In this document: one piece after another, positions 1 through 40,356 of the stretch
Layout of the letters: every line of letters begins with the position of its first letter
Numbering within the stretch: position 1 is the first letter of the stretch
Source: Vulcanimicrobiota bacterium
GTDB taxonomy: Bacteria; Vulcanimicrobiota; Vulcanimicrobiia; Eremiobacterales; Eremiobacteraceae
Direction: 5' to 3'
Length of the DNA: 40,356 bases
NCBI GenBank assembly: GCA_013290125.1
Contig: JABCYQ010000026.1
Location: 1 to 40,356 of the forward strand
The notes under the pieces: generated by a model
Seen by the model: the letters and a program-made list of their open reading frames with translations, nothing else
The model's database searches: none
What the model was told of the DNA's origin: nothing
Made by a program: the position numbers and the translations under genes

Positions 1-176
1 TGAAGGGGCCGAGTTTATCTCGGCCCTCGTTCGCGTCGCCTTGCTTCTCTGAAGGGGCCGAGTTTATCTCGGCCCTCGTTCGCGTCGCCTTGCTTCTCTG
101 AAGGGGCCGAGTTTATCTCGGCCCTCGTTCGCGTCGCCTTGCTTCTCTGAAGGGGCCGAGTTTATCTCGGCCCTCG
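1..176 (+). repeat. Tandem REP array, left flank of RAYT gene
   Basis: Three full 49-bp units start at 1, 50 and 99, and a partial fourth runs from 148 to 176. Each unit begins with a TGAAGG head followed by a hairpin whose arms are GGGCCGAG and CTCGGCCC around a TTTAT loop, then a constant GC-rich spacer. The array probably continues beyond the window edge. The stems differ from the copies on the other side of the transposase by a paired G/C exchange, which indicates that the hairpin itself is conserved. This is a REP (repetitive extragenic palindromic) array and not a CRISPR, because the spacers are identical. Confidence 0.9.
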
Positions 177-228
177 CTTTGCCTTGGATCGGCATTGTCG
201 CCGGCCTACGCCCAGTGAATGACGAGCC

Positions 229-741
229 ATGGACCGTCGACGCCCGCACCGCCTTCACGCCGCCAACTATCGACTGCCCGGGTTCTACCTTGTGACGTTC
301 TGTACAAAATTTCGAGCGCGTGTGTTCATCGATCGCCGTGCGGCGGCAACGGCAGTGCGCGTCTTGCGGACGCTCGATCAAGAAGGCCGGACTCAGCTAA
401 TCGCATACTGCGTTATGCCTGATCACGTTCATACTTTCTTCAAGAAACTAGGACCAGTTGAACATTTGTCGAGAATAGTCGCCTCCATGAAATCGCGCAT
501 TGGGCGTGAATTGCGGTATTCGTTCGAGTGGCAGCGAGGATACTGGGATAACCTCAAGCGATCGTACGAAGACCCGCGCGAAATTGTTGCCTACGTCTTG
601 TCCAATCCGGTCCGCGCCGGACTTGTCGACGATTTTCAAAAGTACGAGTTTAGCGGTGGGATAGGAATCAAAGGGTGGGCCGACATAAAGTCGGCCCCTT
701 CATCGGTTAATTCAAGCGGTCAAACATTTGGGCCGACATAA
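229..741 (+). CDS. REP-associated tyrosine transposase (RAYT, IS200/IS605-like Y1 HUH family)
   Basis: This 170-residue protein is a single-domain Y1 HUH transposase of the TnpA_REP type. The N-terminal strand reads PGFYLVTFCTKFRARVF. The metal-binding HUH motif is H66-V-H68 within MPDHVHTFF, and the likely catalytic tyrosine is Y122 in AYVLSNPVRAGLV. The WQRGYWDN segment before it is also typical. Family members nick single-stranded REP hairpins and are thought to spread them as non-autonomous elements. The gene looks intact and is flanked by inverted REP arrays, as expected for a RAYT. Residues from about 150 onward are encoded by the right-hand REP array, whose second copy supplies the TAA stop. 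The start at 229 is an ATG without a clear ribosome binding site. A longer start is unlikely because it would enter the left array. Confidence 0.92.
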   Translation: MDRRRPHRLHAANYRLPGFYLVTFCTKFRARVFIDRRAAATAVRVLRTLDQEGRTQLIAYCVMPDHVHTFFKKLGPVEHLSRIVASMKSRIGRELRYSFEWQRGYWDNLKRSYEDPREIVAYVLSNPVRAGLVDDFQKYEFSGGIGIKGWADIKSAPSSVNSSGQTFGPT

Positions 742-808
742 AGTCGGCCCCTTCATCGGTTAATTCAAGCGGTCAAAAATTGGGCCGACATAAAGTCGGC
801 CCCTTCAT
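677..808 (-). repeat. Tandem REP array, right flank of RAYT gene (inverted relative to left flank)
   Basis: Three copies begin at 677, 730 and 782 (periods 53 and 52 bp). Each holds arms GGGCCGAC and GTCGGCCC around a five-base loop, followed by CCTTCA, the complement of the TGAAGG head. The array therefore lies in inverted orientation to the one at 1-176. The first copy and part of the second are translated as the C-terminus of the transposase. Confidence 0.9.
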
Positions 809-841
809 AAACTTCGGCCCCTTCGGAAGGTCCGCCCTACA
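809..841 (-). repeat. Composite REP remnant (TGAAGG-type joined to GTAG-type head)
   Basis: Read on the minus strand this stretch starts GTAGGGCGGACCT and then passes into CCGAAGGGGCCGA, so a GTAG-type REP head is fused to a TGAAGG-type head without complete palindromes. A closely similar composite occurs at 13796-13861. It sits directly after the stop of the zinc protease gene and could affect its 3' end. Confidence 0.55.
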
Positions 842-3460
842 TCACATTGGTTTGAGCGGGATCACTTGGCGGGCGTCGAGAGCGCGCGAGACGACGTCAG
901 CCAGGCTTTCCAGATGCGCGCGCGTAAGCTCATCGAGTCCCGAACGAGCCGTGGCCGAGCGAAGGACGTCGCGCAGTCCAACGAGCTCGTGGCGAGCAAG
1001 CGCTTGCGCATCGTACGGCGTTCCCTGCGGCGGCGTGAGCCACAGAGTCGCGAGCATGCGCGCATACCACTGCTGCAGTGTGCGATGGATGACCCCCGGC
1101 GACGATGCTCGAGGCGATTGCAAGTCGCCGTAGACCGAAGATTGCGTCCAGTCGAACAGATCGGCGAGCGACATCGTCGCGCCAGGCTTCGCCTTGAGCG
1201 GAAGATCGTCGAGCCGCTGCAGCATTAATGGTTGGAACATCGTAGCAATCGATCGCCGTTGCAAGTTTGAAACAGCCTCCGCAACCGGTTCATCGTGCCG
1301 CGGCGGCGGATTGTAGGCCCACGTACCGCCCTGCTGCGTCTCCCACTCGCTATAGACAAGCCGATTGAGCATCGCGGGCGAGAAGCGCCATGCATCGTCG
1401 GAGAACAGATAACGGTCGAGCAGGCCGAATGCGCGCTCTTCATCGGATCGCGCCACCTGGGTCAGCGGCTGCGCGGCGCCCGGATCGCCTGCATGCGAGC
1501 GCGAGAGATATTCACCCGCGATGAAGTGCTCGGGCTGCGTCGCGATGAGATTGGTATAGCCAAACGCGTACTCGAATGCAGCCCGCTCCTCGTCATAGCT
1601 CCGGCCCGGTTTCGGCCACGATGCGTCCAACCGATCGAGCACTTGATGAGCCAAGTGAAGTTGCGAACCATACCACGTCAACGGATCGTTGGTGAGATCC
1701 CACTGCGCGACCCGCGGATCGACGGCATGCGCGTCGGCGTACGAGACGTCTTCGTCGCTCGCGAATCTAAACGAAGGGTTGGCCCATCCTTGCGCCCAGC
1801 GGTTGAGAACCGGGACCTCGTCTTGCGGCGTTCTCGCACCGGGCACCCGAGCATACCCCCAGTGGATCACATAGTAATCGTACGGTCCCAACACCGTCTG
1901 CCAGTACGTGCCCTGTGCCTCGCCCTTGGGCCAGAGGTTCAGCGGCGCGTATTCCATCACTGATGACGCAACGCCGTAGCGCGACGTGAACGCCTTGCTC
2001 TGCACCTGCTTCGCGGTGAACGCTAGCGACCCGATGAAATTGTGCTGCAGACCCATGCCGTGTCCGGACTCGTGCACGATGAACGACTCGAGCAGCTCGT
2101 TGTTGAACTCAGTCAAAGCAGCGCCCGTCAGCGGCCGGCCCATGACGTCGAGCGCGACTTTTCCGAATCCGGCCTGCAGGCGCTTGCCGAGCGCGAATGA
2201 TCTTTCCGCCGCCGGAAACTGACTGCCGGCGCTGCCCGCGATAGGATCCACGAACATCTGCGCCGTTACGTTTGCGAATTGCAGCACGTCCGCGTCGATG
2301 ACGATATTGGTCCGGAACATCTGCCCTGTCCGCGGGTCGAAGACGGGATTCTCAGCCGCGTAACCCCCCGAATTCGATTGGGTCATCCAGATCACGGTGT
2401 TGTAGCGGATATCGTCGGGATCCCAGTTCGGGTCGTCCGGCTGATCCTTCACCTGCACCGCATCGCTTATGCCGATTTTCTCGAATGCGGCGTTCCATGT
2501 GAGGAGTGAACGGCGCACGGCATACCGATATGCGGTCGGAATCGTGTTTGACAAGTAGTAGACCATCGGGTGCTTCGCTGACGATATCGGCTTCGACGGG
2601 TCGGATGGCTGCATGTTCCAACGTACTACGTAGCGCACGATGCGCGATGCGTGGACGTCGTTGCCGTACTCGAGATACGCTGCATCGAAGAACCCCACGC
2701 GATCGTCGGCGAGCCGCGGCATGTAGTCGCCGTCGTTCGGCGGCTGCGCGAAATTGTATACGACACGGATCCGAAGGCTGCGCGGATCCGGCACGTTGTC
2801 GATCGTGTTCGGGTCGTCAGCCGCCCACGTCTGGTCGGCGTCGACGATGATATTCTGCGGAAAGGCCTTTGTCGGGCCGAACAGCGTGCGGTCGGTATCC
2901 AAGTGATAGGCGTGGTCCGGATCATCTGGTCCCGTGATCTGCTTCAACTGCGCGGCTATGTTGTCCACGTCACCGAGCAGAAACGACGCATCGAAGACCA
3001 CGCGACCGGTGGCCGCATCTTCAGCGACGACGGGCGCGACCGCCACGGGCGAATCGGCAAATGTCTGGTTAACCGCCCGTTTCGCCGCGTCGTTGCCCGA
3101 AGCGAGGAAGTAGGTGTTCGGCCACGTCGCGATGATCTTGTCGTCGCTGCGCGTGAATCGAATGATGCGAGCGTACGATCCGATGCCTCCTGGGATGAAA
3201 TTGTATCCGCCGAGGCCATTGGCCGTTTCGGCCGTCTGCACGAAATCTTGGCCCAACTGCGCCGCTGCGATATCGATATAGACTTTCCCGTCCTTGCGGA
3301 TGACATTGAAAAGTCCGTTCTGGACTTGCGCGCCGTCGACGAACTTCGCGTACGGCGCTGGTCCGGAGTCGCCGGACGTGTCGTCCGCCGACGCGACGAC
3401 TGCCGTCGAAGCCACCATCAACGAACAGCATGCCAATAGAAAAAATACGCGCGTGATCAT
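842..3460 (-). CDS. Secreted zinc-dependent metalloprotease (DUF5117/DUF4953, metzincin-like)
   Basis: This 872-residue exported enzyme has an N-terminal signal peptide (hydrophobic residues 4-25, ending near ASA). The region of about 90-290 fits the DUF5117 domain. The catalytic part carries the extended zinc motif HESGHGMGLQHN at residues 463-474, whose three His are the predicted ligands and whose Glu is the general base. The downstream SSVMEYAP at about 500 fits the Met-turn region of the family. A C-terminal helical region of about 300 residues follows. An AGGAG sequence lies about nine bases before the ATG. Relatives are large periplasmic or secreted proteases of unknown substrate, common in Bacteroidetes and Acidobacteria. 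It heads a minus-strand run of exported proteins, suggesting extracellular protein digestion. The substrate cannot be inferred. Confidence 0.9.
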   Translation of the reverse strand: MITRVFFLLACCSLMVASTAVVASADDTSGDSGPAPYAKFVDGAQVQNGLFNVIRKDGKVYIDIAAAQLGQDFVQTAETANGLGGYNFIPGGIGSYARIIRFTRSDDKIIATWPNTYFLASGNDAAKRAVNQTFADSPVAVAPVVAEDAATGRVVFDASFLLGDVDNIAAQLKQITGPDDPDHAYHLDTDRTLFGPTKAFPQNIIVDADQTWAADDPNTIDNVPDPRSLRIRVVYNFAQPPNDGDYMPRLADDRVGFFDAAYLEYGNDVHASRIVRYVVRWNMQPSDPSKPISSAKHPMVYYLSNTIPTAYRYAVRRSLLTWNAAFEKIGISDAVQVKDQPDDPNWDPDDIRYNTVIWMTQSNSGGYAAENPVFDPRTGQMFRTNIVIDADVLQFANVTAQMFVDPIAGSAGSQFPAAERSFALGKRLQAGFGKVALDVMGRPLTGAALTEFNNELLESFIVHESGHGMGLQHNFIGSLAFTAKQVQSKAFTSRYGVASSVMEYAPLNLWPKGEAQGTYWQTVLGPYDYYVIHWGYARVPGARTPQDEVPVLNRWAQGWANPSFRFASDEDVSYADAHAVDPRVAQWDLTNDPLTWYGSQLHLAHQVLDRLDASWPKPGRSYDEERAAFEYAFGYTNLIATQPEHFIAGEYLSRSHAGDPGAAQPLTQVARSDEERAFGLLDRYLFSDDAWRFSPAMLNRLVYSEWETQQGGTWAYNPPPRHDEPVAEAVSNLQRRSIATMFQPLMLQRLDDLPLKAKPGATMSLADLFDWTQSSVYGDLQSPRASSPGVIHRTLQQWYARMLATLWLTPPQGTPYDAQALARHELVGLRDVLRSATARSGLDELTRAHLESLADVVSRALDARQVIPLKPM

Positions 3461-3520
3461 ACCGTGTCGCTCCTGTCGTGTGCGCCGCGGCGCGCGCGTC
3501 TTGCGACGGACGCGCGCCTG

Positions 3521-5002
3521 CTAGCGGCCCTCTTTCGACGCGCTACGCTTCGCCTTCGGCGGCAGCGGACGCCAGTGATATTTGAACCGCGGATTGAGGT
3601 AGGCGCGATCGCTTGCAGCAGTCAACTGCGGACCGAACTGCGGTATGGCCATACCGCCGGCCGGCGCGTACATCGCCTCGTTGAACAGCCCACCGGCTGG
3701 TTTATTCGCGACGGCGAAGACGCTGAACGCCAAGTCGCTCACGAATGCGGTCGCTATATAGTCGGCCACCATGAGCCCGTTCTGACTGTTGGCGAGCCAC
3801 CCGACTTTCATCGGTCCAGCGAGGACTTGGGCGGTGTTCCACGTCGAACCGCCGTTATGCGATGAGACGAACCCCACCCCGAGTTGACACGTAGCCGTCG
3901 AGCAATTCGAATTCGGAAAGAAGTAGAACGTCAAACCGATGTCTGCGGTCGCGCCGGATGTCGCCGGCTGGATACCGATGCCCGGAATGAAATGATCGAC
4001 GGTGCTCGTCACGGAATCGATCGGAACGCGGACCGGCGCCGACCACGTCGTGCCGTTCGTCGACGTCGTGTATACGATGTCGTTCTCCGTGCAGTTGCTT
4101 CGGAAGCGACAATCCGGCCATGCAACGTAGATGCGCCCCGACGCGTCTTGCGCCGCGCTCGGCAGCGGACTCGAGCGAAGTCCGGCTGCTTCGGAGTGGA
4201 AAAACTCGGAGGTGACGGTCTGCGCGCCGCTCCAATGCTTGCCCCCGTCCGTCGACGTAAACGATTCGATGCCGTTGAACCCCTCGAAGGGTACGACCAC
4301 CCTGCCGTTCGGAAGCACGATCGGCTGACCGCCTAAGCCTGCATCTTGGTTCACCGTGGCGAGTGAGCCCAACCAATTCGCGCCGCCATCGCGCGACGTG
4401 TTCATGAATATCTCGTCGCCTGCGGCCGGCGAATCCCATTCGGCGTAGCAATTTCCGTAGAACTTGCTCGTCGTCCAATCGTCGCAGACAACCCACGGTT
4501 TGTCAGCGGACTGCGTACGCGGCGCGATCCCCACCGGCTTGGCCCAGGTAAGGCCGTCGGGCGATCGGCTAATGAATATCGCGGGCGACGTGGGCCGCGT
4601 ATTCGACAACGGCAACGACGCGATCAGCCACATCGCGTGCGCCGCATCGTAGCCGACCGACGGGTCGCTCACGGCGTCATATCTGTTGCCGGGATTCTGC
4701 GCCTTCGTTATTCCCGGAAGAAAGCCGGAGTTCCACGTCGTGCCGCCGTCAGTTGAAGTCGCCCAACCGATGTCGGCCGATCCGCCCGGTATGACGCGCC
4801 CCGTCTGGAACGCGCTGACGATCGTCGTGCCGTACGAGAACGTGTCGGGCTCGACTTCAGTCCGGTGCTGACTCGCGGAATTCGTGAACGGGTCGCTCGA
4901 GACTTTGACGAGCGTCGCAGCCGAGCAGATGCAGGTAGTGAAAGCCAGGATCAGCGCTGATCCTAAAACGGTTGCTATCGATCGCATGGTCGACCCATTC
5001 AC
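3521..5002 (-). CDS. Secreted BNR/Asp-box repeat protein (sialidase-fold beta-propeller)
   Basis: This protein of up to 493 residues contains several Asp-box motifs of the form S-x-D-G-G-x-x-W: STDGGTTWN, SRDGGANWL, STDGGKHWS and SHNGGSTWN. These mark the blades of a six- or seven-bladed propeller as in sialidases and exo-sialidase-like proteins. The catalytic Arg triad and Tyr/Glu pair of true sialidases could not be assigned, so enzymatic activity is not claimed. Translation may start at GTG 5002 or, more likely, at ATG 4987, which opens directly into the signal peptide MRSIATVLGSALILAFTTC. The C-terminus is strongly basic (PPKAKRSASKEGR), which may anchor it to anionic surfaces; that is inference. 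It lies between the zinc protease and two carboxypeptidases on the same strand. Confidence 0.8.
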   Translation of the reverse strand: MNGSTMRSIATVLGSALILAFTTCICSAATLVKVSSDPFTNSASQHRTEVEPDTFSYGTTIVSAFQTGRVIPGGSADIGWATSTDGGTTWNSGFLPGITKAQNPGNRYDAVSDPSVGYDAAHAMWLIASLPLSNTRPTSPAIFISRSPDGLTWAKPVGIAPRTQSADKPWVVCDDWTTSKFYGNCYAEWDSPAAGDEIFMNTSRDGGANWLGSLATVNQDAGLGGQPIVLPNGRVVVPFEGFNGIESFTSTDGGKHWSGAQTVTSEFFHSEAAGLRSSPLPSAAQDASGRIYVAWPDCRFRSNCTENDIVYTTSTNGTTWSAPVRVPIDSVTSTVDHFIPGIGIQPATSGATADIGLTFYFFPNSNCSTATCQLGVGFVSSHNGGSTWNTAQVLAGPMKVGWLANSQNGLMVADYIATAFVSDLAFSVFAVANKPAGGLFNEAMYAPAGGMAIPQFGPQLTAASDRAYLNPRFKYHWRPLPPKAKRSASKEGR

Positions 5003-5033
5003 GATAGAAAGTGCCGACCCTTGATTCTGCGAT

Positions 5034-6560
5034 TCAGTGAAGTGCGGAATCGTACCAGCGTTCTAGATCGGCCCTGAATTGCGCCAACGCGGGCTCATGC
5101 AAGTAGACCATGTGCCCTGACTCGTAGAATCCGTACGAGATATTGCCCCGCAAAGACGGATCGAGATTCATATGGAGCAACGAGTACTGCGTGCCGAAGA
5201 AAGGCGTCGCCATATCGTAGTAGCCGTTCGCTGAAAAAACGCGCAGGTGTGGGTTCTGCGTCATCGCATCGTGCAGGTCCGGAAGCACGTCGGGGACGAC
5301 CTGCTTGTTGCCGTCGATCGTGTGCGTGAGGTCCCACGCGTTATTGACCTCGAAGCTGAGCTGTTCGTAGGTCAGGTCTGTCTGGTAGTGCAGCACGGAT
5401 CGGACGTAATCGTTGAACCCAGTGATTTCCGCGTTCGTGTTGGTGGCGTCGTAGTCCGGCGCATCGCCGATCGCCTTGTTGTCGATGCCGACGAAGCGCC
5501 CGTCGAGGCGGCCCACAGTCCTGTAGTCGCTTCGCAGCAGTTCCTTTTCGAATTCGCCCGGTTCGACGCGCAGATCGGCGTTGCGCAGATACTGCTCGCT
5601 GAGGCCGGTATACGCGTGCAGTTTGCGCACGACGTCGTCGCGTTCCGAAGCGCTGAGCGTCGAGCCCTTGAGCAGCGCGTCACCGTATTCGCCTATCGCG
5701 AATTGACGGACTGTCTCGACGAACGGCGCGAGCTGGGCGGGTTTGTTCGGCACCTTGTTGTGATACCAAGCGATCGCGGCCTCGGTCGGCAGATAGCCGA
5801 TGTAGAGGTCGTCCAAACCATCGCCGTCCAAAAAGCCGGTGCCGAAATTCAACGCGGACGAGAGCAGCACAACGCCGTTGAGATCGGTGCCGCTCTGCTG
5901 CAGCATGTTCGCAAGCACGGCCGACCGCGTGGTCCCGTAGGATTCGCCGAATAGGAACTTCGGCGAGTTCCAGCGTCCGTTCTGGGAGAGGTAGCTATCC
6001 ACGAACCTTTTGAATGCGCGCGCGTCTTGGTCGACGCCGTAGAAATCTTCAGGCCTCGCCGTGGGCGCGAGCCGGCTGAATCCGGTGCCGGGCGCATCCA
6101 CGAACACGAGATCGGTCTTGTCCAACAAGCTGTACTGGTTGTCGACGAGCTCGTATGGCGAAGGAGGCGTGTTCGCCGCGTCAGTCATGAGCACGCGCTT
6201 GGGCCCGAACGACGCCATGCGCAAGAAGACCGACGCTGCGCCAGGACCGCCGTTATAGAGAAACGTGACGGGCCGCCGCGAAAGATCCGTGACGCCGTCC
6301 GCCGTGTAGCCGACGTAGAACATGCTGCACGTCGCTTGACCTTGCGCGTCTTTGAGGACGATCGTGCCGGCGGTGGCCGTGTAGGGGATGACGCGACCGT
6401 CAAGCGTTATTGTCTGATGAACCGCGGAGTCGCTCGAAGCCGCCGCCGGCGCAGCAGCAGCCGGCGCGCCGCCCTGCGAAGCCGGCATCTCGGCGGCTTG
6501 CGCCGCAGAACCGGTGCAGAGCGCGGCCATTAGCGTTGCGATTGCGATAGCCCGTTTCAT
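5034..6560 (-). CDS. Secreted serine carboxypeptidase, peptidase family S10 (copy 1)
   Basis: This alpha/beta-hydrolase of about 508 residues releases C-terminal amino acids from peptides. A signal peptide (MKRAIAIATLMAALCTGSAAQA) is followed by an Ala/Pro-rich linker. The YNGGPG oxyanion-hole motif lies near residue 102, the nucleophile Ser is in GESYG at 205-209, the Asp is expected in NGYYDMATPF and the His in ESGHMVY near the C-terminus, so the triad appears complete. I place the start at ATG 6560 because GGAG sits six bases upstream and the signal peptide begins there. An ATG at 6593 would add 11 hydrophilic residues and overlap the preceding gene. The next upstream gene is a close paralogue on the same strand, 29 bp away, indicating tandem duplication and probable co-transcription. 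Confidence 0.92.
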   Translation of the reverse strand: MKRAIAIATLMAALCTGSAAQAAEMPASQGGAPAAAAPAAASSDSAVHQTITLDGRVIPYTATAGTIVLKDAQGQATCSMFYVGYTADGVTDLSRRPVTFLYNGGPGAASVFLRMASFGPKRVLMTDAANTPPSPYELVDNQYSLLDKTDLVFVDAPGTGFSRLAPTARPEDFYGVDQDARAFKRFVDSYLSQNGRWNSPKFLFGESYGTTRSAVLANMLQQSGTDLNGVVLLSSALNFGTGFLDGDGLDDLYIGYLPTEAAIAWYHNKVPNKPAQLAPFVETVRQFAIGEYGDALLKGSTLSASERDDVVRKLHAYTGLSEQYLRNADLRVEPGEFEKELLRSDYRTVGRLDGRFVGIDNKAIGDAPDYDATNTNAEITGFNDYVRSVLHYQTDLTYEQLSFEVNNAWDLTHTIDGNKQVVPDVLPDLHDAMTQNPHLRVFSANGYYDMATPFFGTQYSLLHMNLDPSLRGNISYGFYESGHMVYLHEPALAQFRADLERWYDSALH

Positions 6561-6589
6561 CGTCAGCTCCGAATCGTGCGAGTGAGACA

Positions 6590-8101
6590 TCATCGCCCTA
6601 ACACCGAGTCGTACCAGCGAGCGAGGTCGGCTTTGAACTTCGCCAGCGCAGGGACGTGCGCGTAGACCATATGTCCGGATTCGTAGAATCCGTACGTGAT
6701 GTTGCCGCGCAGCGTCGGATCAAGTTCCATGTGATCCAACGTGTATTCGGTAGCGAAGAATGGCGTGGCCATATCGTAGTAGCCGTTTGCGGAGAAGACG
6801 TGCAGCTGCGGGTTCTGCGTCATCGCGTCGTGCAGATCTTGGACGACGTCGGGGAACGGGATCTGGTTCCCATCGATGGCATGCGAGAAGTCCCAATTCG
6901 GTCCACTCACGATGTCGTACGCCGTCGGCCGATAGAGCAGATCGGTGTGGAAACCGATGTGGTCGCGGACGTACGCGTTGAACGACGACACGTACGCCGA
7001 TGCAAGCGCGACGTCGGCCGCATCGTAATCCGGCGCATCGCCCGTGGCTTTGGAATCGATACCGAGGAATCGCGCGTCGAGCCTGCCCGTCGTGCGGTTG
7101 CTGTCGCGCATCATCTCTTTCTCGAACTCTTCGGGTTCGATGCGCAGATTCGCCTGAAGGAAGAACTGCGGATTGATGCCGGTGAATGAATACAACTGAT
7201 AGGCGATCCGGCTTCTCGCGCCATCGGAAAGATCCGCGCCGCGAAGCAGCGCGCGGGCATAGTCGCCGAGCGCAAAGGCACGCGCCGACTGCACGAAGGC
7301 GGCGAGATTTGCAGGCCGGTGCGGAACGCGCCCGTGATACCAGGCGATCGCGGCCTCTGTCGGCAGATACCCGTAGTACTCCATGTCGAGCCCGTCGCCG
7401 CCGAAAAATGACGAGTAGTTCAGCGCCGACGACAGCAGCACGACGCCGTTGAGATCCACGCCATCTTGCTGCAGCAAGTTCGAGAGCACTGCCGACCTTG
7501 TCGTGCCATACGATTCACCGAATAGGAACTTCGGCGAATTCCAGCGATGGTTGTTCGTGAGGTAGCGTTCGACAAATTGCTTGAACGCGCGCGCGTCCTG
7601 ATCCACGCCGTAGAAATCTTTCGGCTTCGACGTCGGCGCGATCCGGCTGAAGCCGGTGCCCGGCGCGTCGATAAAGACGAGGTCGCTCTTGTCGATGAGG
7701 CTGTACCCGTTGTCGACCAACTGATACGGGGCCGGCGCCGTGTGCGTGGCGTCCGCCGTGACGACACGCTTCGGCGCGAACGAGCCCATGCGCAGCCAGA
7801 TCGTCGAGGAGCCGGGACCGCCGTTGTAAAGAAAAGTGATGGGCCGGTGGCTCAGGTCCGACACGCCGTCTTGGGTGAACGCGGTGTAGAACATATTGCA
7901 CGAAGGGGCCCCGGTCGCGTCCTTCAACTCGATCGTTCCGGCAGTCGCGGTGTATCGGATGGATCGACCCGCGACCGTGACGCTGTCGTGCACCGACGCA
8001 TCCTTCGGCGGAGGGGCGGCCGGCGTCGGCGCCGCGGCACGCGCCTGCGCCGAACTGATGACGACGACAGACAGAAAAATACCAGCGAGCGCTGTTCTCA
8101 C
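6590..8101 (-). CDS. Secreted serine carboxypeptidase, peptidase family S10 (copy 2)
   Basis: This is a paralogue of the gene just downstream, about 503 residues long. It has the same architecture: signal peptide (RTALAGIFLSVVVISSAQA), a Pro-rich linker, YNGGPGSS, nucleophile Ser in GESYG at 195-199, the NGYYDMATPF Asp region and a C-terminal ESGHMVY His. The reading frame stays open 74 codons further upstream, but that part is Arg/Ser-rich and lacks secretion features. The GTG at 8101, preceded by GGAG with a five-base gap, opens directly into the signal peptide and is preferred. The two copies match along most of their length but differ in the region before the Asp, so their peptide preference may differ. 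A 148-bp gap separates it from the aldo/keto reductase gene. Confidence 0.9.
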   Translation of the reverse strand: MRTALAGIFLSVVVISSAQARAAAPTPAAPPPKDASVHDSVTVAGRSIRYTATAGTIELKDATGAPSCNMFYTAFTQDGVSDLSHRPITFLYNGGPGSSTIWLRMGSFAPKRVVTADATHTAPAPYQLVDNGYSLIDKSDLVFIDAPGTGFSRIAPTSKPKDFYGVDQDARAFKQFVERYLTNNHRWNSPKFLFGESYGTTRSAVLSNLLQQDGVDLNGVVLLSSALNYSSFFGGDGLDMEYYGYLPTEAAIAWYHGRVPHRPANLAAFVQSARAFALGDYARALLRGADLSDGARSRIAYQLYSFTGINPQFFLQANLRIEPEEFEKEMMRDSNRTTGRLDARFLGIDSKATGDAPDYDAADVALASAYVSSFNAYVRDHIGFHTDLLYRPTAYDIVSGPNWDFSHAIDGNQIPFPDVVQDLHDAMTQNPQLHVFSANGYYDMATPFFATEYTLDHMELDPTLRGNITYGFYESGHMVYAHVPALAKFKADLARWYDSVLGR

Positions 8102-8249
8102 ATTCACTCCATGCCGAGGATGGCGTGCGGACGATTGGCGGCGTTCGGGCTTCGAAGTTTCCACCGCTCGGACCTTTGCACCGATGCGTGCACAAAGCCA
8201 TTTCCGATTGTTGTGCGATACAGCGTGGGCCCGAGCAGCGCGGCCCGTG

Positions 8250-9080
8250 TCAGTTTGTTGGCAGTGCTCCGACCCGCCGGCGTCTGGGGTGCGCGGCCTC
8301 GATTGCTGCGATCTCATCGTCATCCAGCGTTAATGTCGCGGCCGCCGCGTTCGCCTCGACGTGCTCGATGCGCGATGCTTTAGGAATCGCAAAGACTCGT
8401 TCGTCCCTGATCAGAAACGCAAGCGCGACAGCTTGAACGCTCACACCGCGCCTCTCCGCGATCTGCGCGATAGACGCGTAGCGCTTCTTCTTCGCATCGA
8501 TCGTCGGCCTGCCGAGCGGCGTGTAGGCCACGATCGCCGCGCCGTTTTCGCGCGCCCACGGAAGCTCGTGCTCCTCGATCGTCCGCTCTTCGAGATTATA
8601 GAGGACTTGATCGCACGTGATACGGTGCGTCCGCAACGCTGCCCCGGCTTCGCGCAGATCCCACGGGTCGAGATTGCTGACGCCAAGCGATCGGGCTTTG
8701 CCGGCATCGACGAGCCGTTCGAGTGCAGCCATCGTCTCTTCGATGGGAACGCTGCCCCGCCAGTGCAGCAGATAACAGTCGAGATAATCCGTCCGCATGC
8801 GTCGGAGCGACTGTTCACACGCCCGGGCGACGCCCTTGGCGTCGGCGTTTTGCGGCAGCACCTTAGAGACGAGGAACAGCTTTTCACGCGGCACCCCGGC
8901 GATCGCTTCGCCGACGATCTCTTCCGATCGTCCGTCGCCGTACATCTCGGCCGTGTCGATGTGCGTGAGACCAAGCGCGATGCCTCGGCGCAGCGCATCG
9001 CGATCCGGAAGCGGCCACGTGCCTTGTCCGATGACTGAGACGAGCGGCCCGCCTGAGCCGAACGGTCTACTCGCGACCAT
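8250..9080 (-). CDS. Aldo/keto reductase
   Basis: This 276-residue NADPH-dependent (beta/alpha)8-barrel oxidoreductase has the full catalytic tetrad: D42 and Y47 in DTAEMYG, K73 in VSKVLPQN and H106 in YLLHW. The GVSNLDPWDL and IPKASRIEHV segments are the usual cofactor-binding parts. The frame is open for 107 more codons, but those overlap the aminotransferase gene and look like antisense-phase noise. The ATG at 9080 lies inside the last codons of that gene (14-bp overlap), so translational coupling is likely. It is the last gene of a five-gene minus-strand run. The physiological aldehyde or ketone is unknown. Confidence 0.9.
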   Translation of the reverse strand: MVASRPFGSGGPLVSVIGQGTWPLPDRDALRRGIALGLTHIDTAEMYGDGRSEEIVGEAIAGVPREKLFLVSKVLPQNADAKGVARACEQSLRRMRTDYLDCYLLHWRGSVPIEETMAALERLVDAGKARSLGVSNLDPWDLREAGAALRTHRITCDQVLYNLEERTIEEHELPWARENGAAIVAYTPLGRPTIDAKKKRYASIAQIAERRGVSVQAVALAFLIRDERVFAIPKASRIEHVEANAAAATLTLDDDEIAAIEAAHPRRRRVGALPTN

Positions 9081-10182
9081 CGAGATACAAGTCGAGCTGC
9101 GAGAGACAGATGGGCAGATCACGGCGGCCGAATCCGATCCGGAAATGACTATCGCCGAATTCCAGTTCCGCGCTAGGCAGCAGCAAGACGCCGCACGTGC
9201 GCACGACGCGGTCGCAGAACGCGGCCGTGCCTTCCGGCGCGAGGTAGCGCACGAGCCCGACAGTTCCGGCTTGCGGACGTCGCCACGCGAAGATGTCTGC
9301 CCGACGTTCGAAAAACGCGTCGACGAGCCGGAGATTCTCGACGATGATCTCCAGGTTACGGCGGTGCAGCTCTGTCCTATGGCGCAACGCGACGCCTGCA
9401 AGAAATTCGTCGGTCGCGCCGTTGCAAAGGCTGAGATAATCTTTGAGGCGCATCATCTTTGCGAGCAGTTCCCGGTCGCGAGTGACCGCCCAGCCCACGC
9501 GGACGCCGGGTAATCCGAACGTCTTGGAGAGCCCGCCGACGGAGACCGCACGATCGTAGAGGCCCGCAACTCCGGGCAGACGTTGCGTGACGTCTTGCTC
9601 GATGAAACGGAATATTTCGTCGCAGAAAAGATAGATCTCGGCCGAGCGTGCGATCGAGACGATCTCATCCAGCAACGCCCGGCTCATGAGATAGCCGGTC
9701 GGATTGTGCGGAGCTGTCAGCATGATGGCCCGCGTGTTCGTCTGGATCGCCTCGCGAAGAAACTCGATGTCCAACTCCCAGCCGCGCCGTTCATCGCCGC
9801 CCCACAGCGTCAGTTCGCAACCGATGCTCTTCGCGATCTCGTAGTGCGACTGGTAACACGGATGGTGGACGATGACATGATCGCCGGGCTTCAGCGCTGA
9901 CTGCATGAACGCGTAGATCGCTTCCGAACTTCCCGCGTGAAGCAAGACATCGTCTGGTCCGACGCCTTCGAAGAGGGCTGCGACGCTTTCGCGGAGGCCG
10001 CGCGAGCCGGCGGCTTCTACGTAGCCGAGCCGCAACGCGCGCCAGTCGACCTCGGCCGCGGGTTCGAGCCGCAGCAGCTCGTCAAGCGTCAGCGCTTCGC
10101 AATCCGAGGCGCACAAAAGGAACGGCGCGGTGAATTCGTAGCGCGCGAAATACCGCTCAAGCTTGAACGGTGAAAGCATCAT
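9067..10182 (-). CDS. Pyridoxal-phosphate-dependent aminotransferase, class I/II fold
   Basis: This 371-residue fold-type I PLP enzyme has the Schiff-base lysine K220 in GLSKTFGLPGVRVGW. N160 in APHNPTGY and D188 in CDEIF contact the cofactor, and the substrate-carboxylate Arg is expected in FRIGFGR near the C-terminus. The short N-terminal part and the SKTFGLPGVR context resemble aspartate-aminotransferase-like enzymes, including the capreomycidine-synthase subgroup, but that assignment is only a resemblance. It sits 13 bp after the VOC gene and overlaps the aldo/keto reductase gene. The coupled pair could act on the two ends of the same amino-acid-derived carbonyl compound; this is inference. 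Confidence 0.9.
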   Translation of the reverse strand: MMLSPFKLERYFARYEFTAPFLLCASDCEALTLDELLRLEPAAEVDWRALRLGYVEAAGSRGLRESVAALFEGVGPDDVLLHAGSSEAIYAFMQSALKPGDHVIVHHPCYQSHYEIAKSIGCELTLWGGDERRGWELDIEFLREAIQTNTRAIMLTAPHNPTGYLMSRALLDEIVSIARSAEIYLFCDEIFRFIEQDVTQRLPGVAGLYDRAVSVGGLSKTFGLPGVRVGWAVTRDRELLAKMMRLKDYLSLCNGATDEFLAGVALRHRTELHRRNLEIIVENLRLVDAFFERRADIFAWRRPQAGTVGLVRYLAPEGTAAFCDRVVRTCGVLLLPSAELEFGDSHFRIGFGRRDLPICLSQLDLYLDGRE

Positions 10183-10195
10183 CGCTCGGCCGGCG

Positions 10196-10645
10196 TCACT
10201 GACCGCCTGCCGTCGGACGACGCGCGCACAATTCCAAGCACGTGCCGGCGGGGTCTTCGAAGAAGATCGCTGGGTACGCCTCCATATCTGCCGACGGTTC
10301 GATCCTTGCCGCGCCGAGCGAAGCGAGATCGCGTTCCCAGCCCTCCAGCGCGGTTCGAGACGCGACGCGAAACGCTATCCGAGACGCAGTTGGGCGCGTC
10401 GCCGGGGCTTCGATCACACCGATGAAAAGCGCGGCGGTGCCGCTCTTTGGATCCTCGTAGTACTCCGCGGCGTTGTACGGCTTGTCGTCGCTTGGCTCGT
10501 GCCATTCGCCGTTGGCGTCGACATGTGAGTACTTCTTGCGTGTCAGTCCGAGCATCGGCAGCAGCGCGTCGTAGAATTTTTCGACAGCGCCAAGCGAACT
10601 GACCCGAAGATCGATGTGGTCGAAACCGAGAAAATTACTCGCCAT
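10196..10645 (-). CDS. VOC-superfamily protein (glyoxalase/bleomycin-resistance fold)
   Basis: This 149-residue protein has two beta-alpha-beta-beta-beta modules. The opening FDHIDLRV carries H10 and the last strand CLELCARR carries E138, two of the usual metal ligands. The position often occupied by His in the second module reads ASRIAFRV, so the metal site may be incomplete or differently built. The family includes glyoxalases, dioxygenases, epimerases and antibiotic-binding proteins, and nothing here selects among them. GGAGG lies five bases before the ATG. It is third of the five genes in this run. Confidence 0.85.
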   Translation of the reverse strand: MASNFLGFDHIDLRVSSLGAVEKFYDALLPMLGLTRKKYSHVDANGEWHEPSDDKPYNAAEYYEDPKSGTAALFIGVIEAPATRPTASRIAFRVASRTALEGWERDLASLGAARIEPSADMEAYPAIFFEDPAGTCLELCARRPTAGGQ

Positions 10646-10684
10646 TGCCGCCTCCCAAACGCGATCGCTTCCGCGCTGCCGTTT

Positions 10685-11167
10685 TTACGCCGAGCGCCGA
10701 GCAACCTCGCGCCGCAGCCCGGCCTCGCCTTTGCGCATCGACCACTCGTGATTCCAAGCGAGCAACGGTCTCAAGAGCGGCGAGAAAAACCGCAGCCACG
10801 GTTTTTCGAGACGCACCTGCCACTCGTATTCCGCATCGACCCCGCTGCCGCGAGCGGAAAGGCGCCAGATGCCTCGCCCGACCAGGTCACCCGTGGAGTC
10901 GAGCGTAGATCCGTTCGGGTAGCGCTGATCGACGACCGTGTACGTGAAGCGCAGCGTGTACGGCAATCGCGCGCGGCACGTGCACGCAGCGACCTGTCCC
11001 AGCGCATGCTCCCCGCCGGCATGCACGATCGTGACGGCTTTGAATAGTTCAGGCCACCAGCGCGGCAACGCCGCCGTATCTTCGAGGACGTCGGCCACAT
11101 CGGTCAGCGCCGCATCCTCGATCCGCCAACGACTCAAGAAATCGTAGCGTTGGCCGGGCGCTGTCAT
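10685..11167 (-). CDS. SRPBCC-fold protein (START/polyketide-cyclase-like)
   Basis: This protein of about 160 residues starts MTAPGQRYDFLSRWRI, a typical opening strand, followed by TDVADVLEDTAALPRWWPELF (helix region) and repeated strand segments ending in a long C-terminal helix. The family forms hydrophobic ligand-binding cavities; no ligand can be named. The upstream open frame of 41 codons is Cys/Arg-rich and overlaps the DUF899 gene, so the ATG at 11167 is preferred, with a GAGGTGAT sequence upstream. It lies 19 bp after the DUF899 gene. Confidence 0.8.
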   Translation of the reverse strand: MTAPGQRYDFLSRWRIEDAALTDVADVLEDTAALPRWWPELFKAVTIVHAGGEHALGQVAACTCRARLPYTLRFTYTVVDQRYPNGSTLDSTGDLVGRGIWRLSARGSGVDAEYEWQVRLEKPWLRFFSPLLRPLLAWNHEWSMRKGEAGLRREVARRSA

Positions 11168-11186
11168 GTTTGCGTGGCGATCACCT

Positions 11187-11825
11187 CTACGTGTACCGGT
11201 AGCTCGGGTACCAGTCGCCTCTGCCGCTCGGCAGCAGGTCCAGGAGATTCCAGACCGGCGACAGGAGATCGATCCCGCGATAAGAGTCACTCTTCAGCAG
11301 TGCAAATTTCTGGTACTGGTGGCGGACGACTCCCTTCTTGTCCTTGGTGAACACGCTGATCGTGGGCCATTGGTCGCCGTCCGCATCCTCGGCCTCGAAG
11401 TCGCGATTGAACGTCGTGCCGAAACTTGACAAGAGTCGGATGTTTTTCCAGCCCCGGCTCTTGCCCCATTTCTGGAACTTCGCGATCGGCGCTTTGGCGA
11501 CGAGTACGAAATTCGCCCGGTCTTTCACGTGCGGGGCCACCGCGTCGTAGCCGTCCGCCCACATGTTGCACATGCGGCACGGCTTCGTGTCTTTCGGTGC
11601 GAACATGAAATGGTAGACGAGCAGTTCGTTCTGTCCGCGCTGGAACAGTTCCGACAGCCGCACTTTGCGGCGGCCGTCATCGAACACGTAGTCTTCTTTT
11701 ACGATATCGCCGGGAGGCAGGGCGCGCCTCATCGCCGCTACCTTCTCGGCGTGATCGCGCAACGCGATCTCTTCTTTGAGCAGCGCCCGCAGCGACTTTG
11801 CGCGCGCGGCGGATTTAGCTGGCAT
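11187..11825 (-). CDS. DUF899 thioredoxin-like protein
   Basis: This 212-residue protein is recognised as DUF899 by the N-terminal ALRDHAEKVAAMRRALPPG, the segment YVFDDGRRKVRLSELF, and a thioredoxin-fold core with cysteines C83-x-x-C86 in PCRMCNMWADGY. The C-terminal part has the usual aromatic WNLLDLLPSGRGDW. The family is considered a peroxiredoxin/thioredoxin relative, but its redox role is not established. The ATG has GGAG ten bases upstream. It is the first gene of the five-gene run and lies next to a REP cluster at 11846-11915. Confidence 0.88.
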   Translation of the reverse strand: MPAKSAARAKSLRALLKEEIALRDHAEKVAAMRRALPPGDIVKEDYVFDDGRRKVRLSELFQRGQNELLVYHFMFAPKDTKPCRMCNMWADGYDAVAPHVKDRANFVLVAKAPIAKFQKWGKSRGWKNIRLLSSFGTTFNRDFEAEDADGDQWPTISVFTKDKKGVVRHQYQKFALLKSDSYRGIDLLSPVWNLLDLLPSGRGDWYPSYRYT

Positions 11826-11845
11826 GATTCTCTCTCCGCATTTTC

Positions 11846-11915
11846 TGAAGGGGCCGACGCCAGTCTGGCCCGCGTGATTCTAAAGGGGCCAGCCGGCCCG
11901 CAAGCGATGCGGGCC
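11846..11915. repeat. REP cluster with strong hairpin between divergently read-out genes
   Basis: A TGAAGG-headed REP starts at 11846, a degenerate relative (head TAAAGG) at 11881, and a perfect 8-bp inverted repeat GGCCCGCA/TGCGGGCC with a five-base loop spans 11895-11915. It follows the stop of the DAO-type oxidase gene (minus strand) and could help end that transcript, although no U-tract follows. Confidence 0.75.
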
Positions 11916-11921
11916 AAACTC

Positions 11922-13325
11922 TTATTTGTCCTCCAAACCGGCGGGCGCTAGGCGCGCTAGACGAACCGCGACCGGTGATGGCACACGCCCGTCCATCTCC
12001 GCCTCTTCCTTGGCGAGCACCGCCTTGCGAACAACGTGAGCGCCGAGATAGCGGATCGGCTCGGGCGGGAACGCCCCAGTTCGGCGATTCACGAGTCCGC
12101 ATGAGCTCCACTCGTCCTTTCGCCCGAGCGCAAGGCTTGCAAGGATCTTGCCGCCGACCACGCTCGGACCGACTCCGTTTCCGCTCCATCCTATGCCGAA
12201 GTGAACCGCCGCGCTTGGTCCGATCGTTCCGATGACCGGAAGTCCGTCCGTCGAACGATCGATAGCACCGCACCAGTCGTGCGTGACCGGCACGTCAGCT
12301 AGCATCGGATAATAACGGCGCAGTTCGCGCGTGACGAGCGCCGCACGTTCTCGATCGCGATCGAGGCTCGGCCCGATGCGGTCTCCGTAGACGAGCCCCC
12401 ATCCGCCTTTGCCAAAGGCGATCCGGCCGTCGCGCGTCGTTCGATAGTAGCAGACCATCATCTTCGAGTCGGTGATGCATTCCCCACCAGTCCAACCGAT
12501 TTCGGCGAGCCGGTCCGGCATGGGTGCGGTCGCGACGATGTCGCTCGAGATGACCGCGATTGCTCGACTGAGTTCGGGAACGCCGATGGCCCACGCATTT
12601 GTGGCGAGCACGATCGCGCTCGCCGCGATCGAACCTGACGACGTTTCGACGATCAGGGGATGTGCTCGCGAGAACCGCTCGACTTTTGTGTGCTCGAAGA
12701 TCCGCACGCCTCTGTCGAGCGCAATGCGACGCATCCCACGAACGAGCGCCGCGGGCTGCACGGTCGCCGCACGGCGCTCGAGAACGCCGGCACGGTGCGC
12801 GCTTGAACCGGCGCGCTTCGCGACTTCGCCCGGATCGAGACGCGCAAAGGTGCCGGGCGAAAGTGTCTCGGCTTTCGCCACCACCGTCTCCCACGAGTTC
12901 TCTTGTGCGGCACTCGTCGCAGTCCATAGCCAGCCTGCCTGAGTGAAGTGCGCGTCGATGCCGTTTCGATCGCAGAACGAACCGATGCTATCGATCGCAT
13001 CCTCCGAAGCGCGCACGAGCCCGAGCGCTTCATCGGCACCAAACGCCTTGACGAGCGACGGATATTTCGGCCACCAGGAAAGCACGAAGCCGCCATTGCG
13101 GCCGGACGCGCCGCCTCCGCAGATGTCGCGTTCGAGCACGGCGACGCGGCAGTCCGGTTCGAGCTCTTTGATGCGCAGGGCCGTCCACAGCCCGACGTAT
13201 CCGCCGCCTACGATCGCGACGTCGACGCACGAGCGACCGGCAAGCACGGGCGCATCGAGTTCGTCTCGCAGCGATGATTCAAGCCAGAGCGAGCGATGCG
13301 GCGGCGCTATTTCGTCCCTACTCAT
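11922..13325 (-). CDS. FAD-dependent oxidoreductase of the DAO family (gamma-glutamylputrescine-oxidase-like)
   Basis: This 467-residue flavoprotein has an N-terminal dinucleotide-binding fold with VAIVGGGYVGLW (GxGxxG at 40-45) and an acidic strand end in VAVLERD. The GGGASGRNGGFV segment is the typical motif of PuuB/OrdL-like amine oxidases, and the C-terminal GIGWSGNGVGPS is the second FAD contact. Substrates in the family are secondary amines or amino acids, and the exact one is not deducible. The ATG overlaps the last 8 bp of the MaoC gene, so the two are translationally coupled. Length and motifs look complete. Confidence 0.9.
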   Translation of the reverse strand: MSRDEIAPPHRSLWLESSLRDELDAPVLAGRSCVDVAIVGGGYVGLWTALRIKELEPDCRVAVLERDICGGGASGRNGGFVLSWWPKYPSLVKAFGADEALGLVRASEDAIDSIGSFCDRNGIDAHFTQAGWLWTATSAAQENSWETVVAKAETLSPGTFARLDPGEVAKRAGSSAHRAGVLERRAATVQPAALVRGMRRIALDRGVRIFEHTKVERFSRAHPLIVETSSGSIAASAIVLATNAWAIGVPELSRAIAVISSDIVATAPMPDRLAEIGWTGGECITDSKMMVCYYRTTRDGRIAFGKGGWGLVYGDRIGPSLDRDRERAALVTRELRRYYPMLADVPVTHDWCGAIDRSTDGLPVIGTIGPSAAVHFGIGWSGNGVGPSVVGGKILASLALGRKDEWSSCGLVNRRTGAFPPEPIRYLGAHVVRKAVLAKEEAEMDGRVPSPVAVRLARLAPAGLEDK

Positions 13326-13773
13326 TCCGGGGCCGGACAGGAATGCGCAAGATTGCGATCATCGACATCGCGATCTCGCCGAGTTGATCGGCCGTCTCGA
13401 GTCTGACGCGCATCGTACCCGCGCTTCGGCCGCTTCTCGGCGGTTCGAGCGCCACGATCTCGCCCGTCACGTGAAGGACATCTCCGGGGCGTACCGGTCT
13501 GACCCAACGCAGTTCATCGATGCCCGTGCCGAGGACGCCGGTCGCCTTGAGAACGCCGCTGTCGACGACCAGGCGCATCGTGATCGCCGTTGTGTGCCAA
13601 CCGCTCGCCACAATACCTTTGAACGGGCTCGCTGCGGCGGCTTGCCGATCGAGATGCCACGGCTGCGGATCGAAGGACGACGCGAACGCGGTGATGTCGC
13701 TCTCGCCCACTTCGAGCGACGCGGATTCAAAACGCTCGCCGATCTTGAAGTCGTAAAAGTAGCGGTCGGCCAT
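13318..13773 (-). CDS. MaoC-like hot-dog-fold dehydratase
   Basis: This 151-residue single-domain protein has the hydratase-2 signature DITAFASSFDPQPWHLD, with D35 and H40 as the likely catalytic pair. Strands such as WVRPVRPGDVLHVTGEIV complete the hot-dog fold. The family hydrates or dehydrates enoyl-thioesters and includes other acyl-chain enzymes. It immediately precedes and overlaps the DAO-type oxidase gene. A REP-like composite element lies just upstream at 13796. Confidence 0.88.
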   Translation of the reverse strand: MADRYFYDFKIGERFESASLEVGESDITAFASSFDPQPWHLDRQAAAASPFKGIVASGWHTTAITMRLVVDSGVLKATGVLGTGIDELRWVRPVRPGDVLHVTGEIVALEPPRSGRSAGTMRVRLETADQLGEIAMSMIAILRIPVRPRNE

Positions 13774-13795
13774 CCGCCGCAGTTACAGGTGTCAC

Positions 13796-13861
13796 GTGGG
13801 GCGGACCTCTATGGCCCGAAGGGGCCGATTTCACGTCGTTTCATTAGGATCGGCCTCTTCA
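13796..13861 (+). repeat. Degenerate composite REP element
   Basis: The element starts GTGGGGCGGACCT (GTRG-type head), continues CCGAAGGGGCCGATTT and ends GATCGGCCTCTTCA, the complement of a TGAAGG-type head. It thus resembles a decayed REP doublet. It occupies the divergent gap between the MaoC gene and the M48 protease gene. Confidence 0.6.
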
Positions 13862-13905
13862 GACAGGCGGGCGACGAGGGTCTTCTGCGCCAATTCCCAG
13901 CATAG

Positions 13906-15888
13906 ATGCGTTATCCTGATATGACCGGCATGCAAGTTCTCAGGCGCCCCGCGCGCGCGATCGCCCTAGTTCTCGTCCTCCTCCTGCAATTCGACGCCGG
14001 CCCGGTACTTGCGATGTCCACAAGCAAGGAAATCGCGGAGGGCGCGCGCGAGAATCAGCAGATCGACGCGGAAAGCGTCATCATCAAGGACCCGTTCATC
14101 ACGTCGTGGGTGAACCAGATCGGCGCGAAGCTCGCGCAGTATCGCGTGCGCCGCGACATCACATTCCGCTTCACCGTGATCCAAGACGCGAGCATCAACG
14201 CCTTCGCGATCAAAGGCGGCTGGGTCCATGTGAATATGGGCCTCTTGAATTTCGTGACGTCGGACGATCAGCTCGCGGGAACCCTTGGACATGAAATGGG
14301 GCACGTCGAGCTGCACCACGTGACAAAAGCCGACAACGTGAACTCGATCATCTCGATCATCGAAGGCATTCTCTCAATCGTCTCTGGGCCGGCCGCCGTT
14401 CTCGGCAGTATCGGCGGTGAGCTCGCGTCCGACAAATACTCGCGCGGCGACGAGCTCGCGGCCGATCACTACGGACTGACCATGATGACAAAAGCCGGCT
14501 ACGATTCACATTCTGTCGTGGACACGATGCTCGGACTCGGCGCACAAGACCCCGGCCCGGACAGCCGCACCGACAAAGCGTTCTTGGACCACCCTGTGCC
14601 CACCGATCGCGTATCGCATCTCTTAGGTTACACGGAGCTCGATCGACCGAGCGCGAGCGTGCTGACCGCTCGCGCCGCGCATGACGTGCTCGAAGGCCGC
14701 TTTTCGTATGCGCGTGCCGAACTGCAGCAAGTCGGAGCGCTCGATCCGAGCTCGCAAGTCACGCAGCTAGACCAGAACGTGAACTACGCGCTTCGTAGCG
14801 CCGGGGCGCTCGCCGCGCCGGACAGCCGGCTTTCCGCGCCGATCATCACCCCTGGCGATCCAAAGCGCGTCGCCGTCACGTCGGCGCTCCTGGCCGCGCA
14901 ACACGCCGCCGACGCCGCGCTGCCCGATATCAAAAAACAAGCCGAGGATGGCGATCAAGAACTCAACTCGGTCGAGCAGCAGCTCCAGCGACTATCCAGT
15001 GCCGTCGGCGCGCTGCGATTCGCGGATGCTCAAGCGAGCCCCACGCCCGCAGGGTCTCCGCCTGCCGGGTCCCCGCCCGCCGGGCCGCCCCAAATCCTCG
15101 TCGCGCTCAATCGCGACTTGTCAGCGGTCGGGAATCTCACGTCGGACGTCTTCGGATCGGCGCCTGGTCTTGTCGCCGGCAATCAGCAGCAGTTGAACGA
15201 CACGCTCGCGCCTCTGCGCGAGCCGGACTCGCTGACGCCGACGTACGCCAGTCTTCTTCAATACTATCCGGCGATGACGGCCGGCGTTTCTTCTTCCACG
15301 ACATCCCTTGTGCAGTCCGTGGCCGACGGCCGGGCTGCGGTCGCACAGTTAGAGAACTCGCTTATCGGATTGCGCAGCGTGATCGGGGACTACGCTCCGG
15401 ACGGCCAGCCCGCGGCGACCCCTTCTCCTCAAACACACGATCAACGCGTGCCGCCGATCCTGGTTCAGCTCGCCAGCGCCGCCGCAAGCGCGCGCGTCGT
15501 CGCGGAACGTGCGTCCGACGAGATGTACGCCGCGCAGACCGCTCAGCTGTCCGCGCAGCTGACGATGCTGGATCTGTTCTCGTCTCCCGAGCGCTTCGAC
15601 GCATACCGGTCGGCAGTCGCCTATCGATTTGCGGGCATCAGCCTTCCTGCGTATTCCGATGCGATCGCCTCCGGCCTATCTCCCGGCGATCTCGGATGCG
15701 CGGCCTGGCTCGCATTCGAGACCCAGTCGTCGACCGCGGCAGTCGTGAGCGGCCTGCGCACCTCCGGACAAACGTGCGAAGCTGCCGCGGCGAACAAACA
15801 TCTGCTGGCGGAATCCATGGAGATCGCCGAGGGTCTGCTCTACGAAGACTACATCGAGGTCCCGCTCACCAAACCAGTCGGAACCTAG
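13906..15888 (+). CDS. Secreted M48-family zinc metalloprotease with long C-terminal extension
   Basis: The protein has up to 660 residues. A signal peptide (VLRRPARAIALVLVLLLQFDAGPVLA) precedes the M48 domain, with the zinc motif HEMGH at 129-133 and the third ligand E183 in RGDELAADHYG, as in BepA/YfgC and HtpX relatives. The downstream HPVPTDRVSHL is also typical. From about residue 240 it continues with a roughly 400-residue Ala/Gln-rich helical region interrupted by a Pro-rich linker (TPAGSPPAGSPPAGPP), which I cannot match to a known domain. Periplasmic M48 proteases of this type take part in outer-membrane protein quality control. The start could also be ATG 13921 or 13930; no ribosome site decides it. 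Its stop overlaps the convergent gene by 4 bp. Confidence 0.87.
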   Translation: MRYPDMTGMQVLRRPARAIALVLVLLLQFDAGPVLAMSTSKEIAEGARENQQIDAESVIIKDPFITSWVNQIGAKLAQYRVRRDITFRFTVIQDASINAFAIKGGWVHVNMGLLNFVTSDDQLAGTLGHEMGHVELHHVTKADNVNSIISIIEGILSIVSGPAAVLGSIGGELASDKYSRGDELAADHYGLTMMTKAGYDSHSVVDTMLGLGAQDPGPDSRTDKAFLDHPVPTDRVSHLLGYTELDRPSASVLTARAAHDVLEGRFSYARAELQQVGALDPSSQVTQLDQNVNYALRSAGALAAPDSRLSAPIITPGDPKRVAVTSALLAAQHAADAALPDIKKQAEDGDQELNSVEQQLQRLSSAVGALRFADAQASPTPAGSPPAGSPPAGPPQILVALNRDLSAVGNLTSDVFGSAPGLVAGNQQQLNDTLAPLREPDSLTPTYASLLQYYPAMTAGVSSSTTSLVQSVADGRAAVAQLENSLIGLRSVIGDYAPDGQPAATPSPQTHDQRVPPILVQLASAAASARVVAERASDEMYAAQTAQLSAQLTMLDLFSSPERFDAYRSAVAYRFAGISLPAYSDAIASGLSPGDLGCAAWLAFETQSSTAAVVSGLRTSGQTCEAAAANKHLLAESMEIAEGLLYEDYIEVPLTKPVGT

Positions 15889-17015
15889 TTCGCAAAGCGG
15901 CGCGGCGATAGGAAGTCGACGTCGACGCGCGGCGCTTTTTCCTCGAGCAGATCGGCGACCAGTTCACCGACGACGCTTGCGAACTTGAAGCCGTGACCCG
16001 AGAAGCCGCCGGCGACGATCACGCGGTCGTCGGCAGGATGCGTTCCGATGGCGAAATGCTCATCCGGCGTCAACGAGTACATGCAGGCGGTGGCGCCGAC
16101 GAATTCGTCTGCCGCACCGGGCATCCACGCGTTCAGCGCGTGCGCGATGGGATCCGTATCGGCTTTCGTCACCGTCCGGTCGAGTTCGTCGGGCCTCGTG
16201 TCCGGCCCGACCGCATGGAATGCGGCCTTTACGCCCTCGCCGAAATCCGGCACGCCGTAAAGCGGATTCGGCAGACCGGCTCGATCGAGCAAGAACGCGG
16301 GGCACCGCTCAGGTGAGAAGTCCAACGTCTTCGGACGAAACCACGCTTGCACGTTGCGCTGGACGCGCAGCGGTATGCCGGTTGACGCACTCATCATAGA
16401 GAGCCATGGCCCGATCGTCAGCGCGATGCGCCGCGCGCTTACTTCAAGACCGCCGCTCAGTTTCACGCGTATTGTCTGCGGGTCGACCCGTCGCCAATCC
16501 GCAGCGCTGACGCCGAATCGCAATTCCGCGCCGGCGTCGACCGCCGTTCCCAAAAACGCGTGCACGGCCCGTTCAGGAAATACGACTCCGCCGGCTCGCT
16601 CGAAAACGCCGACCTCGCCGTCGTGCGGTCGCATCATGGGAAAGCGGCGTCGGATTCCCTCCGCATCGAGAATTTCGACGTGCAAGCCGTGGCGCTTCGC
16701 GCTCGCCGTGGACCCGGTGATCACTTTGCTAGCTGGATCGCCTGTGAGCAGGATCCCGGTGAGGGTCACGAGCCGCTCACCGGTCAAGGTCTCGAGTTCG
16801 CGCCAGAGGTCGTATGCCCGCAGCAGCAGCGGCACGTAATCCGCGTGTTCGAAATAGGCCTGGCGTATGAGGCGCGATTTTCCGTGCGAGGCTCCGAGGC
16901 TGTGCGCGGGACCATGACGCTCGACACCGAGCACGGACCAGCCGCGACGCGCGCACTGGGCGGCGACCGCGCTGCCCATAGCTCCAAGGCCGATCACGAC
17001 GACGTCATAGACCAC
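15885..17015 (-). CDS. Monomeric sarcosine oxidase / N-methyl-amino-acid oxidase family
   Basis: This 376-residue flavoenzyme begins VYDVVVIGLGAMGSAV (GxGxxG at 9-14). The C-terminal CMYSLTPDEHFAIG holds C311, matching the cysteine that binds FAD covalently in monomeric sarcosine oxidase and SolA. GGFSGHGFKFAS, the second FAD motif, follows. The enzymes oxidise N-methylated amino acids or pipecolate/proline-like amines to imines with release of H2O2. Translation starts at GTG 17015. The gene is convergent with the M48 gene (4-bp overlap). Proline dehydrogenase lies nearby, which is suggestive of imino-acid catabolism but not proof. Confidence 0.9.
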   Translation of the reverse strand: MVYDVVVIGLGAMGSAVAAQCARRGWSVLGVERHGPAHSLGASHGKSRLIRQAYFEHADYVPLLLRAYDLWRELETLTGERLVTLTGILLTGDPASKVITGSTASAKRHGLHVEILDAEGIRRRFPMMRPHDGEVGVFERAGGVVFPERAVHAFLGTAVDAGAELRFGVSAADWRRVDPQTIRVKLSGGLEVSARRIALTIGPWLSMMSASTGIPLRVQRNVQAWFRPKTLDFSPERCPAFLLDRAGLPNPLYGVPDFGEGVKAAFHAVGPDTRPDELDRTVTKADTDPIAHALNAWMPGAADEFVGATACMYSLTPDEHFAIGTHPADDRVIVAGGFSGHGFKFASVVGELVADLLEEKAPRVDVDFLSPRRFAN

Positions 17016-17116
17016 GCGCGGCGTTTCGTAGGGCCGCGGACGAACTCCGGCAGGGCGCGTCTTGACACCCGTGAATCCTCAGGTGAACGTGCGGCTCGTG
17101 AGTCGTGCGTGCGGAT

Positions 17117-17193
17117 GCCCTCGTAGTTCAGCGGATTAGAATGCCGCGCTTCGAACGCGGAGGTCGGGGGTTCGACTCCCTCCGAGGGCGCCA
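17117..17193 (+). tRNA. tRNA-Arg (anticodon TCG)
   Basis: The 77-base cloverleaf has acceptor arms GCCCTCG/CGAGGGC, anticodon stem CCGCG/CGCGG with loop CTTCGAA, anticodon TCG at 17151-17153, T-loop TTCGACT, discriminator G and an encoded CCA. It reads CGA and possibly other CGN codons. Confidence 0.95.
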
Positions 17194-17243
17194 GAATACA
17201 ATAGACACGCTTTCGTCATCGCCTGCGCTTTGCGAGCCGAGCA

Positions 17244-18359
17244 TTGACAACTTCTCTTGTGTGTGCGCTGTCCGTCGCCGCCGCGTTGAGTGCGGCGCCG
17301 ATCACGTCTGCCGTGACGCCGCCAGTCGCGTCCGGCCCGCAGGCGGTCCAGTACGTGCAAGTGCAGTATCGCAACGAAGTGCTGAACAACGGCCGGCCAA
17401 ACGTGGCCTCGACCTTCGTCAAGTCGGCGTTGCAAACGGCAGCGCGCCAATTCGTAGCGAACCTGCTGCAGACCGCACTCTCGCACGCCAACCCGGTGCT
17501 CGGCTTCATCGCGCAGCAGATCTCCTCGAGGGCGCAGGCGAAGCTTGCGAGTAGTCTCGCCCCGCGGCCGACAACGCATTTCGAAGCCGCGATAGACGTC
17601 AAACCGGAATTTCAGGCGACGACGACCGTGGCCACCGATCGTACACGCACTGACCTCGGTGACGTGTCCACGATCATCCAATGCGACTTGCGGAAGGTGA
17701 TCGTACTGGACAATGCCGACAAGACGTATTCGGTCACGTCATTCGACCAAGCGGAGACGGAGGAGCAATCGCAGCAGTTGACTTCAGGTTTTGATTTCTT
17801 CGCGGCGTCGCTCGGCGGCCAGCCCGGCGATTCCGCAACGACCACGGTTTCGCCCCAACCTGACGATGGCGCAGCGACGATAGCCGGAATGACCGCAAGG
17901 CATGCGATCTTCTCGCTATCGTCAAACGGGAGCGGCAGTGGCCAGAAGACCGACCTCTGGTACGCGGATGTGCCGGTCGCCGACCACTGTTCGCTCGACT
18001 CGAAAAGCGCGCAGACAGGACCGAGCCCCACGAGCGCGGGCGATGCATCGAAAGTGCGCGTGCCGCTACGCAGCGTCGAATGGTCCGAGGTCCAGATAGG
18101 TGCTGGCGAAGACGCCCCGACTCCGGTAGTTACCGTCGCGCCGTCCAACTACATGGATCCGATGCTCAAGCGGCCGGGATTCGCGTGGCTCGAGACGACA
18201 TCGGTCGTGCAGCTGCCGTACGATCCTGCGTTCTTCGACGTGCCGGTGGGATATGCGCTCGTGACGCCGGCACCTACCGATACGCCGTCACCGGCACCGA
18301 CGGATACACCATCAGCGACACCGACGCCAAGCGCCTCACCGGCCGGCGCACCGCGTTGA
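17244..18359 (+). CDS. Secreted protein of unknown function with DUF4412-like region and Pro/Thr tail
   Basis: This 371-residue exported protein begins with a signal peptide (LVCALSVAAALSAAPITSA). Starting near residue 110, the pattern of a strand, TDRTRTDLGDVSTIIQCD and then KVIVLDNADKTYSV resembles DUF4412 proteins, in which a lipoprotein-like fold is followed by a statement of a stored value; this resemblance is tentative. The last 35 residues are a PTDTPS-type low-complexity tail as found in secreted linkers. The start is TTG 17244, and GTG 17259 is possible. It begins 51 bp after tRNA-Arg and ends 17 bp before proline dehydrogenase. No enzymatic function can be proposed. Confidence 0.65.
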   Translation: MTTSLVCALSVAAALSAAPITSAVTPPVASGPQAVQYVQVQYRNEVLNNGRPNVASTFVKSALQTAARQFVANLLQTALSHANPVLGFIAQQISSRAQAKLASSLAPRPTTHFEAAIDVKPEFQATTTVATDRTRTDLGDVSTIIQCDLRKVIVLDNADKTYSVTSFDQAETEEQSQQLTSGFDFFAASLGGQPGDSATTTVSPQPDDGAATIAGMTARHAIFSLSSNGSGSGQKTDLWYADVPVADHCSLDSKSAQTGPSPTSAGDASKVRVPLRSVEWSEVQIGAGEDAPTPVVTVAPSNYMDPMLKRPGFAWLETTSVVQLPYDPAFFDVPVGYALVTPAPTDTPSPAPTDTPSATPTPSASPAGAPR

Positions 18360-18376
18360 TCGCATAGCGCGGCGTC

Positions 18377-19297
18377 GTGGCGGATCTGTTGCGTTCGTCG
18401 CTGCTCGCGGCGGCGTCCAACCAGCGTCTCAATCGTTTCGTCTCCACTCACGGCCGACGATTTGGCGCGGATCGTTTCGTCGCAGGCGAGACGGTCGACG
18501 AGTTCATGGAAGCGGTCGCTCTCCTGAACCGGCGCGGTTTTCGCGTTGCCGCGGGTCTGCTCGGCGAAGACGTCCGCACGGCCGAGGACGCGCGCGCGGC
18601 CGCGACCCAGTATCTGGCGATCCTCGACCGCTTCGCGCGCGACCGCGCCAATGCGAATGTCGCGCTCAAGTTGACGCATCTCGGGCTTGCGATTGATCCT
18701 GCGCTCGCTTTCGAAAATGTCTCTGCTGTGGCGGACCGTGCGGCGACGGTCGGAAATTTCGTGCGCATGGACATGGAGCAATCAGCGCACACGCAAGCAA
18801 CTCTGGATATCTATCGACGTCTGCGGGGCGGGGGCGTTAACAACGTGGGGGTCGTGCTGCAGGCGTATCTCTACCGATCCGAAACCGACCTCTCGTCCCT
18901 CGCAGCGCTTGCGCCGAACGTGAGATTGGTGAAAGGTGCGTATCTCGAACCGCCGAGCGTCGCATACGCAAGCAAGCGCGAGGTCGACGATCGCTTCGGC
19001 AACCTCATCGAGATGAGTCTGGAGGGCGGCGGCTTCACCGCGATCGCCACGCATGATGACGCGATCATCGAGCGTTCGATCCGCTTCATCCGCGATCGCG
19101 GCATCGCGGCCGGATCGTATGAATTCCAGATGCTTTTCGGCGTCCGGCCCAAACTGCAGGATATGCTTCTTAGCCAAGGCTTTCCGGTTCGGATCGCCGT
19201 GCCGTTTGGATCTCAGTGGTTCCCCTATTTCATGCGGCGGTTGGCGGAGCGCCCTGCCAACGTCTTCTTCTTCTTGAAATCGATGTGGCGCGGATGA
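18377..19297 (+). CDS. Proline dehydrogenase
   Basis: This 306-residue FAD-dependent (beta/alpha)8 enzyme of the small, monofunctional ProDH type oxidises L-proline to 1-pyrroline-5-carboxylate and passes electrons to the quinone pool. Signature segments are VALKLTHLGLAID, FVRMDMEQSAHTQATLDIY, VRLVKGAYLEPPS, IATHDDAIIE and YEFQMLFGVRP followed by VPFGSQWFPYFMRRLAERPAN, which holds the proline-binding arginines. The start is GTG 18377. The downstream aldolase-like gene begins at the overlapping ATGA, so the two form a coupled operon. The P5C dehydrogenase partner is not in the window. Confidence 0.93.
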   Translation: MADLLRSSLLAAASNQRLNRFVSTHGRRFGADRFVAGETVDEFMEAVALLNRRGFRVAAGLLGEDVRTAEDARAAATQYLAILDRFARDRANANVALKLTHLGLAIDPALAFENVSAVADRAATVGNFVRMDMEQSAHTQATLDIYRRLRGGGVNNVGVVLQAYLYRSETDLSSLAALAPNVRLVKGAYLEPPSVAYASKREVDDRFGNLIEMSLEGGGFTAIATHDDAIIERSIRFIRDRGIAAGSYEFQMLFGVRPKLQDMLLSQGFPVRIAVPFGSQWFPYFMRRLAERPANVFFFLKSMWRG

Positions 19298-20181
19298 ATC
19301 GTCCGCGCACGTCGGGTATCGTTTGCGCGAGCCTCACCCCGCTCGACGACTCCGGCCGGCCCTGTCTTGGGCTGCTGGCCGACCATTGCCGCTGGCTGCT
19401 CGCTTCAGGTTGCGACGACGTCCTTCTGCTCGGCACGACCGGCGAAGCGAATTCGTTCACGCTCGAAGAGCGCATCGAAATACTCGAACGCGTGCTCGAG
19501 GCGGGAATCTCTCCTTCCAGGCTCATGGTGGGAACGGGCTGCTGCGCCGTGGGCGATAGCGCCCGGCTGACTCGGCACGCACTCTCGGTCGGCGTCAACC
19601 GCGCGCTCGTCCTGCCGCCCTTCTACTATAAGGGCGTCCACGACGCCGGCGTCATCGCTTCATACTCGCGCATGATCGAGACTGTTGCCGATGACGCTCT
19701 CCGCTTCTACATCTACAGGATCCCGCAACTCTCCGGTGTGGACACGGGAGCCGCTGTTATCCGAGAGCTTCGCGATCGCTATCCAGCGACAGTCGCCGGC
19801 GTCAAGGATAGCTCAGGTGACAAAGTTGGAACGATTGCGTTGTGCGAAGAATTTGGCGGATCCATCGACGTGCTCGTTGGCACGGAATCGTTCTTGCTCG
19901 AGTGTCTGGCTGCAGGCGCATCGGGTTGTGTTACAGCCACCGCGAATGCGCATCCGGCGCCTATCTGTCAGTTGTATGCCGAACGAGGGCAACCATCGGC
20001 GCCCGCATTGCAGACCCGTGTTGCGGCAACCCGCTCGGCGTCCGAGTCAAAGCCGATGATCCCGGGCCTCAAAGAATTCACGGCTCGTCGGACGGGCGAT
20101 GCTAGGTGGCGCAATGTCCGCCCGCCGCTTGTCGCCTTAGATTCAGGCGAGACGGGCGGACCCTTCACGCCTGAACCGTGA
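19294..20181 (+). CDS. DHDPS/NAL-family class I aldolase, not a canonical DapA
   Basis: This protein of about 295 residues has the GTTGEANSFTLEER motif and the Schiff-base lysine in VAGVKDSSGDK, both typical of the dihydrodipicolinate synthase/N-acetylneuraminate lyase family. The tyrosine region reads FYIYRIPQLSGV. DapA has an arginine after the equivalent Tyr-x-x-Pro to hold the substrate carboxylate; that residue is absent and the IPxLSGV form is closer to NAL-type lyases. A role in lysine synthesis is therefore doubtful. The ATG overlaps the proline dehydrogenase stop (ATGA), suggesting a linked job in proline or hydroxyproline breakdown, which is inference. It ends 3 bp before the convergent microgene at 20185. 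Confidence 0.88.
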   Translation: MNRPRTSGIVCASLTPLDDSGRPCLGLLADHCRWLLASGCDDVLLLGTTGEANSFTLEERIEILERVLEAGISPSRLMVGTGCCAVGDSARLTRHALSVGVNRALVLPPFYYKGVHDAGVIASYSRMIETVADDALRFYIYRIPQLSGVDTGAAVIRELRDRYPATVAGVKDSSGDKVGTIALCEEFGGSIDVLVGTESFLLECLAAGASGCVTATANAHPAPICQLYAERGQPSAPALQTRVAATRSASESKPMIPGLKEFTARRTGDARWRNVRPPLVALDSGETGGPFTPEP

Positions 20182-20184
20182 TCG

Positions 20185-20298
20185 TCAATCGGCGATACGT
20201 AGCCGTGCACCGTCGCGCCGCAAGTCTTCGATGCGCTGACGAGCGAGTTGCATGAGCACGTCGCCCGTGGCTGCGCTGATCTCTTCTTGCTGGTTCAT
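20185..20298 (-). CDS. 37-residue microprotein, second gene of the twin-microgene operon
   Basis: This short frame encodes a polar, likely helical peptide (MNQQEEISAATGDVLMQL, then Arg/Asp-rich, ending RLRIAD). Its ATG overlaps the TGA of the upstream 45-residue gene as ATGA, the classic arrangement for translational coupling, and this is the main reason for calling it. It does not match any family I recognise. It converges with the aldolase gene at a 3-bp gap. A heptad-like spacing of Leu/Ile in its second half could allow pairing with a partner, but this is speculative. Confidence 0.5.
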   Translation of the reverse strand: MNQQEEISAATGDVLMQLARQRIEDLRRDGARLRIAD

Positions 20299-20432
20299 AT
20301 CCGCACACCCCAGCCGCCGAAGATCGAATCGCTTGCGCCGGTCGGAATTCTCACGAGATCCGTACGACTGCGGTCGAGCGCGTCCGGCGTATCGAGGATA
20401 TGTATGACTGTTGCTGATCTCGTGCGTTCCAT
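20295..20432 (-). CDS. 45-residue microprotein, first gene of the twin-microgene operon
   Basis: The frame starts at ATG 20432, preceded by a very strong purine-rich ribosome site (GGGAGAGGG, 2-3 bases from the ATG region). A near-consensus sigma70-like promoter lies at 20467-20495. The peptide has a charged N-terminal two-thirds and a C-terminal Gly/aromatic end SDSIFGGWGVRI, which is reminiscent of a small precursor or a membrane-active tail, but no modification enzyme is adjacent. It is not a recognisable lasso precursor. The gene is divergent from a CGNR regulator and shares repeated promoter motifs with it. Confidence 0.6.
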   Translation of the reverse strand: MERTRSATVIHILDTPDALDRSRTDLVRIPTGASDSIFGGWGVRI

Positions 20433-20453
20433 GGTCCCTCTCCCTTGTAGTAA

Positions 20454-20555
20454 GTAACCTGCAATCAGTTTACACCAGTGACGGTAACCTGTCAAGCATT
20501 ATTGCCAGAATTCACATATAGATAGAATGGCAAGATTGTCTTGATTTGTAACCAC
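20454..20555. promoter_or_regulatory. Repeated GTAACC motif in the divergent intergenic region (candidate operator)
   Basis: The octamer GTAACCTG occurs at 20454-20461 and 20484-20491, exactly 30 bp apart, and a third, weaker copy GTAACCAC lies at 20548-20555. The first covers the predicted transcription start of the microgene operon, the second touches its -35 box, and the third lies in the spacer of the CGNR promoter. Three-turn spacing on one face of the helix fits a dimeric or cooperative regulator. The adjacent CGNR protein is the obvious candidate; this is inference. Confidence 0.5.
20467..20495 (-). promoter_or_regulatory. sigma70-like promoter of the twin microgenes
   Basis: On the minus strand TTGACA (20490-20495) and TAAACT (20467-20472) are separated by 17 bp. 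The predicted start near 20460 leaves a leader of about 28 bases with a strong ribosome site before ATG 20432. Confidence 0.65.
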
Positions 20556-20569
20556 TGTAGCGTTATAAT
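20541..20569 (+). promoter_or_regulatory. sigma70-like promoter of the CGNR regulator gene, giving a leaderless transcript
   Basis: TTGATT (20541-20546) and a perfect TATAAT (20564-20569) are separated by 17 bp. Transcription would begin near 20576, directly at ATG 20577, so the message has essentially no 5' leader. This placement also rules out the open-frame TTG at 20541, which lies in the -35 box. Confidence 0.6.
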
Positions 20570-20576
20570 AAGTTCG

Positions 20577-21155
20577 ATGGATAAACCCGGGACAGTGGCG
20601 GACCGGCTTGGCGACAAGCCCGCCGATGGGAAACTGCGCATCGTGCATGCCTTCATGAACACGCGTAACGGCGACGGACGTGAAGACTTACCAAATCCAG
20701 ACGCTCTGCGCGACTGGCTCGCTCGGCACGAACTGATCTCGGCTCGTGCTCGACTGAACAATGCAGATCTCGAGCAGGCGCGAAGCGTCCGCGATGCGCT
20801 CGTCCGCCTCTCAGCGGCACGTCAGTCCGGGCGGCAAGATATCGACGCGATCGAGACGCTGAACCGCGCGGCGCGCAGGGCACAAATGGCGGTGACTTTC
20901 GACGCGGACGGCCGAGGCCAAGTTCGCCCGCTCGCGCCCGCGTCCGACGGGGCGCTCGGTTCGATCATCGCCATCGTCTTTGAAGCGATGAACGACGGCA
21001 CGTGGGATCGGCTGAAGATATGCCGCGACGCCTCGTGCGCGTTCGCTTTTTACGACCGCTCGAAAAACCACTCCGGCACGTGGTGCGACATCGCGGTCTG
21101 CGGCAACGTCGCAAAAGCGCGGTCGTTTCGCGCGCGCCACGCAAAGCACGGCTAG
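20577..21155 (+). CDS. ABATE-domain CGNR zinc-finger transcription factor
   Basis: This protein of about 192 residues has an N-terminal ABATE-type region and a C-terminal CGNR zinc finger with four cysteines C149-x4-C154-x15-C170-x4-C175 (CRDASC and WCDIAVCGNVAKARSF). The family is thought to regulate stress-related genes by DNA binding through the basic C-terminus. The ATG is placed at 20577 because a good promoter lies immediately before it. The CGNR finger has Val in place of the usual Arg after CGN, a minor variation. It faces the microgenes across 144 bp, and the repeated GTAACC motif there suggests autoregulation and control of the microgenes. Confidence 0.87.
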   Translation: MDKPGTVADRLGDKPADGKLRIVHAFMNTRNGDGREDLPNPDALRDWLARHELISARARLNNADLEQARSVRDALVRLSAARQSGRQDIDAIETLNRAARRAQMAVTFDADGRGQVRPLAPASDGALGSIIAIVFEAMNDGTWDRLKICRDASCAFAFYDRSKNHSGTWCDIAVCGNVAKARSFRARHAKHG

Positions 21156-21189
21156 AGCATTCCAAGGTTGCCGTGCGGAATACGCCGGC

Positions 21190-21894
21190 ATGAAAACCGC
21201 AATCGCTCTCGCGCAAATAGCCGTTGCCTGCGTGTCCATCAGTTGCATGACGGCTGCCTCCGCCTCGTCAGAGACACATACGGTCACTGGTATTCCGCTC
21301 GATGCGCCCTGGAAGGTCAAGATCTATGACCTGGCGCGTTCCAAGTTCAAGCATCCCGCATGGGGCTGGCAGCATAGCGAGCGCAACTACGATGTCGCTT
21401 TGCGTTTGGCTCACGGCGACCACCTAAACGTCGACACAGACGTGTTGTTCGCGGCGTGCTTCCTGCACGACATGGCGGCATTTCCGCCTTATGCCAAATC
21501 AGGTGTCGAACATGGCGATCGCGCGGCACAGGAAAGTGGAGCGGTACTTCGCGCCGCCGGATTTCCGATGCAAAAGCTGGCCGCAGTGCAGGCGGCCGAG
21601 CGCGGCCATATGTACTATCGCGATCCTGGTAACAGGCCCGAAGCAATCGTTCTCCACGACGCCGACTCACTCGACTTTCTCGGCGATATCGGCGCCGCAC
21701 GCATGATCAGCTTGACCGGCGAAAGCGCCGCCGATTTTCGCTCGGCCATCGGCTCGTTACGCAGTTTCTTGCACGACATTCCGCCGCGCTTGATCACAAA
21801 AACGGCACGCACGATCGGCGCGCAGCGAAGCGCCGAGCTCCGTCGATATCTCGACGATCTATCGACCGAGACGTTTGCTGAGAAACTTATCTGA
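21190..21894 (+). CDS. Exported HD-domain hydrolase
   Basis: The 234-residue protein has the metal-binding pattern H62 (WQHSERNYDVAL), H93-D94 (CFLHDMAAF), EH at about 107 and D157/D159 in LHDADSLDFLG, so the HD site looks complete. HD enzymes hydrolyse phosphoesters of nucleotides or other small molecules. An N-terminal hydrophobic stretch MKTAIALAQIAVACVSISC fits a Sec signal peptide, which would place it in the periplasm, unusual for the family. The start is ATG 21190 and no strong ribosome site is seen. It begins 34 bp after the CGNR gene and could share its transcript. Confidence 0.85.
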   Translation: MKTAIALAQIAVACVSISCMTAASASSETHTVTGIPLDAPWKVKIYDLARSKFKHPAWGWQHSERNYDVALRLAHGDHLNVDTDVLFAACFLHDMAAFPPYAKSGVEHGDRAAQESGAVLRAAGFPMQKLAAVQAAERGHMYYRDPGNRPEAIVLHDADSLDFLGDIGAARMISLTGESAADFRSAIGSLRSFLHDIPPRLITKTARTIGAQRSAELRRYLDDLSTETFAEKLI

Positions 21895-21935
21895 CGCGCG
21901 CCTCGCAAAGCATATGCGCGCCACGCAAAGCATTC

Positions 21936-22001
21936 TGAAGGGGCCGACTTTACGTCGGCCCGCGTTATATAAGCCGGGCCGACACAAAGTCGGCCCCTTC
22001 A
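21936..22001. repeat. REPIN: two inverted TGAAGG-type REPs
   Basis: One REP with arms GGGCCGAC/GTCGGCCC starts at 21936, and its inverted partner ends in CCTTCA at 22001 with a short AT-rich spacer. This doublet can fold as one long cruciform. It fills the convergent gap between the HD hydrolase and the permease, where it might also act as a bidirectional terminator. Confidence 0.85.
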
Positions 22002-23369
22002 GCTAGTTCGCGCCGCGCGGCGGCGGCCGACGAGGTAGACCGCCATGCCGCTGCCGATCATCAATACGGTCATGCCGAGCACTTTTATCACCGCAAGCGC
22101 CTTGTGCGGTTCGTCATCTGCCGGGAAAGCCGACAGCACCATCGAGATGGCCGTGGTGGCGAACCCGATGACACCGGCCGCGGCCACGGTCCAGCGGCCG
22201 CCGGGAATCCGAAGCGGGTCCGGGCCGCGCGGATCCACATATAGCTTGATCGCCGAAGCGAAGAGGAATAAAAACGGCACCATGGTGATGAGCACGGTCG
22301 TACTGACGAGGACGTCGTAAGCGCCCTTCACGGTGGTGCCGCCTTGGCCGAGGAAGATGAACACCGCTGCGATTCCGGCTTGGGTCAGGATCGCGACGAC
22401 AGGCGAACCCCAACGCGGATGCAAGCAACCGAATATCGGCGGAAGAAACCGGTCTATGCCCGCGACGAACGGGATGCGCGCCACGGCGCCAAGCCAAGCG
22501 CCTGCGCTGCCTAGGCAGCTTATGGTGACGAGTATCGCGGCGATCGGCGTTAGCCATGCCAATCCGAGACGGCTCGCCGTGATGCCGATCGTCTGCATCA
22601 CACCGGACGAAGCGTCGACTGAGGTTGCCGGCAGCGCGGAGAGCACGCTCGCCGTTCCGGCGATGTAGATCGCGGCGATGACCGGCGCGGCAAGCGCCAG
22701 GCCGAGCGGAATCGACCGTCGCGGGTTTTTGATTTCTCCCGCCATGAACGACGTCGCTTCGGGTCCTGTCCACGCGAATGCGATCACGGACCAGAAGATG
22801 AGGTCCTTGAAATGAAAGTTCAGGCGCATCGTCGACGCGTTAATAGACGTTGCGGGTCCGAACTTCATCCACGCGATCGCGCCGAGAGCGATCAGCAGCA
22901 TCGTCGCGATCCACCGGCCGAGCGCGCCGATGTTGTTCAGCCATTTGCCGACGGCGAGTCCGTAGACGTTCAGGATCGTCGCCAATCCGAGGCCGGCGAT
23001 CGCAACGGCGATGTAGTACGACGGCGAGGCCGCGAGAATGCCGCCGCTCGTACCGCTGATGAAGAGCGCGTTTCCGGCTGTGAAATACAGCAACGCCGGA
23101 AAATAAGGTAGATTGCTTGCCCAATACGTCCAGCCGGTTATGAAGCCGGCGAAAGGCCCGAATGCACGCTTGCTCCAGACGTAGAGACCGCCTTCGTCGG
23201 GATGATGCGCGGAAAGATAGACCACGACGAGCGAGAGCGGCAAGAACATCGCGACGCCGCCGATGAGCCAGACGACGAGCGATGACGGACCGGCTGCCGC
23301 CGCGGTGGCGACCCACTGAAAATTTGAGCCGGCGATGACGAAGAACAGCACGACGTCGCCGAGGCCCAT
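21999..23369 (-). CDS. APC-superfamily amino-acid permease
   Basis: This membrane protein of about 456 residues has roughly twelve hydrophobic segments. The N-terminal GDVVLFFVIAGSNFQWVATAAAAGPSSLVVW is characteristic of the APC family, and ARIPFVAGIDRFLPPIFG matches its conserved loop. It imports amino acids by symport or exchange, with unknown specificity. The open frame extends 140 codons upstream over the S9 peptidase gene; that part is antisense-like noise. ATG 23369 is used, but TTG 23381 would restore a LRR segment usual at the start of relatives. It lies 61 bp downstream of the S9 peptidase stop on the same strand, so peptide hydrolysis and amino-acid uptake are likely co-expressed. 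Confidence 0.9.
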   Translation of the reverse strand: MGLGDVVLFFVIAGSNFQWVATAAAAGPSSLVVWLIGGVAMFLPLSLVVVYLSAHHPDEGGLYVWSKRAFGPFAGFITGWTYWASNLPYFPALLYFTAGNALFISGTSGGILAASPSYYIAVAIAGLGLATILNVYGLAVGKWLNNIGALGRWIATMLLIALGAIAWMKFGPATSINASTMRLNFHFKDLIFWSVIAFAWTGPEATSFMAGEIKNPRRSIPLGLALAAPVIAAIYIAGTASVLSALPATSVDASSGVMQTIGITASRLGLAWLTPIAAILVTISCLGSAGAWLGAVARIPFVAGIDRFLPPIFGCLHPRWGSPVVAILTQAGIAAVFIFLGQGGTTVKGAYDVLVSTTVLITMVPFLFLFASAIKLYVDPRGPDPLRIPGGRWTVAAAGVIGFATTAISMVLSAFPADDEPHKALAVIKVLGMTVLMIGSGMAVYLVGRRRAARTS

Positions 23370-23430
23370 GGCGCGCCGCAATTCCGGGACTTCGGTCGCT
23401 GCACCAGCCCCGATTGCCGAAGCCGTCCCC

Positions 23431-25422
23431 TCAGCGTTGACTGAAGTGCGCCTGGATGTAGTCCATCCAGTGTTCGTATACGTCGAGCGTGCGAACTGGA
23501 TCGGACGGGAAGTGGCCCGGAATCGGCCAGACGCGCAAAGTCGCATCCTTGTGATTGTCGCGCAGCGCACGCCAGTACATGGATGACGTCGCGAACGGAT
23601 CGCGATTGTCGCCCACGTCGGACAAGATGAGCACCGGTGTGGTGACATCCTTGACGTAGGTGATTGCGGACGCACGGCGCCATTCCGCGGCGTTTCCTGC
23701 GACATACGGTGAACCATGGAAGAGCGCGGCATCCGATTGGCTGTCGTCGGCGACGCCGTAGTCCGTGGCCCAATCGTTGACCGAAGCACCCGAGACGGCC
23801 GCGCTCCAAACGTGGTATTTCGAGATCATCCACGCCGTCATGATCCCGCCGTACGACCAGCCGGAGACGGCGATGCGTTTGTCATCGACTATGCCACGCG
23901 CGCGGACCGCGTCCACAGCGGCCATTATGTCCTTGCCGGGACCGTCTTCAGGATCATAGAGGACGCCGCGCATATAGGCCAGGCCGAGATTTGTGCTACC
24001 ACGATAGTTTGGCTCAAGCACCAGCCAGCCGCGCGCCGCCATCAGTTGCGCAAACGAATCAAAGCTGCGCACGGACGCACTCGTGGGTCCGCCATGGACC
24101 TTCAAGACGAGCGGGTAGCGGCGATGCGGGTCAAAACCCGGCGGCGTGTAGAGCAATGCGTCGCCCGCGATTCCCATCGAGGTCGCGAAGTCAATCGTCT
24201 GGGCGTCGGCGAGATCGAGTCCTTCGGCCGCCCGGTTATAGTCGGTGATCTTTTGCGGAGCGCCGTCCTTTGCGCGCACATATAGTTCACTGGGCTGCTT
24301 AACGCCGCTTCCGACGAACACCGTGGTCCCGTCGGCTGCGACCGCGCCCACAAGCGATGATGCGACGCGCAGGCCGCCAAAGTCAAGATTCGCGCTCGTG
24401 CCATCAAGCGTCCGCGCGAGCACGACGTTGGACGTATGATCGTCCGTCGCCACGAACATTCCGCTCGAATCCGGCTGCCACGCCGCATCACCGACGTAGC
24501 AATCGCAGTTCTTTGTGATGGAGACGCCATCGCCGCCGGACGGTGACGTCACGTACATCTCGACTTGGTTCGATTGACTATCACCCACGGAATAGCTGTA
24601 CGCGATGTGCTTGCCGTCGGGCGAAAACACGGGCCCGCTTTCCCACACGTCGTGATCGGTCAACTTTGTCCGGCCGCCGGACGACACATCGACGAGTTCG
24701 ATATGCGAGATGTATGAGTCGTTGAGAATCGCATTCGGATTGACGGTATAGGCGAGCGTCTTGCTATCCGGCGACCACGCAAGATTCGAATCGCTCGCAT
24801 CGCCAAAAGTCAGCTGCTTCGGCTTTCCGCCGTCAGCCGGTACGACGAAGACGTGCGATGGACGGGGTGCGGAGTGAGCGACGATCGGTTCCGTCGTGAA
24901 GACGAAGCTGTCGCGGAAACGGTCTGCGCCGCTGCGCTTGGGCTTGGGGTCCGCGGCTGCGTACGCGATGGCGCTTCCGTCAGGCCGCCACGTGTACTCT
25001 TGCACGCCGTCGCCCGCCGACGTTATCGGTTTGGCGTCGCCGCCGTTCAACGGCATCACCCACACCTGCACTGCGGTGTCGTCGCCGCTGCCGGCGTCTG
25101 CGAGAAACGCGAGCTTCGAGCCGTCAGGCGAAAAGGAAGGCGCGTCGACATCGTGTCGATCGTGAGTCAGCGTGCGGCGCGCATGCGTGGTGAGATCGAC
25201 GAGATCGATGTCGGTCGTGGTGGTATCGTCGTCCCAATTGATCCGCGAAACGACGACTGCGGCGAACTTGCCATCGCGCGAGATAGCCGGCGCCGACAAG
25301 CCCACGAACGACCGGAAATCTGAGGATTGGAGCGTGCGCGCTTGCGCTCCGCTCATCGCACAAAGCGACAAAACGGCGGTGCCGATGAGAAGTAGAAAAA
25401 GCCGGCTCACTCGTCTAGCCAT
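23431..25422 (-). CDS. Secreted prolyl-oligopeptidase-family serine peptidase (S9)
   Basis: This 663-residue protein has a signal peptide (RLFLLLIGTAVLSLCAMSGAQA), a WD40/PD40 propeller with blades such as DAPSFSPDGSKLAF and PVFSPDGKHIAY, and a C-terminal alpha/beta-hydrolase domain. The triad is S523 in GWSYGGIM, Asp near 605 in SDVGDNRDP and H637 in PGHFPSD. The fold resembles S9C acylaminoacyl peptidases and dipeptidyl peptidases, which cut short peptides, often at Pro or acylated ends. The ATG at 25422 has GGAG seven bases upstream. A long open frame further upstream to 26679 is antisense to the next gene and is ignored. It is divergent from the large VPS10-like gene. Confidence 0.92.
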   Translation of the reverse strand: MARRVSRLFLLLIGTAVLSLCAMSGAQARTLQSSDFRSFVGLSAPAISRDGKFAAVVVSRINWDDDTTTTDIDLVDLTTHARRTLTHDRHDVDAPSFSPDGSKLAFLADAGSGDDTAVQVWVMPLNGGDAKPITSAGDGVQEYTWRPDGSAIAYAAADPKPKRSGADRFRDSFVFTTEPIVAHSAPRPSHVFVVPADGGKPKQLTFGDASDSNLAWSPDSKTLAYTVNPNAILNDSYISHIELVDVSSGGRTKLTDHDVWESGPVFSPDGKHIAYSYSVGDSQSNQVEMYVTSPSGGDGVSITKNCDCYVGDAAWQPDSSGMFVATDDHTSNVVLARTLDGTSANLDFGGLRVASSLVGAVAADGTTVFVGSGVKQPSELYVRAKDGAPQKITDYNRAAEGLDLADAQTIDFATSMGIAGDALLYTPPGFDPHRRYPLVLKVHGGPTSASVRSFDSFAQLMAARGWLVLEPNYRGSTNLGLAYMRGVLYDPEDGPGKDIMAAVDAVRARGIVDDKRIAVSGWSYGGIMTAWMISKYHVWSAAVSGASVNDWATDYGVADDSQSDAALFHGSPYVAGNAAEWRRASAITYVKDVTTPVLILSDVGDNRDPFATSSMYWRALRDNHKDATLRVWPIPGHFPSDPVRTLDVYEHWMDYIQAHFSQR

Positions 25423-25560
25423 GTCAGCGCTCCACGTTCGACGCCGCGAGCATCGGCCGCCTTCGCAGGTTTTCGCGACATAAATATGCATTATTGCGGC
25501 CGCAACGAAGGTCGTGCCGCGTTGCGCTTCGTAACACGCGGGATTGCTCGGAGGAAACGC

Positions 25561-28500
25561 ATGCAATCGTTGATCGCGATCATTTTCGCTTTGTTCTCGC
25601 TGGGCGCCGGCGCGTCGCCAGCCCCGGCGGCCGCTCCCTCGCCGACCGTTTCGGCGCCCTCCCCAAAACCCACGGCGACGGCGGCCGCACCAAAGGCGTC
25701 GCCCACGCCGTCCTCGCCTTTCGCAAGCATGAAATGGCGTGAGGTCGGCCCGGCGGCATCCGGCGGCCGTGTGGCCGCGGTCGCGGGCAGCGCGACCGAT
25801 CCGAATCTCTACTATATCGGCGCGGCAGGCGGCGGCGTCTGGAAATCCGATAACGGCGGCGTCACCTGGGATCCGGTTTTCGACGATCAGGATGTTCAGG
25901 CGATCGGCGCCGTCACGATTGCGCCGAGCGATGACAAGACGGTCTGGGTGGGAAGCGGCGAGACGAATCCGCGCAACGACGTCATGCTCGGAACCGGGAT
26001 ATTCAAGTCCGTAGACGCGGGCAACTCGTGGACGAAGATGGGCCTGACGGATTTGCGTACCATCTCGCGCATCGCGATTGATCCCAAAGATGTCAATCAC
26101 GTGGTCGTGTCGGGCATGGGTGATCTTTTCAAGGACAGCCCGGCGGGCGGCATCTACGTCACGTACGATGGCGGCAAGACATGGACGCATTCGCTCTACG
26201 TCGGGCCGTCGAGCGGCGGCTCTGACCTCGCGATGGACATGAAAGATCCAAATGTGGTCTACGCCGGCATCTGGCAGTTCCGGCGCCAACCTTGGATCGC
26301 TGCAAGCGGCGGCCCCGATGGCGGACTTTACAAGTCCACGGACGGCGGCAAGAGTTGGACGAAGTTGACGGGGCAAGGTCTTCCGACGGGAATCACCGGG
26401 AGGATCGGGCTCGCGATCGCGCCGAGCGATCCCACTCGCGTGTATGCGCTGATCCAAAGCAGCGACGGTTTCTTGTATCGTTCGGACGATTCGGGCGCGA
26501 CTTGGACCATGGTCAACCACGATACGCTCGTCGATCAGCGGCCGTTCTACTTCAGCCATCTTGCCGTCGACCCAACCGATAAGGATCATGTGTTTTCCGT
26601 CTCCGAACAGGCGTCTGTCAGCAAAGACGGCGGCAAGACGTTCAAGGCGATCGCCAATCAAGTCCATGTCGATTATCATGCGATCTGGATCGCGCCCAAC
26701 GACCCCAAGCGCATCATACTCGGTGAGGACGGCGGTGCACCGATCTCAGTCGACGGAGGCGCGAACTGGTTCTTCTCGCGCAACTACGCGATCGGCGAGA
26801 TCTACCACATCGCCGCGGACGACGCCACGCCGTACAATGTCTGCGCTGGCTTCCAGGATAACAGCGGCTGGTGCTGGCCGTCGAACAGCCGCGACTCCGA
26901 TGGCATCACGAACGAATACACCACGCCGGAAGTGGGCGGCGACGGGCAATGGCTCGTGCCCGATCCGGCGAACCATGACTACGTCTGGACCGATTCGCAA
27001 GACGGCGCCGTGAGCATCTGGATGAACTCCAGCAAGATCAGTTTCAGCGTCGCACCAGATCTTACGTGCTTCAACGGCTTCGCGATCGACAAGTGCACGT
27101 ACCGCTTCAACTGGGATTCACCGATCGCGTTTGCGCCATGGGATCCGCACATGGTCTGGTATGGCGGCAACGTCGTCTTCCAATCGCGAGACGAAGGGCG
27201 GCATTGGCTGCCGATAAGCCCCGATCTTACACTCAACGTAAAATCCCACCAACAGCCGTCGGGCGGGCCCATCAATTTCGACGTCACCGGGGCCGAGACG
27301 TCGGATACGATTTTGGACATCGAGGGCTCGTCCGTCAAGCGCGGCGAGATCTGGGTCGGCACCGACGACGGTCTCGTCCAGTTGACACGCGACGGTGGGA
27401 AACATTGGGTGAACGTCACGCCGCCGGGCGTGCCTCCGTTCGGTCGAGTCGAGGCGATCGCTCCATCCACGAGCGTTGACGGCACCGCGTTCGTGGCGAT
27501 CGATCGCCACTACAGCGGCGACTACGCACCGTACGTCTTCAAGACGAGCGACTTCGGAAAGACGTGGACGTCGATCTCGGCCGGTCTCCCGCAAGATCAG
27601 TCCGCGCGCGCCGTGCGGCAGGATCCGGTCAATCCAAGCATCGTCTATGCGGGCCTCGAGCGCAGCATCTGGATCTCATTCGACGGCGGCCGCAGTTGGA
27701 AGAGTCTCCAGAGCAATCTTGCGCACACCGCGGTCTTCGATATCCGGATACAGCCACGATTCGACGATCTGATCATCGGAACGCACGGGCGCTCGGCTTG
27801 GATAATGGATGACATCCGGCCGCTTCAGGAACTGGACACCGCGAAGCGAGCCGGACACTACGTCTTCCAACCGCCGGTCGCATATCAATACAACAACACG
27901 GAAAAAGCGGAAGGCACGTACAGCGAGTATGCCGCTCCAAATCCGCCGACCGGTGCTCTCATCGACTTCTTCCAGTCCAAAGCCGGCGGCAAAGCACCTG
28001 TAGTCGACATCTTCGACGCGCATAGTCGGCTTCTGCGCAGCTACGCGGGTTCTCATCCTGTCGGCACCAGCGGCAAGAAAGTACCCTGGATCAAGAATAA
28101 CGCGGGTGTCACGCGCTTTGTCTGGGATTTCTCGGAGACGCCTATCACCCCGTGGTATGGAGCCGCGAACAAACGCGCTCGCCTCCCGAACATCAGCGGT
28201 TCGGTCATCCCGGGTTCGTACACGGCGCGCGTGACCTTCTCCAACGGGCTTCGGCTTTCGCGCTCTTTTGCAGTCCGACCCGATCCCGATGCACCGTGGA
28301 CGCAAGCCGACTACCAAGCGCAGTACGATTTCTCGGAACACGCGCTTTCGATGTTGGACAATATGAATAAGGGATTCAACGCGATCGACGCGCAGGTCGC
28401 GCGCCTCAACAAGATGGGGTCGCCGAGCGCGAAGGCGCTGGCGCAGGAAGGCGTCGCCGTTGAGAACTCGCTGACCGCAAACTACAAGAACGATGAAGAC

Positions 28501-28674
28501 GGCATCATGTTCCCGCCGAAGGTCTACGAGTATCTTGAAGGATTCGTATTCGGCTCTGGTTCCGGCCCGCTTTTGCAGACGCAAGTACAAGCCGCCAGGC
28601 TGATAGCTCCGCAATACGCGGCTGCGATGGCAAAGGTCGACGGATGGCTGTCGCGCGCAAAGGCGGTGCGTTGA
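25561..28674 (+). CDS. Secreted VPS10/sialidase-fold propeller protein (paralogue A)
   Basis: This 1037-residue protein starts at ATG 25561, which has GGAGG six bases upstream and a signal peptide (MQSLIAIIFALFSLGAGAS) followed by a Pro/Ala-rich linker. It then has many repeats of the form SxDGGxxW (KSDNGGVTWDPVF, KSVDAGNSWTKMG, TYDGGKTWTHSL, KSTDGGKSWTKL), as in VPS10/sortilin-like proteins annotated as glycosyl hydrolases. The C-terminal third contains an Ig-like region and a helical end. True glycosidase activity is not established for such proteins. A similar gene (paralogue B, at 32844) lies downstream. It is divergent from the S9 peptidase and its stop overlaps the next gene by 31 bp. 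Confidence 0.9.
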   Translation: MQSLIAIIFALFSLGAGASPAPAAAPSPTVSAPSPKPTATAAAPKASPTPSSPFASMKWREVGPAASGGRVAAVAGSATDPNLYYIGAAGGGVWKSDNGGVTWDPVFDDQDVQAIGAVTIAPSDDKTVWVGSGETNPRNDVMLGTGIFKSVDAGNSWTKMGLTDLRTISRIAIDPKDVNHVVVSGMGDLFKDSPAGGIYVTYDGGKTWTHSLYVGPSSGGSDLAMDMKDPNVVYAGIWQFRRQPWIAASGGPDGGLYKSTDGGKSWTKLTGQGLPTGITGRIGLAIAPSDPTRVYALIQSSDGFLYRSDDSGATWTMVNHDTLVDQRPFYFSHLAVDPTDKDHVFSVSEQASVSKDGGKTFKAIANQVHVDYHAIWIAPNDPKRIILGEDGGAPISVDGGANWFFSRNYAIGEIYHIAADDATPYNVCAGFQDNSGWCWPSNSRDSDGITNEYTTPEVGGDGQWLVPDPANHDYVWTDSQDGAVSIWMNSSKISFSVAPDLTCFNGFAIDKCTYRFNWDSPIAFAPWDPHMVWYGGNVVFQSRDEGRHWLPISPDLTLNVKSHQQPSGGPINFDVTGAETSDTILDIEGSSVKRGEIWVGTDDGLVQLTRDGGKHWVNVTPPGVPPFGRVEAIAPSTSVDGTAFVAIDRHYSGDYAPYVFKTSDFGKTWTSISAGLPQDQSARAVRQDPVNPSIVYAGLERSIWISFDGGRSWKSLQSNLAHTAVFDIRIQPRFDDLIIGTHGRSAWIMDDIRPLQELDTAKRAGHYVFQPPVAYQYNNTEKAEGTYSEYAAPNPPTGALIDFFQSKAGGKAPVVDIFDAHSRLLRSYAGSHPVGTSGKKVPWIKNNAGVTRFVWDFSETPITPWYGAANKRARLPNISGSVIPGSYTARVTFSNGLRLSRSFAVRPDPDAPWTQADYQAQYDFSEHALSMLDNMNKGFNAIDAQVARLNKMGSPSAKALAQEGVAVENSLTANYKNDEDGIMFPPKVYEYLEGFVFGSGSGPLLQTQVQAARLIAPQYAAAMAKVDGWLSRAKAVR

Positions 28675-29642
28675 ACGACGTTCGGCCGATCTCGCGCGCC
28701 GACGTCGAGGCGGCGCGCGAGAGGATCGCGGGAACCGTACTGCGCACACCGCTCGTCAAGCTCCAAGTGGACAGCCCCGGCCGCGAGATCTACCTGAAGC
28801 TTGAAAATCTCCAGCCCACCAATTCATTCAAGATCCGCGGCGCCGCCAACGCCGTGGCGAAGCTCTCGCCCGAAGAGCGCTCGCGCGGTGTCTGGACGAT
28901 CAGTGCCGGCAACGCCGGTCAGGGCGTGGCGTACGCAGCCCGAGCCGCCGGGATTGCAAGCACTGTGGTCACCATCGACACCGCTCCCGACACGAAGGTC
29001 GCGCGCATGCAAGCCCTCGGCGCGCGACTCGTGAAGGCGCCGTTCGACGCATGCTGGCTCGCGATGGAGCGGCGCGCGTTTCCGGGTGTTGAAGGCACAT
29101 TTATCCACCCGTTCGATGATGATGATTTCATCGCGGGCAACGCGTCCATCGGACTGGAGATCCTCGAAGATCTGCCCGATGTGACGACTGTGCTCACTGC
29201 CTTCGGCGGCGGAGGTCTCATCGCGGGCGTAGCATCGGGCTTGCGTGCCGGCGGACGTCCGGATGTGCGTGTTCTTGGCGCTGAACCTGCGACCGCCGCG
29301 CCGGCACATCTATCGTTCGAGCGCAATGCCGCATCGGAATTTACGGCGTGGGAGCCGAGCTTCGTCGACGGCGCGGGAGGGAAAAGCGTCTTCCCGCGCA
29401 TGTGGGAACGCATTCGCGATATCGTGACCGGCTCGATTGTCGTATCGCTCGAAGAGACGAGGCAAGCGATGCGGCTGCTTGCGGAAAGCGCCCGCGTGAT
29501 CGCCGAGGGAGCTGGGGCGCTTCCGGTGGCGGCGGCACTCTCGGGCCGTGCCGGTACGGGGCGGATCGTGGCGGTCGTATCGGGCGGCAACGTCGATCTC
29601 GCGAAGTTCTGCCAATTGATCGACTCGCCCATCTCCCCGTAA
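28644..29642 (+). CDS. PLP-dependent threonine/serine dehydratase family
   Basis: This 332-residue fold-type II enzyme has the Schiff-base lysine K63 in TNSFKIRGA, a phosphate-binding GGGG at 188-191 in FGGGGLIAG and a C-terminal PVAAALSG. It catalyses dehydration of Ser/Thr to keto acids, and serine racemases are close relatives. It lacks a C-terminal ACT regulatory domain, so it is of the catabolic, non-allosteric size class. ATG 28644 overlaps the end of the VPS10-like gene by 31 bp; a TTG at 28671, at that gene's stop, is a plausible alternative start. A GTAG-type REP immediately follows the stop. Confidence 0.9.
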   Translation: MAVARKGGALNDVRPISRADVEAARERIAGTVLRTPLVKLQVDSPGREIYLKLENLQPTNSFKIRGAANAVAKLSPEERSRGVWTISAGNAGQGVAYAARAAGIASTVVTIDTAPDTKVARMQALGARLVKAPFDACWLAMERRAFPGVEGTFIHPFDDDDFIAGNASIGLEILEDLPDVTTVLTAFGGGGLIAGVASGLRAGGRPDVRVLGAEPATAAPAHLSFERNAASEFTAWEPSFVDGAGGKSVFPRMWERIRDIVTGSIVVSLEETRQAMRLLAESARVIAEGAGALPVAAALSGRAGTGRIVAVVSGGNVDLAKFCQLIDSPISP

Positions 29643-29646
29643 CCCC

Positions 29647-29672
29647 GTAGTAGGGCAAGCATCGCTTGCCCG
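29647..29672 (+). repeat. GTAG-headed REP element
   Basis: GTAG is followed by arms GGGCAAGC (29653-29660) and GCTTGCCC (29664-29671) around a 3-base loop. It sits 5 bp after the dehydratase stop. The GTAG head is the form known from RAYT-mobilised REPs in other bacteria and differs from the local TGAAGG family. Confidence 0.8.
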
Positions 29673-29725
29673 AAGGACCTTTCATCAATTTAGGAATGCC
29701 GCTCAGCCGCGTCTAACCCCATGTC

Positions 29726-32089
29726 GTGGGTCATCGGTTCGTTCGGTCCTTCTTCCGTTTCTGGCTATTCGTACGGGCGGCCGCACTGTGCGCTGCGCTG
29801 ATAACTCCTGCGCTCGCGGGCGACGTAGGCGATTTGAAGGCGATCGTCGTGAGCGCCGCCGGAACGCCGATCGCCGGCGCGGCGATTGGTTTGATCGGTT
29901 CGGGCGGACGATATACTTTCACATCCGACGGACAGGGCCGGTTCGGTGGTTCGATCGCGGCTGGGACCTACGTGCTGTCCGCGCACGCCCCAAAATTCAT
30001 GCCCGTCTCCGCGATCACGATATACATCTCGCCCGACCGCGTCACGGCGGTCGACGTCACGATGACGCTGTCGCAAGCGTCGTCGATCGGCGTCTTGGAT
30101 CGAGTCACGGTGAATGGAGCTGAGGCGGTCTCGACTTCGCCGTCTCACGTCGTCTCCATCAATGCCAGAGATGCCGCAGCGCGCGCCGTGTCGCGCGCTA
30201 CCGACATGATCGGCGACGAACTATCCACGACGATCGTCCCCGTCGCGGGTGGCGGATTTAATGCGCCGGCTGCCGTTGCATTGCGCGGACCAGATCCGAG
30301 CGAGACGCTCATTGAAATTGACGGTCATCAGGTCAACAACGGCAATTCTGGCGCTTTCGACGTGTCGCTGCTGGACCCGGCGGACTTGCAGAGCGTGCAG
30401 ATCGTCTACGGCATCGCACCGACGTCGTTGTTCGGTCCAGATACGCTTGGCGGCGCCGTGAACATCGTCACGCTCGAGCCGACGCAGTTGCCTCAGTCAC
30501 TGCTCCGCTTTTCTGCGGGATCGTACGGCACGATCGGCCAGACCGCTCAGACGACGGGCACGAGCGGCGACGTCGGATACGCTCTTTCGATCCATCGGAT
30601 CACGTCGACAGGGGAAATCCACGAATTCCCAATCGCGACAGATAGTGTCGATGGGTTCGTCGGCGACGGATCGGATGCTACCTCGTCGATCGTCAAACTG
30701 CGCTACAGCTTAGACCGAGGCGCGGGCTTCGTCGGAGTTTCGTTGCGCGACCAGTCCGTGTATCGCGACCTTTCGGCTGTCCTCACGGGCATCGGCAGCA
30801 GCGTTCAGAGCGGCGCGGGCTCCGCGCTGCTCGGACATAATTCCGCCTACGGTTTCGACGCGCAGCTTCCCGTCGGAAAACTGGCTGCCGATGGCGCTGC
30901 CCGGACGACCGCGCTATTCAGACACCTCACTTCGCTCGTCTCCCAATCATCTGAAGGCGCCGCTCAGACCGCATCGCCCTTCCTTTACAACAACCGCGAT
31001 GTCATCACCGATGACACGCTCGAACTCACACATCCGCTCGAGCGCGGCGTGCTGACGTTCAAGTTCGCGGCGCAGAGCGAGAATCTCGCGACCGACTACG
31101 TGCCCGGCGCTGTCAGCTCGGACAGCGTCGGGTCGCGCCCGGTCGCAGCCGCGGTCAGGGCTGCTGCATCGCCCGATCCCGGCACGGGCATTCAACCCAC
31201 GACGTTTGGACAGACGTCGCATTCGCTCGGCGCGCTGTACGCATGGGATACCACTGCGAAGCTGCACTACTCGCTTGCGGCATACCTGAGCGATTACAGC
31301 ACGTTCGGACGCAGCTTCGACCCTCGCACGGGCTTCGTGTGGACGCCGAATCCCGAATCGGCGTTGCGCGCCTCAGTAGGTACGACGTTTCAGTCGCCGC
31401 AGCTGCCGTCGCTCTACGTGCCGCCCGTCCTGCCGCCGCCATCGAACGGCTATATCAGCATCGGCAACCCTCATCTCGAGCCCGACCGAGCAACCGAGTA
31501 CGACCTCGGCTACGATCACTATTTTACTTCGGCGCAAGATTCACCAAACGTCAGTATCGATCTATACCGCTCGAACCTGCACAACGCGATCACGCAGTAC
31601 ATCCCGCCGACGACCTGCCAGACGCCGCCGACTGGTCCGCCGCCATGTTTGAGCTATCCGATAAACGCGGGCGCGCAAGTCTATACGGGCGCTGAAGCGC
31701 GCGCCGTCGTGCCGCTGCGCGGCGAGGTAGCGCTTCGAGCGGGTTACGGAGTCGACAGTGTCTACCTCCCGCCGTCAGGCGAACAGACTTTGGGAGTGCC
31801 GCTGCACAAGGCGACGCTTTCGATAGAAAAGGATGTTCACGCGCCTTTCGCCTGGTACGCTGGCGTCGTATGCGAAGGCCCCTACAACGAACTGAATCGG
31901 CCGCCGTATGCTACGCTCCAGGCCGGCGCGACGTTGCACCGGCACGACTTCGACATCGGCGTATACGGTTCGAACCTGACCAACGTCTACGATGACAAAT
32001 TCACGCGGCTAGGTGGAGGCGTACCGTTCGGGGACGCGTTTCCTCTAGCTGGCAGAGTTGTGACGATCGCCGTTACCCTCCACCGATAG
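29726..32089 (+). CDS. TonB-dependent receptor with carboxypeptidase-regulatory-like N-terminal domain
   Basis: This 787-residue outer-membrane transporter has a signal peptide (RAAALCAALITPALA), a CarboxypepD_reg-like beta-sandwich to about residue 115, a plug with LIEIDGHQVNN and IVYGIAPTSLFGPDTLGGAVNIVT, and a long beta-barrel ending TIAVTLHR. TonB-linked receptors import scarce large substrates such as metal chelates or oligosaccharides; the ligand is unknown. It shows the organism has an outer membrane. The start is GTG 29726. It lies between two GTAG-type REPs and is followed by DoxX. Confidence 0.9.
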   Translation: MGHRFVRSFFRFWLFVRAAALCAALITPALAGDVGDLKAIVVSAAGTPIAGAAIGLIGSGGRYTFTSDGQGRFGGSIAAGTYVLSAHAPKFMPVSAITIYISPDRVTAVDVTMTLSQASSIGVLDRVTVNGAEAVSTSPSHVVSINARDAAARAVSRATDMIGDELSTTIVPVAGGGFNAPAAVALRGPDPSETLIEIDGHQVNNGNSGAFDVSLLDPADLQSVQIVYGIAPTSLFGPDTLGGAVNIVTLEPTQLPQSLLRFSAGSYGTIGQTAQTTGTSGDVGYALSIHRITSTGEIHEFPIATDSVDGFVGDGSDATSSIVKLRYSLDRGAGFVGVSLRDQSVYRDLSAVLTGIGSSVQSGAGSALLGHNSAYGFDAQLPVGKLAADGAARTTALFRHLTSLVSQSSEGAAQTASPFLYNNRDVITDDTLELTHPLERGVLTFKFAAQSENLATDYVPGAVSSDSVGSRPVAAAVRAAASPDPGTGIQPTTFGQTSHSLGALYAWDTTAKLHYSLAAYLSDYSTFGRSFDPRTGFVWTPNPESALRASVGTTFQSPQLPSLYVPPVLPPPSNGYISIGNPHLEPDRATEYDLGYDHYFTSAQDSPNVSIDLYRSNLHNAITQYIPPTTCQTPPTGPPPCLSYPINAGAQVYTGAEARAVVPLRGEVALRAGYGVDSVYLPPSGEQTLGVPLHKATLSIEKDVHAPFAWYAGVVCEGPYNELNRPPYATLQAGATLHRHDFDIGVYGSNLTNVYDDKFTRLGGGVPFGDAFPLAGRVVTIAVTLHR

Positions 32090-32097
32090 TCGTCTCC

Positions 32098-32123
32098 GTA
32101 GTAGGGCGAGCATCGCTCGCCCC
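32098..32123 (+). repeat. GTAG-headed REP element
   Basis: GTAG precedes arms GGGCGAGC (32104-32111) and GCTCGCCC (32115-32122) around a 3-base ATC loop. It lies 8 bp after the TonB receptor stop and has the same design as the copy at 29647, with a different but again paired stem base. Confidence 0.8.
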
Positions 32124-32200
32124 GATGTTTCACCGTCCGTTATGGACGGTAAAAGTAACGGAATCGGATTTCTTGGCAGGATCCGGAAAGGCGGTTTGAC

Positions 32201-32710
32201 TTGGACACGGCATTGGCCATCGCCCGACTTATCATCGGTCTCGGCATTTTCGCGCACGGCGCGCAGAAGCTGTTCGGGTGGTACGGCGGCTATGGGATCA
32301 AGGGCACGGGCGGCTTCATGGAAACGCTTGGATTTCGCCCGGGCACGGTCTTCGCCACGCTATCAGGATTGGGTGAAGCCGGCGGCGGCATACTGACGCT
32401 GCTCGGATTGTTGAACCCGATCGGCCCGGCGCTCATCGTCATGGTCATGATCACGGCGATCGGATCCGTGCACATCACCAAGGGCTTCTTCACCTCCAAC
32501 GGCGGCTGGGAACTCAACGCGATGTATATCGCAGGGGCGGTGCTCATCGCACTCGTCGGACCTGGTGCATATTCGGTCGACTCCGCCGCGGGCATCACGT
32601 TTCTCGCCGGATCGCAGATCGCTTGGATCGCACTTGGTACCGCGGTCGTCATCGCGCTGTTGAACCTGACCATGCGCCGCGCGGCACCCGCTGAACAAAA
32701 GACTGCTTAG
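32201..32710 (+). CDS. DoxX-family membrane protein
   Basis: This 169-residue protein has four hydrophobic segments and the opening ARLIIGLGIFAHGAQKLFGWYGG, a DoxX hallmark, and SVHITKGFFTSNGGWELNAMYIAGAV in the third helix region. Members are small inner-membrane proteins linked to thiosulfate/quinone redox or stress defence; the precise role is unsettled. The start is TTG 32201 with a purine-rich AAAGGCGG upstream. It lies between the TonB receptor and the second VPS10-like gene. Confidence 0.85.
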   Translation: MDTALAIARLIIGLGIFAHGAQKLFGWYGGYGIKGTGGFMETLGFRPGTVFATLSGLGEAGGGILTLLGLLNPIGPALIVMVMITAIGSVHITKGFFTSNGGWELNAMYIAGAVLIALVGPGAYSVDSAAGITFLAGSQIAWIALGTAVVIALLNLTMRRAAPAEQKTA

Positions 32711-32724
32711 CCCGCATTTCGATC

Positions 32725-32785
32725 TGAAGGGGCCGATTATCTGAAGGGGCCGATTATCTGAAGGGGCCGATTTTATATCGGCCCC
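32725..32785 (+). repeat. REP with tandem 17-bp head-only duplications
   Basis: Units starting at 32725 and 32742 carry only the TGAAGG head, the first arm and GATTATC, with an exact 17-bp period. A complete REP with arms GGGCCGAT/ATCGGCCC starts at 32759. The two partial units end at nearly the same place, suggesting repeated slippage or nicking at one point. Confidence 0.85.
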
Positions 32786-32843
32786 GTTTTGGATTGTGAA
32801 CCGCCGGGCGGGACTTAGCGCGACTGCTTCCGTACTACCGACT

Positions 32844-35800
32844 ATGACACGATCGAATCGCATCGCGATCGCTATCGCGTGCTTGTCCTTTTTTGTAGCC
32901 GCGACGCGCGTACCCGCGACTGCCAATCCGACTCCGGCGCCGTCACCGAGTCCGACCCCGGCCGGCCCATTCGCGTCCATCGACTTTCGCACGATCGGCC
33001 CAGATTTTGGGCGGATCGACGCTGTGGCCGGCGTCGCGGGAAATCCAAAGATCTATTTCGCGGGCGGCCTCGGCGGTCTGCTGCGCTCGCGCGATGCGGG
33101 CGCGACGTGGCGACAAGTCTTTACGGGCGAGCCAGTGAGTTCGATCGGCGCCGTAGCGGTGGCTCCGTCCGATCCGAAAATCGTCTACGTCGGCACCGGC
33201 GAACCAAATTTGCGGAGCGATATCGCATTTGGCGAGGGCGTCTGGCGATCCGATGACGGCGGCGACACGTGGCGCCACGTCGGACTTGAAAATACAAGCC
33301 AGATCGCGACGGTCGCGGTGGATCCCACCGATCCGAACGTCGTGTTCGTGGCTGCGGTCGCCGACCCGTACAAGGCCGGAGCTGACGGCGGCGTCTACAA
33401 GACAAGCGACGGCGGCAAGACGTGGCGGCGCGTTCTCTCCAATGGCAATGGAGTCGGCGCATCGGCCGTCGTCTTACAGCCCGGCAACCCGCACATGCTC
33501 GTCGCGGGATTGTGGAGTGCGTCGCGGTCACCGTATATGTTGACGAGCGGCGGACCCGGCGGCGGACTCTTCGTGTCCTCGGACGATGGCGAACATTGGA
33601 ACCAGCTCGCGGGGCATGGCTTGCCCGACGGAACGACCGGCCGCATCGGTCTTGCATTCGCGCCGAGCGCACCGAACCGGCTCTATGCATTGATCGAGTC
33701 GCGCAGCGGCGTGCTCTGGCGCAGCGACGACGCCGGCGCGACATGGAAAATGGTGAGCGACGATCACAACCTCGCTCAACGCCCGTTCTATTTCTCGGAA
33801 CTCTCCGTCGACCCGCGCGATAAGGACCACATCTACTTCTTGTCCGTGCGCCTCATGGAGAGCAAGGATGGCGGCGCGACCGCAAAACGGCTGCGGCCGC
33901 CTGGCGGCGACAACCATCAGATGTGGATCGATCCAACGGACGGCGATCGACTGATCGTGGGCGACGATGGCGGTATCATGTACTCGCTCACCGGCGGAAA
34001 GACGTGGTCGGCGCCGCCGATACAAGTTTCGCAGTCGTATCACGTCACGGTCGACGATCGCACTCCATACACGGTGTGCAGCGAAGACCAGGACACCGGC
34101 GCGTACTGTGGCCCGAGCAACGACCTCATCAATGGCGATATCGAACCCATCGATTGGATTCCGCCCGGAGGCGGCGAGTGCGGCTGGATCGTCTTTGACG
34201 GTAAGGACGACAACTTCATCTACGGCAGCGGCTACGAAGGAACGCTCACGCGCTACGATCGCCGGACGAATCAGGCCGCCACGATAAGCCCGTGGCCGGA
34301 TGACACGAGCGGCTGGGGCGCGGGTTCGCTGCGCTATCGTTTTCAGTGGACTGCGCCGGTCGCAACGGCGCCGTGGAACCCGAGCGTGTTGTACTTCGGC
34401 GGCAACCGGCTCTTCGCGACGACCGATCGCGGACGCACGTGGCAGATCGTCAGCCCCGATCTCACGCGAAACAACAAGGCATGGCAGCAGCATGCGGGCG
34501 GCCCGATCACGGGCGACAACACAGGGCCAGAAGAGTACGACACGATCTTCACTATCGCGGCCTCACCACGCAAAAAAGGCCTGCTCTGGGTTGGCACGGA
34601 CGATGGTCTCGCGTGGATCACGCTCGATAGCGGTGCGCATTGGAAGCAAGTGACCCCTTCCGGCGTCGGCATGCCGCTATACGGACGGGTCGATTACATC
34701 GAACCGTCGCCATTCGACGCGGCGACTGCGTATATGGCTGTGGAGGACCACGAGCGTGGCGATCGGACGCCGTACCTGTTCGCGACGTCGGACTACGGGC
34801 GCACGTGGCGCGGCATCACCGGAAATCTTCCGCGGACGAGCTACACGCGGGTTATCAAGGAAGACCGCGTGCGGCGCGGGCTACTCTACGTCGGAACTGA
34901 GACCGGTTTATGGTTCTCGCTCGATAACGGCGGATCGTGGCAGCAGTTCCACGATAATTTTCCGACCGTGCCCGTCTACGATTTCGCGCTGCAGCAGCGT
35001 TTCGATGACCTCGTCGTGGCGACGCACGGCCGATCCAACATGATCTTCGACGATCTTCGGCCGCTGCAAGAGTTCGGCCCGGCGGTCACCGCGTCGGCAG
35101 CGCATCTCTTCAGTTTGCGACCCACCTATCGCTACGCCGGCGGCGGCGGCGGCCAGACGAATGAAGGCTCCGGAGACGATCCTCAATATGGCGTCGACGT
35201 GAACTTCTATTTGAAGAGAGCGCAGGGCAAAAAAGACAAGATCAAGATCGAGGTGCTGAGCGGCAAGAGCGTGATCCGCACGATCGGCGTGAGCGACGCG
35301 GTGGAAGGTGTCAACCGCACGTGGTGGGATCTGCGCTACGATGGCATCGACAAAGTGCCGCGCGCCGCGGTGGAGGGTTTCGGCGGCTTCACCGGACCGC
35401 TCGCGGTGCCGGGGACATATACGATCCGGCTCGTCGCCGCCGGAGCGGCCACGACGCGGTCTGTTGACGTGCTGCCGGATCCGCGCGCCAGTACATCGCT
35501 TTCCGATCTGCGCGCCCAACTCGCGTTTTTGCTGCGCATTCGCGACGACGAATCGCGTATCGGTGCTCGCATCCTCAAACTGCGCGCGGCAAGACTGAAA
35601 GCCGACAAGTCGATTTCCGGTCCCAACCCATCAGCCGCGACAGTAAGCGCAGTTCGAGCATACGACCAATCGATCGACGCGGCGCTGAACGCGCTCTATC
35701 AGCCCGCCGACCTGGCGGGAGAAGACGACATCCGCGATCCGATCCACGTCTACGAGAAGTTGAACAGCCTCGCCGGCTTTGTCAGCGGAGTCGATGTTGC

Positions 35801-35942
35801 GCCGCGGTCTGCCGACATTGAAGAACTCAACACGCTCGAGACGCAGATGCGCGCGGGTCTGGCGAAGGCCGACGAAGTCTTGTCGGCAGGCGTCAGGCAG
35901 AATGCCGGGGCCGGCGGGCGCACCCGAAGGCGGCTCGAGTAG
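32844..35942 (+). CDS. Secreted VPS10/sialidase-fold propeller protein (paralogue B)
   Basis: This protein of about 1032 residues is built like the one at 25561: signal peptide (NRIAIAIACLSFFVAATRVPATA), a Pro-rich linker, then many SxDxGxxW blades (RSRDAGATWRQVF, RSDDGGDTWRHV, KTSDGGKTWRRVL, RSDDAGATWKMV) and a C-terminal Ig-like and helical region. Many segments match paralogue A (for example QRPFYFS, YAGIW/LVAGLW), so the two arose by duplication. ATG 32844 is preferred because it opens directly into the signal peptide; GTG 32796 is open too. No sialidase catalytic triad could be assigned. Confidence 0.9.
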   Translation: MTRSNRIAIAIACLSFFVAATRVPATANPTPAPSPSPTPAGPFASIDFRTIGPDFGRIDAVAGVAGNPKIYFAGGLGGLLRSRDAGATWRQVFTGEPVSSIGAVAVAPSDPKIVYVGTGEPNLRSDIAFGEGVWRSDDGGDTWRHVGLENTSQIATVAVDPTDPNVVFVAAVADPYKAGADGGVYKTSDGGKTWRRVLSNGNGVGASAVVLQPGNPHMLVAGLWSASRSPYMLTSGGPGGGLFVSSDDGEHWNQLAGHGLPDGTTGRIGLAFAPSAPNRLYALIESRSGVLWRSDDAGATWKMVSDDHNLAQRPFYFSELSVDPRDKDHIYFLSVRLMESKDGGATAKRLRPPGGDNHQMWIDPTDGDRLIVGDDGGIMYSLTGGKTWSAPPIQVSQSYHVTVDDRTPYTVCSEDQDTGAYCGPSNDLINGDIEPIDWIPPGGGECGWIVFDGKDDNFIYGSGYEGTLTRYDRRTNQAATISPWPDDTSGWGAGSLRYRFQWTAPVATAPWNPSVLYFGGNRLFATTDRGRTWQIVSPDLTRNNKAWQQHAGGPITGDNTGPEEYDTIFTIAASPRKKGLLWVGTDDGLAWITLDSGAHWKQVTPSGVGMPLYGRVDYIEPSPFDAATAYMAVEDHERGDRTPYLFATSDYGRTWRGITGNLPRTSYTRVIKEDRVRRGLLYVGTETGLWFSLDNGGSWQQFHDNFPTVPVYDFALQQRFDDLVVATHGRSNMIFDDLRPLQEFGPAVTASAAHLFSLRPTYRYAGGGGGQTNEGSGDDPQYGVDVNFYLKRAQGKKDKIKIEVLSGKSVIRTIGVSDAVEGVNRTWWDLRYDGIDKVPRAAVEGFGGFTGPLAVPGTYTIRLVAAGAATTRSVDVLPDPRASTSLSDLRAQLAFLLRIRDDESRIGARILKLRAARLKADKSISGPNPSAATVSAVRAYDQSIDAALNALYQPADLAGEDDIRDPIHVYEKLNSLAGFVSGVDVAPRSADIEELNTLETQMRAGLAKADEVLSAGVRQNAGAGGRTRRRLE

Positions 35943-35971
35943 GTCAGTCGCCGGACGGCAGCTTGCAACTC

Positions 35972-37810
35972 ATGAAGTCCACCGCCAGAGCGATTCTTCT
36001 GGCGCACTATGCGCGCTGGATCGCCGCCGTCTCGCTGCTCGTTTCTCTCACCGTGCTCGCCGCTTGGTTGTGGCACATCCCGGGACTGAACGGTGCGATC
36101 GCCGGATCCACGTCCACGCGACCCAACGCGGCCATCAGCCTCGGGTTTCTCAGTGCGGCGATCATCGTATTGACGTTCGATCCCTTGACAAGTTTTCGCC
36201 GGAGAATCGTCTATGGACTGGCCGGCGTCGCGCTCCTGATCGCGCTTGCAACGATTGCGGAATACGTCTTCGGAATCCGGTTAGGCATCGATCAAGCGAT
36301 CGCTCTCGATCCTGAGAACGTGGCCAACCCCGGTCGCATGGGGCTCAACACCGCCATCGCAATCCTTCTCATAGCGTTGGCCTCGATGTTCGTGTCGCGC
36401 GAAACCGGCCGATCAGTCACCATCGCCCATTTCTTCACCACAATCGCGGCCGTCATAGCATTGCTCGGCATGCTCGGCTATGTCTTCGGCGCGGTGAACC
36501 TCTACCGCTTCGAGTACACGACCGGCATGGCTCCCGTGACCGCAATTCTTCTCTTCGCTCTGAGCGGTGCGCTGCTTTGGTCGTCAAAGGATCGCGGCTT
36601 CATGCTGGTCATGAACAGCGACAATGCTGCGGGGTTCTTGATTCGTCGGATACTCCCGTGGGTCATCATCCTTCCGGTGGTCCTCGGCTGGATCCGTCTC
36701 CACTTCGAGCAGCGCGGCATCCTCGACACCGTGACCGTCGCGGCTATCACGGTCACGTCCAACGTCATCGCGCTCGCGCTGCTCATCGCCATAAACTCAA
36801 ACGTGCTCTTCCGCTCGGAAAACTCGCGCGAGCGCCTGGAAGAACATCTCCGCGCAAATATCGCGGACGTGGAGCGTCAGATAGCCGAACGCACGAAACA
36901 GGTTCGCGAAGCCACCGCGCATCTGGCCGAGAGCGAGAAGCGATTCGCGCTCGCAGTCGACGGCGCTGAAAACGGGATACTGGATGCGGACATCAGCGCC
37001 GGCACGCTGTTCTGTTCGCCGCGTTGGCGGTCGATGCTCGGTTTGAGCGACTCGGCATGGGTCGCGACACCGCAATCGTTTCTTGAATTGATCCATCCGG
37101 ACGATCGCGATCGCGCGGTGGCCCTTCTCCTCAACCACTACAAAGGTATGACGGCGGTTTTTTCCACCGAGGTCCGCATGCGCCACGCCGACGGCAACTA
37201 CCGCTGGATGTTGAGCCGCGGCCAGGCGGTTCGCAATGAGGCCGGCAGGGCAATCAGGATGGTAGGCTCGCAGACCGATATCACGGAGCTCAAGGCTTTG
37301 CAAGAACGCTTGCGCATCGAGTCCATTCACGATGCGATGACCGGCTTGTATAACCGACGGCATTTCGAGGAGCGCCTCGCGAGCGCGGTGCACCTCGCCA
37401 TGCGCCACGGCCGCCGCTTGAGCGTCTGCATCTGCGATATCGACGACTTCAAGCAGATCAACGACAGATTCGGACACGCGACAGGCGACCGCGTCCTCCA
37501 GGCGTTCGCCGATATTCTCAGGCGCGAGACGCGCGCCGAAGACGTCGTCGCGCGATATGGCGGCGACGAATTCTGTATTCTCGCCGTGGAGGTGAACGTC
37601 GAACAGGCCGCCGTGTGCGCGGAACGCATCCGCTCACGCCTTGAAGCGATGGCCTTTCTCTCTGATGGGCGCGATCAATTCTCGGCCACCGCGAGCTTTG
37701 GACTCGCGGAAGCCACGAGCACAGATTCGGCGGCATTCATCAGTGCCGCCGATCGCGCGCTATACGGCGCGAAGGCGCAAGGACGCAATCGGATCGCGAT
37801 CGCGCGCTGA
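35972..37810 (+). CDS. Membrane PAS-GGDEF diguanylate cyclase
   Basis: This protein of about 612 residues has around eight N-terminal hydrophobic segments (an apparent sensory membrane domain to about residue 290), a coiled-coil, a PAS_3 domain (ENGILDADIS through LELIHPDDRDRAV) and a C-terminal GGDEF domain. The active-site motif RYGGDEF is intact, and an inhibitory I-site RAED lies five residues before GGDEF, so product feedback by c-di-GMP is expected. Downstream SFGLAEA and DRALYGAKAQGRNRI fit an active domain. The start is ATG 35972; TTG 35963 is possible. It ends flush with the convergent ferritin-like gene with no gap. Confidence 0.93.
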   Translation: MKSTARAILLAHYARWIAAVSLLVSLTVLAAWLWHIPGLNGAIAGSTSTRPNAAISLGFLSAAIIVLTFDPLTSFRRRIVYGLAGVALLIALATIAEYVFGIRLGIDQAIALDPENVANPGRMGLNTAIAILLIALASMFVSRETGRSVTIAHFFTTIAAVIALLGMLGYVFGAVNLYRFEYTTGMAPVTAILLFALSGALLWSSKDRGFMLVMNSDNAAGFLIRRILPWVIILPVVLGWIRLHFEQRGILDTVTVAAITVTSNVIALALLIAINSNVLFRSENSRERLEEHLRANIADVERQIAERTKQVREATAHLAESEKRFALAVDGAENGILDADISAGTLFCSPRWRSMLGLSDSAWVATPQSFLELIHPDDRDRAVALLLNHYKGMTAVFSTEVRMRHADGNYRWMLSRGQAVRNEAGRAIRMVGSQTDITELKALQERLRIESIHDAMTGLYNRRHFEERLASAVHLAMRHGRRLSVCICDIDDFKQINDRFGHATGDRVLQAFADILRRETRAEDVVARYGGDEFCILAVEVNVEQAAVCAERIRSRLEAMAFLSDGRDQFSATASFGLAEATSTDSAAFISAADRALYGAKAQGRNRIAIAR

Positions 37811-38302
37811 CTACTTCCGCTTTGAACCGCGACCGATCGCCGGCACTTCTTCTCCGAGTGCGGTGGCCAGGTCGATCTGATGGTCTTGTTCGTTGACGAG
37901 AATCTCACGGATCTGCTCGGCCATCGCGAATTCGCCGAGCTCTTCACATTGCCGCACGCGTTCGCGATAGTTCCGGATCGTCTCAGTCTCGTTCTCCAGG
38001 TCGAACCTGAGCATTTCCCGCGCCTTCGCCGACGACTTCACGGGCTTTGCAGTGACGGTCGGCATCTCGCCGAGGTAGTCTATCTGCCGCGAGATGATCA
38101 ATGCGTGATTCAGCTCTTGTTTCGCATGCTCTTCGAGTTGCGCGGCGATGCTCATATATTCGGCGCCCTTGAGGACCTGCGAATAGACGACGTACCCGAT
38201 GATCGCCTGATACTCGCGCGAGAGATCCTCGTTGAGCAGCGCCGCGAGGTGTTTGCGGGTGATCGTATTCCCATTGGTCTTGCCGGCTGTCCGTGGGCTC
38301 AT
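37811..38302 (-). CDS. Ferritin-like diiron protein (bacterioferritin/Dps-like)
   Basis: This 163-residue four-helix protein has ferritin-type ligands in helix A (LNEDLSREYQAII) and the ExxH of helix B in EEHAKQELNHA; further Glu/His in EQIREILVNEQDHQ complete the second pair. Such proteins store iron or detoxify peroxide. AGGAG sits six bases before the ATG at 38302. It is divergent from selD with about 106 bp between the starts. Confidence 0.88.
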   Translation of the reverse strand: MSPRTAGKTNGNTITRKHLAALLNEDLSREYQAIIGYVVYSQVLKGAEYMSIAAQLEEHAKQELNHALIISRQIDYLGEMPTVTAKPVKSSAKAREMLRFDLENETETIRNYRERVRQCEELGEFAMAEQIREILVNEQDHQIDLATALGEEVPAIGRGSKRK

Positions 38303-38408
38303 GTGCGTCTCCTTGCGAGTCGATCGTTGTTCGAGGCGGGTAGGTTAGCGATGGAGATATGCGCGACCTCGCCAGGGCGCGGGCGGGATGGGTCGAAAAG
38401 CAAAGCGC

Positions 38409-39455
38409 ATGACGCGCGAAGATATCCATAGGCTCACGCACCTGTCACGCTGCGCGGGTTGAGCGGCTAAAATGGACGCCCGCGTCCTCGCGCAAGTCTT
38501 GCGCCGCTTACCACCGATCGAAGACCCAAACGTGCTCGTCGGCACAAGCACCGCCGATGACGCCGGCGTCTACAGGCTGACAGATGAGATCGCCATCGTG
38601 CAGACGGTCGATTTCTTCACGCCCATCGTCGACGATGCGCGGACGTTCGGGGCCATCGCGGCGGCTAACGCGCTTTCGGATATCTACGCAATGGGCGCTC
38701 GGCCGCTCAGCGCACTAGCGGTCGCCGCGTTTCCCGAGGAAGGGCTTGACGCAGACGTCCTCGCGCAGATCCTAGGTGGCGGTGCGGAAAAGGCCCGCGA
38801 GGCTGGCATCAGCATCATCGGCGGCCACACGATCAAAGACCCCGAGCCGAAATACGGTCTGTCGGTGACAGGCGTGGTACATCCAGAAAAGATCTGGCGA
38901 AATTCCACCGCGCGCACGGGCGATGCGCTCATCCTCACCAAGCCGCTCGGCACGGGAATCTTAACCACGGCGCGCAAGCGCGATCTCATCGACGACGGCA
39001 TTCTGGCTCCCGCGGTGACCTCGATGTTGCAACTCAATCGCGTTGCGGCCGACGTTGCGGCGCAGGTGCCGCCGCACGCCGCGACCGACATCACAGGATT
39101 CGGTCTGCTCGGACACACTCGCGAAATGGCGCAGGGATCGGGCGTGGGCGCGAAGATCGAATCACAGACGGTGCTGTTGTTCGATCGCGTTCTCGAACTC
39201 GCTCGAGATGGCGCAGTACCAGGCGGCACGGTCGCAAATCTTGACGCCGCGATCGGCAACGGCTGGCTATTCGCGGATTCGATCACGCCGGAGCTACGTC
39301 TCGTGCTGTGCGATGCGCAGACATCTGGCGGCCTGCTGCTCGCCGTCGCACCGGAGAGCGCAGAATCGCTCATCGCGTCACTACATGCGGCGGGCATTCG
39401 CGCCGCGCGCCGGATCGGCGAGATCACCGCCGATCGCACGTTGCGCGTAGTCTGA
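38409..39455 (+). CDS. selD: Selenide, water dikinase with in-frame UGA read as selenocysteine
   Basis: This enzyme makes selenophosphate from selenide and ATP, the selenium donor for Sec-tRNA and selenouridine. The reading frame starting at ATG 38472 encodes a convincing SelD (DDAGVYRLTDE, FFTPIVDD, ALSDIYAMGARPL, GGHTIKDPEP, DITGFGLLGH) but lacks the N-terminal active site. Continuing the same frame upstream passes a single UGA at 38460-38462 and gives LTHLSRCAGUAAK, the SelD active-site motif in which the U/C position and the following K are catalytic. Sec at this site is known in other bacteria. ATG 38409 is the start that allows it; ATG 38388 is also in frame. No classical ribosome site decides between them. 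The full protein has 348 residues. A hairpin after the UGA is a plausible bacterial SECIS. Confidence 0.9.
38460..38508 (+). promoter_or_regulatory. Candidate bacterial SECIS downstream of the selD UGA
   Basis: After the UGA at 38460 there are GC-rich pairings. The stem GCGCAA/TTGCGC (38490-38504) closes a loop GTC starting 33 bases after the UGA, within the usual 16-37-base window and with G at the first loop position, the usual bacterial requirement. An outer pairing AGCGGC (38462-38467) with GCCGCT (38503-38508) can extend it with partial competition. A second small stem GGACG/CGTCC lies between. Confidence 0.55.
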
Positions 39456-39465
39456 CGGGTTTCTC

Positions 39466-39543
39466 TGAAGGGATTATCTGAAGGGGCCGACGCTAGTCGG
39501 CCCACGTTACGTAACCGAGGCCGATATAAAATCGGCCCCTTCA
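39466..39543. repeat. REPIN after selD, with a head-only remnant
   Basis: A short head TGAAGGGATTATC at 39466 is followed by a full REP from 39479 (stem GGGCCGAC/GTCGGCCC) and its inverted partner ending in CCTTCA at 39543 (stem CCGAT/ATCGG). The pair forms a REPIN. It lies between selD and tRNA-Gly. Confidence 0.85.
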
Positions 39544-39591
39544 GAACAATACAGGGTCTTCTCGAATCCTAGCCTAACGATATGTTCGCCC

Positions 39592-39664
39592 GCGGGAGTA
39601 GCTCAATTGGTAGAGCATCAGCTTCCCAAGCTGAGGGTTGCGGGTTCGAGACCCGTCTCCCGCT
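39592..39664 (+). tRNA. tRNA-Gly (anticodon CCC)
   Basis: The 73-base cloverleaf has acceptor arms GCGGGAG/CTCCCGC, D-arm GCTC/GAGC, anticodon stem TCAGC/GCTGA with loop TTCCCAA, anticodon CCC at 39625-39627, T-loop TTCGAGA, and discriminator T. No CCA is encoded. It reads GGG. Confidence 0.95.
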
Positions 39665-39690
39665 GAGTGATTTCCACCGTGAATAGCGTG

Positions 39691-39875
39691 GCCGATGCGG
39701 CAAGCCTAATGGCCGTAACGCAGCCAAGGTCAGTGCCCTTTTGCAAGGAAATGTGTACGAACCTTCGGCTGAGAAGCTCATGACAATGCTTAACGGCCTC
39801 GGTAAGTCGATCAATATCACAATATCGACAAAGGCAAAGAATGTTCCGGCAGCTGTCCACGTGTGCTACGTATAA
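39691..39875 (+). pseudogene. Frameshifted, 5'-truncated HigA-like XRE antitoxin remnant
   Basis: One frame reads ADAASLMAVTQP and the next frame, after a single missing base around 39718, continues KVSALLQGNVYEP and SAEKLMTMLNGLGKSINI before a TAA at 39873. Together they match the helix-turn-helix core and C-terminus of HigA-type antitoxins. The N-terminus is missing, apparently cut off next to the tRNA. No toxin partner remains. A tRNA next to a broken toxin-antitoxin gene is a typical scar of integrated elements, but no integrase or direct repeat was found. Confidence 0.7.
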
Positions 39876-40106
39876 TGAGCCGATCTACCGCAAGCTAGTG
39901 ATGGATCTGTCTACGATCGATAGTCCAACCCGCATTCGGCTCTGGCTAACGTTTTTTGAGGCCTTATAAGAGTCCGAGTATCCTCGGATAGGCCGTGTCA
40001 TGCGGCCACGGGTTTCTGTGGAGGCGCGGCCAAATGAAATCGAATGCGGGTGGCAAAGCACGTTTTCGTCGCTGGCAAATCGTTTTGGTTTGCTTTCTCT
40101 TTCCGT
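39876..40106. other. Gap without recognisable gene
   Basis: About 230 bases show no convincing frame. A small hairpin TCCGAG/CTCGGA with loop TATC lies at 39973-39988. The stretch has a lower GC content than its surroundings and probably holds the promoter of the cyclase gene that follows. Confidence 0.4.
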
Positions 40107-40356
40107 ATGCCGCTTAAGAGCGGGGCTGCGCGTAAGCGCAAGCGCCCGATCGCTTTGCCTTCGGGCAACGTGATTTTTGTATTCACCGACATCGAAGGCT
40201 CGACCCAACGTTGGGAAGCCCATCACCAAGCGATGCAAGCCGCAGTCGAGCGTCACGAAGACTTGGTGAGAGGGGCGATCGAGACAAATGACGGTTACAT
40301 TTTCAAGACAGCCGGCGACTCATTTTGCGCAGCGTTTGCGCGGGTGTCCGATGCCG
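40107..40356 (+). CDS. Class III adenylate/guanylate cyclase (5' part, runs off the window)
   Basis: The frame begins at ATG 40107 with a basic N-terminus and then NVIFVFTDIEGSTQRWEAH, the first metal-binding segment (FTDIEGST) of class III nucleotidyl cyclases. It continues through GYIFKTAGDSFCAAF with the second metal-binding Asp. In this family (for example, cyclase/TPR/ATPase-type regulators) further domains normally follow, and these lie beyond position 40356. Whether the product is cAMP or cGMP cannot be told from this part. Confidence 0.88.
   Translation, partial: MPLKSGAARKRKRPIALPSGNVIFVFTDIEGSTQRWEAHHQAMQAAVERHEDLVRGAIETNDGYIFKTAGDSFCAAFARVSDA

Follow-up and report, generated by a model that had tools for sequence, protein, structure and literature searches.

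The window analysed here (a stretch of 40,356 nucleotides on contig C26 of the genome G000) opens with an intact gene for a REP-associated tyrosine transposase (RAYT), placed between two arrays of short palindromic repeats (REPs) whose heads point away from it (Table 1). The first-pass annotation had described a RAYT between tandem REPs of opposite orientation, at least four on the left and three on the right, and the coordinates and strands determined here agree with that layout. The four left-hand units are identical and recur with a period of 49 bp, and the right-hand copies are spaced with a period of 53/52. Each hairpin consists of an 8-bp stem and a 5-nt loop, with folding z-scores of about -4.5 to -5.7, and exact or two-mismatch copies of TGAAGGGGCCGA number 28 in the window, where 4.0 would be expected, and none of 100 shuffles reached that count. 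The start of the window is also the end of the contig, where the left array is truncated; it resumes on contig C51, which, read in reverse, carries five further 49-bp units (two of them of C/G type, with the head GAAA) followed by unique sequence. The left array therefore holds at least seven units if the two terminal identical copies of C51 are the copies at the start of the window, and at least nine otherwise.

Table 1 Coordinates of the RAYT locus and of the other REPs in the window
Feature	Position	Strand	Details
Whole locus, probable REPtron	1-840		One intact RAYT with inverted REP arrays on either side, heads outward
Left REP array, four copies	1-26, 50-75, 99-124, 148-173	+	T-GAAG-GGGCCGAG-TTTAT-CTCGGCCC
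RAYT ORF (TnpA-REP)	229-741	+	170 amino acids
Right REP array, three copies	677-702, 730-755, 782-807	-	T-GAAG-GGGCCGAC-TTTAT-GTCGGCCC
Additional REP head	814-825	-	Degenerate, CGAAGGGGCCGA
Class-b REP	829-840	-	One half only, GTAG-GGCGGACC
Class-a REP	11846-11870	+	Degenerate
Class-a REPIN (inverted doublet)	21937-22001	.	Gap of 14 nt
Class-c REP	29647-29671	+	GTAGTA-GGGCAAGC
Class-c REP	32098-32122	+	GTAGTA-GGGCGAGC
Head fragments and class-a REP	32725-32784	+	Two tandem 17-bp head fragments (TGAAGGGGCCGATTATC), then an intact REP of T/A type
Class-a REPIN	39480-39543	.	One half C/G, other half T/A

The protein scored 91.8 bits with the curated NCBIfam RAYT model NF047646 (REP_Tyr_transpos; cut-off 80) and also matched Pfam Y1_Tnp (7e-11), but fell short of the curated cut-off of the IS200 model (37.5 against 55 bits). 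It combines a HuH motif, H66-V-H68, with a single catalytic tyrosine, Tyr122, in a Y..NP motif, and H66, H68, Tyr122 and Asn126 are invariant in the alignment. The AlphaFold model (pLDDT 86) has as its top PDB match 4er8, the E. coli TnpA-REP bound to a REP (E 3.5e-9), followed by ISDra2 and IS608. The C-terminus is unusual in that the customary VDRW end is gone and the low-pLDDT tail in its place is encoded by REP sequence: the first right-hand REP is translated, and the stop codon (739-741) lies within the second. The tail (677-741) is thus made up of the first right-hand REP and the spacer, whereas relatives end at a conserved ...VDRW. The gene is present as a single copy in the genome.

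Repeated heads akin to the fragments at 32725-32784 also occur at C1:182679 and C2:121862.

Head and stem of the class-a REP

When the repeat at this locus (class a) is anchored on its 8-bp stem, the foot tetranucleotide is GAAG, with a conserved T before it. The earlier claim of a head other than GTRG thus stands, but the sequence proposed for it, TGAAGG, does not. Among 82 copies, chosen for having at most one mismatch to TGAAG, head position 2 is A in 77, C in five and T in none, and GTAGGGGCCG occurs once in a 424-kb sample. Published definitions give the head as GT[AG]G (PMC3686654, PMC6006769), with the degenerate forms GYAG, GYRG, GTRG and GTMG in PMC3733652. GAAG and GGAG are absent from PMC8266576 and PMC3686654, and GAAG from PMC6006769, although other papers may differ. 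The head therefore lies outside the strict 5' GT[AG]G definition of the GTAG super-family, while the repeat has the features of a REP in the broad sense, i.e. a conserved asymmetric head with a palindrome, high copy number and an intergenic location. As a position-2 mutant, GCAG, is barely cleaved in the S. maltophilia system (PMC8266576), the RAYT of the window must either differ in this respect or be inactive.

In a larger sample of 128 class-a copies, GAAG follows the dinucleotide CT in 80, and CTGAAG is found 227 times genome-wide. We rejected CT as a proven cleavage site, since class-b heads are preceded by AT and not CT; it may instead be part of the repeat.

The loop-proximal stem pair is C/G or T/A genome-wide, and the G/C type is confined to seven copies, all of the left array (four in the window and three at the start of contig C51). 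The contrast that had been drawn between G/C on the left and C/G on the right accordingly holds for the copies in the window but not as an absolute rule, as two left-array copies on C51 are C/G. Among 76 copies remote from the RAYT the pair is C/G in 57, T/A in 12 and unpaired in seven, so that 69 of 76 are paired compared with 50.8 when partners are shuffled (P 5e-5); these copies stem from a small number of multiplied sub-families and hence do not count as independent events. This covariation supports selection for pairing and bears out the proposal that pairing is preserved while sequence drifts, but REP families are known to behave in this way, and sub-families that differ by complementary changes of their stem residues have been described (PMC3733652).

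Dispersal of the repeats and related RAYTs

The first-pass annotation had called for a genome-wide search, and hairpins of this type do occur in other gaps: 400 strict class-a palindromes, mostly intergenic, were found in the 2.9 Mb of G000, with none for a reversed-pattern control. The sampled sequence comprised 826 kb of G000 and 1.26 Mb of its congener G001. Class-a copies were intergenic in 62 of 72 cases, and class a was carried by 43% of convergent, 19% of co-directional and 3.5% of divergent gaps, gap orientation resting on gene calls by a simple GC3-weighted ORF picker. Close class-a pairs in the sample are inverted (+-) in 31 of 41 cases, most of them with one same short gap of ~15 nt, and these inverted doublets of fixed spacing are REPINs. 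The proposed test in relatives also came out in favour of the annotation: among 148 genomes searched the palindrome is abundant only in G000 (400) and G001 (189, with no orthologous RAYT found), with zero to two copies per genome elsewhere.

RAYT matches were obtained in 14 of these 148 genomes, ten of the 14 (G000 included) belonging to the same Eremiobacterota family. REPs with outward-pointing heads adjoin every one of the family's 15 RAYT loci, on both sides in 14 of them. Same-orientation runs are usual beside these RAYTs, with up to eight on one side, and tandem arrays are present elsewhere too; they are a habit of the family and not a peculiarity of this locus. Judged by the published survey, the view that such arrays are unusual is correct; for this family it is not, since they are the rule there. 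Our literature search, which was not exhaustive, found no paper treating Eremiobacterota together with repetitive extragenic palindromic sequences.

The heads at the family's RAYT loci are mostly GTAG, with GTGG at L039, GGAG at L046 and L047, and GAAG at the window RAYT (L031); L049, whose RAYT is frameshifted, has GTAC. Beyond this family, Zipacnadia/Armatimonadota again have GGAG, and two Chloroflexi have GTAA. RAYT recognition has so far been defined around GTAG/GTGG, and related RAYTs with intact cognate arrays headed by GTAG, GTGG, GGAG or GAAG amount to a natural experiment on the residues that read the head. Variation is seen at two positions within the region described as contacting the head in the E. 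coli enzyme (PMC6006769, PMC8266576). At residue 101 (E. coli numbering) the window RAYT has Asn, where GTRG-headed RAYTs nearly always have His or Arg, and at residue 104 the two GGAG RAYTs of genus g3 carry His. With one lineage each, their role as head readers is suggestive only. A head-to-residue code pairing GGAG with His104 was rejected, as the GGAG RAYTs of Zipacnadia/Armatimonadota retain Arg104 and L152 has His104 yet a GTAG...CTAC double foot, and Asn101 with GAAG is a single lineage; judged from sequence comparison, such a code is a candidate only. L038, the RAYT of G001, was considered as an interrupted gene, a reading we discarded because its stops mark the natural C-terminus.

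The REPs of two paralogous RAYTs in one genus (L046 and L047 compared with L032 and L033) share the outer stem but differ in head (GGAG or GTAG) and loop-proximal pair (A/T or C/G). Genome copies mostly keep head and pair linked, although some are mixed.

A probable REPtron and its rivals

Taken together, the RAYT model passed, the predicted fold and the ~400 copies of the cognate repeat argue that the locus is a REPtron of a RAYT/REP system, i.e. a single-copy RAYT gene with inverted REPs of a dispersed family on either side, a reading to which we assign a probability of about 0.92. By analogy with characterised RAYTs, the HuH/Tyr nuclease would bind the single-stranded REP hairpin via the foot tetranucleotide GAAG, would cleave nearby, possibly at the CT ahead of GAAG in most copies, and would join copies of the REPIN to new sites. 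The arrays on either side would serve as its reference copies, growing or shrinking by tandem duplication, and we take the head to have drifted from GTAG at position 2. We propose that pairing in the stem persists because the enzyme acts on the hairpin. What we infer here is the cleavage chemistry, the head reading and the RAYT-driven copying, and, below, which way the RAYT site changed.

Two other readings deserve consideration. The locus could be an insertion sequence of IS200/IS605 type that moves as a unit, its arrays being hairpin ends and the dispersed hairpins MITE-like derivatives. This would account for the Y1 transposase fold and motifs, for ISDra2 and IS608 as the next structural matches after 4er8, and for an orthologous site in G001 that has no REPtron. 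However, the hairpin ends of IS200/IS605 elements lie on one strand, whereas the left and right hairpins here are on opposite strands; moreover, the transposase is not multicopy and missed the IS200 cut-off while passing that of the RAYT model, so we consider this explanation very improbable. Still less credit attaches to ordinary tandem repeats or transcription terminators with a transposase between them by chance: the strong hairpins and the convergent gene gap would suit them, but a conserved asymmetric head in ~400 scattered copies would not, nor would a stem with no T-run after it or the recurrence of this layout, with unrelated stems, around further RAYTs of the family.

The locus can be set beside its closest known systems. 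REPtrons (TnpA-REP) of groups 2 and 3, from E. coli, S. maltophilia and Marinomonas (PMC8266576, PMC6006769), likewise have a HuH Y1 enzyme with the Trp-Gln and D100/R104 region, encoded by a single gene flanked by inverted REPs, together with REPINs and an intergenic location, and those of group 3 have perfect palindromes, as here. The present locus differs from them in its GAAG head, Asn101, same-orientation arrays, REP-encoded C-terminal tail and host family in Eremiobacterota. With the GTAG super-family (24 families, PMC3733652) it shares a short stem-loop, a conserved foot tetranucleotide, complementary stem sub-families and the preference for convergent and unidirectional gaps, but it has A at head position 2; furthermore, head-to-tail pairs are frequent in the Eremiobacterota family, whereas HT dimers were absent or under-represented in that survey.

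REP classes in the genus and at orthologous gaps

Three REP classes coexist in the genus, and each is commonest where its RAYT survives. Counts in G000, G001 and a third genome, G002, are respectively 400, 189 and 0 for class a (GAAG; cognate RAYT L031 in G000), 29, 220 and 0 for class b (GTRG-GGCGGACC; L038 in G001) and 50, 40 and 411 for class c (GTANNR-GGGCRAGC; L040 and L049 in G002). No cognate RAYT for class c was found in the G000 genome, and no ortholog of the class-a RAYT in G001; as G001 nevertheless has 189 class-a REPs, abundance alone is no proof of current activity. The simplest history is that the common ancestor had several RAYTs, that these were lost differentially and that the REPs outlasted them, as described in pseudomonads (PMC3686654) and in E. 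coli (PMC8049555). These repeats resemble known REPINs (PMC3116915, PMC8049555) in their inverted doublets of fixed spacing, in larger populations with a RAYT and in persistence without one, and differ in the three co-resident classes, in RAYTs split among congeners and in class replacement at orthologous gaps.

The site corresponding to the RAYT locus in G001 (C15, about 20600-20670) holds a complete class-b REP doublet and no REPtron, between flanking genes of ~80% identity. Given this doublet and the half class-b REP at the edge of the window locus, the REPtron most likely arrived at the window site after the two lineages split. It is less likely that G001 lost it by a precise deletion and was left with a class-b doublet that is still intact. 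Homologous recombination offers an alternative route.

We then compared 122 convergent or co-directional gaps between G000 and G001. Gaps that hold a REP in one species generally hold one in the other, and this is often a REP of another class. A REP is present in both species in 19 convergent gaps, in neither in 15 and on one side in seven; the corresponding co-directional numbers are 16, 62 and three. Where a gap has class a alone in G000 and no class a in G001, class b or c occupies it in G001 in ten of 16 cases (C5:29257, which counts among the ten, might be set aside, as both species have degenerate a and c copies there), compared with two of 79 control gaps without a REP in G000 (Fisher 4.6e-8) and none of 37 control gaps of at least 100 bp (Fisher 4.1e-7). 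One possibility is that few gaps are permissive and that these are refilled; the other is that some 3' ends retain a REP of any class. Such swaps bear on whether REPs are tolerated parasites or perform a host service at 3' ends, and they predict that some slots keep a REP though its identity is replaceable.

A stronger form of the second option, which we put forward tentatively and regard as rather improbable, is that some gene 3' ends require a REP of any class, supplied by whichever RAYT is active at the time; on this view REPs would be interchangeable elements that the host maintains, one class replacing another while the slot persists, and the RAYT heads (GTAG, GGAG, GAAG) would diverge so that co-resident systems avoid interference. 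The swaps, though not the rest of the data, might alternatively reflect ancestral gaps in which REPs of at least two classes lay next to one another, the species having lost different ones. Some present gaps do hold a and b or a and c together, but class a and class b lie within 60 bp of each other no more often than uniform placement predicts, and only a few occupied G000 gaps hold two classes, so that the majority of the swaps would presuppose an ancestral arrangement that is rare today; we think this, too, unlikely. Nested insertion as a general route of class replacement was rejected, a and b REPs within 60 bp not being enriched, and its remnants were seen only at the RAYT site, C1:25017 and C1:223228.

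Example gaps with a different REP class in the sister species are C1:195808-195910 and C1:236322-236439. Class-c heads are mostly GTACTA or GTAGGA in G002 and GTAGTA in G000 and G001, and the frameshifted RAYT of G002 (L049) is the one flanked by GTACTA copies. Class-b pairs in G001, unlike class a in G000, are predominantly head-to-tail (54, against 15 inverted).
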